A program made the translations under genes and the position numbers. DNA of 64,000 bases from Candidatus Competibacter sp. (GTDB lineage: Bacteria > Pseudomonadota > Gammaproteobacteria > Competibacterales > Competibacteraceae): assembly GCA_029624815.1 (NCBI GenBank), contig JARSSH010000035.1, positions 1-64,000 on the forward strand. Reading direction: 5' to 3'. Positions 1 through 64,000 of the stretch are shown here, piece by piece; the stretch's first letter is position 1; every line of letters begins with the position of its first letter. Below the pieces are notes generated by a model. That model ran no database searches, was not told the origin of the DNA, and was given only the letters and a program-made list of their open reading frames with translations.

Positions 1-17
1 ATCAAAATACAACTATA

Positions 18-354
18 TTACAATAAGTTGGGATTTGTGGGTAAACGGGTGGGTTAAGACCATCTCTGTAAAAATGTATTGCTGTAATTATATCTAATTA
101 TCCACAAGTAAAACAGGAAACCTATAATGGAAACCAATGAAGAGAATAAAATGTTCCGGATGTATTGAACTTCTCTGACATTTTCAAACCAAGCGTCAAT
201 CTTTTCGGCATCGAATAAACGCTCCAATAAGCCTCGAACCATAACAGTCACTGGGCTTTTTTCCGCAAATTTTTGCAAAAGTGGGGTAAAAATAACGAAT
301 TCCTCCTGTTGTAGGGCGATTTGAAATTTAAAATATATTATTTTACAATAAGTT
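18..354. repeat. 12-bp direct repeat flanking a transposase remnant
   Basis: The 12-mer TTACAATAAGTT occurs at 18-29 and again at 343-354, on either side of the truncated IS4-type reading frame. The DNA in between is AT-rich. It could be a trace of a past insertion or recombination, or chance in AT-rich sequence. No terminal inverted repeats were seen next to either copy. Confidence 0.3.
54..278 (-). pseudogene. N-terminal remnant of an IS4-family transposase
   Basis: About 50 residues read like the conserved N-terminus of IS4-type DDE transposases: SPVTVMVRGLLERLF, then a short gap, then VQYIRNILFSSLVSI. After that the frame runs into unrelated hydrophobic residues and stops at 74 aa, whereas intact family members are above 400 aa. 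The whole catalytic domain is therefore missing. The listed start is a TTG, and the reading frame stays open further upstream with no ATG, so the original start also appears lost. The hydrophobic tail imitates a membrane segment, but I do not think this is a small membrane protein. It sits in AT-rich accessory DNA beside a glycosyltransferase. Confidence 0.6.
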
Positions 355-482
355 ATAACACCTTTACAGGGCTGGGCGCTTGAGACTCAAATTCTGTTGA
401 TTTCAACTCATTGAGTTGTAAAGGGAAGCTGAAGCGGGATTCGTTGTAACACATTGAATAAAATAAGTAAATTATTTATGAA

Positions 483-1736
483 CTAATCTATTGCATTGAG
501 TTGCTCCTGAAATGCATTCAGGTAACCCTGAGTCATCTGCTTCAGAGAGTAGCGGGTTTGTTGGATAAAACGAGCTGTTTCGCCAAGGCGATTGCATAAT
601 AGTCTATCGTGATAAATGCGTAGAATTGCCAATGCTAAAGAATGTACATCACTGGGTTTTATCAATAGGGCAGTAACACTATCTTCGAGTATCTCTGCTA
701 ATCCCCCAACCTTTGAAGCAATGATAGGTCGGGCAAGCGCCATTGATTCAAGTAGAGTATAAGGCAACCCTTCATGCAAGGAGGGTATCAGCAGTGCGTC
801 ACAGTGGGCAATGTAGTCGTAAATATTTCGCCGGAAGCCGAGAAAGTGAACCTGAGCATCGAGTTTTCGATTGCCAACGAGTTGGCGAAGTTCGTTTTCT
901 GTTGGACCTATGCCGACGATATGCAGATGAACGTCGCTTAACGTGTTATTTGCGGCGATAGCTTCAATCGCAAACTGGTGACCTTTGACCTGGTCAAGCC
1001 GCCCAATGATTGCGAGATTCAGATGGCGTTTCAGATATTCCGGCGGCCGAGGAAAGTCGTTTGGGTCCATTATGGGAACCCCGTTGGGAATAACACAGCT
1101 TCTCAACCCGTAGTGGGCTCTGCGATAGTGAGTCTCGAGATCTTTCGTTACATAACAGATGGCTGCGCTGGTTGCGCGCGTGGCGATGGTATCGAGCAAG
1201 CGATACGCACGATCTTTGATTCCACCCACGACATTATCTTTTAATGGTTCTGGGAGACCGTGCTCCGTCTTTACGATGGCAAACGAATACAAATTTTTGA
1301 CAATTGCGCAAAATACTCCTGCCTTGTAGCCATGAACATGCACAAGGCGTACTCCTTGTGCAGACAGTAAGTTTGCCATTTTTTGTGCTGTCGCGAACAA
1401 GCGGAGGTTGTCTCCGGAAAGAATGACAGGTTCATCACCCTGCTTGCGCGATTGAGCGGCAAGTTCGTCATCTTGAAAAAGAAATAAATTCGCTTTGATG
1501 CCGGCAGCGCGGAGACCACTGAGGAGGCCGAGTATGTGACGTTCTACGCCTCCGAACAGCTCGCCAGCCGAGCAGATGGCTATGGGACCAATCGAATTTA
1601 CCACAACCTCATCAGCGGAAGCCGGAACCGATGTGATTTGGAAACGAGGTTGTTCGATCAAGGGGTCGATGCTGAAATTGGGTATACCGCACTCTAAGCG
1701 TGTTTCTAGAGAGATTACAGACATGTGGGCTTCCAT
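483..1736 (-). CDS. GT4 family glycosyltransferase
   Basis: A 417-aa GT-B fold glycosyltransferase, predicted to transfer a sugar from a nucleotide donor onto a surface glycan or lipid acceptor in the cytoplasm. The N-terminal half carries the acceptor-side motif ELFGGVERHILGLL, and a VHVHGYKAG segment follows. The C-terminal half has IIGRLDQVKGHQFAIEA and the E-x7-E donor-site motif in HEGLPYTLLESMA, as in family GT4. There are no signal peptide or membrane segments. An internal ATG 12 nt downstream (1724) has a better-placed GGAAG and may be the real start. The gene is clearly lower in GC than the rest of the window and is flanked by transposase debris, which suggests horizontal acquisition. 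The exact substrate cannot be told from sequence. Confidence 0.85.
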   Translation of the reverse strand: MEAHMSVISLETRLECGIPNFSIDPLIEQPRFQITSVPASADEVVVNSIGPIAICSAGELFGGVERHILGLLSGLRAAGIKANLFLFQDDELAAQSRKQGDEPVILSGDNLRLFATAQKMANLLSAQGVRLVHVHGYKAGVFCAIVKNLYSFAIVKTEHGLPEPLKDNVVGGIKDRAYRLLDTIATRATSAAICYVTKDLETHYRRAHYGLRSCVIPNGVPIMDPNDFPRPPEYLKRHLNLAIIGRLDQVKGHQFAIEAIAANNTLSDVHLHIVGIGPTENELRQLVGNRKLDAQVHFLGFRRNIYDYIAHCDALLIPSLHEGLPYTLLESMALARPIIASKVGGLAEILEDSVTALLIKPSDVHSLALAILRIYHDRLLCNRLGETARFIQQTRYSLKQMTQGYLNAFQEQLNAID

Positions 1737-1778
1737 CGAGAGCTATAATAGTCAAATTTGGTGTATAGCCGATCTGAG

Positions 1779-1939
1779 TCAGGCGGCAAGTTTCCGCGGT
1801 TTGTCTTTTCCTACGTTGGGTGAATCGACGACGGCGATGCCATTCTGAAACCGGACACGCCGCGCACCACCTCGGGCAGCGGCCTGAAGCCGCCCAGCTT
1901 GCGCCAACGTTTCTCGGCGTTCAGCGCCAATTGGAACAT
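1779..1939 (-). pseudogene. C-terminal remnant of a mutator-type transposase, frameshifted
   Basis: Two reading frames must be joined to recover the C-terminus of an IS256/mutator-like transposase. One frame gives LALNAEKRWRKLGGFRPLP followed by EVVRGV. The neighbouring frame continues with RFQNGIAVVDSPNVGKDKP and ends RKLAA then stop. The switch near the GV junction implies a one- or two-base indel. The DDE catalytic core is absent. The remnant abuts a truncated methyltransferase on the same strand, so one long open frame (1779-2267) is a chimera of unrelated scraps. A shorter related scrap lies at the right edge of the window. Confidence 0.6.
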
Positions 1940-2018
1940 CGAGGCTTGACGATATCGCTGATTGTGCCCGCCTCGGGTTCGTTGGGAGAGCGGGGCGGAC
2001 CATCCCATTACAATAGTT

Positions 2019-2237
2019 ACACTTCACCCGACCTCGATAAAACGGCAGCAACGCCTTGAGCGCCAGCAGGTTATCGCCCTGGATCAGCGGATTGTTGGTG
2101 TTGGCGTCACCGTGGCCGCGCTCGAAGCGCAGCAGGCGATAGGACATGTCGGCGGCTTGGGCGATGGCTTGGATTTTGTTTGTCCATTCGAGGTGCGGCA
2201 TGGCGGGGGTGGGTGGGTTCCAATACAGTGTCGGCAT
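2019..2237 (-). pseudogene. N-terminal remnant of a type III DNA methyltransferase (Mod-like)
   Basis: From the ATG at 2237 the frame encodes about 73 residues typical of the start of site-specific DNA methyltransferases of the type III modification kind. They include NPLIQGDNLLALKALLPFY and then RGRVKC. In intact proteins this is followed at once by the catalytic IYIDPPYN motif. Here the homology stops exactly after the KC, and the frame enters transposase-derived sequence. The gene lost everything from the catalytic motif onward, so no methylation or restriction activity is expected. The breakpoint points to a deletion or an insertion-mediated rearrangement. Confidence 0.65.
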
Positions 2238-2278
2238 TGTAACCCGGATGGTAGGGGCTCCCAGCATTCCCTTTGAGC

Positions 2279-2510
2279 CTGTCTATTATGCATATCTATA
2301 AGGCCATGATTTTTTTGTAATTAAAGCGGTAAATTCCCTCCCCCTCATGGGGGAGGGCGAGAGAGCGGTAAATTCCCTCCCCCTCGTGGGGGAGGGCGAG
2401 AGAGGGGGTTGGGTTCGATCACACCCCCCCGAATTCGCGACCCGAGAATCGGGCAACTCCCACCCCAACCCTCTTCCACAAGGGGAGGAAGACTTGTGTG
2501 TAACGGACAG
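2279..2510. mobile_element. MITE-like element, CTGTC-ended family, copy A
   Basis: A 232-bp non-coding element starts CTGTCTATTATGCATA and ends in TGTGTGTAACGGACAG. Read inward, the right end is CTGTCCGTTACACACA, so the ends are imperfect inverted repeats. It aligns along its whole length with the 195-bp copy at 14618-14812; the extra length is a 39-bp tandem duplication. Internally it has G/C palindromes (CCCTCCCCCTCGTGGGGGAG) and the shared GAATTCGCGACCCGAGAATC stretch. I see no clear target duplication here, so this copy is probably older or rearranged. No protein is encoded, so any transposition would need a transposase in trans. Confidence 0.65.
2325..2402. repeat. 39-bp tandem duplication inside MITE copy A
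   Basis: Two adjacent 39-bp units beginning AGCGGTAAATTCCC occupy 2325-2363 and 2364-2402. They differ at one base in the loop of the palindrome (CTCATGG versus CTCGTGG). The copy at 14618-14812 has a single unit. Confidence 0.85.
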
Positions 2511-2593
2511 CGGTAAACCCACGCACCGGCGCGAATCGTCATAAGCATCGACATCGTGATGTTCGTGGTGCGGGCCAGCAGCGTGTTCGGCAT
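2511..2593 (-). pseudogene. possible 5' end of an unidentified gene cut by the MITE
   Basis: From an ATG at 2593, preceded by GGAG about nine bases upstream, an open frame encodes 27 residues starting MPNTLLARTTNITMSMLMTI. It then runs straight into MITE copy A. It may be the start of a gene interrupted by the element, or simply chance. I do not recognise the protein. The putative ribosome-binding region overlaps the NtrC-like site upstream of glnA. Confidence 0.2.
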
Positions 2594-2599
2594 GACTTA

Positions 2600-2618
2600 T
2601 TGCTCCACTTTAGTGCAA
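2600..2618 (+). promoter_or_regulatory. NtrC-like enhancer site upstream of glnA
   Basis: On the minus strand this reads TTGCACTAAAGTGGAGCAA, close to the NtrC operator pattern GCAC-N7-GTGC, with one changed base in one half-site. A weaker half-site (GCACTAATATC) follows at about 2632. The distance of about 100 bp to the sigma-54 promoter at 2712 is normal for an NtrC enhancer. Confidence 0.55.
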
Positions 2619-2711
2619 AAAAGAATTGATCGCACTAATATCGATCGGCAAACGATGCCGGTGTGGTTCAAAATGCAGCGGGTTTGTGGTCAAGCTTGCG
2701 AATATCCACCA

Positions 2712-2727
2712 TGGCATGGTTCGTGCT
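2712..2727 (+). promoter_or_regulatory. sigma-54 promoter of glnA
   Basis: TGGCATGGTTCGTGCT has the GG and GC dinucleotides at the exact -24/-12 spacing (ten bases between) and matches TGGCAYR-N4-TTGCW except at one position. It would start transcription about 55-60 nt before the glnA ATG. It fits NtrC-activated glnA expression under nitrogen limitation. Confidence 0.65.
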
Positions 2728-2795
2728 GATGACGATTGTGTTTTTTAATACCCGATCAATCCCGATCGGATTTTTCCGAGAACTCCGAGGAATCA

Positions 2796-4211
2796 ATGAC
2801 AATGAATGCTGCCGAAGTGATGAAGTTGGTCGAGGAAAAGGGCGTCAAGTTCGTGGATTATCGATTTACGGACACCCGCGGCAAGGAGCAGCATGTCACC
2901 GTACCCACTAGCGCCTTCAACGAGGATATCTTCGAGGACGGCAAGATGTTCGACGGCTCGTCCATCGCGGGCTGGAAGGGCATTCAGGAATCGGACATGA
3001 TTCTGATGCCCGATCCCACGACTGCCTGCATCGACCCCTTCTTCGAGGAACCCACGCTGGTTCTGACCTGCGATGTGATCGAACCCAATACCATGCAGGG
3101 TTACGAGCGCGATCCGCGTTCGCTGGCCCGTCGCGCCGAGGCTTATCTAAAATCGACGGGCATCGGCGACACGGCGTTCTTCGGCCCGGAAAACGAATTC
3201 TTCATCTTCGACGACATTCGCTGGGGCGCCGACATCAGCGGTTGCTTCTATAAGGTTGATTCCTCCGAGGCCGGCTGGAACTCCGAGCGGGTGTACGAGG
3301 GCGGCAACTTCGGCCACCGGCCCGGACTCAAGGGCGGCTATTTCCCGGTGCCGCCGGTGGATTCGCAGCAGGATATTCGCTCCGCCATGTGCTTGAGTTT
3401 GGAGGAGATGGGGCTGATCCCCGAAGTGCATCACCACGAAGTGGCCACCGCCGGCCAGGCCGAGATCGGCGTCCAGTTCAACACCCTGGTGCGCAAGGGC
3501 GACGAAACGCAGCGCCTGAAGTACGTGGTGCAGAACGTGGCCGCCAGCTACGGCAAGACCGCGACCTTCATGCCCAAGCCGCTGGTTGGCGATAACGGCA
3601 ACGGTATGCACGTCCACCAGTCCATCGCCAAGGATGGCGTCAATCTATTCGCCGGCGATCAGTACGCCGGCCTGTCCGAGTTGGCGTTGTATTACATCGG
3701 CGGCATCATCAAGCACGCCAAGGCGCTGAACGCCTTCACCAACGCCTCGACCAACAGCTACAAGCGGCTGGTGCCGGGCTTCGAAGCCCCGGTGATGCTG
3801 GCCTACTCGGCCCGCAACCGCTCCGCTTCCATCCGCATTCCCTACGTTCAGAGCCCCAAGGCGCGGCGCATCGAGGTGCGTTTCCCCGACTCGACCGCCA
3901 ATCCCTACCTAGCGTTCGCGGCGATGATGATGGCCGGCCTGGACGGCATCCAGAACAAGATTCATCCCGGCGACCCGATGGACAAGGATCTCTACGATTT
4001 GCCGCCGGAAGAGGAGAAACAGATTCCCAAGGTCTGTTTCTACTTCGACGAAGCGCTGAACGCTCTGAAGGAAGACCACGAGTTCCTGCTGAAGGGCGGT
4101 GTATTCACCAGCGACTTGATCGATGCCTATATCGAATTGAAGCAGGCGGAAGTGACTCGCCTGCGCATGACGACACATCCGGTCGAATTCGATATGTACT
4201 ACAGCCTGTAA
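2796..4211 (+). CDS. glnA: glutamine synthetase, type I
   Basis: Joins ammonia to glutamate using ATP in the cytoplasm; this is the main ammonium-assimilation enzyme, a dodecamer. The chosen start gives 471 aa, near the 469 of E. coli; GAGG sits five bases upstream, and the open frame before it looks like untranslated leader. Visible signatures are [12 protein letters not shown] near the N-terminus, [10 protein letters not shown] (metal-binding glutamates), [10 protein letters not shown], and [10 protein letters not shown] in the ATP/glutamate site. The segment [11 protein letters not shown] carries the tyrosine that GlnE adenylylates in the GSI-beta subtype. A sigma-54 promoter and an NtrC-like site lie upstream, and ntrBC lie downstream. 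This is the classical glnA-ntrBC arrangement, here separated by a MITE. Confidence 0.97.
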
Positions 4212-4245
4212 TACTCAAGGGCTGCGATCGCGGCCGGATAGCTTT

Positions 4246-4386
4246 GTCCGAGGGTAAGCGTTCACACCTCCACCCCGACCCTCCCCTACAAGGGGGGAGG
4301 GAGTCTTGGGCAACAACACGTTGTTAGGCATCCCTCCCCTTGCGGGAGGGAGTTGGGGGGATGGGTCTGAACGCTTACGTCCGAGG
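4246..4386. mobile_element. MITE-like element with IS66-type ends and an exact 8-bp duplication
   Basis: A 125-bp element at 4254-4378 begins GTAAGCGTTCACACC. Its right end read inward is GTAAGCGTTCAGACC, so 14 of 15 bases match as inverted terminal repeats. It is flanked by the identical octamer GTCCGAGG at 4246-4253 and 4379-4386. Ends starting GTAAGCG and an 8-bp target duplication are characteristic of the IS66 family, so this looks like a non-autonomous derivative. The interior has two G/C hairpins, one of which resembles the core of the CTGTC-ended elements at 2279 and 14618. It separates glnA from its downstream hairpin. Confidence 0.75.
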
Positions 4387-4392
4387 AATCGT

Positions 4393-4418
4393 GCGACGCC
4401 CCCTTTTGGGGGCGTCGC
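4393..4418 (+). terminator. strong hairpin downstream of glnA
   Basis: A perfect 11-bp stem (GCGACGCCCCC / GGGGGCGTCGC) closes a TTTT loop. Only a short T run follows, so it may be an inefficient Rho-independent terminator or an mRNA 3'-end stabiliser. The MITE at 4254-4378 now lies between it and glnA. Confidence 0.5.
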
Positions 4419-4458
4419 CGTTTGAGCCGGCGGCCTCAAGTCGTCGAAGCCGCTCTGC

Positions 4459-4516
4459 GCACCAATACAGTGCATAATGAAGTGATGGTTCGGGATCGTG
4501 CGCACCAACAGCGCGC
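4459..4516 (+). promoter_or_regulatory. two NtrC-like sites upstream of ntrB
   Basis: GCACCAATACAGTGC at 4459-4473 matches GCAC-N7-GTGC perfectly. GCACCAACAGCGCGC at 4502-4516 matches in all but one base. Their centres are 43 bp apart, about four helical turns, and they lie roughly 70-120 bp upstream of a sigma-54 promoter. This suggests cooperative NtrC binding and autoregulation of ntrBC. Confidence 0.6.
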
Positions 4517-4580
4517 CGCATCGCACTGGGTTGACGCCGCGCATGTGGAACGCAGTGCATGAGTTCCATTTATGCCACAT

Positions 4581-4596
4581 TGGCTTGATTTTTGCT
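4581..4596 (+). promoter_or_regulatory. sigma-54 promoter of ntrBC
   Basis: TGGCTTGATTTTTGCT fits the -24/-12 consensus very well, with GG and GC ten bases apart and a TTTTTGCT block. The predicted start point is near 4608, leaving a leader of about 20 nt before the GTG start of ntrB. Confidence 0.7.
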
Positions 4597-4630
4597 AGAT
4601 CGCTGATGGCAACCGGAAAACGAGGCCACC

Positions 4631-5689
4631 GTGCTGAAAGACTACCATCGTCGGGTTGTGGAAGGCTTGAGCATCGCCGTGTTGGTGCTGGACCGGCGGC
4701 TGCGGGTGCTGTTCATGAATCCGACCGCGGAAACCTTGTTCGAACTGAGTTTCCGCAAGGCGCACAAGCTGGCGCTTTCGGAGCTGGTCGTCGGCGCCGA
4801 AGCGTTCGTGGCCGGCTTGTGGCAATGTCTGGAGAGTGGCCATCCCTATATCGAGCGGGAGCTGCAACTGGTGGTGCAACCCGGCCGCGTTGTGACCGTG
4901 GATTGCATGGCCGCACCGCTGTTGGAACGCGATCCACCCAGCGATCTGTTGCTGGAGCTGCGACAGGTGGATTGGCGGCTGCGCATCAACCGGGAGGAAC
5001 ATATTTTGGCGCAGCACCACACCACCCGTGCGCTGGTGCGCAATCTTGCCCATGAAATCAAAAACCCGCTGGGCGGGTTGCGGGGGGCGGCCCAGTTACT
5101 GGAACGGGAACTGCCGGACCCGGCGCTGCGCGAATACACCGGCATCATCATCGGCGAGGCGGACCGGTTGCGCAGTCTGGTGGACCGGATGCTCGGCCCG
5201 AACCAGTTGCCCAGCCACGACGAGGTCAGCATTCATGAAATCCTGGAGCGGGTTTGCGCCCTGGTGGAAGCGGAAGCCGACCCCGGCATTCGCGTCGAGC
5301 GCGATTACGACCCCAGTATTCCGATGCTGTGGGGCGACGCCGATCGACTGATCCAGGCGGTGCTGAACGTGGTGCGCAATGCGGTGCAGGCCCTGGGCCG
5401 GCAAGGCGTCATTACCCTGCGCACTCGGGTGCAGCGTCAATACACCATCGGTTCCCGGCGCTACAAGTTGGTGGCGCGGCTGGACGTGATCGACGACGGT
5501 CCCGGCATTCCGCTCGAACAGCAGGAACAAATCTTTTATCCGATGATCACCGGCCGCCCGGATGGAACCGGCCTGGGCTTGTCGATCGCCCAAAATATCG
5601 TTAACCAACACGGCGGCCTGATCGAATGCCTCAGCCGGCCCGGCGAGACGGTTTTCACCCTGTTGCTGCCCTTGGACAAGACCGGATGA
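4631..5689 (+). CDS. ntrB: nitrogen regulation sensor kinase NtrB
   Basis: Soluble sensor kinase/phosphatase (also called GlnL) that controls NtrC phosphorylation in response to the PII protein. The 352-aa length is normal. It has an N-terminal PAS domain (about 10-115), then HisKA with phospho-acceptor His141 in NLAHEIKNPLGGLRGAAQ, then a HATPase domain with an N box (ADRLIQAVLNVVRNAVQAL), DDGPGIP and GTGLGLSIA. There are no membrane segments, as expected for a cytoplasmic kinase. The start is a GTG with GAGG five bases upstream. It overlaps ntrC by ATGA, implying translational coupling, and has its own sigma-54/NtrC promoter region. Confidence 0.95.
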   Translation: MLKDYHRRVVEGLSIAVLVLDRRLRVLFMNPTAETLFELSFRKAHKLALSELVVGAEAFVAGLWQCLESGHPYIERELQLVVQPGRVVTVDCMAAPLLERDPPSDLLLELRQVDWRLRINREEHILAQHHTTRALVRNLAHEIKNPLGGLRGAAQLLERELPDPALREYTGIIIGEADRLRSLVDRMLGPNQLPSHDEVSIHEILERVCALVEAEADPGIRVERDYDPSIPMLWGDADRLIQAVLNVVRNAVQALGRQGVITLRTRVQRQYTIGSRRYKLVARLDVIDDGPGIPLEQQEQIFYPMITGRPDGTGLGLSIAQNIVNQHGGLIECLSRPGETVFTLLLPLDKTG

Positions 5690-7083
5690 GCAGGAAAGAA
5701 CACATTTGGGTCATCGACGACGACCACGCCATTCGCTGGGTGCTGGAAAAGGCGCTGCAGCGTGACGGCATGACGGTCGCTTCCTTCGACAGCGCGGTCG
5801 GAGCGATCGACGCCCTCCGCCAGGGCATGCCGGACGCCATCGTCGCCGACATCCGCATGCCGGGCATGAGCGGTCTGGAATTGCTGTCCCACCTGCGCGA
5901 GCGGGCACCGGAGCTACCGGTCATCATCATGACCGCCCACTCCGATCTCGACAGCGCGGTTTCCGCCTATCGGGGCGGAGCGTTCGAATATTTGCCCAAA
6001 CCGTTCGACGTGGACGAAGCCGTGGCCTTGATTCGTCGGGCCTGCCAGACGCGCCGCCAGCGCGCCGACCCGCCGGAACAGGTCGAGCCACTGCCGGAGA
6101 TCATCGGCGAGGCGCCGTCGATGCAGGAGGTGTTCCGCGCGATCGGGCGGCTGTCGCGCTCCAACATCACCGTGCTGATCACGGGCGAATCCGGTTCCGG
6201 CAAGGAACTGGTGGCTCGCGCCCTGCACCGCCACAGCCCGCGCGCCGACAAGTCGTTCATCGCCATCAACACCGCCGCCATTCCTCGCGATCTCCTGGAA
6301 TCGGAACTGTTCGGTCACGAACGCGGCGCATTCACCGGCGCGCAGACGAGCCGGCAGGGCCGGTTCGAGCAGGCCAACGGCGGCACCCTGTTTCTGGACG
6401 AAATCGGCGACATGCCGGCGGAACTGCAAACCCGGCTGCTACGGGTGCTGGCCGAGGGCGAGTTTTACCGGGTGGGCGGCCACACCCCGACCCGAGTGGA
6501 CGTGCGAGTGATCGCCGCTACCCATCAGAACCTGGAGCAGCGGGTTCGCGACGGTTTGTTCCGCGAAGACCTGTATCACCGTCTGAACGTGATTCGCATT
6601 CAACTGCCGTCCCTGAACAAGCGCCGCGAGGATATTCCATTGCTGACCCGGCATTTTCTGAGTCAGGCTGCCCGGGAGCTGGGGGTCGAATCCAAAGTAT
6701 TGCGACCGGAAACGGAAGGTTATCTCGGCAAGCTGGATTGGCCAGGCAACGTTCGGCAATTGGAAAACCTGTGTCGCTGGCTGACGGTCATGGCTTCGGG
6801 CCGGGAAATCCATCTGGAGGATTTGCCGACGGATCTACGAGAGCGGGGACCGGCGGCGGCCGGAACCGGCCCCGATTGGGAGGCGGCGTTGCGGCTGTGG
6901 GCCAATCAGAGCCTGGCGCGCGGCGAGCGGAAATTGCTGGATAGCGCCCTGCCCAGTTTCGAACGGGTATTGATCCAGGTGGCGCTGGAACAGACCGGTG
7001 GTCACCGTCAGGACGCTGCCCGGTTGCTGGGTTGGGGACGCAATACCCTGACGCGCAAGATCAAGGAGCTGCGGATGGAGTGA
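5686..7083 (+). CDS. ntrC: nitrogen response regulator NtrC
   Basis: Sigma-54-dependent enhancer-binding activator of nitrogen genes (also called GlnG), phosphorylated by NtrB. Starting at the ATG that overlaps the ntrB stop gives 465 aa, matching the family. The receiver domain has Asp55 in [10 protein letters not shown]. The AAA+ domain carries Walker A GESGSGKE, the sigma-54-contacting GAFTGA in [14 protein letters not shown], and [12 protein letters not shown] as Walker B. The C-terminus ends in a Fis-type helix-turn-helix ([20 protein letters not shown]). All features needed for activation are intact, in contrast to NtrX at 27903. Likely targets in this window are glnA, ntrBC and perhaps the urt operon. 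Confidence 0.96.
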
Positions 7084-7106
7084 ACGTTCCAGCGCCTCCG
7101 TCCGCC

Positions 7107-7571
7107 ATGTTCGACATACTGCTGTTCGAGCCGGAGATCCCGCCCAATACCGGCAACGTCATCCGGCTGTGCGCCAATACCGGCGCACGGCTGCACCTGA
7201 TCGAGCCGCTTGGTTTTCGCTTGGAAGACCGTCGGTTGCGACGGGCCGGATTGGATTATCACGAATGGGCGCGGCTACGCGTTCATCCCGATTTGGCCGC
7301 CTGTCTGGCGGCATTGCGGCCGGTGCGGGTGCTGGCTTTTACCACCAAGGGCCGACACGTTTACAGCGATGTGGACTACCAAGCCGGTGACGCACTGCTG
7401 TTCGGGCCGGAAACCCGCGGCTTGCCGGAGCCGGTGCTGGCCGGGTTGCCGCCCGAATGCCGGCTGCGGATTCCCATGCGCACGCAGGCTCGCAGTCTGA
7501 ATTTGTCGAACGCGGTCGCCATCGTGGTCTACGAGGCGTGGCGGCAAAGCGGATTTCCGGGCGCCGGTTGA
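7107..7571 (+). CDS. trmL: tRNA (cytidine/uridine-34 2'-O)-methyltransferase TrmL
   Basis: SPOUT-class enzyme that methylates the wobble ribose of tRNA-Leu using S-adenosylmethionine. The 154-aa product begins MFDILLFEPEIPPNTGNVIR and contains RLRRAGLDYHEW, FGPETRGLPE and IPMRTQARSLNLSNAVAIVV, the last being part of the trefoil-knot SAM site. An alternative GTG at 7080 overlaps the ntrC stop (GTGA) and would add nine residues with better coupling. I kept the ATG because family members normally start at this point. It lies directly behind ntrC in the same direction and may be co-transcribed, although its role is not obviously nitrogen-related. Confidence 0.92.
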   Translation: MFDILLFEPEIPPNTGNVIRLCANTGARLHLIEPLGFRLEDRRLRRAGLDYHEWARLRVHPDLAACLAALRPVRVLAFTTKGRHVYSDVDYQAGDALLFGPETRGLPEPVLAGLPPECRLRIPMRTQARSLNLSNAVAIVVYEAWRQSGFPGAG

Positions 7572-7624
7572 ATGCGCCGGGCGCGTTGAATAGCCAATCG
7601 ATCGGTTCTCTGGACAGAAGTCGG

Positions 7625-7993
7625 TCACGGAGTTCGATCCAGTTGGGATTGCAGACCGGCGATCGTCGTGCTGGCCATGGCTCGCGTCCGCTCCAGCAGG
7701 TCGGCGACCCCATCCAGCGTCTTTTCCCGCCCGGCCTGTTCCATGCGCCGGAACATCTCCGCCAGCCGCAGCGCGCCGAGGTAGGCGCAAGTGGGTTTGA
7801 TGGTGTGCGCAATGGTTTTGATGGCGTCGGCATCGCTTTGGGTGACGGCGATCCGCAACCGGTCGAGTTGGAGCGGTAGGTCGCCGAGAAAAGTGTGGAG
7901 CAGTTCCGCAAACTCGTCTTCCATGATTTCGCGTAATTCGGCGATGACTTCGTTGTCGAGCACCGGCAATCGGTCGAGATCGGTGTCGCTCAT
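7625..7993 (-). CDS. HPt domain phosphotransfer protein
   Basis: A 122-aa stand-alone histidine phosphotransfer protein that shuttles phosphate between receiver domains. The motif IAHTIKPTCAYLGA places the phosphorylatable histidine at residue 63. It differs from the canonical HxLKGSSxxLG by a proline after the lysine. The rest is helical, as expected of a four-helix bundle. The start has AGGGGA seven bases upstream. It is on the same strand as the kinase/receiver/PP2C/STAS operon at 9074-13464 but separated from it by two genes on the other strand. That neighbourhood suggests it is the HptB-like relay for the operon; the link is inference. Confidence 0.85.
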   Translation of the reverse strand: MSDTDLDRLPVLDNEVIAELREIMEDEFAELLHTFLGDLPLQLDRLRIAVTQSDADAIKTIAHTIKPTCAYLGALRLAEMFRRMEQAGREKTLDGVADLLERTRAMASTTIAGLQSQLDRTP

Positions 7994-8092
7994 TGTGGAG
8001 TTCCCCTGGTGGCGCCAATCGAACAAGCATACACAAAGCTCGACCGCTGTCCTACCATGCGCGGTGAAATCCAAGAACGGCGGGAATAGATC

Positions 8093-8575
8093 ATGGCGAT
8101 GGAGATCGAACATAAATTTCTGGTCCGCGACGATCGCTGGCGGCGGAAGATCGAGCGCTCGGTGCGGATGCGGCAGGGGTATCTGACCAGCGACGCCCGC
8201 TGCTCGGTGCGGGTGCGGGTCGCCGGCGGTCAGGGCTATCTGAACATCAAGAGCGGAACGCTGGGCATCCAGCGCAGCGAATACGAATATCCCATCCCCC
8301 TGGCGGAGGCGGAGGAAATCCTCGACACTTTGTGCGAGCAGCCGCTGCTGGAGAAGACTCGCCATTTCGTGCATTTCGGCGCGCACCTGTGGGAGATCGA
8401 CGAATTCGAGGGCGACAACGCCGGCTTGATCGTGGCGGAGGTGGAACTGAGTCGGCCCGACGAGCCATTCGACCGGCCCGACTGGCTGAGCACGGACGTG
8501 TCGCACGATATCCGCTACTACAATTCGCAATTGGCCCGCCATCCCTATCGGACCTGGTCGTGTTCGGACGGCTGA
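8093..8575 (+). CDS. CYTH domain protein (triphosphate tunnel metalloenzyme)
   Basis: A 160-aa protein of the CYTH superfamily, whose members hydrolyse inorganic triphosphate or make cAMP inside a beta-barrel tunnel. The N-terminal ExExK signature is present as EIEHKFLV. Basic and acidic strands follow in alternation (CSVRVRV, YLNIKSG, WEIDEFEG, IVAEVEL), matching tunnel-lining residues of the short bacterial tripolyphosphatase/NeuTTM type. The second ATG (8099) is a possible start. It overlaps the following L,D-transpeptidase gene, so the two are likely one transcript. The substrate cannot be assigned beyond the family. Confidence 0.85.
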   Translation: MAMEIEHKFLVRDDRWRRKIERSVRMRQGYLTSDARCSVRVRVAGGQGYLNIKSGTLGIQRSEYEYPIPLAEAEEILDTLCEQPLLEKTRHFVHFGAHLWEIDEFEGDNAGLIVAEVELSRPDEPFDRPDWLSTDVSHDIRYYNSQLARHPYRTWSCSDG

Positions 8576-9093
8576 TCCGCGTCAGCATCCCCGAGCAGCG
8601 GTTAACGTTGCTGGAAGCGGGTAAAGTGGCGGCGGTTTACCCGGTGTCGACCGCCCGCAACGGTCCCGGTGAGCGACGCGGCAGCGGCTGTACGCCGCGT
8701 GGCTGGCACCGCATTCGCATCGGCATCGGCGCCGGATTGCCGCTGGGCACGGTGTTTGTCGGCCGGCGGCCGACCGGCGAGATTTACGGTCAGGAACTGG
8801 CGGCTCGTTACCCGGAGCGGGATTGGATTCTGACCCGCATTCTGTGGCTGACCGGGCTGGAGTCGGGCTACAACCGCGGCGGCGACGGCGACACCCTGCG
8901 CCGCTTCATCTACATTCACGGCTGCCCGGACACCGCGCCCATGGGCGTACCGCTGTCGCACGGTTGCATCCGCATGCGCGGCCAGGATTTGCTGGAGCTG
9001 TTCGAGCGCGTGACGGTGGGCGACCGGGTATTCATCGCCGGCCAGGGTGGAGCGCGCGACGACGATCCGAATCTTAGCGCGGATCCAGTTTAG
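8560..9093 (+). CDS. L,D-transpeptidase (YkuD domain)
   Basis: A 177-aa YkuD-fold protein that would crosslink peptidoglycan stem peptides or attach proteins to them. The catalytic region IYIHGCPDTAPMGVPLSHGC followed by IRM has the required histidine, serine-histidine-glycine and cysteine. The best start is a GTG at 8560 inside the end of the CYTH gene; the frame is open further upstream but that part overlaps coding sequence. No signal peptide is visible from this start, which is unusual for an enzyme acting in the periplasm. Either export is non-classical or the start is wrong. Its end overlaps the convergent STAS gene by 20 nt. Confidence 0.85.
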   Translation: MFGRLIRVSIPEQRLTLLEAGKVAAVYPVSTARNGPGERRGSGCTPRGWHRIRIGIGAGLPLGTVFVGRRPTGEIYGQELAARYPERDWILTRILWLTGLESGYNRGGDGDTLRRFIYIHGCPDTAPMGVPLSHGCIRMRGQDLLELFERVTVGDRVFIAGQGGARDDDPNLSADPV

Positions 9094-9571
9094 AGCGCAT
9101 GCTGTCGAGCACGCCCTGGAACGCCTGCTGGTTTTGCGGGTTGATCTCGCTGAGCGTGCGGTGCGCTTCGTAGACGATGCGAGTCAGATCTTCCTTGCTG
9201 CAGGAGGTCTGGGCCGCCAGTTGCTGGAGCGCCAACGAGATGGTTTCACCGGTATCGCGAATATTGAAAATCTCATAGAACCCCATGGTGTCCAGCACTT
9301 GGTTGACGTCGGCGTTGGTGGACAGCAGGGTGGTTTTGCGGGAGAAGCGCTCGCGACTGAAGTTGGCGATCTTGGCCAGCAGGCCCAGGCTGGTGCTGTC
9401 AATGGAGTGGGTTTCGGTCAGATCCACGACGATGTCGTCGAAATCGGCGCAGGCGAACAAATCGTCCAGAAAGCCCCCCAGGGCGCAGCCCATGGTGTAG
9501 CGGATATCGCCGACCAGCTTGATCAGGTAAACAGTGCCCTGTTTGACGTAGAACGCCGTGCCCGCCTCCAT
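9074..9571 (-). CDS. STAS domain anti-sigma factor antagonist
   Basis: A 165-aa protein whose first about 105 residues form a STAS domain of the SpoIIAA/RsbV kind. The phosphorylatable serine lies in DLTETHSIDSTSLGLLAKIA. In partner-switching systems the dephosphorylated STAS protein sequesters an anti-sigma factor or another client. The C-terminal about 60 residues are a helical extension of unknown role. It starts one base after the stop of the receiver-PP2C phosphatase gene, so the phosphatase is very probably its activator. The organisation resembles HsbA beside HsbR in Pseudomonas. Confidence 0.88.
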   Translation of the reverse strand: MEAGTAFYVKQGTVYLIKLVGDIRYTMGCALGGFLDDLFACADFDDIVVDLTETHSIDSTSLGLLAKIANFSRERFSRKTTLLSTNADVNQVLDTMGFYEIFNIRDTGETISLALQQLAAQTSCSKEDLTRIVYEAHRTLSEINPQNQQAFQGVLDSMRSKLDPR

Positions 9572-9572
9572 C

Positions 9573-10754
9573 TCATTCCGCCCTCTTGATCAGCAACAGG
9601 GTGATATCATCCGGCAAAGGGGCGCTTTGATCCAGGCCCAGTTGCTGAATGAGATTCTCGATGGTGAGGTCGGTGCCGCCGATCAGATCCAGCAGAAACG
9701 CCTGTTTGTCACGCAGGCTGGCCTGCGGCAAGGTTTCGAGGATACCGTCCGAGATCAGCACCATGGCGAATCGCGGTGGCAATCGCAGTGATTCGGTCTG
9801 ATAGCTGGCGAAGTCGAACAGGCCGATCGGCAGGCTTTTCTTGCCGATGTAACTCGCCTGCTGGCCGTCGAACAGGATCGGAAAGGGAAACTGGCCACCG
9901 CTGCTGTAGCGCAACAGGTTGTTTGACCACTCGATGATGCCGTAGAACATGGTCAGGTATTTGTCCATGTGGCAGCCGAAGATCTCCCGGTTCAAGCGGC
10001 TCAGCGTCTCCGCCGGATTGAGAATCCCCCGGTCGCGGTTTTGCCGGTGCAGTTCCCGGTAGCGGCCGATGTAGCTTTTCAGCATCACCGTCACGAAGGC
10101 CGACGACACCCCGTGCCCGGACACGTCGGCGATGTAGAAACCCAGGTGATCGCCGTCGATGACGAAATAATCCACGAAATCGCCGCTGAGATACTGCGAG
10201 GTGAGCAGGTGGCGGCTAAAGCGGTAGTGACGGTAAATCTTGTCGTTTTCCGGCAGCAACTGAAACTGGATGCGCCGTGCCGCCGCTTCGTCTTCCTGCA
10301 GTTGCCGCACGGTTTGTCGCAACTGTTCGTTGACCCCCTCCAAGTGCTCACGGTGCTCGCGGTTTTCCCGCCGCAGCCGGGCGCGCTCCAGGGCGTGATC
10401 GATGGCGTGCTCCAGCACCGCCATGTCCTCGATCGGCTTGGTGACGTAATCCCAGGCGCCGAGCTTGAGGGCTTGAATGGCGTCGCTCATGCCGCCCATG
10501 CCCGACACCACCAGGATCGGCAGATCGGGGAATTCGCGAGTGACGGTGGCCAGAACCTGCAGGCCGTCCATGCCCGGCATCCGCAGGTCGCACAACACCA
10601 GATCCGGCTGTTCGCCGCGGATCATGTCGATGCCGGCCCGCCCATCGCCGGCTTGGGTCACCTCGAAGCCGCTGTCCTCCAGATAGGCGGCCAGAATCTC
10701 GCGGACCATCTGCTCGTCGTCGATGGTTAGGATACGCGCTGGCCTTTCGCTCAT
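9573..10754 (-). CDS. response regulator with PP2C (SpoIIE/RsbU) phosphatase domain
   Basis: A 393-aa regulator. The N-terminal receiver domain has the phosphorylatable Asp in LVLCDLRMPGMDG and the conserved lysine in YVTKPIED. A coiled-coil linker follows (ENREHREHLEGVNEQLRQTV). The C-terminal PP2C domain has metal-binding aspartates in LSGDFVDYF, FYIADVSGHGVSSAF, ISDGILE and PDDITLLLI. Phosphorylation probably switches dephosphorylation of the downstream STAS protein. It resembles Pseudomonas HsbR but ends after the phosphatase, without the C-terminal kinase domain. The start ATG overlaps the preceding receiver gene's stop by four bases. Confidence 0.92.
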   Translation of the reverse strand: MSERPARILTIDDEQMVREILAAYLEDSGFEVTQAGDGRAGIDMIRGEQPDLVLCDLRMPGMDGLQVLATVTREFPDLPILVVSGMGGMSDAIQALKLGAWDYVTKPIEDMAVLEHAIDHALERARLRRENREHREHLEGVNEQLRQTVRQLQEDEAAARRIQFQLLPENDKIYRHYRFSRHLLTSQYLSGDFVDYFVIDGDHLGFYIADVSGHGVSSAFVTVMLKSYIGRYRELHRQNRDRGILNPAETLSRLNREIFGCHMDKYLTMFYGIIEWSNNLLRYSSGGQFPFPILFDGQQASYIGKKSLPIGLFDFASYQTESLRLPPRFAMVLISDGILETLPQASLRDKQAFLLDLIGGTDLTIENLIQQLGLDQSAPLPDDITLLLIKRAE

Positions 10755-11140
10755 GGCCGAGTCTCGCGCATCGCCGCCAGCATTCGCACCGCCGCCGCCA
10801 GCGGCGCCATGTCGTTCAGCGGTTTTTGATAGATCCGGCCCTCGTTCAGACCCAGCGCCCGCAGATCTTCGGGTAGGCTGTAGCTGGAGGAGCCGGTATG
10901 GATCAGGAATTCCATGCCGGGGTACAGGTGGTTCAGGATGCGGATGGCGGTGTTGCCGTCCATGTCGGGCAGGCGCATGTCCATGATGCAGACCTGGCAG
11001 GAACCGCCTTGCCGCAGCCAGCCCAGCGCCGGGGCGACGGCGGCGAACGCCGCCACCCGCCAACCCTCGTCCTCCAGGTAGGCTTTCAGGTTGTCCCGGA
11101 TCATTTCCTCGTCGTCGACGATCAAGACCCAAGCGGTCAT
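10751..11140 (-). CDS. single-domain response regulator
   Basis: A 129-aa stand-alone receiver domain. Acidic residues DDEE lie near the N-terminus, the phospho-acceptor aspartate is in CIMDMRLPDMDGN, the switch threonine is in IHTGSS and the lysine is in IYQKPLND. There is no output domain, so it probably acts by protein contact or as a phosphate relay between the upstream hybrid-less kinase and the HPt protein. It overlaps both neighbours by four bases (kinase upstream, receiver-PP2C downstream), so stoichiometric co-expression is likely. Confidence 0.92.
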   Translation of the reverse strand: MTAWVLIVDDEEMIRDNLKAYLEDEGWRVAAFAAVAPALGWLRQGGSCQVCIMDMRLPDMDGNTAIRILNHLYPGMEFLIHTGSSSYSLPEDLRALGLNEGRIYQKPLNDMAPLAAAVRMLAAMRETRP

Positions 11141-13464
11141 GGTAGCGCCTCCCGGCTCGAAGGCAGGCGAATGCTGAAGCAGGCGCCCTGGCCCGGTTTG
11201 GAAGTTGCCGACAGCCGGCCGTTGTGTTGCTCGGTGACGATGAAATAGGACACCGACAGTCCCAGGCCCGTCCCGGCGCCCACCTCCTTGGTGGTGAAGA
11301 AAGGCTCGAAAACCCGGTTAAGGGTTTTTTGATCCATGCCGGGCCCGTTGTCAATCACTTCGATTAAAACGGCGTCCGGTTCGCGCCGGGTTCGCAGGAG
11401 GATGGCCGGCGATGGCGTGCCGTCCTCGGCCATGGCTTGCGCGGCGTTCTTGAGCAAGTTCAGAATCACTTGCTCGATTTCGGTCTTGTCGCAATACACC
11501 ACGCGTAGCGAGGCGTCGTAATCGCGTTCGATGGCGATGCGTTTGAAATCGTACTTCTTTTTCAGATCGTAGTCGCTGGCGGCCAGTCGCAGCACGGTTT
11601 CCAGCATGTCCTCCAGATCCACCAGGCTGAAGCGCGACTCGCTGCGTCGGCTGAACGACAGCATGTCGGTGACGATCTTGGCGGCCCGCGAGCCAGCTTC
11701 GCGAATGCCTTCGAGGAAATGCAGGATGCCCCGTTCCGCCAGATAGCGGTTGATCTGATTCAGATCGGCGCCGAGGCTGGCGGCCGCCTCGCGATTCTGC
11801 GGCATGTCCGGGTCGATGCGCCGCAAAACGTTCTGGCTGCCTTGCAGGATCACGCCAAGTGGGTTGTTGATTTCATGCGCCATGCCGGCCGCCAGCCCTC
11901 CGACCGACAACATTTTTTCAGTCTGCACCATCATGGATTCGATTCGGACCCGGGCGGTGACGTCGTCCATCCGGATCACCGCCCCACTGGCGCTTTCCGC
12001 CATCAAAGGATAGACCATCACGTCGGCATAGTGCAGTTCGCCGTGGACATCGAAGGTCATTCGCGGCGTCTTGATCGGCCGGCCGAGGTGGATCGCCTGC
12101 CGTACCTGTTCGAATTGATTTTCCAGCTGCGGAAACACATCGCCGAAAAAGCGGCCCTGCGCGGTTTCCCACGACAGGCCGCTCACCTCCTCGGCTGGCT
12201 GGTTCAGCACGGTGATATAACCCCAGGGGTCCACGCCGATCAAGATCGAGGGCATCGAGTCGATGATGTTCCTGAGATAGAGCCGCATGCGGGCCACTTC
12301 CTCCTTGGCGTGTTTCTGCTCGGTGATATCGATCGAGACGCCCAACACCGCGGTTTCGTTCAGACCCGGTTCGATGAAAGGGATCTTGATGGTCTGCATG
12401 GTGCGAGTGTGGCCGGTGTGGTCGGTAAAGGCCTCTTCGGCGATGAGCTTGGACACTCCGCTCTCGATGACCTCCAGATCGTCGACCAGCATCCGCTCCA
12501 CCTCTGCATCGGTGCGGTGAATGAGGCGATGGGAGTGGTTGGTCAGCGCTTCGATGGTCATGCCGTAGGCTGTGGCGGTGGCGTGGTTGGCCAGCAGGAA
12601 GTGTCCGTAGCGATCCTTGGCGAAAATCATGTGCGGCACCAGATCGATGATACGCCGTAACCGCAACTCGCTTTCATGCAGGGCCTTCTCCGCCTCGACC
12701 TGTTCGGTGATGTCGGTGCCGGTGCCGCGGTAGCCTCCGAACTGGCCCCGCGCATCGTGGATCGGCTTGCCGCTGACTTTCAGGTAGCGGCCCTCCCTAT
12801 GGCTGTCGCTCAGTCGGGTTTGGTAGACGAAGTCGCGGAATGGCTGGCGCTGTTCCAGCAGTTGCCGGTGCCGCCGCCACTTTTCCGGATCGGTGGTCAG
12901 TTCGCCGGCCGCCAGCTCCCAGCGGGCGCGGCCGAGCACGTACCGCGGAGCGATTCCGGTCAGCGCGTAAAAGCGTTCCGATAGATAGGTGAAGCGCAGG
13001 TTTTCGTCCATCTCCCAGATCCAGTCGCTGGCGGCTTCGGTGACGTCGCGGAAACGAGCCTCGCTTTCGCGCAGCGCCATTTCAACTTGCCGGCGCTCGT
13101 TGAGTTCCCGCTGCAATTGTCGGGTCCGCTGCGCCACCTGTCGCCGTAACAGTGAAGACCATAGCAAGGCCGCGACCGCGATCACCGCTAGCGGCACCAA
13201 AATCCAGGTGGCGTAGCGCAACACGGCTTCCATCGTGTCGGGTTTTCGATAAATTGGGTTCGCTGGAGGTTCGTCGCCGATCTGGCGATCGGGCGTCCTG
13301 TCCGAAAGCGGCGCCGCAACGGCGAGCGACGGCGTGACGACGACGCCGGCGAGGGAGAGGGCGCCGATCGCGACCAGTACGGCCATCAGGCAAATCCACA
13401 GCCGCCGGCGTCGGCGGGGAACGGGCGGTCGCGGACTTGGGGGTATGGCGAAAGGTGCGGACAT
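11137..13464 (-). CDS. membrane PAS sensor histidine kinase
   Basis: A 775-aa kinase. Two predicted membrane segments (about 23-45 and 85-107) bracket a short periplasmic loop. Then come a coiled coil and three PAS domains (about 135-255, 265-385, 395-510). HisKA has His530 in [18 protein letters not shown], and HATPase has [38 protein letters not shown]. There is no receiver domain. It is the first gene of a tightly overlapping four-gene operon whose later genes are a receiver, a receiver-phosphatase and a STAS protein. It therefore probably feeds a phosphorelay controlling partner switching. The signal is unknown. Confidence 0.93.
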
Positions 13465-13540
13465 AAGGGATGGCGCGGGTGAGATTAATCGCTATGATAA
13501 AACCATTTGGCCGGCAACAGACACGAATAAGGTGTGGACG

Positions 13541-14587
13541 ATGGCATTGGGACCGGTGATGCTGGGGCTGGATAGCCTGGAACTCAGCGCGGAGGAGCGC
13601 GAGATCCTGCGTCACCCACAGGTGGGTGGCGTCATTTTGTTCGCCCGCAACTATCGATCGCCGGAACAGGTGGCGGGGCTGACCGCCGCCATTCACGCCC
13701 TGCGCCAGCCGCGGTTGCTGGTGGGGGTGGATCACGAGGGCGGCCGGGTCCAACGTTTCCGCGACGACTTCACCCGCTTGCCGCCGGTACGTCGGCTGGG
13801 CGAGATTTACGACCGGGACCGGATGCGCGCCAAACAACTGGCGCGCGTTACCGGCTGGCTGATGGCCGCCGAACTGCGGGCGGTGGGGGTGGATTTGAGT
13901 TTCGCGCCAGTGCTGGATCTGGATCATGGCGTGAGCGGCGTAATCGGCGATCGGGCGTTTCATCGCGACCCGGAAGCGGTGGCGGATTTGGCTCATGCCT
14001 ATGCGAGCGGTATGCAGAAAGCGGGCATGGAAGCGGTCGGCAAGCATTTTCCGGGGCATGGCGGCATCGCCGCCGACTCGCATCTGGAGTTGCCGGTGGA
14101 TCCGCGCGCCTACGCCGATCTGGAACGCGCCGATCTGCTGGCCTTCGAGCGCATGATTCACTACGGTTTGGCCGCCATCATGCCCGCGCATGTGCTTTAT
14201 CCCCAGGTGGATGATCGACCGGCCGGTTTTTCGGCGCGCTGGCTGCGGGACATCCTGCGACGGCGGCTGGAATTCCAGGGGACGATTTTTAGCGACGATT
14301 TGGATATGGCGGGAGCAGGCGAGGCCGGCGCCGCGCCGGATCGGGCCGAAGCGGCGCTGGCGGCCGGTTGCGACATGGTGTTGGCCTGCAACGACCGCCG
14401 CGCCGCCAGCGCCATTCTGGATCGTCTGCGCCATGCCTCGGATCCGGTCAGCCAGTTGCGGCTGATCCGCCTGCACGGGCGTGGCCACCCCACCCTGGAG
14501 CGCCTGCGTCGTGGTCCGACTTGGCGGCGGGCGACCCGCTTGGTGCATGATTACGATGCATTCCCGTTGCTGGACATGGATATCTGA
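13541..14587 (+). CDS. nagZ: beta-N-acetylhexosaminidase NagZ
   Basis: Cytoplasmic GH3 enzyme that removes N-acetylglucosamine from anhydro-muropeptides during peptidoglycan recycling. The chosen ATG gives 348 aa with AAGGTG seven bases upstream; the longer frame before it reads into the divergent kinase promoter. Motifs include [10 protein letters not shown], the histidine loop [14 protein letters not shown], and the nucleophile aspartate in IFSDDLDM. In Pseudomonas, nagZ is next to the MTIP phosphorylase gene. Here hpt and a MITE lie between them. A TATGAT box at about 13493-13498 could be its -10 element. Confidence 0.95.
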
Positions 14588-14607
14588 AGCCGCTGGGAGC
14601 GTCTTCC

Positions 14608-14822
14608 CCACTGAGCCCTGTCCATTATACATATCCATAAGATCATGATTTTTTAGTAATTAAAAACAGGAAATCCCCTCTTCCTTACAGGGGAGGGCGA
14701 GGGAGGGGGGTGAGGTTCTATCGCAACCCCCCGAATTCGCGACCCGAGAATCGGGTAACCCCCTACCCCAACCCTCCCCCACAAGGGGGAGGGAGACTTG
14801 TGTAACGGACAGCCACTGAGCC
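14608..14822. mobile_element. MITE-like element, CTGTC-ended family, copy B, with an exact 10-bp duplication
   Basis: The element proper is 14618-14812 (195 bp). It begins CTGTCCATTATACA and its right end read inward is CTGTCCGTTACACA, so 12 of 14 bases match. The exact decamer CCACTGAGCC is present on both sides, at 14608-14617 and 14813-14822, as expected of a target-site duplication. The interior holds two G/C hairpins, an AT-rich left arm with ATGATTTTTTAGTAATTAAA, and the block GAATTCGCGACCCGAGAATC, all shared with copy A at 2279. No coding sequence is present. It ends 20 bp before the hpt start codon, so it may supply or disrupt hpt transcription signals. Confidence 0.8.
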
Positions 14823-14832
14823 AAGGTTCGCC

Positions 14833-15387
14833 ATGCCCTCGATTACCGCCGAGCAGGCCATTGTCGTGTTGCGCGAAGCCGAACTGCTCTGCGCGCCGGA
14901 GCAGGTCGAGGCCGCGCTGGATCGACTGGCGGTCGCCGTAACCGCGCGGATGGAAGGCTGCAACCCGCTGGTGCTGGTGGTCATGAACGGCGCGCTCATT
15001 CCCGGTGCGCGAATACTGTCCCGTTTGTATTTTCCGCTGCAAGTCGGTTATTTGCATGCCACCCGTTACCGAGGCGGTACCCGCGGCGGCGCGATTGACT
15101 GGATCGCGCCGCCGCGGCCGGCGGTCGCCGGACGGACCGTGCTGGTGATCGACGATATCTTCGACGAAGGCGATACCCTCAAGGCGATCTTGGATGAAGT
15201 GCGTCGGCAGGGCGCGGCGGCGGTCTACAGCGCGGTGTTGGTGAACAAGCGGCACAACCGCAAGGCGCCGGGATTGCTTGTGGATTTTGTCGGGCTGGAG
15301 GTGCCGGATCGCTATGTGTTCGGCTGCGGCATGGACTACAAGGAATATTGGCGTCAATTGCCAGCCATCTACGCCGCCCGCGGCTGA
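14833..15387 (+). CDS. hpt: hypoxanthine phosphoribosyltransferase
   Basis: Transfers phosphoribose from PRPP to hypoxanthine (or guanine) to give IMP or GMP. The 184-aa type I PRTase has the PRPP loop VLVIDDIFDEGDTLKAIL, an early VVMNGALIPGARI loop and VLVNKRHN. The C-terminal region (LEVPDRYVFGCGMDYKEYWR) contacts the purine and resembles the Pseudomonas/Xanthomonas hypoxanthine-guanine group. It is directly followed by the MTIP phosphorylase, which releases hypoxanthine, so the pair makes a closed salvage step. The upstream intergenic region is almost entirely MITE copy B. AAGG precedes the ATG by about eight bases. Confidence 0.92.
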   Translation: MPSITAEQAIVVLREAELLCAPEQVEAALDRLAVAVTARMEGCNPLVLVVMNGALIPGARILSRLYFPLQVGYLHATRYRGGTRGGAIDWIAPPRPAVAGRTVLVIDDIFDEGDTLKAILDEVRRQGAAAVYSAVLVNKRHNRKAPGLLVDFVGLEVPDRYVFGCGMDYKEYWRQLPAIYAARG

Positions 15388-15450
15388 GCCGCTTGCCGGT
15401 CCGGCCCATTGCCGTCTCCTAATTATTTTTCCGACCGGGAGGTTAGCGCT

Positions 15451-16203
15451 ATGACACCCACCGTCGCCATCATCGGAGGCACCGGCCTCATTGCCTTGGA
15501 TAATCTGCGGAGCGCGCATCGAGAAACGCTGTCCACGCCCTACGGCGAGCCGTCCGGCCCCGTGCTTCATGGTGAACTGGGGGGGCGGGCCGTGGTTTTT
15601 CTGGCTCGTCACGGCCAGCATCACACCTTGCCGCCGCACAAGATCAACTACCGGGCCAATCTCTGGGCGCTACATCGAATCGGGGTCAGGCAGGTCATTT
15701 CGGTGGCGGCGGTGGGCGGCATTCGCGCCGACATGGAACCGGGCGTATTGGCGTTTCCCGATCAAATCGTCGATTACACCTGGGGCCGACACTGCACCTT
15801 CTTCGAGGACAACCTGAGCCACGTTACCCATATCGATTTTACCGAGCCCTACTGCCTCGAACTGCGGGAACGGCTGATCCAGGCGGCTCGCGATCTGGAT
15901 TTTGAGATCCGCGAGTCATGCACTTACGCGGCGATGCAGGGGCCGCGATTGGAGACGGCGGCGGAAATCCGCCGGTTGGAGCGGGACGGTTGCGACATCG
16001 TCGGCATGACCGGGATGCCGGAGGCCGCCTTGGCCCGCGAGTTGGATATGCGCTATGCCGCATGCGCGGTAGTGGCTAATCGGGCGGCGGGCAAGGTCGT
16101 CGGCGCGATCACCATGGCCGAGATCCAGGACAACCTGGCCGGTAGCATGGGTAAGGTCAAGGCGCTGCTGGCGCAAGTCATTCCGACCCTGGTTCCGCTC
16201 TGA
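15451..16203 (+). CDS. S-methyl-5'-thioinosine phosphorylase (MTIP)
   Basis: Phosphorolytic purine-nucleoside enzyme of the MTAP/PNP family, 250 aa. The start follows GGGAGG by eight bases. Signatures are AIIGGTGLIAL (phosphate site), LARHGQHHTLPPHKINYRAN, and AMQGPRLETAAEIRRL followed by the DIVGMTGMPEAALARELDM block. Human-type MTAP uses two aspartates to hold adenine; here the corresponding segment is VVANRAAGK, with an asparagine typical of 6-oxopurine-specific enzymes. That favours methylthioinosine and release of hypoxanthine, as shown for Pseudomonas PA3004, whose neighbour is also nagZ. Substrate specificity is inferred from residues and synteny. Confidence 0.85.
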   Translation: MTPTVAIIGGTGLIALDNLRSAHRETLSTPYGEPSGPVLHGELGGRAVVFLARHGQHHTLPPHKINYRANLWALHRIGVRQVISVAAVGGIRADMEPGVLAFPDQIVDYTWGRHCTFFEDNLSHVTHIDFTEPYCLELRERLIQAARDLDFEIRESCTYAAMQGPRLETAAEIRRLERDGCDIVGMTGMPEAALARELDMRYAACAVVANRAAGKVVGAITMAEIQDNLAGSMGKVKALLAQVIPTLVPL

Positions 16204-16205
16204 CC

Positions 16206-16772
16206 TCACCCGCCGCGCACGATCCGGCCGGTCCGCAAGTTTCGGATGGCGGTCGGCTTGGCCGCGCCGCCTGTCGGGCCGGGCAGCAGGGCATCGAGAT
16301 ACCGCCCCAGTTGTCGGCGCGCCGCCAGCGCGGTACGAGCCGGCGGACGGCCACTGAGATTGGCGCTGGTGGACACCAGCGGGTGGCCGCAAGCCCGGCA
16401 CAGCGCCGCCGCCGACGGATGCGCGGTTACCCGCACCGCCAGGGTATCGTGCCGGCCCCGCAGCCAGCGCGGCGTCCCGTTCCGGGCGGGAACCAGCCAG
16501 GTATGGGGGCCTGGCCAACTGGCGTGCAGTTGCCCCAGTTCGGCCGGGGTGAGGGGGCGCAGAAAAGGGGCGAGCTGGGCGAAATCGGCGGCGATCAGGA
16601 TCAGACCCTTGTGCGCCGACCGGCGCTTGAGCGCGAGCAAGCGCCGCACCGCGGGTTCGTTGCGGGGATCGCAGCCGAGCCCATAGACCGCCTCGGTCGG
16701 ATAGGCGATCAGGCCGCCGGCTTGAACCGCGCGGGCGGCGGCGCGCAAACGTAGCAGGTTGATGGCGGACAC
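16206..16772 (-). CDS. tsaC: threonylcarbamoyl-AMP synthase TsaC (YrdC/Sua5 family)
   Basis: Makes threonylcarbamoyl-AMP from threonine, bicarbonate and ATP for the t6A37 tRNA modification. The 188-aa length fits the short TsaC form rather than the longer Sua5. Motifs are IAYPTEAVYGLGCDP near the N-terminus, ALKRRSAHKGLILI, the SWPGPHTWLVPA block, and PLVSTSANLSGRP. It follows topA by six bases on the same strand, and the dprA-smg-topA-tsaC order is conserved in gammaproteobacteria. It converges with the MTIP gene, with only two bases between the stops. Confidence 0.95.
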   Translation of the reverse strand: MSAINLLRLRAAARAVQAGGLIAYPTEAVYGLGCDPRNEPAVRRLLALKRRSAHKGLILIAADFAQLAPFLRPLTPAELGQLHASWPGPHTWLVPARNGTPRWLRGRHDTLAVRVTAHPSAAALCRACGHPLVSTSANLSGRPPARTALAARRQLGRYLDALLPGPTGGAAKPTAIRNLRTGRIVRGG

Positions 16773-16778
16773 TCCAGG

Positions 16779-19142
16779 TCAGGACAACTTGGCGGTGCGG
16801 CGGCGGACAGCGGGCTTCTTGTCGGGCGCGTCGCGCACCAGTGTTTCGCACTCGGTCAGCGCCAGGCTGGCGGGATCACGGTCCTTGGGCAAGCGGACGT
16901 TTTTCTTGCCGTCGGTGATGTAGGGGCCGAATCGGCCGTTCAGAATCCGGATGGCGGAACCGGGGAACTCGCGCAGAACCTTGTTGGCCGCCGCTTGCCG
17001 GTGCGCGGCGATCAGTTCCAGCGCCCGCTCGCGGCTGACGGTGTAGGGGTCTTCCTGTTTCAGCGAAACGTAGCTCTTGCCGTAGCGAACATAGGGTCCG
17101 AACCGGCCGATATTGGCCTGGATCGGCTCGCCGTCGGCGGTGGCGCCGAGATCGCGCGGTAGTTGAAACAGCGCCAGCGCCTCATCCAGGGTGAGGGTAT
17201 TCATCCGCTGCTCCGGCCGCAGACTGGCGAAGCGCGGCTTGTCGGCATCCTCCTTGACGCCGATCTGCGCGTAGGGGCCGAATCGGCCCATCCGCACCGA
17301 AACCGGTTTACCCGTCTTGGGGTCGTCGCCCAGCTCGCGGCTTTGCACCACGTCCTGACGCGAGACGTTTTCCGTCTTCTCCGCGACCCGCTGTTTGAAC
17401 GGATCCCAGAAACCTCGCATCAGCGGCAGCCAGTCCTCCTCGCCGCGAGACACCGCGTCCAGGTTGTCCTCCAGCCGGGCCGTGAAATCGTAATCCACAT
17501 ATTGGGTGAAATGCTGGGTCAAGAAGCGGTTGACGATGCGGCCGATGTCGGTGGGTTTGAAACGGCGGTTGTCCAACACCGCGTATTCGCGGGCCAGCAG
17601 CGTCGAGATGATCGCCGCATAGGTCGAGGGCCGGCCGATGCCGTATTCTTCCAGCGTCTTGACCAGGCTAGCCTCGGAAAAACGCGGCGGCGGTTCGGTG
17701 AAGTGCTGCTCCGGCCGCAGCGCCAGCAGATCGACCCATTCGCCCGTTCGCAACGGTGGCAGCATCCGCCCTTCGACCTCGTCGGTCTGGTCATCCACGC
17801 CTTCGCGGTAAACCGCCATGAAGCCGGGGTCGGCGACGACCGAGCCGGTGGCGCGGAAGCCGTTGCCGGCGCCGCAGGCCAGATCCGCCGCGACCGTGTC
17901 CAGGGTGGCCGGGATCATCTGGCAGGCGACGGTGCGCTTCCAGATCAGCTCGTACAGCGCGTATTGGTCGGCGTTGAGGTGGGCGCGGACCGTTTCCGGC
18001 ACGACCGCGATCGAGGTCGGACGGATCGCTTCGTGCGCCTCCTGGGCATTTTTGGCTTTGGTCTTGAACAGCCGGGGGCTGGCCGGCACGTTGTGCGCAC
18101 CGTAGCGCTGGAGGATCAGCGCACGGATCTCGGCGAGCGCGTCCTGAGCGAGGTTGACCGAATCGGTGCGCATGTAGGTGATCAGGCCGACCGCGCCGCC
18201 GCCGGTGTCGATGCCCTCGTACAATTGTTGGGCCACTCGCATGGTGCGCTGGGTGGAGAAACCCATCTTGCGCGAGGCTTCCTGCTGCAGGGTCGAGGTG
18301 GTGAACGGCGCGGCGGGATGGCGCTTGCGCTGCTTGCGTTCCACCTTGGCGACCCGCAACCGGCCGATGGCGGCGGGATCGGCCGCCGGTTCTCCGGATT
18401 CGGCCAATTGGGCGCGCGCCGCGGCCAGCAGGGTTTGCTCCAGAACCAGCGCCCGATCGCCGTCGGCGATGCTGAACTGCGTCAGTTTCTCGCCAGCGTA
18501 CTCAAGCAGGCGGGCGGTAAACGGCTGGCTGGCCTTGGCGGCCTCGGCTTCCAGGGTCCAGTACTCCCGGGTCTGGAACCGCTCGATTTCCTCCTCGCGC
18601 TCGACCACCATCCGCAGGGCCGGCGATTGCACCCGGCCGGCCGACAAGCCGGGCCGGATTTTCTTCCACAGCAGCGGGGACAGATTGAAGCCGACCAGGT
18701 AGTCCAGCGCCCGGCGGGCTTGTTGGGCGTTGACCAGATCCAGCGACAAGTGGCGGGGGTGGTCGATGGCGTCCAGAATCGCCCGCTGGGTAATTTCGTG
18801 AAACACCACCCGCTGCACCGGTTTGTCGCACAGCAGGTTACGCTGCCGAAGGATTTCGTGCAGGTGCCAGGAAATGGCTTCCCCTTCGCGGTCCGGGTCG
18901 GTGGCCAGATACAGATTATCGGCTTTGGTGACCGCTTTGGCGATGGCCTCGACATGGCGCAGGTTTTTTTCGATCACCTGATATTTCATGGCGAAGTCAT
19001 GTTCGGGATCGACCGCTCCCTCCTTGGGAACCAGATCGCGCACATGGCCGTAGGAGGCGAGAACCTCGAAGTCCTTGCCCAGATATTTCTTGATCGTTTT
19101 CGCCTTGGCCGGCGATTCCACGATGACCAAGCTCTTGCTCAT
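16779..19142 (-). CDS. topA: DNA topoisomerase I
   Basis: Type IA topoisomerase relaxing negative supercoils. The 787-aa protein has the Toprim glutamate (VIVESPAKAKTI, Glu9) and acidic triad (ATDPDREGEAI). The catalytic tyrosine is Tyr323 in GLITYMRTDSVNL, and DNA-gate residues appear in GLSAGRVQSPALRMVVERE. Unlike E. coli TopA there are no cysteine zinc ribbons at the C-terminus. Instead three repeats centred on GRFGPY occur at roughly 615-770, the alternative topoisomerase C-terminal repeat type. It is part of the LysM-dprA-smg-topA-tsaC cluster. Confidence 0.96.
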   Translation of the reverse strand: MSKSLVIVESPAKAKTIKKYLGKDFEVLASYGHVRDLVPKEGAVDPEHDFAMKYQVIEKNLRHVEAIAKAVTKADNLYLATDPDREGEAISWHLHEILRQRNLLCDKPVQRVVFHEITQRAILDAIDHPRHLSLDLVNAQQARRALDYLVGFNLSPLLWKKIRPGLSAGRVQSPALRMVVEREEEIERFQTREYWTLEAEAAKASQPFTARLLEYAGEKLTQFSIADGDRALVLEQTLLAAARAQLAESGEPAADPAAIGRLRVAKVERKQRKRHPAAPFTTSTLQQEASRKMGFSTQRTMRVAQQLYEGIDTGGGAVGLITYMRTDSVNLAQDALAEIRALILQRYGAHNVPASPRLFKTKAKNAQEAHEAIRPTSIAVVPETVRAHLNADQYALYELIWKRTVACQMIPATLDTVAADLACGAGNGFRATGSVVADPGFMAVYREGVDDQTDEVEGRMLPPLRTGEWVDLLALRPEQHFTEPPPRFSEASLVKTLEEYGIGRPSTYAAIISTLLAREYAVLDNRRFKPTDIGRIVNRFLTQHFTQYVDYDFTARLEDNLDAVSRGEEDWLPLMRGFWDPFKQRVAEKTENVSRQDVVQSRELGDDPKTGKPVSVRMGRFGPYAQIGVKEDADKPRFASLRPEQRMNTLTLDEALALFQLPRDLGATADGEPIQANIGRFGPYVRYGKSYVSLKQEDPYTVSRERALELIAAHRQAAANKVLREFPGSAIRILNGRFGPYITDGKKNVRLPKDRDPASLALTECETLVRDAPDKKPAVRRRTAKLS

Positions 19143-19271
19143 GACGAATCACTGCGGGTGACTGATGTAAGGGTGGCGCCGGATCGAACTCCGACCCGAG
19201 CAAGCGATGCCCCGCCATGACCGAACGGCGCGGCGGGAATTCAAGCGAGCGACGGAAAACTCGATAAACGC

Positions 19272-19754
19272 TTAATGAAGGTAGCCGGGCACGCTGTCGA
19301 GCACCAGATCTTCCAGCCAGGCGCAGGCTTCTTCCTGGCCGGGTTGGTTGAACAGCAGCATCAAAGTGATCCACTTGAGTTGGTGCAGACCGATGTCGTC
19401 GGCTTCCAGCGCCATGACCCGGTCGATGACCAGCTCGCGGGTTTCCGAGTTCAGGATGCCGCTTTGTTCCAGGAACAGTAGGAACCCCTGGCATTCCACA
19501 TCCAGTTTCGCCAGTTCCGACGCCACGTAAATACGGCAGGAACTGGGGTTGACCGGCAGGGTGATCGCCTGGCGGTCGATCAGGCTATCCAACCACTCGA
19601 ACGCCTGTCGAATTTCCCGCGAGGGGAAGCCGGCGGCGAGCAGTTCGGTCTGGATGGATTCACGGTCGGGGTCGGCATCCTCATTGTCGTCCATGTAATT
19701 CTGAAATAGGTACATCAGCACGTCCAACACGTTTTCTTTCATTCCAGCGCTCAT
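19272..19754 (-). CDS. smg: Smg / DUF494 protein
   Basis: A 160-aa acidic helical protein matching the Smg (DUF494) family. The characteristic blocks are VLDVLMYLFQNYMDD at the N-terminus, CRIYVASELAKLDVECQGFL, LEQSGILNSETRELVIDRVM and LKWITLMLLFNQPGQEEA. Its biochemical role is not established, but it is almost always found between dprA and topA in beta- and gammaproteobacteria, as here. The second methionine (position 5) aligns better with E. coli Smg and may be the true start. No motif suggests catalysis. Confidence 0.9.
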   Translation of the reverse strand: MSAGMKENVLDVLMYLFQNYMDDNEDADPDRESIQTELLAAGFPSREIRQAFEWLDSLIDRQAITLPVNPSSCRIYVASELAKLDVECQGFLLFLEQSGILNSETRELVIDRVMALEADDIGLHQLKWITLMLLFNQPGQEEACAWLEDLVLDSVPGYLH

Positions 19755-19823
19755 CTGGGAAGGATCAAAACCCCCGCCGTCCGGCGCGGGCGCGGGCGAC
19801 CACCGGGTGCGGGCGGTCGACTT

Positions 19824-20909
19824 TCAGGCTTTCAGGCGGTGGTACAAACCGCCGGGGACGGCTGCTACATAACCTTCCAACTCCAAAATCAACAGCATGG
19901 AGGAAAGCACTTCCGCCGTCAATCCGCAGCGCTCCACCAGCGAATCGACCGCCAGCGGTTCGTCGCCCATCGCCGCCAGCAGTCGCCGGTAGTCTTCGTC
20001 CAGTGCTTCCGCGGCCGGCGGCGCGAGGGTCGGGGGTTTGGCATTGTCGCCAAGGAACGCCGCAAGGGAGCCCAGTTCTTCCAGAATGTCGGAAGCCGTC
20101 TCCACCAGTTTCGCGCCCTGCCGGATCAGCGCATGGCAGCCCTTGGCTAGCGGGTTGTGAATTGAGCCGGGGATTGCGAACACCTCCCGGCCCTGGTCGA
20201 GGGCTTGGCGGGCGGTGATCAGCGAGCCGCTCCGCAGGGCGGCCTCCACCACCAGCACGCCCAGCGCCAGCCCGCTGATCAGGCGGTTGCGCCGGGGGAA
20301 GTTTTCGGCGATCGGCGGCGTGCCGACCGGCAGTTCCGATAGCAGTGCGCCTCGCGCGGCGATGGCATGGGCCAGATCCCGGTGTTTGGCGGGATAAACC
20401 CGGTCCAGGCTAGTACCCATCACCGCGATGGTTGGACCACCGCCGGCCAGCGCGCCCTGATGAGCGGCGGCGTCGATGCCGAGCGCCAGGCCGCTGGTGA
20501 TGGCCAAGCCGGCGCCGGCCAGGTGGGCGGCGAAATGATGGGCGGTTTCCCGGCCGAGCGGGGTCGGATTGCGGGTGCCGACGATGGCCAATTGCGGCGC
20601 CCGCAGACAGTCGGGGTCGCCGTGGACGAACAGTAGCGGCGGCGGATAAACGATTTGCCGCAGTAGTGGCGGGTAGCGGGGGTCATCCAGTCGCAACAGG
20701 TGATTGCCGGGCCGTTCCAGCCAGGCCAAATCCTGTTCCACCCGTCGCCAGTCGGGCTGGCGTAGCGCATCGAGCGCGGCGCCCGGCAAATCCAGTTGCC
20801 GCAGTTCGGCGTGGTCGGCGGCGAAGACCGCCGCCGCCGAACCATAGCGCGCCAGCAGCCGGGCAAAACGGGTCGGTCCGATGCCCGGCGCCCGCAGCAG
20901 CGCCAGCAA
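19824..20909 (-). CDS. dprA: DNA processing protein DprA
   Basis: Binds single-stranded DNA entering during transformation and loads RecA. It has a SAM-like helical N-terminus (LLRAPGIGPTRFARLLARYG), the Rossmann core (LAIVGTRNPTPLGRETAHHF, ITSGLALGIDAAAHQGAL, SELPVGTPPIAENFPRRNRL) and a C-terminal winged helix (about 300-360). The start is uncertain: 20909 is a TTG, and the frame stays open upstream, including conserved-looking residues (AWLLALL), until the LysM stop. No ATG or GTG is present there, so a CTG at about 20951 overlapping the LysM stop is also possible. Confidence 0.92.
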   Translation of the reverse strand: MLALLRAPGIGPTRFARLLARYGSAAAVFAADHAELRQLDLPGAALDALRQPDWRRVEQDLAWLERPGNHLLRLDDPRYPPLLRQIVYPPPLLFVHGDPDCLRAPQLAIVGTRNPTPLGRETAHHFAAHLAGAGLAITSGLALGIDAAAHQGALAGGGPTIAVMGTSLDRVYPAKHRDLAHAIAARGALLSELPVGTPPIAENFPRRNRLISGLALGVLVVEAALRSGSLITARQALDQGREVFAIPGSIHNPLAKGCHALIRQGAKLVETASDILEELGSLAAFLGDNAKPPTLAPPAAEALDEDYRRLLAAMGDEPLAVDSLVERCGLTAEVLSSMLLILELEGYVAAVPGGLYHRLKA

Positions 20910-20947
20910 CCAGGCCGGTTCGCCGGCCGGAGGCGTGGCGTTGCGGT

Positions 20948-22105
20948 TCAGGGGGCGGTTACCCGATCCTGCAAGCGGATGGCGCGTTCGGCCTGCATCA
21001 CCAATCCGTAGCTGACCAGATCGTGAACCTTGTAGATCATCAGCAGGCCGGCCCGCTCGCCCGGCAGCCTGACGCTGCCGCCGGAAACCGGATCCTCGAC
21101 TTCCCGGCTCTTGCCGTAGATGGCGAGCACATGGCCGGGTTCGATGCCTTCCTGAGCGCCCAGATTGACGATGACGCTGCTGTACTGGGTGATCTGGGTG
21201 ACGTCGGTATCGAGCTTGGCAATGATGGAGCCTTCGGTATCCGGCGGAGCCGAATGTGGCTCGAAGCTGTAAAGTTCGCGTTCGGCCTCGATCGGCAGCA
21301 GCCGGTCGCCGGGACGAATCGGGGCAATCGTGCTGGTCAGCGTAAACGTGGCCGGATCGCCATCCTGTTCCAGGATCACCTCACCCAGATAGACGCCGGC
21401 GGTGCCCAGGTAGCGACCGGAATCGGGTTCCCGCAGTTCCTCGCTGGGACGGAACACTTGATAGCGCGCCTGGTCGAAAAGGGAGCCACGCGCGTACACC
21501 CGGTCACGCTCGGCATAGACAACCTGGTCATCGTCGTCGGCGACGATGTAGGGCACCCCCTTCCACTGGGCTTCGCTCAGGATCGCGGCGCGGGTCAGGA
21601 ATGCCTCGACCGCGTCGCGCGGCACCGGCGGGATCGGCTGGCTCAGCTCCTCCATCCGAACCTTGGGCGACAGCTTGAGCAGCGGAACCTCGTCGCGTTC
21701 GGCGACCGCCAGCCGAGGCTGGCCATCGGCGTCGTGGCTGAACTGGAGCAGGTCGCCGGGGTAGATCCGGTTGGGATTGCGAAGCTGCGGGTTTTGCCGC
21801 CAGATCTCCCGCCATTGCCAGGGGTCTCGCAGAAACCGTCCGGCGATGCTCCACAGCGTATCGCCGGGAACCACGGTGTAGGTTTGGGGGTGATCCTGCC
21901 GCAGCACGACCGGTGCCGGCGCGGCGCCGGCGGTTCCTCCCGCCGCCGATCCCGAAATCAGCGGCGGTTCGGCGGCGTCCGGGTTGGACTCGGGTTGGGA
22001 AGGCATTGGGGCGCATGCCCCGAGCAGGAGCGCCGCCGCCAGCGACAGGGCGATTCCAAGCTGCCTTGAGGAACGCGTGACGTTCGAGGAACGCGAGATG
22101 TTCAT
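20948..22105 (-). CDS. LysM-domain lipoprotein
   Basis: A 385-aa exported protein. The N-terminal signal ends in a lipobox, LLLGACAP, with the lipidated cysteine at residue 31, so outer-membrane or periplasmic anchoring is expected. A single LysM domain (about 74-125: TYTVVPGDTLWSIAGRFL ... IYPGDLLQF) should bind peptidoglycan. The remaining about 250 residues are beta-rich and match the uncharacterised partner domain usual in proteins encoded just before dprA. It is divergent from def across a 148-bp region, which holds TATACT- and TATGAT-like -10 boxes. Confidence 0.9.
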   Translation of the reverse strand: MNISRSSNVTRSSRQLGIALSLAAALLLGACAPMPSQPESNPDAAEPPLISGSAAGGTAGAAPAPVVLRQDHPQTYTVVPGDTLWSIAGRFLRDPWQWREIWRQNPQLRNPNRIYPGDLLQFSHDADGQPRLAVAERDEVPLLKLSPKVRMEELSQPIPPVPRDAVEAFLTRAAILSEAQWKGVPYIVADDDDQVVYAERDRVYARGSLFDQARYQVFRPSEELREPDSGRYLGTAGVYLGEVILEQDGDPATFTLTSTIAPIRPGDRLLPIEAERELYSFEPHSAPPDTEGSIIAKLDTDVTQITQYSSVIVNLGAQEGIEPGHVLAIYGKSREVEDPVSGGSVRLPGERAGLLMIYKVHDLVSYGLVMQAERAIRLQDRVTAP

Positions 22106-22253
22106 GGTCCTTGCTCATCCTCCGAGGAAACGGGCGGGAGTGTAGCGAATCACCCCCATCGCGCTAAAGTATAGCCCCCATGCCGGGGTTTCTCGTATGA
22201 TTTCCATATGCAAAAGATATCGGTCGAATGAACGAAGCATTCGTGGAGCTGCC

Positions 22254-22766
22254 ATGGCACGACTGACCATACTGCATTATCCCGATTCCCGGTTGCGCAA
22301 ACCGGCGCTGCCGGTGGAAATCGTCGACGACGGCGTGCGCGCGCTGGTGGCCGACATGCTGGAGACCATGTACGCGGCGCCGGGCATCGGTCTGGCCGCG
22401 ACGCAGGTCAACGTTCGGAAACGCATCGTGGTGATGGATGTTTCCGAGGAGAAAAATCGGCCGCTGGCGTTCATCAACCCGACCGTGCTCGAACGGGAGG
22501 GCGAAAGCGAGACGGAAGAGGGCTGTTTGTCGGTGCCGGGTTTTTACGAGACCGTCCGCCGCGCCGAGCGGGTCCGGGTCAGCGCGCTGGACCGCGACGG
22601 CGAGCCGTTCGAGCTTGACGCCAGTGGCCTGTTGGCGGTTTGCATCCAGCACGAGATCGATCATCTGGACGGTAAGCTGTTCGTGGATTATCTGTCGGCG
22701 TTGAAGCGCGACCGCATCCGCAAGAAGCTGGAGAAACAGAGCCGACTGGAATCGCACGCGCCTTGA
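22254..22766 (+). CDS. def: peptide deformylase
   Basis: Removes the formyl group from the initiator methionine of new proteins. The 170-aa start follows GGAGC by four bases. The three metallo-enzyme motifs are intact: GIGLAATQ (motif 1), EGCLS (motif 2, with the metal cysteine) and QHEIDHLDG (motif 3, two metal histidines and the catalytic glutamate). It heads the def-fmt-rsmB block, which is conserved in gammaproteobacteria, with a 91-bp gap before fmt. Confidence 0.97.
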
Positions 22767-22857
22767 GCATGGATGCGTCCGGCTCCGTGCCCGCCCCACC
22801 ACAGGGCGCCATCCGTTCTTCAAAAGCGGGCGGCGCCTCCGCCAAACCACATACCGC

Positions 22858-23805
22858 ATGACCGTCGCCGCGTCACGTCCGATCTTCGCGGGCACCCCCG
22901 ATTTCGCGGTGCCCGCCCTGCAAGCACTGATCGATGCGGGTCATGCGCCCGTCGCCGTCTATACCCAGCCGGATCGGCCCGCTGGGCGAGGCCGGCAATT
23001 GCGCGCCAGTCCGGTCAAGATTTGCGCGCGGGCCGCCGGCATTCCGGTTCGCCAGCCGGTCAGTTTGCGCGATCCCGCCGTTTGGGCCGAACTGGCGGCC
23101 ATGGCGCCGGATCTGCTGGTCGTGGCCGCCTACGGCCTGATCCTGCCCCCGGCGGTGTTGACGATCCCGCGGCTGGGTTGTGTCAATATCCACGCCTCGC
23201 TGTTGCCGCGCTGGCGCGGCGCGGCGCCGATCCAGCGAGCGCTGCTGGCCGGCGACGGCGAAACCGGCGTCTGCCTCATGCGTATGGAAGCCGGCCTGGA
23301 TACCGGACCGGTGCTGGCGCGGGTCGCCTGTCCGATTCCTCGGGGGACGACGGGCGGCGAGTTGCACGACCGATTGGCCGTGCTGGGCGCCGAAACGCTG
23401 CGGGCGGCGCTGCCCGATCTGCTGGCCGAACGACTGGCCGCCGAACCGCAGGACGACGCTCTCGCCACCTACGCGCCCAAACTGGACAAGGCCGAGGCTG
23501 ACTTGGACTGGACTCGCCCAGCGCTGGAACTGGAACGGCGAGTGCTGGCGTTCAACCCCCATCCCGTCGCCCGAACCTGGCTCGATGGCCAGTCGCTGCG
23601 CGTCTGGCGGGCGCAGGCCGGGCAGGAATCGGCCACTGTCGCGCCTGGCACGGTCCTGCGCGAAGACCCGGCGGGTATCGTGGTCGCGGCGGGCTCCGGG
23701 GTGCTGTGCTTGACCGAAGTGCAACTGCCCGGCGGCCGGCCATTGCCGGCCGCGGCGTTTCTGAATGCCCACCGGCTGGCCGGTCAGCGGCTGGGCGCGG
23801 CATGA
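22858..23805 (+). CDS. fmt: methionyl-tRNA formyltransferase
   Basis: Formylates initiator Met-tRNA with 10-formyl-tetrahydrofolate. The 315-aa protein starts with [15 protein letters not shown]. Its catalytic domain has the asparagine-histidine-aspartate set in [20 protein letters not shown] and the GLDTGPVL block. The C-terminal OB-like domain (about 208-310) binds tRNA. The last four bases overlap the rsmB start, showing translational coupling. It works with Def on the same initiation pathway. Confidence 0.97.
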
Positions 23806-25130
23806 ACGTCCGCGCCATCGCGGCCCAGGCGCTAGGTCGGGTGTTGGGCGAGGGTCAATCGCTGGCCACGGTGCTGCCGTCGGCGCTGGAACTGACTGGT
23901 CTGGGCGAACGCGGCTTGCTTCAGGAGTTGTGCTACGGCGTCTGTCGCTGGCAGCCGCGATTGCAAGCTCTGCTCGATCGATTGCTGGCGCGACCGCTGG
24001 CGCCAGGCGAGCCGGTGGTTCGGAGCCTGCTGCTGGTAGGCCTCTACCAGTTGTGGCACTTGCGTGTTCCCGAACACGCCGCCGTGGCGGAAACCGTCGC
24101 CGCCGTCCGCCCGTTGCGTAAACCCTGGGCGGCGGGTCTGGTCAACGCGGTGTTGCGAAGCGCCCTGCGCCGGCGCGCGGAGCTGGAGGCGCTGATCGAG
24201 GCGGACGCGGAAGCCCGCGCCGCTCACCCGCGTTGGCTATTGGACTGGTTGCGGCGGGACTGGCCGGACGATTGGCCGGCCATCGTCGCCGCCAACAATG
24301 TCCGTCCGCCTTTCGCGCTGCGGATCAACCGTCTTCGGCTCGACCGGGAGGAGTACCGGCAACGGCTGGCGGCGGTGGGTTACGCCGCCGGGCCGGCGGC
24401 GGTCGAAACCGCCCTGACCCTGTCCGCTCCCGCCGATCCGGCCGCGTTGCCGGGTTTCGCCGAGGGTTGGGTGTCGGTCCAGGATGCCGGTGCGCAACTG
24501 GCGGCGCCGCTGCTGGACGTTCAACCGGGGCAGCGCGTGCTGGATGCCTGCGCCGCGCCGGGCGGTAAGACCGGGCATCTGCTGGAATGTACCCCTGACC
24601 TCGATCTGACCGCGCTGGATTGCGACGCTGGCCGGTTGGAGCGGGTGCGCGACACCTTGGCCCGGTTGCGGCTGAATGCCCGACTGCTCGCGGGCGACGC
24701 TCGGCGGCCGGCGGATTGGTGGGATGGCGCGCCTTACGATCGAATTCTGCTGGACGCTCCCTGTTCGGCGACCGGGGTGATTCGCCGTCATCCCGACATT
24801 AAGCTGCTGCGCCGCGAGAGCGATATCGCCGCGCTGGCCGAACGGCAGCAGGCGCTACTGGCCGGGCTGTGGCCGCTGCTGCGGGCAGGCGGCCGGTTGT
24901 TGTACGTCACCTGTTCGGTGCTGCGCGCGGAAAACGAGCAGGTGGCGGCGGCTTTTCTCGCTTCCCATCCGGATGCCCGCGAGCAGCCGATCCTGGCGGA
25001 CTGGGGTCATGCTTTGCCGCACGGTCGCCAGATTTTACCGGACGAAGGCGGCATGGACGGTTTCTATTACGCCGCGCTACGCAAGCAGGCCATGCCTCCA
25101 GAGGCGGAACCATCATGCCGGGGATGCTGA
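23802..25130 (+). CDS. rsmB: 16S rRNA (cytosine-967 C5)-methyltransferase RsmB
   Basis: Methylates C967 of 16S rRNA. The 442-aa start overlaps the fmt stop (ATGA). The N-terminal about 140 residues form the NusB-like RNA-binding domain. The C-terminal methyltransferase has the SAM site [17 protein letters not shown], motif [19 protein letters not shown] with the release cysteine, and [12 protein letters not shown] with the catalytic cysteine. Its 3' end overlaps the DUF4390 gene by 16 bases. Confidence 0.96.
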
Positions 25131-25684
25131 TTAGGAGCCGGCTCCGCGCCGGACTGCTGGCGCTGCTGGCGCTGCTGGGAGTCGCCACCAGCGTCCGGGC
25201 CGCTGGGTTCGACGTCATCGAGGCCAGCACTCGCTTGGAGGGCGGGGTTTATCGTCTGAGCGCCCAGATCGAATACGGCCTCAGCGAGCCAGCTCTAGAG
25301 GCGCTGCAAAACGGAGTGCCGCTGATCATTGAACTGCTGATGGAAGTGCGGCGGCGACGCTCGTGGGTGTGGGATGAAACGGTCTATTCGTTGGCGCAGC
25401 GCTTCCGCCTCGAATACCATGCGTTGAGCCGACAATATCTGGTCCGCAACCTCAACAGCGGCGAGCGCCGCAGTTTCCCCACCCGCCCGGCCGCGCTGCG
25501 GTTTATGGGCCAAATTCACGAATTTCCACTGCTCGATCGCGGCTTGCTGGCGCCGGACCAGCGCTACGAAGGCGCTCTGCGGGCGCGGCTCGATCTCGAT
25601 GCCTTGCCGGCGCCCCTACGGTTGTTCGCCTATTTTTCCGAGGACTGGCGGCTGAGCAGCGAGTGGTACTCATGGTCGCTTTGA
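25115..25684 (+). CDS. DUF4390 exported protein
   Basis: A 189-aa protein with an N-terminal signal peptide (positive residues, then LLALLALLGVATSVRA, cleavage likely near residue 29) and a periplasmic beta-rich remainder. Features typical of DUF4390 are YRLSAQIEYGLSEPALEAL, RRRSWVWDETVYSLAQRFRL and YHALSRQYLVRNLNSGERRS. Function is unknown. Its fixed position between rsmB and the membrane kinase NtrY suggests it modulates that sensor, but this is inference. It overlaps the genes on both sides. A second ATG nine bases downstream is an alternative start. Confidence 0.85.
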   Translation: MPGMLIRSRLRAGLLALLALLGVATSVRAAGFDVIEASTRLEGGVYRLSAQIEYGLSEPALEALQNGVPLIIELLMEVRRRRSWVWDETVYSLAQRFRLEYHALSRQYLVRNLNSGERRSFPTRPAALRFMGQIHEFPLLDRGLLAPDQRYEGALRARLDLDALPAPLRLFAYFSEDWRLSSEWYSWSL

Positions 25685-27906
25685 TCCGCCGGCTTGCCCG
25701 TGGCCAGGGGCTGTCTCCCGTGCTGGCGCTGCTGGGGTTGCTGTTGGTCATGCTGGTGCTGGTGGCGGGCGCCACCACCAACTCGGCCCACTTCGAACAG
25801 ATGTATGCCTGGTTGCTGCTGGCCAGCGCCGTCGGTTTGGCGGTGCTGGCGGCGCTGATTCTCTACAATCTGATCGGTTTGCTCGGCCTGTACCGTCGTC
25901 GGGTGCCCGGTGCGCGGCTGACCTTGCGGTTGGTGGGAGTCTTTGCCGTGCTAGCCATTACGCCGGTGGCGCTGGTTTACGGGTTCTCGCTGAATTTCTT
26001 GCAGCGCGGTATCGATAGCTGGTTCAACGTTCAGGTGGACCGTGGTCTGGAAGGCGCGCTGGAACTCAGCCGCACCGCATTGGATCTGCGGATGCGCGAC
26101 GTGCTCAAGCAGACCACGCGGATCGCCGACAGCGTCGCCGAGAACGACGGAGAGCAAGCGGCCCGGCGTCTGGACGATCTGCTCGATTTCGGCGAGGCTT
26201 CCGAACTGACCCTGTTCGGCCGTGGCGGCCGCATCATCGCGACCGCCACGGCCTATCCATCGTCGGCGTTGCCGGAACCGCCGCCGGATACGGTGTTGCT
26301 GCAAGTGCGGCAGGGGCGCGATTACGTTGGCCTGGAGCCGATCCGCGACAGGGGGTTCCACATCCGCGTGGTGGTGCGGGTCACCAGCTTCGGCAACGAG
26401 GATCGCCTGCTGCAAGCGCTGTTTCCGGTGACCGACCGGCTCAGCCTGTTGGCCGACGCGGTGCAGGCGGCCTTCGATAGCTATAAGGAATTGATCTTCC
26501 TGCGGGCGCCGCTGAAAGCCAGTTTTACGCTGATTCTGTCGCTGGCGCTGCTGCTGGCGGTGCTGGCGGCGTTCTGGGCCGCGTTCTACACCGCGCACCG
26601 CCTGGTGCGGCCGTTGCGCGAACTGGCCGATGGCACTCAGGCGGTCGCCGCCGGCCAGTTCGACAAGCAACTGATGACACGCACGGGCGCCGACGAATTG
26701 GGTTTCCTGGTGCAGTCCTTCAACCAGATGACCCGTAACCTGGCGCAAGCGCGCGACGCCGCGCAGCGCAGCCAGGAACTGGTCGAAAGTCAGCGCGCTT
26801 ATCTGGAGGCGATGCTGGCGCGATTGTCGTCCGGAGTGCTGACCATCGATCAGGCCGGCCGTCTGCAAACCTGCAACGAAGCGGCCAGCCAAATCCTGGG
26901 CGTGGATTTACAGGCGTTTGTCGGCGCCCACAGCCAGATCATCGCGATCGAGCAGCCGGTGTTGCAGGATCTTCTTGAGGCGATTGCCCCTCAGTTCGCC
27001 GAGACTGGCGACTGGCGGCAGGAAATTAGCTGGTTCAGCGGCTCTGGTCGACGCATTCTGATGTGTCGCGGCAGTTCGCTGCCGGACACGGTCGGCCTGC
27101 GCGGCGGTCACGTCGTGGTTTTCGACGACATCACCCATCTGATGCAGGCCGAACGCGACGCCGCCTGGGCCGAGGTGGCGCGCCGACTGGCGCACGAAAT
27201 CAAGAATCCGCTAACGCCAATCCAATTGGCCACCGAGCGCATTCGTCACAAATACCTCAAGCAGTTCGATGCGGAGCAAGGCCGGGTGCTGGATCGCGGC
27301 ACCCACACCATCATCCAACAGGTGCAGGCGATGAAGGAGATGGTGGACGCTTTCAACGAATACGCCCGCCCGCCGCGCCTGCGACTGGAGCCGGTGGAAC
27401 TGAACGAATTCGTTGCCGAGGTGCTCTATCTGTACCGCGATTATCCGGCCGGCGTGGAAATCAAGCTGGATCTGGCCCGCGAGCCGCTGCCGATCAACGC
27501 CGACAAGGGGCGGCTGCGCCAGTTGCTGCACAACCTGGTCAAGAATTCGATCGAAGCCATCGGCGACGGCCACGGTTCGACCTTGTGGATCAGCGCCGCC
27601 CGCGAGCATGTGACTGGCGCCGATTGCGCCCATCTGAGTTTACGCGACGACGGCCCCGGCTTTCCCGACAACATCCTGAACAGCGCCTTCGAGCCCTATG
27701 TGACTACCAAACCCAAGGGAACCGGACTAGGATTGGCCATCGTCAAGAAAATCGTCGAGGAACACGGGGGATGGATCCAGTTGGAATCGCCGGCGGACGG
27801 CGGCGCCCGGGTCGTGGTTCGGCTGCCGCTGCACGGTACCGCCGGGTCTCCGGTTCCGTCCGCCGGTCCCGCCGTGCCGTTAAGTGCCGATAAGGAGGCC
27901 GGATGA
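25672..27906 (+). CDS. ntrY: NtrY-like membrane sensor histidine kinase
   Basis: A 744-aa kinase. Several hydrophobic segments lie near the N-terminus (about 18-37, 48-68, 88-110) and another at about 285-305, enclosing a periplasmic sensor region. A HAMP domain follows (HRLVRPLRELADGTQAVAAG), then PAS (about 380-490), HisKA with His508 in RRLAHEIKNPLTPIQLATER, and HATPase with LLHNLVKNSIEAIG, DDGPGFP and TKPKGTGLGLAIVKKI. The ATG at 25672 was preferred to a GTG nine bases earlier. It overlaps the ntrX start (ATGA). NtrYX systems are linked to nitrogen and redox control; the signal here is unknown. Confidence 0.93.
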   Translation: MVALIRRLARGQGLSPVLALLGLLLVMLVLVAGATTNSAHFEQMYAWLLLASAVGLAVLAALILYNLIGLLGLYRRRVPGARLTLRLVGVFAVLAITPVALVYGFSLNFLQRGIDSWFNVQVDRGLEGALELSRTALDLRMRDVLKQTTRIADSVAENDGEQAARRLDDLLDFGEASELTLFGRGGRIIATATAYPSSALPEPPPDTVLLQVRQGRDYVGLEPIRDRGFHIRVVVRVTSFGNEDRLLQALFPVTDRLSLLADAVQAAFDSYKELIFLRAPLKASFTLILSLALLLAVLAAFWAAFYTAHRLVRPLRELADGTQAVAAGQFDKQLMTRTGADELGFLVQSFNQMTRNLAQARDAAQRSQELVESQRAYLEAMLARLSSGVLTIDQAGRLQTCNEAASQILGVDLQAFVGAHSQIIAIEQPVLQDLLEAIAPQFAETGDWRQEISWFSGSGRRILMCRGSSLPDTVGLRGGHVVVFDDITHLMQAERDAAWAEVARRLAHEIKNPLTPIQLATERIRHKYLKQFDAEQGRVLDRGTHTIIQQVQAMKEMVDAFNEYARPPRLRLEPVELNEFVAEVLYLYRDYPAGVEIKLDLAREPLPINADKGRLRQLLHNLVKNSIEAIGDGHGSTLWISAAREHVTGADCAHLSLRDDGPGFPDNILNSAFEPYVTTKPKGTGLGLAIVKKIVEEHGGWIQLESPADGGARVVVRLPLHGTAGSPVPSAGPAVPLSADKEAG

Positions 27907-29273
27907 GCGCATCTTATATTTTGGTGGTCGATGACGAGCCGGACATTCGCGATCTGGTGAAGGAAATCCTGGAAGACGAGGGCTATGGCGTCGCCATCGC
28001 GGAGAATGCCGCCGCGGCCCGCGAGGCCCGCCGCGCCCAGCGGCCCGATCTGATCCTGCTCGATATCTGGATGCCGGACACCGACGGCATCACCCTGCTG
28101 AAGGAGTGGAGCGAGGGCGACCATCTGCCTTGCCCGGTGATCATGATGTCCGGCCACGGCACGGTCGAGACCGCGGTCGAGGCGACTCGGTTGGGCGCCT
28201 ACGATTTTATCGAGAAACCACTGTCGATGGCGAAATTGCTGCTGACCGTGGAGCGGGCGCTGGATGCCGACCGATTGGCGCGGGAAAACCAGAACCTGCG
28301 TCGCCAGCAGCGGATCGTCGCCGAGCCGGTCGGCCGCGGCGAGGTCGTTCAGCGCCTGCGCGCTCAGGTGCTCAAGATCGCCCAGCACGATGCGCCGGTG
28401 CTGGTGTTCGGCGAACCCGGAACCGGCAAGGAGGTCTACGCCCGCTTTCTGCATGCGCACAGCCCGCGTCGCAACGGACCGTTCGTGGATGTGGGCGTGG
28501 GTTCCATCGCCCGCGAAAACGCCAGTCTGGAACTGTTCGGTTCCGAGCAGGGCGAGCGGATTCACTACGGTCGGCTGGAGCAGGCCAGTGGCGGCACCCT
28601 GTTTCTCGACGAACTGGCCGACATGGACCTCGAAGCCCAGGCCAAGCTGGCCAGCGCCCTGGAAAACGGCTCCTTCCTGCGCATCGGCGGCAAGGAGCCG
28701 GTGCGGGTCAACGTACGAGTGGCGGCCGCCACTCACCGCGATCTGGAGCAGGAGGTGGCGATCGGGCGGTTCCGCGAGGATCTGTATTATCAATTGAACG
28801 TGGTGCCGATCAAGTTGCCGCCATTGCGCGATCACATCGAGGATGTGCCGGAACTGCTGAACTACTACATCGGCTATTTCGTCGATCAGGAAGGGCTGAC
28901 CTACCGCCATTTCACCCTGGCGGCCCAGAACCGGCTGCGCAACTATAACTGGCCCGGCAACATCCGCGAACTGAAGAACCTGGTGCAACGCCTGCTGATT
29001 CTGGGCGGCGACGAGGAAATTGCGCTGGAGGAAGTGGACGCCGCCGTGCGCGGCATCACCACCGCCAAATCCCAGGATGTCGGCAGCATTCCCCTGAACC
29101 TGCCGCTGCGCGAGGCGCGGGAACAATTCGAGCGGACCTATCTGATGCAGCAGTTCCGCGAATGCGAGGGCAACGTGGCGCGCTTGGCCGATCGGGTCGG
29201 CATGGAGCGAACCAACCTCTACCGCAAGCTGCGCGCCCTGGGCATCGATCCCAAGAAGGCGCTGGATGAGTGA
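27903..29273 (+). CDS. ntrX: NtrX-like response regulator, GAFTGA motif missing
   Basis: A 456-aa regulator with a receiver domain (Asp54 in LILLDIWMPDTDG), an AAA+ domain (Walker A FGEPGTGKE, Walker [13 protein letters not shown]) and a C-terminal Fis-type helix-turn-helix (CEGNVARLADRVGMERTNLY). The sigma-54-contacting loop, GAFTGA in true activators, is replaced by FGSEQGERIHYG (residues 212-223). By established knowledge of this family, a protein without that loop should not drive open-complex formation by sigma-54 RNA polymerase. It probably acts as a conventional DNA-binding activator or repressor. It overlaps ntrY by four bases and is followed nine bases later by trkA. Confidence 0.93.
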   Translation: MSASYILVVDDEPDIRDLVKEILEDEGYGVAIAENAAAAREARRAQRPDLILLDIWMPDTDGITLLKEWSEGDHLPCPVIMMSGHGTVETAVEATRLGAYDFIEKPLSMAKLLLTVERALDADRLARENQNLRRQQRIVAEPVGRGEVVQRLRAQVLKIAQHDAPVLVFGEPGTGKEVYARFLHAHSPRRNGPFVDVGVGSIARENASLELFGSEQGERIHYGRLEQASGGTLFLDELADMDLEAQAKLASALENGSFLRIGGKEPVRVNVRVAAATHRDLEQEVAIGRFREDLYYQLNVVPIKLPPLRDHIEDVPELLNYYIGYFVDQEGLTYRHFTLAAQNRLRNYNWPGNIRELKNLVQRLLILGGDEEIALEEVDAAVRGITTAKSQDVGSIPLNLPLREAREQFERTYLMQQFRECEGNVARLADRVGMERTNLYRKLRALGIDPKKALDE

Positions 29274-29282
29274 GGGCGGGTC

Positions 29283-30662
29283 ATGAAGATCGTGATGCTC
29301 GGCGCCGGGCAGGTGGGTGGCTCGGTCGCGCACATTCTGGCGAGCGAGGCCAACGATGTCACCGTGGTCGACGCCAACGCCGAACGCTTGCAGGCGTTGC
29401 AGGACCGACTGGATATCCGCACCGTCTGCGGTCACGCCGCCTATCCGGGCATTCTGGAGCAGGCCGGCGTTGCCGATGCCGACATGCTGATCGCGCTGAC
29501 CGACAACGACGAAGTCAACATGATCGCCTGTCAGGTGGCCCACACGCTGTTCAACACGCCGACCAAGATCGCCCGGGTTCGGGCAGGCGGCTACATCGCC
29601 TATCAGGATCGCTTGTTCGGGGACGAAGCCCTGCCGGTCAACGTCCTGATCAGTCCCGAGCAACTGGTGACGGACTACATCCGCCACATCATCGAGCATC
29701 CTGGGGCCTTGCAGGTGCTGGATTTCGCCGATGGCCAAGTCCGGCTGATGGGTGTGAAGGCCTACGAGGGTAGCTCCCTGGTGGGCCAGGCGCTGCGCAC
29801 CCTGCCCGAGCACATGCCGGGCATCGATACGCGGGTGGCCGCCATCTTCCGTCAGGGCAAACCGATCATTCCGGAAGGCAACACCATCATTGCGGCCGAC
29901 GACGAGGTTTTTTTCATCGCCGCGCGCAACAATACCCGCGCCATCGTCGGCGAGCTGCGCAAGCTGGACAAGATGGTCAAGCGCCTGATCATCGCCGGCG
30001 GTGGCCATATTGGGGCGCGGCTGGCCCAGGCGCTGGAGGAACGGTTCAAGGTCAAGGTCATCGAACGCAACGTGGACACCAGCCGACGGTTATCGGAGAA
30101 GTTGAGCCGGGCCATCGTGTTGCAGGGTGACGCCGCCGACGAAAACCTGTTGCGGCAGGAAAACATCGAAAACATGGACGTGTTCTGCGCCGTAACCGAC
30201 GACGACGAGGCCAATATTTTGTCGGCGATGCTGGCCAAGCGCATGGGCGCCCGCAAGGTCATGGCGCTGATCAATCGGGTGTCCTACGTGGATCTGGTGG
30301 AATCCTCCGGCATCGTCGATGTCGCCATCTCGCCGCAGCAGGCCACCATCGGCAGTCTGCTGACCCATGTCCGCCGCGGCGATGTGGTCAAGGTCCACTC
30401 CCTGCGTCGGGGCGCCGCCGAAGCGATCGAGGCGGTGGCCCACGGCGACTACAAAACCTCGAAAGTGGTGGGGCGGCGTCTGGACGAGATTAAACTGCCG
30501 CCGGGCACCACCATCGGCGCCGTGGCCCGCCGCGATGAGGTCATCATCTGTCATCACGACACCATGATCGAGGCGGACGATCACGTCATCCTGTTTCTGG
30601 TCGACAAGAAGCGGGTGCCCGAAGTCGAACGGCTGTTCGCGGTGACGGCGACCTTTCTGTAA
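29283..30662 (+). CDS. trkA: Trk potassium uptake regulatory protein TrkA
   Basis: Cytoplasmic nucleotide-binding subunit that gates the TrkH/TrkG potassium channel. The 459-aa protein is a tandem of two RCK units. Each has a Rossmann domain (MLGAGQVGGSVAHILA at the N-terminus and IAGGGHIGARLAQAL at about 238) with an acidic residue ending strand two, and each is followed by an RCK-C domain. The def-fmt-rsmB-trkA order is conserved in enterics; here DUF4390 and ntrYX are inserted between. No trkH gene is in the window. Confidence 0.95.
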   Translation: MKIVMLGAGQVGGSVAHILASEANDVTVVDANAERLQALQDRLDIRTVCGHAAYPGILEQAGVADADMLIALTDNDEVNMIACQVAHTLFNTPTKIARVRAGGYIAYQDRLFGDEALPVNVLISPEQLVTDYIRHIIEHPGALQVLDFADGQVRLMGVKAYEGSSLVGQALRTLPEHMPGIDTRVAAIFRQGKPIIPEGNTIIAADDEVFFIAARNNTRAIVGELRKLDKMVKRLIIAGGGHIGARLAQALEERFKVKVIERNVDTSRRLSEKLSRAIVLQGDAADENLLRQENIENMDVFCAVTDDDEANILSAMLAKRMGARKVMALINRVSYVDLVESSGIVDVAISPQQATIGSLLTHVRRGDVVKVHSLRRGAAEAIEAVAHGDYKTSKVVGRRLDEIKLPPGTTIGAVARRDEVIICHHDTMIEADDHVILFLVDKKRVPEVERLFAVTATFL

Positions 30663-30774
30663 GCCCGCGCCGCGCGAAAAAGCCTTATGCTAGAATGGGT
30701 GCGCCCCGAATCCCGGCCGGGGGATGGCCCCCGCCAACATTCCAAAACCGCTAGGCGCTGACAGGACCCCGCAC

Positions 30775-31434
30775 ATGACCGCATTCAATTTCGAGCAGGC
30801 GCGCTTCAACATGATCGAGCAGCAGATCCGGCCTTGGGAAGTGCTGGATCAGCGAGTCTTGGACACGCTCGCCCGCATGCCGCGCGAGGATTTCGTGCCG
30901 GAACGCTACCGTAATCTGGCTTTCAGCGACGTCGCCATCCCACTCGGCCACGGCGAGGTCATGCTAAAACCCGCCGTCGAGGGTCGAATCCTGCAAGCGT
31001 TGGCGCCGCGGCCGGTCGATCGGGTGTTGGAAGTCGGCACCGGCAGCGCTTATCTGACCGCCTGTCTGGCGCGCCTGGCCGTCGGAGTGACCAGCGTGGA
31101 CATCGTCCCCGAATTCGTCGAGGCCGCCCGGATCAAGTTGAAGGCGCACGGAATCGGCAATGTGGCGCTGCACGCCGGGGACGCCAGCCGCGGTTGGGGC
31201 GAGCACCGCTATAGCGTCATCGCCGTCACCGGCTCGGTGGCCGCGCTCGCCGATTGCTGGCGGCAGAGTCTGAGTTTGGGTGGTCGGCTGTTTGTCGCGG
31301 TGGGTCAGCCGCCGACGATGGAGGCGCTGCTGGTTACCCGAACCGGCGAGCGGGAATGGATCGAGGAAAGCCTGTTCGATACCGAACTGCCGCCGCTGCG
31401 CAACGCCGAGCCCCGCGAAACATTCCAATTCTGA
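30775..31434 (+). CDS. protein-L-isoaspartate O-methyltransferase family protein
   Basis: A 219-aa SAM-dependent methyltransferase of the Pcm family. The SAM site is DRVLEVGTGSAYLTACLARL and the upstream substrate loop is AFSDVAIPLGHGEVMLKPAV. Classic Pcm has a GQTIS-like loop, which here is PLGHGEVML. It therefore belongs to the divergent group usually encoded just before a rhodanese gene and tolC, and true isoaspartate repair activity is less certain. AGGA lies nine bases before the chosen ATG. Downstream and in the same frame lies a rhodanese remnant, then tolC. Confidence 0.88.
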   Translation: MTAFNFEQARFNMIEQQIRPWEVLDQRVLDTLARMPREDFVPERYRNLAFSDVAIPLGHGEVMLKPAVEGRILQALAPRPVDRVLEVGTGSAYLTACLARLAVGVTSVDIVPEFVEAARIKLKAHGIGNVALHAGDASRGWGEHRYSVIAVTGSVAALADCWRQSLSLGGRLFVAVGQPPTMEALLVTRTGEREWIEESLFDTELPPLRNAEPRETFQF

Positions 31435-31620
31435 TCGCCATGCGGAAACCGGCGCCGGCTCGATCCGGAGCGGGAAGCCCTCGTGATTTGCCACCACGGG
31501 ATTTGCGGCTTGTGGGTGGCTTTGCTTCCCGCTCTCGCCGGTGTCGAACAAGTGGCCAGTCCGGATGGCGGAATCAACGCCTGGCCGCGCGAAGTCGGCC
31601 CCACCGTTCCTCCTGATTAG
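31435..31620 (+). pseudogene. C-terminal half of a rhodanese-like gene
   Basis: Directly after the stop of the methyltransferase gene and in the same frame, 61 codons encode the second half of a single-domain rhodanese. They include the active-site loop ALVICHHGIC and, near the end, GGINAWPREVGPTVP. The first about 60 residues and any start codon are missing, and the usual arginine and serine after the catalytic loop are changed. In many gammaproteobacteria an intact rhodanese gene sits exactly here, between pcm and tolC. I interpret this as a deleted, decaying copy. Confidence 0.65.
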
Positions 31621-31639
31621 CGCTCGCTCTCCTTTTCCT

Positions 31640-31671
31640 GGACATGCGCGGGGTTTTCGCCACGCATGTCC
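31640..31671. promoter_or_regulatory. inverted repeat upstream of tolC
   Basis: GGACATGCG at 31640-31648 and CGCATGTCC at 31663-31671 are perfect complements around a 14-base spacer. This lies about 50 bp upstream of the tolC start. It could be a terminator for the preceding genes (no T-tract follows) or an operator controlling tolC. Confidence 0.4.
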
Positions 31672-31722
31672 ATTTGGTATATTAGCAATTGTTAAAATAT
31701 TCGTTAAGGGAGCCCGTCAGCC

Positions 31723-33135
31723 ATGCCCAAAGCGCACCGTTTGCTGTTGGCCGGAATGGTCGCCGCGCTGTTCGGCCAGCCGGTAGGGGCGGAAGATCTG
31801 CTGCAAGTGTACCGTCAGTCCCTGGAGAGCGATCCCGCGCTCAAGGCCGCCGCCGCCAACCGGCAAGCCTCCCAGGAAGCCAAGCCGCAGGCCCGGGCCT
31901 TACTGTTGCCGAATGTGGGGGTTACGACCTCGTGGGGCAACACCTTTGGAATCGTGGGATCGCCGACGGGCAGCTCCTCCAGTGACACTCACAACTACGC
32001 GATCGGTTTGACGCAACCCATTTACAATCGCGCCAGCCAAGTCCAGCAGCGGCTGGCGGAGGAGACTGTCAAACAAGCCGATGCCGACTTCAGTAACGCG
32101 GAAAACGATCTGATCCTGCGGGTTTCGCAGGGTTACTTCGGCGTACTGGCGGCCATCGACAACCTGACCTTCGCCACGGCGGAAAAAAACGCCTTCGCCC
32201 GCCAGCTCGAACAGGCCAACCGGCGCTTCGAGGTGGGGCTGGCCACCATTACCGACGTTTACGATGCCCAGGCCCGGTTCGACGGCGCCGTTTCCTCGGA
32301 GATCGATGCCACCAATAAACTGGCCAACGCCCGTGAATTCCTGCGGCAATTGACCGGCCAGGACTACGCGCGGCTCAATGTGCTCAGCGAGCGGATGCCG
32401 CTGGCGCTGCCCAAGCCCAACGACCCCGAGCAGTGGGTGCGCCTGGCGCTGGACAACAACCTGACTCTGCGCAGCGCTGGCTTCGGGGTCGAGCAGGCTC
32501 GGGAAAATATCCGGTTGCAGAAGGCGGGCCATTATCCATCCCTGGACCTGAACGCCAGCCGCGCCGATTTGGACAATGCGTTCAATCGCACCATCAGCAG
32601 TCAAGTCAACCTGCAACTGACCATTCCCCTGTACAGCGGCGGCGCGGTGTCCTCCCGCTCCCGCCAGGCGGCCTACAACTACGAAGCGTCCCGCCAGAAT
32701 CTGGAAAACTTGCAGCGCGACACGATTCGCACCGTGCGCAACGCCTACCGGGGCCAGGAAACCGCCATCAGCCAGATCAAGGCGCTGGACCAGACCCGGA
32801 TATCCACCCGCAGCGCGCTGGAAGCCACCCAGGCCGGTTACGAGGTGGGCACCCGCACCATCGTGGATGTGCTGAACGCCGAACGTAACGTGTACCTGGC
32901 CGAACGGGAGTACGCCGCCGCCCGCTATTCCTACATCGCCAATTATCTGGTGCTCAAGCAGGCCGCCGGCGAGCTATCGGAAGAGGATATGGTGGAAATT
33001 AACGGTTGGTTGGGCGGGGTCGTGCCGACCAGCGGTGTCCCCGCCACGCCAGCGCCCGGACAACTCGCCAAGCCCGACGCCGGCAAAGGCAAGGCGAACG
33101 GCAGGAACGCCGCCGCCAAATCCGCCGGCAAGTGA
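31723..33135 (+). CDS. tolC: TolC family outer-membrane efflux channel
   Basis: Trimeric outer-membrane duct for type I secretion and multidrug efflux. The 470-aa precursor has a cleavable signal (LLLAGMVAALFGQPVGA, then EDLLQVYRQSLESDP). Two repeated halves follow, each with a coiled-coil and a beta segment, for example YAIGLTQPIYNRAS and VNLQLTIPLYSGGAVSSRSR. An alanine/lysine-rich tail is at the C-terminus. The ATG follows AAGGGAG by eight bases. No inner-membrane pump gene is adjacent, so it probably serves several systems. Confidence 0.94.
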   Translation: MPKAHRLLLAGMVAALFGQPVGAEDLLQVYRQSLESDPALKAAAANRQASQEAKPQARALLLPNVGVTTSWGNTFGIVGSPTGSSSSDTHNYAIGLTQPIYNRASQVQQRLAEETVKQADADFSNAENDLILRVSQGYFGVLAAIDNLTFATAEKNAFARQLEQANRRFEVGLATITDVYDAQARFDGAVSSEIDATNKLANAREFLRQLTGQDYARLNVLSERMPLALPKPNDPEQWVRLALDNNLTLRSAGFGVEQARENIRLQKAGHYPSLDLNASRADLDNAFNRTISSQVNLQLTIPLYSGGAVSSRSRQAAYNYEASRQNLENLQRDTIRTVRNAYRGQETAISQIKALDQTRISTRSALEATQAGYEVGTRTIVDVLNAERNVYLAEREYAAARYSYIANYLVLKQAAGELSEEDMVEINGWLGGVVPTSGVPATPAPGQLAKPDAGKGKANGRNAAAKSAGK

Positions 33136-33185
33136 CTCGAACGGGTCCGGTTGCATTTCCACGATGACCGCGTGACCGACCGACG

Positions 33186-33722
33186 ATGCGCGCAGTCGAA
33201 CCGCCGCCATCCAGCCCCGCTATTTTCCCCTTGGTGAAATTGCCGCGACGGCTGGCGGCGATTGGCTACGACGGGTTGTTGCTGGCCGGGGTGTTGTTCG
33301 TCGCGACCGCGCTGGCATTGGGTCTGGCCGTCATTTTGATCGGCGGCACCGCGTTTGCAGTACATAACCCCTTGGTGGGTAACCCGTTCTTTCGCACTTA
33401 CCTGCTGCTGGTTTGTTTCTTTTTCTACGGTGGTTTTTGGGTTCACGGCGGCCAGACCCTGGGGATGCGCGCCTGGCGGGTGCGGGTGCGGCGGCGCGAT
33501 GGTCGGGGCATCGGCTGGTGGCAAGCCCTGCTGCGATTTCTCGTCGCCGGTCTGTGGCTGGCGCCGGTGGCCTATCTGCACCAAGTCTTGAAACTCGGCG
33601 TCGGCCTCAGCCTGGGCGCCGGTTTTGCGTGCTTGCTGTTGTTGCTGGCGTTGCGTCTGCCGGACCGTTGTTCGGAAACGGAGCTGGTGGTGGTGCCCAA
33701 AGGTGGAAACACCTCAACGTAG
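33186..33722 (+). CDS. RDD family membrane protein
   Basis: A 178-aa integral membrane protein of the RDD family. The signature arginine and aspartates appear in LPRRLAAIGYDGLLLAGVLF. Further hydrophobic segments lie at about 42-58, 72-88 and 120-160, and the conserved HGGQTLGMRAWRVRV segment follows the third. Functions proposed for the family range from ion antiport to assembly factors, and none can be assigned here. It follows tolC by 50 bp and converges with lptG, overlapping its end by nine bases. Confidence 0.85.
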   Translation: MRAVEPPPSSPAIFPLVKLPRRLAAIGYDGLLLAGVLFVATALALGLAVILIGGTAFAVHNPLVGNPFFRTYLLLVCFFFYGGFWVHGGQTLGMRAWRVRVRRRDGRGIGWWQALLRFLVAGLWLAPVAYLHQVLKLGVGLSLGAGFACLLLLLALRLPDRCSETELVVVPKGGNTST

Positions 33723-34778
33723 CCGGCGCAGCGCGTAAAAACCCGCTCCCAGGAACAGCAGCGACGGCAGCGCGGCCCCCGCCAGCGGCGGGTAGCCGTA
33801 CAGCAGCACCACGTTGCCGAGCAGATAGTTGATCAGGAAGAACGCCAGTCCGAGCAGCAACCCGACCAGCAGGCGCTGGCCGACGCCGACCGAGCGTTGC
33901 GGGCCGAATACGAACGGCATGGCGATCACCAGCATCGCCAGATAAGCCAGCGGCGCCAGCAGCTTGCGCCATAAGGCCAGCCGGTAGCTTTGAGCGTCCA
34001 GTCCGTTGCTTTCCAGATAGTCCACATAAACCCGCAGGTCGCGGATCGACAGTTGGTTGGGGTTGGCGGCCAGCACTTCCAGGATCTGCGGGCTGATGGC
34101 CGAGGCCACCGTCAGGCTGGGCAGTTGCTCGGTCAGCACCTTGTCGTCGTCGAAGACGCTGCGGCTCACGCCTTCCAATACCCAGCGACCGGCCTGATAG
34201 CGCGCGCTCTGGGCATGGGTGGCGGTTTCGAGCCGGGCCTCGGGGCTCACCTCGAAAATATCGATATCCGCCAGCCGGACGCCCGGCAACACGCCTTGAA
34301 TGCGAATGAAATAATCGCCGTCGCGCGCCCAGAAACCGCGACCGCCGCGGATCGCCAGGTTTTCACCCTTGATGACGGCGCGCTGTTCGCGGGCGAACTG
34401 CTCCAGCGGCGGGGCGGCGAACTCGCCCATCAACAGCACCGCCAGACTCAACAGCAATCCGGCCTGCAGGACGGAGCGGGTCAGCCGGGCCAGCGACAAC
34501 CCCGCGGCCCGCATCGCGATCAGCTCGCTGCCGCCGGCCAGTGCGCCCATGCCGAGCAGACCGCCCACCAGCAGCGCCATGGGGAACAGTTCGTACAGCC
34601 GCTGTGGCTGGACCAGCAGCAGGTAGCGGAGCGCCGCCACGAAATCGTAATCGCCGGCGCCGACGTCTTCCAGCTCCGCCAGCAGGCTCAGAACGAATTC
34701 CAGCAGCAGCAGCGCCAGCGCCGCGACCAGGGTGGCCGTGGCGACGGTGCGAAAGATGTAGCGATCCAGCAGTTTCAT
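33714..34778 (-). CDS. lptG: LPS export permease LptG
   Basis: Inner-membrane subunit of the LptB2FG ABC transporter that extracts lipopolysaccharide towards the LptC-A-D bridge. The 354-aa protein has the family layout of three N-terminal membrane helices (about 12-35, 60-82, 98-120), a large periplasmic beta-jellyroll (about 125-265) and three C-terminal helices (about 275-350). It starts MKLLDRYIFRTVATATLVAA. Its ATG overlaps the lptF stop by four bases, so the pair is translationally coupled. Confidence 0.94.
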   Translation of the reverse strand: MKLLDRYIFRTVATATLVAALALLLLEFVLSLLAELEDVGAGDYDFVAALRYLLLVQPQRLYELFPMALLVGGLLGMGALAGGSELIAMRAAGLSLARLTRSVLQAGLLLSLAVLLMGEFAAPPLEQFAREQRAVIKGENLAIRGGRGFWARDGDYFIRIQGVLPGVRLADIDIFEVSPEARLETATHAQSARYQAGRWVLEGVSRSVFDDDKVLTEQLPSLTVASAISPQILEVLAANPNQLSIRDLRVYVDYLESNGLDAQSYRLALWRKLLAPLAYLAMLVIAMPFVFGPQRSVGVGQRLLVGLLLGLAFFLINYLLGNVVLLYGYPPLAGAALPSLLFLGAGFYALRRLR

Positions 34779-35881
34779 GCGGCGCTCCGGCGCAAGGCGC
34801 GGCGCAGCAGGTGGATGCCGTGGCCGGCGGCGTAATAGTGAAGCAACAGTCCGCCGCCGAACAGCAGAAACAGTCCGTGCACCCACCACAGACCGACCTG
34901 CCCCCCAACGATGCCGTGACTGAGCCAGGATTCGCCGACGCCGATCAGGTTGAAATCGATGGCGTAGATCAGCAGCGCCGCGACGATCCGGCCATGGCGG
35001 CCCTCGCGCGGCCGGGCACGCGCCAACAGCGGCGCCCACAGCGCGATCACCAGCACCTGAAGCGGGCTGTTGAGCCGCATGTGCAATTCGGCAATCTGAA
35101 TGGGTTCGCTCGAACTCAGTAATTTTCGGGTGGGCAGCGTTTCCCGATGTTTCCAGGCCTGCTGGGGGGCGCTGGTATCGATCCGCACCGCGGCCCGCTC
35201 GAAGCCAAGGATCTCGTAATCGCCACGGCCGGGTGTGCCCCGATAACGGTAGCCGTGCTCCAGCACGATGTGGCGCAGGTCGTTGGCGTCGGTTTCCTGT
35301 CGTCCCCGCTCGCCGGTGGTAGTACTGATGTCGCCGTCGGGTTCGCGGCTGTGGATGAAGACGTTGCGCAATTCCCGTTCGTCCAAGGCGCCGATATAGA
35401 CCACATGCCGGCCTTCCAGCACTTCGCGGAAGGCGCCTGGCGTAAACATGGAGACCTCGGCTTCCTTGCGGGCCTTGGCCAGCAGCTCGAACTGGAGTTC
35501 CATGGTCGCCGGCGACAGAAACAGCGAAAACCCAGCGGTCAGCAGCGCCAGCGGCACCGCCAGCAGGAAGAGCGGGCGATACACCGACAGTGGGCCGTAA
35601 CCGCAGGCGGCCAGCGCGGCCATTTCGTGATCGCGGTACAGCCGGCCCAGAGTGAGCATGATGCTCAACAGAAACGCTAGCGGGATGAGCAGGATCAGAA
35701 TTTCGATCGTTTGCAGTCCCAGCAGGAGGAAAATGGAGTCGCGCGCCAATAGACCGTTGGCGACCTTGCTCAGGTAGCTGGCGAGCCGGTGGCTGAGAAC
35801 CATCGCCAGCAGCACCAGCGTGGTCGCCAGCAGGGTCAGGCCGATCTCCCGCATCAGGTAACGATCAATGGTGGAAGGCAC
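34775..35881 (-). CDS. lptF: LPS export permease LptF
   Basis: Partner of LptG in lipopolysaccharide transport. The 368-aa protein begins IDRYLMREIGLTLLATTLV and has the same three-plus-three helix plan around a periplasmic jellyroll. The cytoplasmic coupling region LGRLYRDHEMAALAACGYG should contact LptB. In most gammaproteobacteria lptF is divergent from pepA. Here a 5' scrap of pepA survives at 36127, confirming the ancestral layout. Confidence 0.94.
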   Translation of the reverse strand: MPSTIDRYLMREIGLTLLATTLVLLAMVLSHRLASYLSKVANGLLARDSIFLLLGLQTIEILILLIPLAFLLSIMLTLGRLYRDHEMAALAACGYGPLSVYRPLFLLAVPLALLTAGFSLFLSPATMELQFELLAKARKEAEVSMFTPGAFREVLEGRHVVYIGALDERELRNVFIHSREPDGDISTTTGERGRQETDANDLRHIVLEHGYRYRGTPGRGDYEILGFERAAVRIDTSAPQQAWKHRETLPTRKLLSSSEPIQIAELHMRLNSPLQVLVIALWAPLLARARPREGRHGRIVAALLIYAIDFNLIGVGESWLSHGIVGGQVGLWWVHGLFLLFGGGLLLHYYAAGHGIHLLRRALRRSAA

Positions 35882-36126
35882 GTTTGAGGGGGCTCCGCTG
35901 GGGGCCTGGCTGTGAGGCGTGGTGATTTCCGACTAAATTCAACGCGTTCAAAATACGGTATCGCTCTTCGCCCAGCGGTTCGCTGGAAATGCCCCGCCTC
36001 GTTTTTCAGAGCTTGGCGCCTTGCCCGCCCGCTCCAACCGTTCGGCCGCTTTCCATGGCCTTGCAGCCGCGAGGCGATCGGTTCGGCCGGACTCGCTACC
36101 CATCCCAACCCGGAGGAAGTCCCCCG

Positions 36127-36168
36127 ATGGAATTCGCGGTCAAGAACGGCGGCCCGGAAAAACAGCGA
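36127..36168 (+). pseudogene. pepA: 5' stub of leucyl aminopeptidase pepA
   Basis: An ATG with GGAGG ten bases upstream starts a frame encoding MEFAVKNGGPEKQR. This matches 11 of 14 residues of the E. coli PepA N-terminus (MEFSVKSGSPEKQR, from memory). Homology ends there; the frame stays open to 36333 but encodes nothing recognisable. The position, divergent from lptF, is exactly where pepA lies in related bacteria. The rest of the gene has been deleted or moved, and ureG now follows. The 260 bases between the stub and ureG contain no other gene I can support. Confidence 0.6.
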
Positions 36169-36430
36169 TACCGGTTCGCCCTCCTCAAAAACAAAAAGGA
36201 CGCCCCGCACCGATCCTTGCGCAAGATTATACTCAGCGCGCCCGGCCGGCGGGAACTGCCGGGCGGTTGGGGCGGCGGCGCGATCATGGGGCTGCCGGCT
36301 TCCTGTCCCGTTATGAAAATCAAATGTCGTTAATGGCATTTTTTGTAAACTTCGAAAATTCGGCCAAGTCGGCCGCCATGTCCGTTGCTGACGGACCCCA
36401 CATCCTCTCTCCTCAACAGGTCATCCATTC

Positions 36431-37060
36431 ATGAACCCACAACCCCTGCGGGTCGGCGTCGGCGGCCCGGTCGGCTCCGGCAAGACCGCCCTGGTCGAAG
36501 CGCTGTGCAAGGCGTTGCGCGACCGCTATCGAATCGCGGTGGTCACCAACGATATTTACACCTACGAAGACGCCCAGTTCCTCACCCGCGCCCAGGCGTT
36601 GGAACCGGAGCGGATCGTCGGAGTGGAAACCGGCGGCTGCCCGCATACCGCGATTCGCGAGGACGCCTCGATGAATCTGGCGGCGGTGGCGCAGTTGTGC
36701 GAGCGCTTTCCCGATCTGGATCTGGTGCTGGTCGAATCCGGCGGCGACAATCTGAGCGCCACCTTCAGCCCGGAATTGTCGGATCTCACGATCTACGTGA
36801 TCGACGTGGCGGCCGGCGACAAGATCCCGCGCAAGGGCGGACCCGGCATCACCCGCTCCGATCTGCTGGTGATCAACAAGATCGATCTTGCGCCCCATGT
36901 CGGTGCATCGCTGGAAGTCATGGAGCGCGATGCGGGCAAGATGCGTGGTGACAAGCCGTTCGTCTTCACGAACCTCAAGACCCGACAAGGGCTGGAGCGG
37001 GTGATCGACTTCATCGTCGAGCAGGGGATGCTCGGCGTGGAACGCGGCCGGGCGGCTTGA
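36431..37060 (+). CDS. ureG: urease accessory GTPase UreG
   Basis: SIMIBI-class GTPase that delivers nickel to urease with UreD/F/H/E. The 209-aa protein has the P-loop GGPVGSGKT (11-19), the nickel-site CPH motif (Cys70 and His72 in [15 protein letters not shown]), a switch region [15 protein letters not shown] and the guanine motif VINKIDLAP. Length and all motifs are normal. No other urease gene is within the window, so this is an isolated ureG unless the rest lies elsewhere. It is upstream of the urea transporter operon in the same direction. Confidence 0.96.
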
Positions 37061-37440
37061 TCCGCCGATCGTATTCCAGCGGGCGTCCACGCCGATTCGT
37101 GGCAAGGACCGATGGGCGGCGCCTTGGCTTTTTGGGTGGCGTCACTCGCTTGTCGGGCCCGCCGTTTCTTGCGCCATTTTCGCGACCCCGCGCCGATTCC
37201 GTTGGCCGGATGCACCTTTTTGAAACCCCGACTTCCCCTTTACGCCCGCGTCTGCCCCACTTTGCCGCGTCGATACTTCGCCTCGCACCATGACAAGGCA
37301 CACCGATTTCATCCACAACGCGCCGCCCAGATCAATCGATTGAATAGCTTCTAAAATTATAATTTGGCACGGCATTTGATGAAGCGCCCTCCAGATCCGC
37401 ATCCGGGCGGGTCGGTCAATCACAACATCGAGGGCTGCGC
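37061..37440. other. intergenic region before the urea transporter operon
   Basis: About 380 bases between ureG and urtA with no supportable gene. The part near urtA is AT-richer and holds the sigma-54-like box at 37365. An NtrC-like half-site, GCACCATGACAAGGC, is at 37285-37299, about 80 bp upstream of it. Confidence 0.5.
37365..37380 (+). promoter_or_regulatory. candidate sigma-54 promoter of urtABCDE
   Basis: TGGCACGGCATTTGAT matches TGGCACG-N4-TTGCW at every position except the -12 C, which is A. The -12 GC is normally the most important pair, so activity is uncertain. The spacing to the urtA start (about 60 bp) and the nitrogen role of the operon support it. Confidence 0.45.
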
Positions 37441-38736
37441 ATGACAAAGACAATGCCGAAGTTATCCCACTGGCTGCTGGCCGGCGCGCTGTCGCTGGGC
37501 GCCACGCTGGCCCACGCCGCCGACACCATCAAGGTCGGGGTGCTGCACTCGCTGTCCGGCACCATGGCCATCAGCGAAACCACGCTCAAGGACACCGTCC
37601 TGATGCTGATCGACGAGCAGAACAAGAAGGGCGGCCTGCTCGGCAAGAAACTGGAAGCGGTGGTGGTCGATCCGGCCTCGAACTGGCCGCTGTTCGCCGA
37701 GAAAGCGCGCGAACTGCTGCAAAAAGACAAGGTGGCGGTGGTGTTCGGCTGCTGGACCTCGGTGTCGCGCAAGTCGGTGTTGCCGGTGTTCGAGGAACTG
37801 AACGGCATCCTGTTCTATCCGGTGCAATACGAGGGCGAGGAATCCTCGCGCAACGTGTTCTACACCGGCGCCGCCCCCAACCAACAGGCCATCCCGGCGG
37901 TGGATTATCTGATGAAGGATCTGGGCGTGAAGCGCTGGGTGCTGGCCGGCACCGACTACGTCTACCCGCGCACCACCAACAAGATTCTGGAAGCCTACCT
38001 CAAGGCCAAGGGCGTCAAGGAAGAAGACATCATGATCAACTACACGCCATTCGGCCATTCCGACTGGCAGTCCATCGTCGCCGATATCAAGAAATTCGGC
38101 TCCGCCGGCAAGAAAACCGCCGTGGTCTCCACCATCAACGGCGACGCCAACGTACCGTTTTACAAGGAACTGGGTAACCAGGGCCTCTCCGCCACCGATA
38201 TTCCGGTCGTCGCCTTCTCGGTCGGCGAGGAGGAGCTGTCAGGTATCGACACCAAGCCGCTGGTGGGCCATCTCGCTGCCTGGAACTACTTCATGAGCAT
38301 CAAGGACAAGGCCAACGATGCCTTCATCAAGGAGTGGCATGCCTTCATCAAGGACAAGAAGCGCGTCACCAACGACCCGATGGAAGCCACCTATATCGGC
38401 TTCAATATGTGGGTCAAGGCGGTGGAGAAAACCAAGAGCACCGATCCCAACAAGGTGATCGACGCCATGGTCGGTATCGAGTATCCCAACCTGACCGGCG
38501 GCATGGCCAAGATGCTGCCCAACCATCACCTGACCAAGCCGGTATTCATCGGCGAGATCCAGGCCGACGGCCAGTTCGACGTGGTGTGGAAAACCAAGGG
38601 TCTGGTACCGGGCGACGCCTGGTCCGACTATCTGCCGGGCAGCAAGGACATCGCCGCCGACTGGGCCGATCCCAAGATCAAGTGCGGCAACTACAACACC
38701 GTCACCAAGAAGTGTTCGGGGCAGAATTACAAATAA
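37441..38736 (+). CDS. urtA: urea ABC transporter substrate-binding protein
   Basis: Periplasmic urea-binding protein, 431 aa with a signal peptide cleaved after AHA (residues 25-27). The mature part is a type I periplasmic-binding fold of the amide/urea group: IKVGVLHSLSGTMAISETTL, VVFGCWTSVSRKSVLPVFEE, FYPVQYEGEESSRNVFYTGA and EATYIGFNMWVKAVE. These match UrtA rather than branched-chain amino-acid binders. GAGGG precedes the ATG by six bases. A hairpin after the gene may raise its expression over the permease genes. Confidence 0.95.
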   Translation: MTKTMPKLSHWLLAGALSLGATLAHAADTIKVGVLHSLSGTMAISETTLKDTVLMLIDEQNKKGGLLGKKLEAVVVDPASNWPLFAEKARELLQKDKVAVVFGCWTSVSRKSVLPVFEELNGILFYPVQYEGEESSRNVFYTGAAPNQQAIPAVDYLMKDLGVKRWVLAGTDYVYPRTTNKILEAYLKAKGVKEEDIMINYTPFGHSDWQSIVADIKKFGSAGKKTAVVSTINGDANVPFYKELGNQGLSATDIPVVAFSVGEEELSGIDTKPLVGHLAAWNYFMSIKDKANDAFIKEWHAFIKDKKRVTNDPMEATYIGFNMWVKAVEKTKSTDPNKVIDAMVGIEYPNLTGGMAKMLPNHHLTKPVFIGEIQADGQFDVVWKTKGLVPGDAWSDYLPGSKDIAADWADPKIKCGNYNTVTKKCSGQNYK

Positions 38737-38769
38737 GACGACGCGCTCGCCCGTCGTCCGATCCCCCCG

Positions 38770-38805
38770 CCCCCGCGCCAAATAAGGAAACGCCAAGCGC
38801 GGGGG
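38770..38805 (+). terminator. hairpin between urtA and urtB
   Basis: CCCCCGCGC and GCGCGGGGG form a 9-bp all-G/C stem around an 18-base loop, followed by TTCTCTCTC. It lies 34 bases before urtB. Such hairpins after binding-protein genes commonly act as partial terminators or mRNA stabilisers, keeping urtA in excess over the permease genes. Confidence 0.6.
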
Positions 38806-38839
38806 TTCTCTCTCACTCCTTCGATGAGAACCGCCCCTG

Positions 38840-40456
38840 ATGGTATCCCGCACGTCGTTTCGCGCCGGGTTGGCCGGTTTTGCCCTGCTGTTGCTGACGC
38901 TCTTCGCGGCATCATCGGTCCGCGCCGCCGATGACGATGCGCTGCGGACTCTTTTGACGCAACTCCGCGAAGCCGACTTCACCGAAAAAGAGGCATTGAT
39001 CGAAACCCTGGTGGGGATGGATCATCCCCGGATCGCCGCCATCCTGGGTGCGTTGCCCGAAAGCCGCCTGTACTACCAGGAGGAAGGCGATCGGATGGTG
39101 ATCGCCCAGAGTGACGATACCGAGATTGCCATTGAGGATGCCATCACCGGTCAACCCCTGGGGCAAGTGGTCAAGCGCGACCTGGATCGTATCCGGGTCA
39201 ACAATCGCCTGCGCAGCCTGATCGAAGACCGCTTGGCCAGCCTGGGCTTGTCCAGCGCCGATCCAGGAAAGCGCCGGGCGGCGGTCGACGCTTTCCTGCG
39301 CAATCCCAAACCGGAAAGCGTGGCCCGGCTGAAGGCGCGCTTGGAGGTGGAGCCCGACAAGAAAATCCAGGAATTGTTGGCGGCGGCGTTGGCGCTGGTC
39401 GATCTGGCCAGTCCCGAAGCCACCGTGCGCGCTGGCGCCGCCAAGGCGCTGGGCGGATGGACGCAAGCGGAGATTCGTGGTCCCTTGCTACGGGTTGCCG
39501 CCGAAGACAGCGACGTCACGGTGCGCGAGGCGGCCAAAACCGCGCTGGCCAAAACCGAATTCCGCCTGCAAATGCTGGGCTGGGCGGAGACTCTGTTTTT
39601 TGGTTTATCGCTGGGCTCGGTGCTGATTCTGGCCGCCATCGGTCTGGCCGTGACCTTTGGCGTCATGGGCGTCATCAATATGGCGCACGGCGAACTGATG
39701 ATGCTGGGCGCCTACACCACCTGGCTGACGCAGCAATATCTGCCGGTCAACTGGTCGCTGCCGGTCGCCGTGCCGCTGGCCTTTCTCGCGACCGCGCTGG
39801 TGGGTATCGCCATCGAGCGGGGCATCATCCGCTTTCTCTACGGTCGCCCACTGGAAACCTTGCTGGCCACCTTCGGCATCAGCCTGATCCTGCAACAGGC
39901 GGTGCGTTCGATTTTTTCTCCACTGAACCGCTCGGTCGCAACCCCGGACTGGATGAGCGGCACGATCCTGCTCGGTCCGCTGGAGGTCACGCTCAACCGC
40001 TTGGTGATCATCGGTTTTTGCATCGCGGTGTTCGCCCTGCTGTGGCTGGCCCTGCAACGCACCCGGCTGGGATTGGAGGTGCGGGCGGTGGCGCAGAACC
40101 GCGCCATGGCTCGGGCGATGGGCGTGCGCTCGGCGCGCGTGGACGCGCTGACCTTCGGTCTGGGCAGCGGCATCGCCGGGGTCGCCGGGGTCGCGCTGTC
40201 GCAATTGACCAACGTCGGCCCCAATCTGGGTCAGAACTACATCGTGGATTCGTTCATGGTGGTGGTGTTCGGCGGAGTCGGCAATCTGTGGGGCACCCTG
40301 GTCGCCGGCCTCTCGCTGGGCGTCGCCAACAAGGTGCTGGAGCCGTGGTCCGGCGCGGTGCTGGCCAAGATCCTGGTGCTGGTGTTCCTGATCCTGTTCA
40401 TCCAGAAACGCCCGCGCGGACTGTTCCCGCAGCGCGGGCGGGCGGCGGAGGTCTGA
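38840..40456 (+). CDS. urtB: urea ABC transporter permease UrtB
   Basis: A 538-aa membrane subunit. A signal-like segment (about 8-28) precedes a soluble helical-repeat region (about 30-235) typical of proteobacterial UrtB. Membrane helices of the LivH type then run from about 250 to the end, with AIGLAVTFGVMGVINMAHGE, LLATFGISLILQQAV, and GLGSGIAGVAGVALSQLTNV. It forms a heteromeric channel with UrtC. Spacing to urtC is four bases. Confidence 0.94.
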   Translation: MVSRTSFRAGLAGFALLLLTLFAASSVRAADDDALRTLLTQLREADFTEKEALIETLVGMDHPRIAAILGALPESRLYYQEEGDRMVIAQSDDTEIAIEDAITGQPLGQVVKRDLDRIRVNNRLRSLIEDRLASLGLSSADPGKRRAAVDAFLRNPKPESVARLKARLEVEPDKKIQELLAAALALVDLASPEATVRAGAAKALGGWTQAEIRGPLLRVAAEDSDVTVREAAKTALAKTEFRLQMLGWAETLFFGLSLGSVLILAAIGLAVTFGVMGVINMAHGELMMLGAYTTWLTQQYLPVNWSLPVAVPLAFLATALVGIAIERGIIRFLYGRPLETLLATFGISLILQQAVRSIFSPLNRSVATPDWMSGTILLGPLEVTLNRLVIIGFCIAVFALLWLALQRTRLGLEVRAVAQNRAMARAMGVRSARVDALTFGLGSGIAGVAGVALSQLTNVGPNLGQNYIVDSFMVVVFGGVGNLWGTLVAGLSLGVANKVLEPWSGAVLAKILVLVFLILFIQKRPRGLFPQRGRAAEV

Positions 40457-40460
40457 TCTC

Positions 40461-41545
40461 ATGCGTGTTCCCCCCTGGCTCCTCTCCGACCGCGCCGGAC
40501 TGGTGCTGCTGGCCGTGCTGGCCGTCCTCGGCATCGGCGTGCCGGCGCTCAACCTGCTGACGCCACCCGATCACCCGCTGCATCTGACCGCCTATACCGT
40601 CACCCTGCTCGGCAAATATCTCTGCTATGCCCTACTGGCGGTGTCCATCGATCTGGTGTGGGGCTACATGGGTATCCTGAGTTTGGGCCACGCCGCGTTC
40701 TTCGCGCTGGGCGGCTACTGCTTCGGCATGTACCTGATGCGCCAGATCGGGACGCGCGGGGTCTACGGCGATCCGGTGTTGCCCGATTTCATGGTGTTCC
40801 TGAACTGGAAGGAGTTGCCCTGGTACTGGCACGGCTTCGACAGTTTCGGCTTCGCGGCGCTGATGGTGCTGGTCGCGCCCGGTTTGCTGGCGTTTGTGTT
40901 TGGCTGGTTTGCCTTCCGCTCGCGGGTGTCGGGAGTCTACCTGTCGATCATCACCCAGGCGCTGACCTACGCTCTGATGCTGGCCTTCTTCCGTAACGAG
41001 ATGGGCTTCGGCGGCAACAACGGCTTGACCGATTTCAAGGACGTGCTTGGCGTCCCGCTGCACGACGACGGAACCCGCGTCGTGTTGTTCGTACTTTCCG
41101 CCCTGACCCTGGCCGGCGGCTATCTGTTGTGCCGCTGGCTGGTCTCGACCCGAATGGGCCGGGTGCTGGTGGCAATCCGCGACAGCGAGGACCGCGCCCG
41201 CTTTCTCGGCTACCGGGTGGAGCAGGTCAAGGTGCTGGTGTTCGCCTTGTCGGCGATGCTGGCCGGGGTGGCCGGAGCGCTGTACGTGCCGCAGGTCGGT
41301 ATTATCAACCCCGGCGAATTCGCGCCGCTGAATTCCATCGAGGCGGTGATCTGGGTGGCGGTCGGCGGGCGCGGCACGCTGATCGGCGCGGTGATCGGCG
41401 CGGTGTTGGTCAACTACGCCAAAACCTGGCTGACCGGCGCGCTGCCAGAAGTCTGGCTGTTCGCCTTGGGCGGACTGTTCGTGGCGGTCACGGTGCTCTT
41501 ACCCTACGGCTTGATCGGCCTGCTGCGGCGGAAGGAGAAGGCGGC

Positions 41546-41549
<4 letters not shown>
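40461..41549 (+). CDS. urtC: urea ABC transporter permease UrtC
   Basis: A 362-aa LivM-type permease with eight to ten hydrophobic helices. Conserved segments are DLVWGYMGILSLGHAAFFAL near the N-terminus, VSGVYLSIITQALTYALML, and the cytoplasmic loop GRVLVAIRDSEDRARFLGYR (contact with the ATPases). AMLAGVAGALYVPQVGIINP and the WVAVGGRGTLIGAVIGAV block follow. GGAGG lies nine bases before the ATG. Its stop overlaps the urtD start by four bases. Confidence 0.95.
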
Positions 41550-42353
<804 letters not shown>

Positions 42354-42367
<14 letters not shown>

Positions 42368-43124
42368 AGGACTGAACCAGTATTACGGCGAATCCCACAC
42401 CCTGTGGGATCTGGAGCTGGAGGTGCCGGAAGGCGCGGTGATCAGCCTGATGGGCCGCAACGGGGTTGGCAAAACCACTTTGCTCAAGTGCCTGATGGGC
42501 CTGCTGCCGATTCGCTCCGGTAAAATCGCCTTCGCCGGCGTGGAGCTGCATCGTCTGCCGGCGGAGCGGCGGGCGCCGCTCGGCATCGGCTACGTGCCGC
42601 AGGGCCGGCAGATCTTTCCGCTGCTGACCGTCGAGGAAAACCTGAAAATCGGTCTGGCGGCCAATCCCCGCCGCTTGCGGCGCGTCCCGGAATTGATTTT
42701 CGAGATGTTCCCGGTGCTCGGGACCATGCTGAAACGACGCGGCGGCGATCTATCCGGCGGCCAGCAGCAGCAACTGGCCATCGGCCGCGCCCTGGTGCTG
42801 GAACCGCGCTTGCTGATCCTTGACGAGCCGACCGAAGGTATCCAGCCCAACGTCGTGCGCGAGATTGGCCGGGTCATTCGCCGCTTGAATCAGGAGCAGC
42901 TCGACCAGGTCCGCGAACAGGCCGCCATCGTCCGGGAAATCGGGATGGCGGTTCAGCGGCTCCATCGGGAACAAGGCATGACCGTGCTGTTGGTGGAACA
43001 GAAACTGCCGTTCGCCCGTTGGGTGGCCCAGCGGTTCTGCATCGTCGACAAGGGCCGGGCGGTGGCCACCGGAGCGATTGCCGATTTGAACGACGATCTG
43101 GTGCGGCAGTATTTGACGGTGTGA
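42354..43124 (+). CDS. urtE: urea ABC transporter ATP-binding protein UrtE with internal duplication
   Basis: A 256-aa LivF-type ATPase, about 25 residues longer than usual for UrtE. It has Walker A GRNGVGKTT, a Q-loop in YVPQGRQIFPLLTVEENL, signature DLSGGQQQQLAIGRAL, Walker B LLILDEPTEGIQP and H-loop VLLVEQKL. The extra length lies between Walker B and the H-loop. There VVREIGRVIRRLNQEQ is followed after ten residues by IVREIGMAVQRLHREQ, a diverged repeat of one helix. All catalytic motifs are intact, so it is probably functional. It ends six bases before the convergent DegV gene. Confidence 0.94.
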
Positions 43125-43130
43125 CGGGAT

Positions 43131-44060
43131 TCAGTCGGCGGCGTAAGCCAGCGACAGCGCACCGGGGCCGACGCTGGCGCCGCCAGCCGCGCTCATGATG
43201 GACACCATGACTTCGACACCCCACTGATGGGCGTACCGTTCGAATTCGATGAGGCAGGGTTTCTGCCTGAGTGCTTGTGGGTTACCGGCGTAACTGATCG
43301 CCACCAGCGGGCTTTTCAGGCCCAGTTCGACGGCTTTCCGGACATGATCGAGCAGATTCGACAACGCCTTGTCGAAGTTGCGCCCCTTGAACGCCAGTTC
43401 GATATCACCATCGAAAAAGCGAGCAACCGGTTTGTTGCCGAGCAGCCCATCCAGGCGGGATTCCGGAAATGCCATGTGCATTTCGCCCTTGTCGTTGGCC
43501 CAGTTGCGCGCATAGGACAAATCCTCGGGCAGAATGTAGCAATGCACGTACCGCCGGAACTCCTCTATCCGCCGACGCAATTCGTTGAAAGCCAAATTCT
43601 GCTTCCCCAGCAATCGAATCGCCGCATCGACCAACACCGCCTCGCCGGCGAAAACGGTTTTACTGTCGAGCACGTTTAGATGGAAAGGCGTTTGCAAGCC
43701 GGCCAGCCGGCGCTTCTCGCGGTAGCCGCGCAGGATGGCGAAAGAAGTTTCGGTCGCGTTCTGGAACAGGGCGCTGAGAGTTTGCGACAGGGTAATTAGA
43801 ACCGCTCGGTCATACTCGACGACCCAGCGATTCAGAAACAGCGCGGCGATGGTGTCGGCCGAACAAGGTTCGTTCGTCACCTTCAAGTCCGGCGATGCGG
43901 CGTAGCGGTGAAAAAAAGCCAGGCTCAAGTTGGCATCCCGAGCATCGGAAAACGCCTGATCGCCCAGGATCAGCGTGCTGGGCAACACCCTTAACCGATG
44001 CTGTTGCACGTAAGCGCCCGGCAAGTCGCAGGTCGCGTCGATCACCACCACGGTTTTCAT
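43131..44060 (-). CDS. DegV family protein
   Basis: A 309-aa protein of the DegV (fatty-acid-binding) family. Typical segments are VVVIDATCDLPGAYVQQH at the N-terminus, LPSTLILGDQAFSD, VLITLSQTLSALFQNA (ligand serine region), LNVLDSKTVFAGEAVLVDAA and the C-terminal SIMSAAGGASVGPGALSLAY. Family members bind a fatty acid and in Firmicutes feed it to fatty-acid kinase FakA. No FakA gene is visible here, so the role is unassigned. It converges with urtE. Confidence 0.88.
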   Translation of the reverse strand: MKTVVVIDATCDLPGAYVQQHRLRVLPSTLILGDQAFSDARDANLSLAFFHRYAASPDLKVTNEPCSADTIAALFLNRWVVEYDRAVLITLSQTLSALFQNATETSFAILRGYREKRRLAGLQTPFHLNVLDSKTVFAGEAVLVDAAIRLLGKQNLAFNELRRRIEEFRRYVHCYILPEDLSYARNWANDKGEMHMAFPESRLDGLLGNKPVARFFDGDIELAFKGRNFDKALSNLLDHVRKAVELGLKSPLVAISYAGNPQALRQKPCLIEFERYAHQWGVEVMVSIMSAAGGASVGPGALSLAYAAD

Positions 44061-44126
44061 GCCGGTGCGGTTTCGGAGCCGCGATCGCGGTCCGTTTGGC
44101 GGGCATCCGGCGACCGGATGGACGGT

Positions 44127-44441
44127 TCAGCCGGCATGGGGGTTGGTGTAGAGCGCTTCGAACCGGCAACCATAGCCGAATCGCCCATCCTGCTTGGTGG
44201 GGGCGATGCGCACGATCGTGGCCATCACCTCCAGCTCGATATCCGCCAGTTCGTCCGTGTGGATGAACAGGTACAAGGTTATCCCGATCGGCAGTTCCTG
44301 TTCGGCCCACAGCAGGATCCCCCCCCCGCCGATATTGCCCATCGAACCCTCGTGCAACACTTCGGCGCCGGCAATCCTGTACTGGATCGCGGCACTGATT
44401 TCGGTGCGGGCAAACTGCCTTTTTTCGACACAACCGGGCAT
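44127..44441 (-). CDS. PilZ domain protein
   Basis: A 104-aa single PilZ domain, a likely cyclic-di-GMP receptor. The arginine motif appears as KRQFARTEIS (RxxxR) and the second motif as GNIGGGGILLWAEQEL, in place of the canonical D/NxSxxG. The later strands (ITLYLFIHTDELADIELEVM, GYGCRFEAL) fit the beta-barrel. The weak second motif makes binding plausible but not certain. It is divergent from a stand-alone cyclic-nucleotide-binding protein. The 166-bp gap contains an inverted repeat CACTCCA / TGGAGTG (44447-44453, 44484-44490). Confidence 0.8.
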   Translation of the reverse strand: MPGCVEKRQFARTEISAAIQYRIAGAEVLHEGSMGNIGGGGILLWAEQELPIGITLYLFIHTDELADIELEVMATIVRIAPTKQDGRFGYGCRFEALYTNPHAG

Positions 44442-44607
44442 GGACGCACTCCAAATGGATCTTGGAAAAGCCAGGGCGATGTCTGGAGTGTGCCCTATCA
44501 CAGCCCAGCAAAGTCGGTTAAACTGCCGCAAAATTATCGCACCAACCGTCTGGCAAGCCAAGGCGCGGACATCTCCCTCGACCTTCCGCACGACGAGGCA
44601 TCGACCC

Positions 44608-44973
44608 ATGCCCAACCGGGATCTTTTCAAGCAAATCGAAGAATACCGTTCCTTTGCCGCTGGCCAAATCATCTTCCGGGAGGGCGAACCGGGGGATAAC
44701 CTGTATATCGTGGCGGAAGGCGAGGTCGATATCCTGGTGAACGATGACCACATCCTGGAAACCGTGGGTTCCGGCGGCATTGTCGGAGAACTCGCGTTGG
44801 TCGACGACAAACCGCGCAGCGCCACGGCCACCGCGCGCACCGATTGCGTGTTGGCGCCCGTTAGTCGGCCGCATTTTCTGGCGCTGGTCCGGCTGACGCC
44901 CTCCTTTGCCATCCAGGTCATGCGAGTGATGGCCGAGCGGTTGCGCCGTACCACCCACCAGCTCCGTGACTGA
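44608..44973 (+). CDS. stand-alone cyclic nucleotide-binding domain protein
   Basis: A 121-aa protein made only of a Crp-type cyclic-nucleotide-binding beta-roll. The pattern is IIFREGEPGDNLYIVAEGEV, then GGIVGELALVDDKPRSATAT (phosphate-binding cassette with the Glu and Arg pair), then VMRVMAERLRR. No helix-turn-helix follows, so it is not a Crp/Fnr transcription factor by itself. It may sense cAMP or cGMP and act through a partner. It is divergent from the PilZ gene and followed by a candidate terminator. Confidence 0.88.
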   Translation: MPNRDLFKQIEEYRSFAAGQIIFREGEPGDNLYIVAEGEVDILVNDDHILETVGSGGIVGELALVDDKPRSATATARTDCVLAPVSRPHFLALVRLTPSFAIQVMRVMAERLRRTTHQLRD

Positions 44974-45017
44974 TCGCGCGGCCAGCCGCCGAACCGCCGT
45001 TCGGTTCGAACCGGATC

Positions 45018-45043
45018 GCTTACGCGTTTGAAAGCGTTTTTTT
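45018..45043 (+). terminator. candidate Rho-independent terminator
   Basis: A short inverted pair (GCTT / AAGC, extending by one) around a ten-base loop is followed by seven T residues at 45037-45043. It lies 45 bases after the cyclic-nucleotide-binding gene. A second perfect hairpin, CGAACCG / CGGTTCG, lies just before it near 44990-45008. Confidence 0.4.
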
Positions 45044-45150
45044 GCACGACGCGCCGCACGCTGCCCGCAAGCCTCCGTGCCAGCGGCACACCAAATCCGC
45101 TCCGGTCATGGCCGCGCGGCCAGTAACCGGTATCGCAGTGGATCTCCTCC

Positions 45151-47715
45151 GTGGAAACTGGCATGCCTGAAGCTTCTGTCGCCTATCAAGATGATTCGAA
45201 TCTGGCCGGCAACAGCCCGCTGCTGGGCGACTACCCGGTTGCCGGGTCCGGCTACGACGAAATGTTCGCGGCGCCCGGCCTGCTGCGTCCCCATTGGGGC
45301 GATATGGCGCGGGCGCTGGAGGAAATCGGCGGCGCGGAGCTGGAGCGCCGGCATTCCGAAATCCAACGTCTGCTGCAAGCGGACGGGGTCACTTACAACA
45401 CCTACGACGATCCGCGCGGTTCGCTGCGGCACTGGTTGGTCGATCCCATTCCACTGCTGATGACTGGCGAGGAATGGGACGGGCTGGCCATCGGTCTGGA
45501 GCAACGCTCGCGGCTGCTGAACGCGCTGCTGGCCGATCTTTACGACCGGCGGCTGGCGATTCGCCAAGGGTGGCTGCCGCCGGAGCTGATCTATGCGCAC
45601 CCCGGCTTCCTGGCGCCCTGTCATCGGTCGCTGCCGGCCGGATGCCGCTGGCTGACCTTTCACGGCGTGGACCTGGCCCGCGGGCCGGACGGCGCGTTCC
45701 GGATCCATGGCGACCGCGCCCAATCGCCGTCCGGCGCCGGGTATACGCTGGAAAACCGGGTCGTTCTGGCGCGGGCCCTACCGATGCTGTATCGCGACGC
45801 GCCCCTGCGTCGGCTGGCCAGCTTCCTGGAAACGGAACGGGCCACTCTGGCCGGCATGGCACGCCACAACCCCGACAGCCCGCACGTCGTGCTGCTGACG
45901 CCCGGTCCCAACAGTCCGGTCTATTTCGAACATGCCTACCTGGCCAACTATCTATCGCTTAGTTTGGTCGAGGGTGAAGATCTGGTGGTGCGCGATGGCC
46001 GGGTCTGGCTGAAAACCCTCGGCGGGCTGCGGCCGGTGGATGTGATCCTGCGGCGGGTATCGGACGTTTTTTGTGACCCGCTGGAACTGCGTGGCGACTC
46101 CCTGTTGGGCATCCCCGGACTGCTGCAAGCGGTGCGTGGCGGCCATGTCGCCCTGGCCAGCGCCTTGGGCAGCGGTCTCATCGAAAATCCTGGGCTGGCC
46201 GCCTTTCTACCGCTGCTGTGCCGGCATCTGCTGGGCGAGGATCTCAGGCTGCCGTCCCTGGCCACCTGGTGGTGCGGCAACCCGAGCGAGCGCAGCCATG
46301 TGCTGGCGAATCTGGACCGCTTGGTGGTGCGCTCGATTTTGGCGGACGGACCGTGTTGGGATGGTAGCCAGCTCGATGCGGTGGCCCGCGCGCGCCTGAT
46401 CGAGCAGATTCGCGCCAACCCGTACCGTTTTGTCGGCCAGGAACCGTTGCCGCTGCCCACCGCGCCGGTATTGGAAGAAGGCCGGCTAACGCCGCGACCA
46501 GTGATCCTGCGCGGTTTTACGGTCGCCGACGGCGACGGCTACCGAGCCATGCCCGGCGGTTTGGCTCGGGTCTCGTCCGGCCTGGACACCCTGCAATCCT
46601 CGCTGCAAAGCGGCGGCATCAGCAAGGACTGGTGGGTGCTGGCGCCGACCCCCCAACGCCACGTCAGCTTGTTGCGGCAATCCTACGGTCCGATCGTGGT
46701 GACTCGTGACGGCAGCGATCTGCCCAGCCGGGTCGCCGATGATCTGTACTGGATGGGCCGGTATCTCGAACGGCTCGACAGCACCGCGCGGTTGCTGCGG
46801 GAGGCGTTCGGGCGGTTGTTGGAGTGGGAGCAGGACAATACCGACGAGCGTTGCCTGGACGACTTACTTGACGCGTTGGAAATTCCGGTGCCGCCCGTGG
46901 CCGAATCGCCGCGCGCCCGTTTCTTCAACCTGCGTCAGGAACTGCTGGACCTGATCACCGACTCGGAGCATCCCAGCAGCATGCAAGCGCTGTTCGAGGG
47001 TCTGCTGCGGACTGGCCGCGCGGTGCGCAACCATCTGGGCGACGATAGCTGGCGATTGCTGAATCGCTTGCAGCAAAGCATCCAGGAGCCACCCAAAGGG
47101 CTGGGCGCCCGTCAGGCGCGGGAGCTGCTGGAAGAAGACCTGATGCTGATGGCGGCGTTTTCCGGACTGAGCAATGAAACCATGCCGCATCATCATGGCT
47201 GGCTGTTTTTCGACATCGGTCGCCATCTAGAACGAGTTTTGCATACTCTGGAGCTGTTCAAGCTGGCTTTCATTACCGCTCGCAATCCAGGGTTACCACT
47301 GTGGGAGGTGGTGCTCACCCTCACCGACAACCTGACCGCCTACCGCCGCCGCTACCGTTCCGCGCTGCATCCGACCGCGATCATCGACCTGTTGCTGTTC
47401 GACGAAGGCAATCCCCGGTCGGTCGGCTATCAGTTGCGGCGGCTGCAACGCAATGTCGGCCGACTGCACCGACCGGTGAGCTCCACCTACCGCAATGCCG
47501 AGGAACGCTTGATTCTGGAAGCCTTCACGACCTTGCAACTGGCCGACATCGAAGCCTTGGCCACGCTCTCCCACGACAGCACCCGCTCCAGCACCGAACT
47601 GACCCGCCTGCTGACCGCGATCCACACGCCGCTGCTGAACTTGTCCGATGCCCTGACCCACAGCCATTTCAGCCACGCCGAAGTGCCTCGGCAACTGATC
47701 GCCATGCCGCCGTGA
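45151..47715 (+). CDS. circularly permuted ATP-grasp / alpha-E fusion protein
   Basis: An 854-aa fusion. Residues about 30-520 form the circularly permuted ATP-grasp domain (PF04174/PF14403 type), with GVTYNTYDDP near the start, VVLLTPGPNSPVYFEHAYLA, and DVILRRVSDVFCDPLELRGD followed by GIPGLLQAVR. Residues about 535-850 form the helical alpha-E domain (DDLYWMGRYLERLDSTARLL ... FFDIGRHLERVLHTLELF). These are often separate genes. Together with a transglutaminase they form a predicted, poorly characterised peptide-ligating system. The start is a GTG at 45151, or an ATG at 45163 with GGAAA upstream. The stop overlaps the next start (GTGA). Confidence 0.9.
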   Translation: METGMPEASVAYQDDSNLAGNSPLLGDYPVAGSGYDEMFAAPGLLRPHWGDMARALEEIGGAELERRHSEIQRLLQADGVTYNTYDDPRGSLRHWLVDPIPLLMTGEEWDGLAIGLEQRSRLLNALLADLYDRRLAIRQGWLPPELIYAHPGFLAPCHRSLPAGCRWLTFHGVDLARGPDGAFRIHGDRAQSPSGAGYTLENRVVLARALPMLYRDAPLRRLASFLETERATLAGMARHNPDSPHVVLLTPGPNSPVYFEHAYLANYLSLSLVEGEDLVVRDGRVWLKTLGGLRPVDVILRRVSDVFCDPLELRGDSLLGIPGLLQAVRGGHVALASALGSGLIENPGLAAFLPLLCRHLLGEDLRLPSLATWWCGNPSERSHVLANLDRLVVRSILADGPCWDGSQLDAVARARLIEQIRANPYRFVGQEPLPLPTAPVLEEGRLTPRPVILRGFTVADGDGYRAMPGGLARVSSGLDTLQSSLQSGGISKDWWVLAPTPQRHVSLLRQSYGPIVVTRDGSDLPSRVADDLYWMGRYLERLDSTARLLREAFGRLLEWEQDNTDERCLDDLLDALEIPVPPVAESPRARFFNLRQELLDLITDSEHPSSMQALFEGLLRTGRAVRNHLGDDSWRLLNRLQQSIQEPPKGLGARQARELLEEDLMLMAAFSGLSNETMPHHHGWLFFDIGRHLERVLHTLELFKLAFITARNPGLPLWEVVLTLTDNLTAYRRRYRSALHPTAIIDLLLFDEGNPRSVGYQLRRLQRNVGRLHRPVSSTYRNAEERLILEAFTTLQLADIEALATLSHDSTRSSTELTRLLTAIHTPLLNLSDALTHSHFSHAEVPRQLIAMPP

Positions 47716-48617
47716 AATACACCATCACCCATCGTACTCTCTACCATTACAGCAGCGGTGTGGCCTTGTGCCACAACCAGGCGTGGTTGTTGCCGCGGGA
47801 AGCAAGCTGGCAGCGTTGCCGGCCCAGTCGCATCACCATTCAGCCGAGGCCGGCGTTGTCCGCCGAGCGAGAGGATTTTTTCGGCAACCGGGTACTGTAT
47901 TTCGCGATTCAGGACATTCACCAGCGTCTTGAAGTCACCCTCGTCACCGAGGTCCAGGTGCTGGATGCACGACCGTTCGGTCAATCCAGTCCATCGCCGG
48001 CCTGGGAACAGGCCTGCCGGATGCTGCGGGAAGATCCGGACCCTGAAATCATCGAAGCCCGGCTGTTCGTGTTGGATTCGCCGTTCGTGAGCCTGCATCC
48101 AGCCTTCCGCGAGTATGCCGAGCCTAGCTTTCCCGCGGGGCGGCCGTTGCTGGAAGCCGTGGCGGATCTAAGCCGGCGCATCAATCGGGAATTCACCTAC
48201 GACCCGCATTTCACCACGACCGCCACCCCACTGGGCGAAGTCCTGAGCGAGCGACGTGGGGTCTGCCAGGACTTCGCCCATCTGGGGATCGCCTGCCTGC
48301 GAGCATTGGGTCTGGCGGCGCGCTACGTCAGTGGCTATTTGGAAACCATGCCTCCACCAGGTCGGCCGCGGCTGGTCGGCGCCGATGCGTCGCACGCCTG
48401 GCTGGCGGTCTATATCCCCGGTACTGGCTGGGCGGAGTTCGATCCGACCAACGACTGCATGCCGGGAGAGCGGCACGTCACCCTGGCCTGGGGACGGGAT
48501 TATGGCGATGTCGCGCCGCTCACCGGGGTGATGACCGGCGGCGGTTCGCATTCGCTGGAAGTATCGGTGGATGTGGAGCCGCATGCGGAATCCCCATCGA
48601 GAACCGAGCGGAAATAG
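47712..48617 (+). CDS. transglutaminase-like cysteine peptidase
   Basis: A 301-aa cytoplasmic transglutaminase-family protein. The N-terminal about 130 residues are the bacterial transglutaminase-N beta domain (YTITHRTLYHYSSGVALCHN). The catalytic triad follows: Cys in RRGVCQDFAHLGIACLRALG, His in GADASHAWLAVYIPGTGW and Asp in AEFDPTNDC. Its GTG start overlaps the ATP-grasp/alpha-E stop, so the two are made together. In the predicted system it would hydrolyse or transfer the peptide bond made by the ATP-grasp enzyme. Its substrate is unknown. Confidence 0.92.
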   Translation: MKYTITHRTLYHYSSGVALCHNQAWLLPREASWQRCRPSRITIQPRPALSAEREDFFGNRVLYFAIQDIHQRLEVTLVTEVQVLDARPFGQSSPSPAWEQACRMLREDPDPEIIEARLFVLDSPFVSLHPAFREYAEPSFPAGRPLLEAVADLSRRINREFTYDPHFTTTATPLGEVLSERRGVCQDFAHLGIACLRALGLAARYVSGYLETMPPPGRPRLVGADASHAWLAVYIPGTGWAEFDPTNDCMPGERHVTLAWGRDYGDVAPLTGVMTGGGSHSLEVSVDVEPHAESPSRTERK

Positions 48618-48627
48618 ATAAGCCCAA

Positions 48628-49065
48628 TCAAATCCGTACCGCCAGGACATCGCAGGGGGCGCCATGCAGCACGGCGTTGGCGGTCGATCCCAGCAGCAGC
48701 GCCAAACCGTGGCGTCCGTGGCTTCCCACCACGATCAGGTCAACGCCGTGCTCCCGAGCGGCATCGAGGATGCCCTCCTTGGTGGAAAGGGCGCTGACCA
48801 CCCATTGTTCGGCGCCTTCCATGTCCAGGCGACGCGCTATTTCGCCGAGCGCCTTCCGTGCTTCTTCCAACAGCGCTTGGTCGGGTAAATCCGGCAACAC
48901 TGGCAGCAGCTCATAGCCGCCGCCCAAACCGATGTTGACATCCTCGATCACATGGATCAGGTTCAATTGAGCGCCATATTGGCGGGCGATATCCTTGGCG
49001 CGTTCGCCGACCCGCAACGCCTCGTCGGAAAAATCGGCGGCGAATAAAATGTGTTGGTAAGCCAT
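48628..49065 (-). CDS. universal stress protein (UspA family)
   Basis: A 145-aa single-domain Usp. The N-terminus HILFAADFSDEALRVGERA and the ATP-binding pattern GSHGRHGLALLLGSTANAVL (G-x2-G-x9-G-S/T) indicate an ATP-binding, UspFG-like type. It is cytoplasmic with no signal. It converges with the transglutaminase gene, leaving 10 bases between the stops. Its role is likely stress tolerance, but nothing in the sequence says which stress. Confidence 0.92.
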   Translation of the reverse strand: MAYQHILFAADFSDEALRVGERAKDIARQYGAQLNLIHVIEDVNIGLGGGYELLPVLPDLPDQALLEEARKALGEIARRLDMEGAEQWVVSALSTKEGILDAAREHGVDLIVVGSHGRHGLALLLGSTANAVLHGAPCDVLAVRI

Positions 49066-49143
49066 CTCGCTTCCTCCCGAGTTATTTCATTCAATGGACT
49101 TGAACCGGCTACCGCGCCGGTTCGATGGTGGCGGAATCCGGAT

Positions 49144-49650
49144 TCATTGCGCCATCGCCTCCAACAGCGCCCGCAGAAACTCGCGGGTTTGCTGGCGGGA
49201 CGGGTCGTCCGGCGGCAACCGTTCCCGCGCCTCGCGCAAGGCGCCCACCCCAAGCCGTACCTGCACCAGACCGAGATTGTGCAGGGTTCGCGCATCGTCG
49301 CGGCGACGCAGCGCCTCCCGGTAGGCGTGCTCCGCCATATCCAGCCGTCCCTGTTCGGCGTAGAGATTGCCCAACCGGAACCAGGGATCGGTTTCTCGTG
49401 GCTGCAAACGGGTCAGTTGCAGATAATACCCTTCCGCCACATCCCAGCGACCGGTGGCGTAGGCTTGCAGCGCCCGTTCCTCGATGAAATCCGGGCCCGG
49501 CGGCGCTGTGGGCGCCGATGCGGCCGGCGCCGCCCGATCGCTTGGCGGGCGCGACGCGGTGGGTTCCAAACGGGTCGATGCGCCTTGCACTGTGGCGCAA
49601 CCGGCCAAAACCATGCCGCAGGTTGCGACCAACGAAATCCGTAATAGCAT
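49144..49650 (-). CDS. TPR-repeat lipoprotein
   Basis: A 168-aa lipoprotein. The signal sequence MLLRISLVATCGMVLAGCAT carries a lipobox with the lipidated cysteine at residue 18. A proline/alanine-rich linker follows, then about three tetratricopeptide repeats (ALQAYATGRWDVAEGYYLQL, WFRLGNLYAEQGRLDMAEHA, RTLHNLGLVQVRLGVGALRE). The frame stays open further upstream but only this ATG gives a lipoprotein start. It is divergent from the BepA-like gene and probably scaffolds an envelope complex. No specific partner can be named. Confidence 0.8.
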   Translation of the reverse strand: MLLRISLVATCGMVLAGCATVQGASTRLEPTASRPPSDRAAPAASAPTAPPGPDFIEERALQAYATGRWDVAEGYYLQLTRLQPRETDPWFRLGNLYAEQGRLDMAEHAYREALRRRDDARTLHNLGLVQVRLGVGALREARERLPPDDPSRQQTREFLRALLEAMAQ

Positions 49651-49749
49651 TTGGACAAACCTTTCCGGCGAACGGCGTATTGGGAATTTCGTGGAACGCG
49701 CCGCGCATTCCCAAGTCCAAATTCGAATACTTTGCAAATCGAAAATCCG

Positions 49750-51228
49750 ATGTCTCATCGTTTGCTTTCCCTGGTTTTGAGCCTATCGCTTGGCATGGCT
49801 TCGTTCGCGCCGGTCGGCGCGCAATCCATCCTGTTGCCGGATATGGGCGATCCCTCGCGCGCGTATTTCGGCCCCGACGACGAGCAGCAGATGGGTCTGC
49901 AAATCATGCGGCAACTCCGCGCTCGTGGGGCGGTGCTGGAAGACGTGCAGTTGAACGAATACCTCGATTCCATCGGTCAAGGCATCGCGACCTACGCCGA
50001 TCAAAACGGTGTGCCATTCGCTTTTTTCTTCGTTCGCAACCCCGGCATCAATGCCTTCGCCCTGCCGCATAACTTCATCGGCATCAATACCGGCCTGTTG
50101 CTGGCCACGCAGCGGGAAGACGAGCTGGCGGGGGTCATGGCCCACGAAATCGCTCACGTTTCGCAGAAGCACATCGTTCGCGCCATTGCCGACATGAAGC
50201 GTCTGACGTTGCCGCTGGCGGCGGCGATGGTGGCTTCGGCGGCACTGGCGGCGGCCAGCAGCCAAGCCGGTCAAGCGGCCATGGTAGGCGCCATGGCCGC
50301 CGGCGCCCAGCACCAGATCAGTTTTACCCGCGCCAACGAACAGGAGGCGGACCGCATCGGCATGCAGCTGCTGGCCAAGGCCGGTTTCGATCCCCAGGGC
50401 ATGGGCGATTTCTTTAGAAAATTGGAACGGGCATCCAGCGGCGAGGCCCGCAACCAGATTCCCGAAATGCTGCTCACCCACCCGCGCCCGGAAAGTCGCG
50501 CCGCCGACATGCAGGATCGAGTTGAGGTTCCGCCGCTGCGACGCACCGTACCCCGCGACCGCAACGCTTACGATCTCGCCAAGGCCCGGGCACGGGTACT
50601 GACGAGCGAGGATACCCATACCCTCATCCGGGAACTGGAAATCCTGCTGGCCAAGGGTGACGGGGCCGATCCCACCGCCGTGCGCTATGCATACGCGCTG
50701 GCGCTGCGTCAGGCTGGCCGCTATGACGAGGCCCGACAGCAGGTGGCGCGCCTGGTCGGCGGCGATCCCGACCGGCTGGCTTTCCGAATCGAGGCGGCGG
50801 AAATCGCGCTGGCCCAGGGCGACCGACAACAAGCCTGGCGGCTGTTCGAGGAGGCCCGCAAGCTCTATCCGGACGATTTTACCTTGGCCATGCACTACGG
50901 TCGCGCCCTGGCCACTCAGGGCGATCCGACGTTGGCGATGCGCTTGCTGCAACCACATCTGCGTCGCCATCCCAACGATCCCCTGCTGTATGCAAGCTAT
51001 GCCCAGGCGGCGCAGCGGGCGGGCGACATGGCGGCGACCCATGCCACCATGGCTGAATATCATTACCTGAACGGCGAACTGTTGCCCGCCATCGAGCAAT
51101 TGGAACTCGGTCTCCGGAATCCCGGTCTGTCGCCGAACCGGGAAGCCCAGTTGCGCGCCCGGCTCAAGCAGTTCAGGGCGGAAGCCATCGCCCTGGATCT
51201 GCCGGTTCCCAAGCGGGCTTCGCCCTGA
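49750..51228 (+). CDS. bepA: BepA-like M48 metalloprotease with TPR domain
   Basis: Periplasmic zinc protease/chaperone that checks outer-membrane protein (LptD, BamA) assembly. The 492-aa precursor has a signal peptide ending near GAQ (residue 25). The M48 domain has HEIAH (zinc ligands and catalytic Glu in VMAHEIAHVSQKH) and the third ligand in RANEQEADRIGMQLL. The His switch region LLTHPRPESRAADM is also present. About residues 300-480 are TPR repeats. The region before the ATG overlaps the divergent lipoprotein's control region. Confidence 0.93.
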   Translation: MSHRLLSLVLSLSLGMASFAPVGAQSILLPDMGDPSRAYFGPDDEQQMGLQIMRQLRARGAVLEDVQLNEYLDSIGQGIATYADQNGVPFAFFFVRNPGINAFALPHNFIGINTGLLLATQREDELAGVMAHEIAHVSQKHIVRAIADMKRLTLPLAAAMVASAALAAASSQAGQAAMVGAMAAGAQHQISFTRANEQEADRIGMQLLAKAGFDPQGMGDFFRKLERASSGEARNQIPEMLLTHPRPESRAADMQDRVEVPPLRRTVPRDRNAYDLAKARARVLTSEDTHTLIRELEILLAKGDGADPTAVRYAYALALRQAGRYDEARQQVARLVGGDPDRLAFRIEAAEIALAQGDRQQAWRLFEEARKLYPDDFTLAMHYGRALATQGDPTLAMRLLQPHLRRHPNDPLLYASYAQAAQRAGDMAATHATMAEYHYLNGELLPAIEQLELGLRNPGLSPNREAQLRARLKQFRAEAIALDLPVPKRASP

Positions 51229-51332
51229 ATCGTGGAAGTCGGCCTGGCCAATGCAACGCCCTGCACCGATCCGATCGACCCACTATACTCAGGCCATATC
51301 GACACCACCATCCAAAGAATTTCTTCCCGCCC

Positions 51333-51929
51333 ATGACCGATCGAAATCCCACCGCCGAGCCAGGCATGTTCGACGTCGAATTGTTAATCAAGCAGTCTCG
51401 CGCCTATCTGGCGTTCGGCGAGCAAATCCGTCGGTTTACCGAACAGTTTCCCAGCGACCCGCAGCCAACCGACTGGGACACCGCACTGCGCCAGCATTTT
51501 GATCGATTCAAAGCGATGGTCGCTCAATCGAGCGAGGATTCGAACCTCAATCCCGATCTGGCACAGCTGTGGACATTGACCCTGGAAAGCTGGCAACAGG
51601 CAGCCTCGTCCTTGGGAATCTCCGCCATTGCCTCTCGCGCCGGTCCAAGCGCGGATGCCTGGCAAGTCTATCAGCAGATCCTGGGCGAATACTTCGAATT
51701 GCTGCGGCAGTCGGCCATGACCGCGCTGGATCTTATGGAAAAACGGCTGCGCGACCGCGCGGTCGCCGGCGAGGCCGCCGGCAGCCTGCGCGAATTGTTT
51801 AACTTGTGGGTGGATTGCAACGAGGAAACTTACGGTCGGATGCTGCGCGGCGCCGAATATAGCGAACTTAGCGGTCGCCTGCTGAATGCGTTGCTGGGCT
51901 GCCGCGCGAGCGGGGAAACCACGCCATGA
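51333..51929 (+). CDS. phaE: class III PHA synthase subunit PhaE, short form
   Basis: Activating subunit of the PhaE/PhaC polyhydroxyalkanoate synthase. At 198 aa it is much shorter than the roughly 350 aa of purple sulfur bacterial PhaE. The visible similarity lies in the helical middle (LWTLTLESWQQAASSLG, AWQVYQQILGEYFELLRQSA) and the conserved end (LFNLWVDCNEETYGRMLRGA, EYSELSGRLLNALL). The start has only a weak ribosome site. Its stop overlaps the phaC start (ATGA), which supports the assignment. Confidence 0.88.
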   Translation: MTDRNPTAEPGMFDVELLIKQSRAYLAFGEQIRRFTEQFPSDPQPTDWDTALRQHFDRFKAMVAQSSEDSNLNPDLAQLWTLTLESWQQAASSLGISAIASRAGPSADAWQVYQQILGEYFELLRQSAMTALDLMEKRLRDRAVAGEAAGSLRELFNLWVDCNEETYGRMLRGAEYSELSGRLLNALLGCRASGETTP

Positions 51930-52981
51930 TCGGTCTGACGTCCGAACGGATCGCCGAGGAACTTCAAGCCTTCCAAGCCAAACTGGCCCAAGGCGCCCAC
52001 ACCCTGAGCGGTTTGGGCGAGATCGAGGTCGGCGTATCCCCTCGGGAGGCGGTCTATCAGGAAGACAAGCTGACGCTGTATCGCTATCGACCCCGGACGG
52101 AAAAGCCGCATCCGGTGCCGTTGCTTATCGTCTATGCTCTGGTCAACCGGCCCTATATGATGGACTTACAGGAAGACCGTTCCATGATCCGCGGTTTGCT
52201 GGATGCCGGTCTGGATGTCTACCTGATCGACTGGGGCTACCCGGACGCCGCCGACCGCGAATTGGGCCTGACGGACTATATCCATCGCTATATCGACCAT
52301 TGCGTGGACGTCTTGCGCGAGCGTTGCGGGCAGGATGCGATCAACCTGCTGGGAGTCTGCCAGGGCGGCACCCTTAGTCTGTGCTTTTCGTCGCTCTATC
52401 CGGAGAAGATCCGTAACCTCGTCACCATGGTGACTCCGGTGGATTTCCACACGCCGGACAATCTGTTAACCCACCTGATCCGGCATGTGGACGTGGATTT
52501 GCTGGTGAATACCCTCGGCAACCTGCCCGGCCAGTTGCTAAATTTTACCTTTCTGTCGCTCAGTCCGTTTCGGCTGGCCGGACAGAAGTATGTGGACTTG
52601 ACCGATATCTTCGACGATGCCCAGGCACTGCGGAATTTTCTGCGGATGGAAAAGTGGATTTTCGATAGCCCGGACCAAGCCGGCGAGGCGTTCCGCCAGT
52701 TTGCCAAGGATTTTTTTCAGCAGAACAAGCTGATCAAGGGCGAAGTGAACATCGGCGACCGACGGGTGAATCTGGGGAACATCGTCATGCCGGTGCTGAA
52801 TGTATATGCCGCTCAGGACCATCTGGTGCCGCCCGCCGCTTCCAAAGCGTTGGCGGAATGCTGTGGCAGTCGGGATTACTCGGAGTATTCCTTCCAGGGG
52901 GGCCATATCGGCATTTACGTCAGCAGCCGCGCCCAACGCGAAGTGCCACTGGCGGTCGCGGCCTGGTTGCTGGCGCGTTAG
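51926..52981 (+). CDS. phaC: class III PHA synthase catalytic subunit PhaC
   Basis: Polymerises hydroxyacyl-CoA (mainly 3-hydroxybutyryl-CoA) on the granule surface. The 351-aa length is typical of class III. The lipase-like box LLGVCQGGTLSL carries the nucleophile Cys145. The aspartate lies in VLNVYAAQDHLVPP and the catalytic histidine in FQGGHIGIYVSS. Other family blocks are LIVYALVNRPYMMDL and LLDAGLDVYLIDWGYPDAAD. It is expressed with phaE and converges on phaR. Confidence 0.96.
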   Translation: MIGLTSERIAEELQAFQAKLAQGAHTLSGLGEIEVGVSPREAVYQEDKLTLYRYRPRTEKPHPVPLLIVYALVNRPYMMDLQEDRSMIRGLLDAGLDVYLIDWGYPDAADRELGLTDYIHRYIDHCVDVLRERCGQDAINLLGVCQGGTLSLCFSSLYPEKIRNLVTMVTPVDFHTPDNLLTHLIRHVDVDLLVNTLGNLPGQLLNFTFLSLSPFRLAGQKYVDLTDIFDDAQALRNFLRMEKWIFDSPDQAGEAFRQFAKDFFQQNKLIKGEVNIGDRRVNLGNIVMPVLNVYAAQDHLVPPAASKALAECCGSRDYSEYSFQGGHIGIYVSSRAQREVPLAVAAWLLAR

Positions 52982-53030
52982 AGGAATCGCTGTCGGCCAC
53001 GCACGGCGTTCAACCCGGAAAGGGCATCAA

Positions 53031-53591
53031 TCAATCTGGGTGGTCTTTCCGTGCCTTCCTGGGCTTTTCCGGTTCGCTACTTGCGATCGAACCGTCGACC
53101 CGGGCGGTTTGCCGGGAGAGAGGAGCCAATTCGCTGACCGTCTCCGGCGGGATGTAGGGTTTCTGAAACCGCTCGTTGACGCTTTTCCACAAGGAGAGGT
53201 TGTGTTCCACCAGTTCGGTGACCATCGCCAGCGGATTCTTGCCGATAAGCGTGCGCATCTGCTCCCGAAACAGGTGCTGCTGGTCCACGAACGCCTGCAA
53301 GCTTTTCTCCAGATAATTGCCCATCATGCCTTGCAGGGTGTCGCCGTAGAAACGGATGATGTGCGCCAACACTTCCGCGGTAAAAATCGGATTGCCCTGT
53401 TCTTCCTGTTCGCTGATGATCTGCAACAGGATCCCGCGCGTGATGTCGGTATTGGTGCGAGCGTCGATGACATGGAACTCGGCGCGTTCCAGCACCAGTT
53501 GCTTGACATCCTCAAGGGTGATGTAGCTGCTGATGGCCGTATCGTAGAGCCGGCGATTCGGGTATTTTTTGATGGTGCGCAGTTCGCTCAT
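53031..53591 (-). CDS. phaR: PHA synthesis transcriptional repressor PhaR
   Basis: Binds DNA and nascent polymer granules and represses phasin and itself. The 186-aa start gives MSELRTIKKYPNRRLYDTAI, the standard DNA-binding PHB/PHA accumulation domain. The following ITLEDVKQLVLERAEFHVID and the middle region with TNTDITRGILLQIISEQEEQ are characteristic. The C-terminal about 25 residues are charged and low-complexity. It is the last gene of phaA-phbB-phaR, all on the minus strand. Two nearby in-frame ATGs (53600, 53633) are weaker alternatives. Confidence 0.93.
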   Translation of the reverse strand: MSELRTIKKYPNRRLYDTAISSYITLEDVKQLVLERAEFHVIDARTNTDITRGILLQIISEQEEQGNPIFTAEVLAHIIRFYGDTLQGMMGNYLEKSLQAFVDQQHLFREQMRTLIGKNPLAMVTELVEHNLSLWKSVNERFQKPYIPPETVSELAPLSRQTARVDGSIASSEPEKPRKARKDHPD

Positions 53592-53652
53592 GGCGGGCAT
53601 ATAAAAAGCGGCGCGGCGCCGGCCGGAAGGCAAGCGCCGCGCGATTCAGGGC

Positions 53653-54396
53653 TTAGCGGAAGTAGAGACCGCCGTTCACGGTGACGTCTTCGCCGGTCAG
53701 GAAACCGCCGTCCTCAGCGGTCATGAAGGCGACGGTGCGGCCGATTTCGGAAGGCTCGCCCAGACGGCCGACTGGAATGGTTTTGACGATGGACGCCAGT
53801 ACGTCTTCCCGGATGGCCCGCACCATTTCAGTGCCGATATAGCCGGGGGAGATCGAGTTGACGGTAACGCCCTTCTTGGCGCATTCCTGAGCCAGCGACT
53901 TGGTGAACCCGTAGACCGCCGCCTTGGTGGCGGAGTAGTTGGTCTGGCCGGCTTGGCCCTTGATGCCGTTCACCGACGAAATGTTGACGATGCGGCCCCA
54001 ACCCCGTTCCACCATTTTCCCGTAGACCTGCTTGGTCATGTTGAACATGCTGTTCAGGTTGGTGTTGATGACCGCGAGCCACTGTTCCGAGGTCATCTTG
54101 TGGAACATGGCGTCGCGGGTGATACCGGCGTTGTTGACCAGAATTTCGATCGGGCCGACTTCCGCCTCGATCTTCTTGCACGCTTCGGCGCAGGACTCGA
54201 AATCGGTGACATCGGCCAGATAGACCGGAATGTCGAGGCCCTCGGCCTTACGATCGGCCTTCCACTTGTCCACGGCTTCCTGACTGAGGCCGTTGTAGTC
54301 GACCGCGACCGCGCGGCGGCCCTGTTCGATCAGTGCCTTGCACATGGCCGTGCCCAAACCACCGATACCACCAGTAACGACTGCGACTCGAGACAT
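53653..54396 (-). CDS. phaB: acetoacetyl-CoA reductase PhbB
   Basis: NADPH-dependent short-chain dehydrogenase giving (R)-3-hydroxybutyryl-CoA from acetoacetyl-CoA. The 247-aa protein starts VAVVTGGIGGLGTAMCKALI (dinucleotide fold). It has NNAGITRDAMFHKMTSEQW, catalytic Ser in VNISSVNGIKGQAGQTNYSA and the Tyr-x3-Lys pair in NYSATKAAVYGFT. SPGYIGTEMV follows. GAGGAG precedes the ATG. It lies between phaA (31 bp upstream) and phaR. Confidence 0.95.
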   Translation of the reverse strand: MSRVAVVTGGIGGLGTAMCKALIEQGRRAVAVDYNGLSQEAVDKWKADRKAEGLDIPVYLADVTDFESCAEACKKIEAEVGPIEILVNNAGITRDAMFHKMTSEQWLAVINTNLNSMFNMTKQVYGKMVERGWGRIVNISSVNGIKGQAGQTNYSATKAAVYGFTKSLAQECAKKGVTVNSISPGYIGTEMVRAIREDVLASIVKTIPVGRLGEPSEIGRTVAFMTAEDGGFLTGEDVTVNGGLYFR

Positions 54397-54427
54397 TAGA
54401 GACTTCTCCTCGGATTTTTGGTTGGAA

Positions 54428-55609
54428 TCAATCGCGTTCGACGGCCAGGGCAACGCCCTGACCGCCGCCGATGCACAGGGTCGCAAGACCCTTCTTGGCG
54501 TCACGACGGACCATTTCGTGCAGCAGGCTCACCAGAATGCGGCAGCCGGAAGCGCCGATCGGATGGCCCAGCGCGATGGCGCCGCCGTTGACATTCACTT
54601 TGCTGGTGTCCCAGCCCATTTCGCGGTTAACGGAAATCGCCTGAGCGGCGAATGCCTCGTTGGATTCGACCAGGTCTAACTGATCCACTGTCCAGCCGGC
54701 CTTGCGCAGGCAAGCGCGGGAGGCCGGAATTGGGCCCGTGCCCATGATTTTCGGGTCGACACCGGCCTTGGCGTAGGCGGCGATGCGCGCCAGTGGCTTA
54801 AGGCCGAGGTCGCGGGCGGCGCTGGCGGTCATGACCACCACGGCGGCCGCGCCGTCGTTGATGCCGGAGGCGTTGCCGGCGGTGATGCTGCCATCCTGTT
54901 TGAACGCCGGCCGCAGTTTGGCCAGGCTGGCGGCGGTGGTTCCCGCTCGTGGGAACTCGTCGGTGTCGAACACGATCGCCGCGCCCTTGCGCTGCGGGAT
55001 CTCGATCGGCACGATTTCGTCCTTGAATTTGCCGTCGCGAATCGCGGCGGCGGCTTTGTCTTGGGAGGCAGCGGAAAAGGCGTCCTGCTCCTCGCGGGAG
55101 ATGCCCCATTGGGCGGCGATGTTCTCGGCCGTGATCCCCATGTGGTAGTGGTTGATGGCGCAGTGCAGACCTTCGCTCAGCATGGAATCCGTCAGCCTGG
55201 CGTCGCCCATGGTGACGCCGCGGCGCGAACCGAGCAACAAATGCGGGGATAGGCTCATGTTTTCCTGGCCGCCGGCGATCACGATCCGGTTGTCGCCGTC
55301 GCGGATGGACTGATAGGCCAGATGCACGGCTTTCAGACCGCTGCCGCAGACCTTGTTGATGTTCAGGCAGGGCACTTCGATGGGCAATCCGGCGTTCAGC
55401 GCCGCGGTTCGGGCCGGATTTTGGCCGGTGCCGGCGGTCAGCACTTGGCCAAGGATCACTTCGTCGATCCGTTCCGGCGCGATCCCGGTTTTCCCGAGCA
55501 GGCCCTGAATGATCTTGGCGCCCAGGATGTTGGCCGGGACCGTCGACAGCGAACCCATGAAGTTGCCGATTGCGGTTCTGGCGGCGGCGACGATGACTAC
55601 ATCTTCCAT
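54428..55609 (-). CDS. phaA: acetyl-CoA acetyltransferase (beta-ketothiolase)
   Basis: Condenses two acetyl-CoA to acetoacetyl-CoA, the first PHB step. The 393-aa thiolase has nucleophile Cys88 in [16 protein letters not shown], His349 in [17 protein letters not shown] and proton-relay Cys379 in [20 protein letters not shown] and the loop [12 protein letters not shown] are also present. GGAGG lies six to eight bases before the ATG. The 281-bp region upstream to the next gene holds no supportable gene and should contain the promoter of phaA-phbB-phaR. Confidence 0.95.
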
Positions 55610-55890
55610 CGAGTTAACCTCCGGATAGCCCCGTTGTATTGAAAATCGTTATGTGTTGGCGAGAGACGCCTTGGGCCGCGCACCAGCAACATTATTATAT
55701 GGACGCAAAGGGTATGGTGAGAGGAACGTTCAAGGTTGTGGCGAGGCAGTTCGCGACCGGCGACGATGGCAAGAACTCCGCTCCCGACCGATTTGAGCGC
55801 AACATATTGAAGCTTGCCATAATCCTTGTCAACCGATTCTGGCATTGCAGCATTGGACGGCCGTGCGGCATGGCATCGATCCCAAGCGTT

Positions 55891-56904
55891 TCAAGGCGAA
55901 CCGGATCGTGGGGTGGCGGGCGGCAGTTCGAAATGCACCAGCAGGGTTGCCTGCCACGCACTACAGTTGTCGTCGCTGATCATGAAGAACCGTCGATCCC
56001 GATAACGGGTCAAGCCTTCGAAATTGTCCAGCAGCCAGCCCCGGCTGCTGTCGAGGATTGCCACATCGGTGACCGATAACGGCGTTTCCCCTCCCGCCGC
56101 CGGCAGTTCGGTGCGGCGCAGGCTGATGATCAGAGGCCGCAGCGGGGCGACGAAAGCGCGTTCCAGCGTCAGCAGACCGCCATCGGGCAGCGCTTCCATG
56201 GCGACCAGCGCGCTGCCGGGCGCGGCGCCAAGCGGATAATTCCACCAGTACCGGCCGTCGCCGGCGAAGAGGCGTATCCGGCCGGCCGGGTCGCCGCGCA
56301 ACGGCGCTTCGGTTCCGACCAGCACACCCCAGTGTGGATCGATGGTCACCGCTTCCAGCGCCTGATTGATATCGCGGTAGTTGCGCAGGTCGCGCAGGGG
56401 CGCGGGTAAGGGCTCCTCGCCCCGCCATTGGCCGGTGGGGCTGTAGCGAACCACGCGTGGCCTGATTTCGAACGAAATCAGCAGTTCGGTATCGCCCGGT
56501 ATCCGGTTGTCGCCGTTGCGGATGGCCAAGCCCTCGGCGTCGTTGAAAGGATGCCGGACGGGTTGGTCGGATACGTCCAGTAGCGGATAGGCGGCTACTA
56601 TCCGCACCCCGGTCAATATCCCGAGCGAGTCGAACTCCGGCCGCAAATGAAACAGCCCGCCGATGTCGGAAATGGCGTACAACAGCTCCGCATCCTCGTC
56701 CCAGGCCAGGCCGGACAGGCCGCACAACTTCAGACCGCCGAACTCGGTGCTGGGCAATCGCAGCGCGCCAAGCCAACGAATGCCGGCATAGGCGTCTCCG
56801 GGGCCGAGCCGGTCGGCGAGCGTGACGGGCGTTGCCTGGAATTCTTGGGCGCAAGCGCTTTGCAGGGCGAAAATCAGCATGAAAACCGGGAATAAGCGGA
56901 ACAT
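55891..56904 (-). CDS. esterase-like activity of phytase family protein
   Basis: A 337-aa exported protein. The signal peptide is MFRLFPVFMLIFALQSACAQ with cleavage likely after ACA. The rest is a predicted beta-propeller of the family annotated as esterase-like activity of phytase (PF13449). Blocks include LSGLAWDEDAELLYAISDIG, FNDAEGLAIRNGD, ALEAVTIDPHWGVLVGTE and LLDNFEGLTRYRDRRFFMIS. Acidic and asparagine residues recur at propeller loops, where metal or phosphate could bind. True substrate is unknown. It is divergent from the CoA ligase gene. Confidence 0.8.
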   Translation of the reverse strand: MFRLFPVFMLIFALQSACAQEFQATPVTLADRLGPGDAYAGIRWLGALRLPSTEFGGLKLCGLSGLAWDEDAELLYAISDIGGLFHLRPEFDSLGILTGVRIVAAYPLLDVSDQPVRHPFNDAEGLAIRNGDNRIPGDTELLISFEIRPRVVRYSPTGQWRGEEPLPAPLRDLRNYRDINQALEAVTIDPHWGVLVGTEAPLRGDPAGRIRLFAGDGRYWWNYPLGAAPGSALVAMEALPDGGLLTLERAFVAPLRPLIISLRRTELPAAGGETPLSVTDVAILDSSRGWLLDNFEGLTRYRDRRFFMISDDNCSAWQATLLVHFELPPATPRSGSP

Positions 56905-56998
56905 GTGAACTCCAGCACGGCTGTGAGACGGCCATTGAGGCAGTCATGCTACCATTTCGACACCGTATCCAATAAAGACGATGGCAAGGGCTAATAAC

Positions 56999-58309
56999 AT
57001 GAAGGTACCGGTCTGGAATCCGGCGGTGGAGTTTCTGGAGCGGGAGGCGCTCGAACGCTTGCAGCTCGCCAATCTGCGCAAGACAGTGGCGTGGGCGCTG
57101 AAAACCCCCTTTTATCGGCAGCGGTTGGCCGAGGTTGGTTTGCGCCGTCCCGAAGATATCGCCAGCCTGCGCGACCTGCGCGGCATTCCCTACACCACCA
57201 AGGAAGACCTGCGCGAATCTTACCCGCGTGGTCTGCTGGCGGTCGAACTGGAGCAGGTGGTGCGCTTGCATACCTCCAGCGGCACCACCGGCATGCCGAC
57301 CGCGATCTATCACACGCAAGCCGATCTCGACGCCTGGACCGAACTGGTGGCCCGCTGCATCGTCGCCACCGGCGCCAGCCGCCGCGACGTGTTTCAGAAC
57401 ATGACCCAGTACGGGTTGTTTACCGGCGGCTTGGGCCTGCATTATGGCGCCGAGCGGGTGGGGATGCTGGTGATTCCGGCCAGCTCCGGCAATACCGGCC
57501 GCCAGGTTCAGTTGATGCGGAACTTCCAGACCAGCGTGGTGCATGCCACACCCAGCTATTTGCTGCATCTGCACTCGACGTGGGCGGGCGAGGACACCGG
57601 CGCCGGGCCGCCGAGCCTGCGCAAGGCGTTCATCGGCGCCGAACCGCATTCGGAGGAAACCCGCCGCAAAATCGAAACGCTGTTCGAAATCGAGGCCTAC
57701 AACTCTTACGGTTTGAGCGAGATGAACGGTCCCGGCGTGGCGTTCGAATGCCTGTACAAGACCGGCCTGCATCTGTGGGAAGACGCCTACCTGCTGGAAG
57801 TGATCGATCCATGCACCTTGCAACCCCGCGCCGAGGAGGAAACCGGCGAGATCGTGCTGACCACGCTACAGCGACAGGCCACGCCGTTGCTGCGCTACCG
57901 TACCCGCGATCTTTCCCATCTGGTCGGCGGTCACTGTCCCTGCGGGCGCGGCCACCGCCGGCTGGCGCGCATCAAGGGCCGCAGCGACGACATGCTGATC
58001 GTCAACGGAGTCAACGTCTTCCCGTCGCAGATCGAGGAGGCGCTGATGAAGGCGCCGGAAGTCGGCACCAATTACCTGATCCAGGTCGAAAAGCGCGGAG
58101 CGCTGGACCGGCTGACGGTCAAGACCGAAGTCCATGCCGCATTGTTCGCCGGCGATGCGCGCGTGCTGGGCGAGCTGCGCGAACGCATCGCCGAGCAGAT
58201 CCGTTCCGCCATTCTGGTCAAGCCGTCGGTCGAACCGCACCCGCCGGGCAGCCTGCCGGTATCCGAGGGCAAGGCCCGGCGGGTGGTGGATCTGCGGCCG
58301 GCGTTCTGA
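56999..58309 (+). CDS. paaK: phenylacetate-CoA ligase
   Basis: Adenylate-forming enzyme that activates phenylacetate or a similar aryl acid with CoA. The 436-aa length is typical. It has the P-loop LHTSSGTTGMPTAIYHT, YNSYGLSEMNGPGVAFEC, YRTRDLSHLV, and hinge GRSDDMLIVNGVNVFPSQIE. The C-terminal domain contains the catalytic-lysine end SEGKARRVVDL. I prefer the second ATG (56999) because AAGGG sits eight bases upstream; the first is at 56981. No other paa genes are in the window, so the true substrate and pathway are open. Confidence 0.93.
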   Translation: MKVPVWNPAVEFLEREALERLQLANLRKTVAWALKTPFYRQRLAEVGLRRPEDIASLRDLRGIPYTTKEDLRESYPRGLLAVELEQVVRLHTSSGTTGMPTAIYHTQADLDAWTELVARCIVATGASRRDVFQNMTQYGLFTGGLGLHYGAERVGMLVIPASSGNTGRQVQLMRNFQTSVVHATPSYLLHLHSTWAGEDTGAGPPSLRKAFIGAEPHSEETRRKIETLFEIEAYNSYGLSEMNGPGVAFECLYKTGLHLWEDAYLLEVIDPCTLQPRAEEETGEIVLTTLQRQATPLLRYRTRDLSHLVGGHCPCGRGHRRLARIKGRSDDMLIVNGVNVFPSQIEEALMKAPEVGTNYLIQVEKRGALDRLTVKTEVHAALFAGDARVLGELRERIAEQIRSAILVKPSVEPHPPGSLPVSEGKARRVVDLRPAF

Positions 58310-58338
58310 ACGGGGAGAGGACGGGAAAATGGGGCGAT

Positions 58339-59433
58339 TCAGTCACTGTAGAAGATGCTCTTGAGGTACTCGTCGTGGATATGGCGCAGGATCACCGCGA
58401 TCACCGCCGCCGCCGGCAGCCCCAGCAGAACGCCGAAGAAGCCGAACAGATGGCCGCCGGCCAGAACCGCGAACAGCACCGCCACCGGATGCAGACCGAT
58501 GCGGTCGCCGACCAGCTTCGGGGTTAGCAGGAGATCGCCGATCAACTGGCCGACGCCGAAAACGATCAGGACCGGAATGACGCTCAGCAGACTGTGGTAC
58601 TGCAGGATCGCGACGATGCTGGCGATGCCGACGCCGGCGATCAGTCCCAGATAGGGCACGAAGCTCACCAACCCGGCCAGCATCCCGATCAGCAACGAGG
58701 ATTGCAGCCCGATGACCGCCAGCCCGGTCGAGTAGATCGCCGTCAGCGCGCCCATGACCACGAGCTGGCCGCGCAGGAACGCGCCGATCACCTGATCGGA
58801 TTCCCGCGCCAGCGCGCTGACGATCGGTTCGATGCGTCGCGGCAGCAGGTCGTGAACCCTGGCGACCAGCAAATCCCAGTCGCGCAAGAGGTAAAAGGTG
58901 ACCACCGGCACCAGCACCAGGTTGGCCAGCCAGGCGAAAATCGCGCTGGACGATTCCCGGAACGAATGCAGCAGGCCGGCGGCCAGATCGCCGATTTCAT
59001 CGGCGTATTTGAGCAGTTCCGCGCGCAACTGGCTGAAATTGAATACGTCCGGATCGACGCCCAGCGTATCGCGCAACCAGGGTAGAATGCTGGTGTTGAA
59101 CCCGTCGATATAGTCCGGCAGCCGGTGCAACAGTCCCTTGAACTGGTGGGTGAGCACTGGAATTACCAAGAGCAGCAGTAACAACAAGCCGAGCACGAGC
59201 GCGCCGAATACCAGGCTGACCGCCCAGGATCGCGACAGCTTGCGCGCCTCCAGCCGGTCGATCAGCGGGTCGCCCAGATAGGCCAGCAGGGCGGCGAACA
59301 GGAACGGCGTCAGCACCGGCGCCAGGATGTACAGCAAGGCGGCGGAAGTCGCGGCGACGATCAGCCAGAAGCGCGCCCGTGGCGGATCGGGCAGTTTGGG
59401 CTGTTGGGGGTTGGGCTGCTTTTCGAGCATCAT
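58339..59433 (-). CDS. PerM / AI-2E transporter family membrane protein
   Basis: A 364-aa integral membrane protein with about eight hydrophobic segments, for example FWLIVAATSAALLYILAPVL and LVFGALVLGLLLLLLLVIPV. A cytoplasmic or periplasmic insert lies at about 110-165. Conserved features are LFAALLAYLGDPLIDRL, LVGDRIGLHPVAVLFAVLAG and GLPAAAVIAVILRHI. The family includes AI-2 exporters and sodium/proton antiporters, so a specific substrate cannot be assigned. The start at 59433 overlaps the pgsA-like stop by four bases (ATGA). Confidence 0.9.
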   Translation of the reverse strand: MMLEKQPNPQQPKLPDPPRARFWLIVAATSAALLYILAPVLTPFLFAALLAYLGDPLIDRLEARKLSRSWAVSLVFGALVLGLLLLLLLVIPVLTHQFKGLLHRLPDYIDGFNTSILPWLRDTLGVDPDVFNFSQLRAELLKYADEIGDLAAGLLHSFRESSSAIFAWLANLVLVPVVTFYLLRDWDLLVARVHDLLPRRIEPIVSALARESDQVIGAFLRGQLVVMGALTAIYSTGLAVIGLQSSLLIGMLAGLVSFVPYLGLIAGVGIASIVAILQYHSLLSVIPVLIVFGVGQLIGDLLLTPKLVGDRIGLHPVAVLFAVLAGGHLFGFFGVLLGLPAAAVIAVILRHIHDEYLKSIFYSD

Positions 59434-60008
59434 GACGATGGGGGTGGCCGGATGGAGGGATGGCGGCGCTGTCGCCAGGCGCTGCGACCCCAGCGCCCGA
59501 CATAAGCCACGCCGCTCCAGATGGTTGTCAGCGCGGTCAGGCCAATCAGAGCGTCCAACCACCACGCCGGCAGCGGCACGATCCCATGGTTCGCGATGAT
59601 CGCGAGCACCAACGTCAGTTGCAACAGGGTGTTCAGCTTGCTGATCATCAGCGGCGCGGCCTGAAAGCGCGCAATGAGAAAATGATAGCCGATCGCGCCG
59701 CCGACGATGAGGGTATCCCGTATCAGTACCAGCGCCACCAGCCAGCCCGGTAGCGCGTTCAGCCAGCCCAGCGCCAGGATCGCGCCCAGTAGCAACAGCT
59801 TGTCGGCGATGGGGTCGAGGATGCCACCCAGTTCGCTGGTCCAGCCGTAGTATTTGGCCAGGAATCCGTCCAGCGCGTCGGAGACGCCAGCGACCACGAA
59901 CAGCGCTAGTGCCGCGCCATAGCGTTCCTCCAACAGTAGCCACAGAAAAGGCGCCACGAGCAGGATCCGCAGACCGGTGATGAGATTGGGAATATCGCGG
60001 GTTTTCAC
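59430..60008 (-). CDS. CDP-alcohol phosphatidyltransferase (PgsA-like)
   Basis: A 192-aa inner-membrane enzyme that exchanges CMP in a CDP-lipid for an alcohol, probably making phosphatidylglycerol phosphate or cardiolipin. The signature D-G-x2-A-x(n)-G-x3-D-x3-D is visible in DALDGFLAKYYGWTSELGGI followed by LDPIADK; the usual arginine after alanine is lysine. Four to five membrane helices follow. The start is a GTG at 60008 beginning VKTRDIPNLITGLRI; there is no ATG nearby. It is coupled to the downstream permease by four bases. A separate pgsA elsewhere could be the housekeeping copy. Confidence 0.85.
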   Translation of the reverse strand: MKTRDIPNLITGLRILLVAPFLWLLLEERYGAALALFVVAGVSDALDGFLAKYYGWTSELGGILDPIADKLLLLGAILALGWLNALPGWLVALVLIRDTLIVGGAIGYHFLIARFQAAPLMISKLNTLLQLTLVLAIIANHGIVPLPAWWLDALIGLTALTTIWSGVAYVGRWGRSAWRQRRHPSIRPPPSS

Positions 60009-60122
60009 GGGTAACGGTGTTATTTTAAGAAGATATCCGGCACAGGATTCGCGTTTTAAACGGCTTCCGGCTTTCCGAAGACAATCAGGGCGCGGATCGC
60101 ATGAGTCATGGCCAAGCCATCG

Positions 60123-60296
60123 ATCCTGGACGTTGGCGCCGGTCGGGGCGATCCCCGGCGGCATCCCCTGTGGATCGACATGGAGATGGGTTTTGCTCCC
60201 GCCGTGTCCTCGATCGTTGGGGTTACGCCCCAATGCCTGGTCTTCGAAGCGGACGGGGCGACCCCGCGCGGGGGGTGACCTCGACGCCCCGTCCAT
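60123..60296 (-). pseudogene. internal fragment of an IS5-family transposase
   Basis: A minus-strand frame encodes LGRNPNDRGHGGSKTHLHVD followed by PQGMPPGIAPTGANVQD. This matches the central region of IS5-type transposases (the GxNPTDRGK-GSKRH...L-GANVHD pattern, known from family alignments). Both ends of the gene and the flanking inverted repeats are absent, so the fragment is a dead remnant. It lies between the PgsA-like gene and uvrA. Confidence 0.6.
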
Positions 60297-60555
60297 GGTT
60301 TGTCATTTCCATGCGATCCCGCGCCATTCCCGATAGGCGTCAACCGCTAAACCCAGGCATTACCTTCAAACACCAAGGATCTCATTCTCCGATGGTGCCG
60401 ATTGTTGCGCATTCGCCGATGTACGGTAATGCCATGCATTTTTGCCCCGAAACCCTAACAATGCAATCAACCCGGATGCAATTTCCGTCACGCTCCAATC
60501 GAAGCGATTATTGCAAACTGGATATAGCGCTCCTCAATCGATTGTGGTTGCGGCT

Positions 60556-60618
60556 CGCCCTCGCCCCGCGCGGACGCGCTCCCCTTTCCCGGCGGGAGAA
60601 GGGTCGAGGGTGAGGGCG
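60556..60618. repeat. G/C palindromic repeat upstream of uvrA
   Basis: Outer arms CGCCCTCGCCC (60556-60566) and GGGTGAGGGCG (60608-60618) pair with one mismatch. Inside, CTCCCCTTTCCCG faces CGGGAGAAGGG. The layout resembles the palindromic core found in the MITE-like elements, but no terminal repeats or target duplication are visible. Confidence 0.5.
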
Positions 60619-60808
60619 TTTGCATCGTCCGGGCATCCACAACCCACATGGGATAGCCATGGAAGGCACATTCACCGGGTCCGTCCTTCGAAAGTATGGC
60701 TGTGGAGCGAGCGGGGGCGCGGCTCATTTCGAGCGGGTGACCTTGCCGGGTCATACGCGGGCGCTATCATGACTCCCTCACACCGCCATCACCTCGGATC
60801 TTCCATCC

Positions 60809-63652
<2,844 letters not shown>

Positions 63653-64000
63653 CGCCCGACAGTTCTTGTCGAGAGTTTCCAAAGCACCAAATGTCGCCGA
63701 TCGGGATCAGTTATTGTCCGACGGCCAGGCTGACCAGTGTCATTTATCAGGTGGATGACGAAGACCCGGCCGCGAGCATGGTGTGGCGCCTGGGGGTAGT
63801 GCTTCAGACGTGGATATTGAGTTCAATAACTACTTTATATTCATTTAGTTGATGGTCATTATATCCACGTTAGGAATACCACCACATAGCTTGGGAGGAA
63901 TAGACAGCCATTAGTGCGCCGATGGGAACGCTGGCCGGTTTGAGCGGGGCGACCCTGAAACCGCGCCCAGGCCAACGTTTCTCCCTGTTGGCTTGGTCTA
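63653..64000. other. region after uvrA: AT-rich inverted repeat and transposase scrap
   Basis: No intact gene in the last 350 bases. A perfect 10-bp inverted repeat, ACGTGGATAT at 63808-63817 and ATATCCACGT at 63861-63870, frames an AT-rich stretch. The final about 70 bases on the minus strand encode ANREKRWPGRGFR, related to the mutator-type transposase remnant at 1779-1939. Confidence 0.45.
63930..64000 (-). pseudogene. mutator-type transposase C-terminal scrap at window edge
   Basis: On the minus strand the frame gives ANREKRWPGRGFRVAPLKP, similar to LNAEKRWRKLGGFRPLPEV in the remnant at 1779-1939. At DNA level the segment GAGAAACGTTGG is identical, and the flanking bases align with small indels. 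It runs off the right edge, so its true length is unknown. Confidence 0.45.

Follow-up and report, generated by a model that had tools for sequence, protein, structure and literature searches.

A MITE with IS50/Tn5-type ends between nagZ and hpt in Candidatus Competibacter, and a candidate driver in the same genome

The insert between nagZ and hpt

The window, i.e. the whole 64-kb stretch of DNA analysed here, carries between nagZ and hpt a 195-bp element bracketed by an exact 10-bp direct repeat (Table 1). This arrangement, an exact duplication around a non-coding insert 20 bp before hpt, had been described in the first-pass annotation and was confirmed at 14608-14822. The nagZ stop codon lies 30 nt upstream of the element and the hpt ATG at 14833 leaves 20 nt on the other side. 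No credible ORF was found inside the insert; the only ORFs crossing it run antisense, overlap nagZ and hpt, and are considered spurious. The ends of the element are imperfect inverted repeats, CTGTCCATTATACA and (inverted) CTGTCCGTTACACA. Compared to the family consensus TTGTGTGTAACGG, the right end of this copy, TTGTGTAACGG, lacks one TG, which corresponds to a 2-bp deletion.

Table 1. Coordinates of the MITE copies, their parts and the neighbouring genes in the window
Feature	Position	Strand	Remarks
nagZ (beta-N-acetylhexosaminidase)	13334..14587	+	NCBIfam NF003740, 467 bits; upstream neighbour
Target-site duplication CCACTGAGCC, left copy	14608..14617	.	read directly; 10/10
MITE copy 1 (hpt copy)	14618..14812	+	195 bp, non-coding
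Left terminal repeat CTGTCCATTATACATATCC, 19-bp IS50/Tn5-type transposase site	14618..14636	+	assigned by sequence comparison
AT-rich left subterminal segment ATAAGATCATGATTTTTT..AATTAAAAA	14637..14666	+	copy alignment; kept even in 100-bp copies
G-rich/C-rich palindromic interior	14676..14792	.	folds as one long hairpin; mostly missing from short copies
Right terminal repeat CTGTCCGTTACACAAGTCT	14794..14812	-	one TG short of the family consensus CTGTCCGTTACACACAAGT
Target-site duplication CCACTGAGCC, right copy	14813..14822	.	exact match to left copy
hpt (hypoxanthine-guanine phosphoribosyltransferase)	14833..15387	+	NCBIfam NF006605, 239 bits; downstream neighbour
Second MITE copy	2279..2510	+	232 bp; internal tandem duplication; target duplication unrecognisable

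Folding predictions gave -63 kcal/mol for the plus strand and -71 kcal/mol for the minus strand of the palindromic interior (z about -3.7) and -87 kcal/mol for the whole element (z -5.7), and the 245-nt nagZ-hpt gap now contains a very stable hairpin. Neither a sigma-70-like promoter nor an intrinsic terminator was predicted in a scan. This outcome speaks neither for nor against the earlier suggestion that insertion next to the hpt start could change hpt transcription; the MITE separates hpt from nagZ, and this may matter locally. An Rfam search of the element returned sub-threshold matches only, mostly to microRNA hairpin families.

Copies, target duplications and empty sites

When the genome (3.63 Mb, 70 contigs) was searched with the 195-bp element, about 15 copies or remnants were found on many contigs, one of them, on C30, degenerate. 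Both ends are clear in 11 copies of 99-232 bp, which share about 71-91% mutual identity; in the alignment, internal deletions and a single duplication within the element distinguish them. Terminal inverted repeats are common to multiple copies. In the shortest ones (99-101 bp), what remains is the leftmost 50 bp and the right end together with a small palindrome, so a copy can exist without the full interior. In a screen of ORFs and codon positions the copies appeared intergenic, crossed only by frames that look spurious. The sibling copy noticed earlier in the window is real; it is 84% identical to the hpt copy and owes its extra length to a tandem duplication of about 38 bp, and its flanks score 3/10 with no recognisable target duplication. 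Two short copies (G000:C8:26296 and 31373), located about 5 kb apart, have a near-identical right flank of more than 100 bp but unlike left flanks, which suggests that the region was locally duplicated or rearranged.

As a control for the direct repeats, the left flank of one copy was paired with the right flank of another in 132 combinations, which gave a maximum of 7/10. Five copies of this genome carry 10-bp duplications scoring 10, 9, 8, 8 and 7 of 10, the last being borderline as it equals the control maximum, and two further copies carry 9-bp duplications of 8/9 each. The scores of 10, 9, 8 and 8 lie above the control maximum, and the duplications therefore exceed chance. A target duplication of 9-10 bp is thus present in 7 of the 11 two-ended copies, the borderline one included, and four have no duplication remaining. 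Short copies C33 and C57, which lack most of the hairpin, still bear duplications, and a homologous copy in a genome of another genus (G024) scores 9/10 at 10-bp spacing. At the C70 copy (G000:C70, about 663-920), the MITE right end and the decamer-like GGTTCAATCC recur about 50-70 bp downstream, as though the two had been repeated together.

An empty nagZ-hpt site with one decamer, which the first-pass annotation had proposed to look for in close strains, is present in two genomes of the same genus, G002 and G003. Their gap from the nagZ stop to the hpt ATG spans 42 nt and contains a single decamer equivalent (CCACCTCAACC or similar); it aligns with the 40 nt that remain of our gap when the element and one decamer are subtracted. 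Taken alone this comparison is good but not perfect evidence of an empty site, because the G002 and G003 flanks have diverged. For the copy on C53 the empty site is clear in three same-genus genomes: GTTTATGGCC occurs once in each of G001, G002 and G003 (GCGTTTATGGCCCCGG), and the C53 element is flanked by GTTTATGGCC and GTTCATGACC. The insertion at hpt widened the gap from about 40 to 245 nt. The description of the element as recently mobile holds insofar as its insertion postdates the divergence from the nearest species compared and its duplication has not decayed. It does not extend to a very recent burst, because the copies are only about 71-91% identical, and the hpt copy has a 2-bp deletion in its right end.

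Two other readings bear on these data. That decamers and ends arose by chance or from misassembly might be suspected in a draft genome of 70 contigs; however, the element lies well within its contig, about 15 diverged copies exist and the duplications score above the mismatched pairings. The empty sites, seen as they are in independent genomes, refute this reading, and we give it practically no credence. A cis-acting RNA or regulatory element, such as an attenuator or a processing site, that spread for its function and acquired its duplications incidentally would account for the stability of the hairpin and for the intergenic position of the copies. We consider this very improbable, given that the single-decamer empty sites demonstrate insertion, that the copies occupy differing loci in differing orientations, that C33 and C57 carry duplications without most of the hairpin, and that the element gave no Rfam family at gathering score and neither a predicted promoter nor a predicted intrinsic terminator. 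Altogether, the element is short (below about 500 bp) and non-coding, with shared inverted ends, target duplications and empty sites, as is typical of prokaryotic MITEs.

A candidate partner insertion sequence and related elements

To our genome-wide scan with the end pattern CTGTCYNTTANNCA responded, besides the MITE ends, a single inverted pair, C68:32164-33631. Its members are 1468 bp apart and enclose one intact ORF encoding a transposase of 466 aa, so that both further genomic copies and a full IS with such ends, which had been proposed as a check, were found. The transposase belongs to the IS4 family (NCBIfam NF033590, 371 bits, cut-off 160), contains the Pfam domains Tnp_DNA_bind, DDE_Tnp_1 and Dimer_Tnp_Tn5, and among solved structures matches Tn5 transposase (E about 1e-34). 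All residues of the DDE triad (D104, D201, E333) and of the YREK signature (Y326/R329/E333/K340) are present. It is the sole member of its family above the cut-off in this genome, where all further matches are weak or fragmentary.

Over the first 14 positions, the MITE and C68 IS ends agree at 13. The left end of the hpt copy matches both C68 IS ends at 16/19 positions and its right end matches them at 15-16/19. The end comparison also included the Tn5 outside and inside ends. With the Tn5 mosaic end (sequence from PMC2229646), the hpt copy agrees at 15/19 (left) and 14/19 (right) and the 2279-2510 copy at 16/19 and 14/19. Only five of the approximately 128,000 19-mers in the 64-kb window reach at least 14/19 to this mosaic end, and the four termini of the two MITE copies account for all but one of them. 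Published ends of the IS50 subgroup follow CW------Y---CA-A--W- and its members measure 1350-1550 bp (PMC2266710). The C68 IS end CTGTCCATTACACAGATCT fits this pattern at all listed positions and the other end, CTGTCCATTACACACATCG, at all except the last (W). The previously unrecognised family can thus be named: by matching ends and an intact transposase, it is the IS4 family, IS50/Tn5 type. The MITE resembles this type in its 19-bp ends, and the C68 IS resembles it in length, transposase domains, catalytic and signature motifs and single ORF; the MITE differs in lacking a transposase and in its mostly 10-bp duplications, compared to 8-9 bp in the subgroup and 9 bp in Tn5.

We rejected the idea that the MITE arose from the C68 IS by a simple internal deletion, as the similarity ends close to the termini. 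The left subterminal sequence is conserved among the MITE copies and is recognisable in G024 and G028, and it occurs in none of the ISs examined. An exact search with its 19-mer gave five matches in unrelated taxa, a search over named genomes from which this or very near genomes may have been excluded. Among 369 genomes of the class, the left-end pattern matched in this genome only. Outside it, MITE copies were found in G024 (full length, 75%) and G028 (left part), and perhaps in G004 (right end). At G028:C20 1-122 an IS50-type IS end stands directly within a MITE copy, and the IS appears to be nested in the MITE.

A related IS in the sister genome G003, whose fragments are mostly 79-85% identical to the C68 transposase, shows an exact 10-bp duplication, GTTGGTGGAC, whose two halves lie on separate contigs: the starts of contigs C10 and C31 carry the two IS ends, and the shared decamer suggests that these contigs join. 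The flanks of the C68 IS itself match only weakly, the best fit being 6/10 at a spacing of 10 bp, which does not demonstrate recent mobility of this IS. For the more distant homologs of the transposase, a search for element ends and duplications yielded no usable result.

As to the interior, a G-rich palindromic repeat (often GTTCAGACCCCCCACCCCAACCCTCCCCCACAAGGGGGGAGGGAGTT) is dispersed in many genomes of the bacterial family. These REP-like repeats (ACCCCAACCCTCCCCC..AAGGGGGAGGG) resemble the MITE interior over about 38 bp and, in the examples read, lack the MITE ends. The filler of the MITE may have been captured from such a repeat.

Probable mobilisation in trans and the length of the duplication

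The element is very probably a MITE with IS50/Tn5-type ends that was moved in trans by the C68 IS transposase or a close relative of it. On this reading, all that it keeps of an IS50/Tn5-type IS is the pair of 19-bp transposase-binding ends, placed around unrelated palindromic filler, and the 466-aa C68 enzyme or a near Tn5-like relative would bind both ends in trans. By analogy with the cut-and-paste chemistry of Tn5, the transposase would then excise the MITE and transfer its strands to positions staggered by 10 bp, sometimes 9, leaving the flanking direct repeat; one such event, later than the divergence from the nearest species compared, would have placed a copy in the short gap between nagZ and hpt. 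Mobilisation in trans by a related IS is expected of MITEs, and the genome has a candidate partner IS with matching ends; an IS50-type transposase is the mover that we infer.

Which enzyme acted is less certain. Since MITE and IS ends share only 15-16 of 19 positions, the movement may in fact have been driven by a related IS that is now lost. An IS50-type element of this kind, with the left end CTGTCCRTTATACATATCYATAAGATCATGA, would reduce the C68 IS to a cousin with similar ends, and it would explain why the left subterminal sequence is kept in the MITEs, including those of G024 and G028, and found in no examined IS; the age and divergence of the MITE copies also fit. Against it, the genome contains no other intact transposase of the C68 family, the first 14 bp of MITE and C68 IS are nearly the same, a close relative of the C68 IS has the same 10-bp duplication length, and IS and MITE coexist in G028, one inside the other. 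We regard a lost driver as a serious possibility, though somewhat short of an even chance. Our assignment places a formerly unrecognised repeat with a well-understood family of transposases and ties it to a candidate driver that is still intact in this genome, which makes mobilisation directly testable.

In other respects the MITE is mobile DNA of an ordinary kind. Literature searches listed no paper describing a MITE whose ends are of the IS50/Tn5 type, an absence that is weak evidence. Among known prokaryotic MITEs, those of the QMITE2 type share with it a length of 150-190 bp, terminal inverted repeats, copy-specific duplications, a palindromic core, a mainly intergenic location and the role of target for another IS. 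Duplications of QMITE2 in Coxiella burnetii span 7-11 bp (PMC5896051, PMC10969869). QMITE2 is apparently different in sequence, and the present case also differs from it in that the family of the partner IS is identified and empty sites are seen.

According to De Palmenaer et al. (PMC2266710), direct repeats measure 8-9 bp in the IS50 subgroup and about 10 bp in the IS4 family at large. The mostly 10-bp MITE duplications thus deviate slightly from the subgroup, and the 10-bp repeat of the G003 IS likewise lies outside its range and within that of the family. In an alignment with Tn5, two residues immediately ahead of Tn5 K120 are missing from the C68 transposase, whose R126 occupies the K120 position; in Tn5, changes of K120 reportedly lengthen the overlap from 9 to 10 bp (PMC5240201). 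From this alignment we tentatively propose, as a rather doubtful idea, that this Tn5-like branch might stagger its cuts by 10 instead of 9 bp owing to a target-contacting loop shorter by two residues and an arginine at the K120 position. If this is true, the MITE and its IS preserve a natural record of what determines the length of the target duplication. The 10-bp duplications in a Tn5-like branch offer a small natural test case for transposase-set target spacing.
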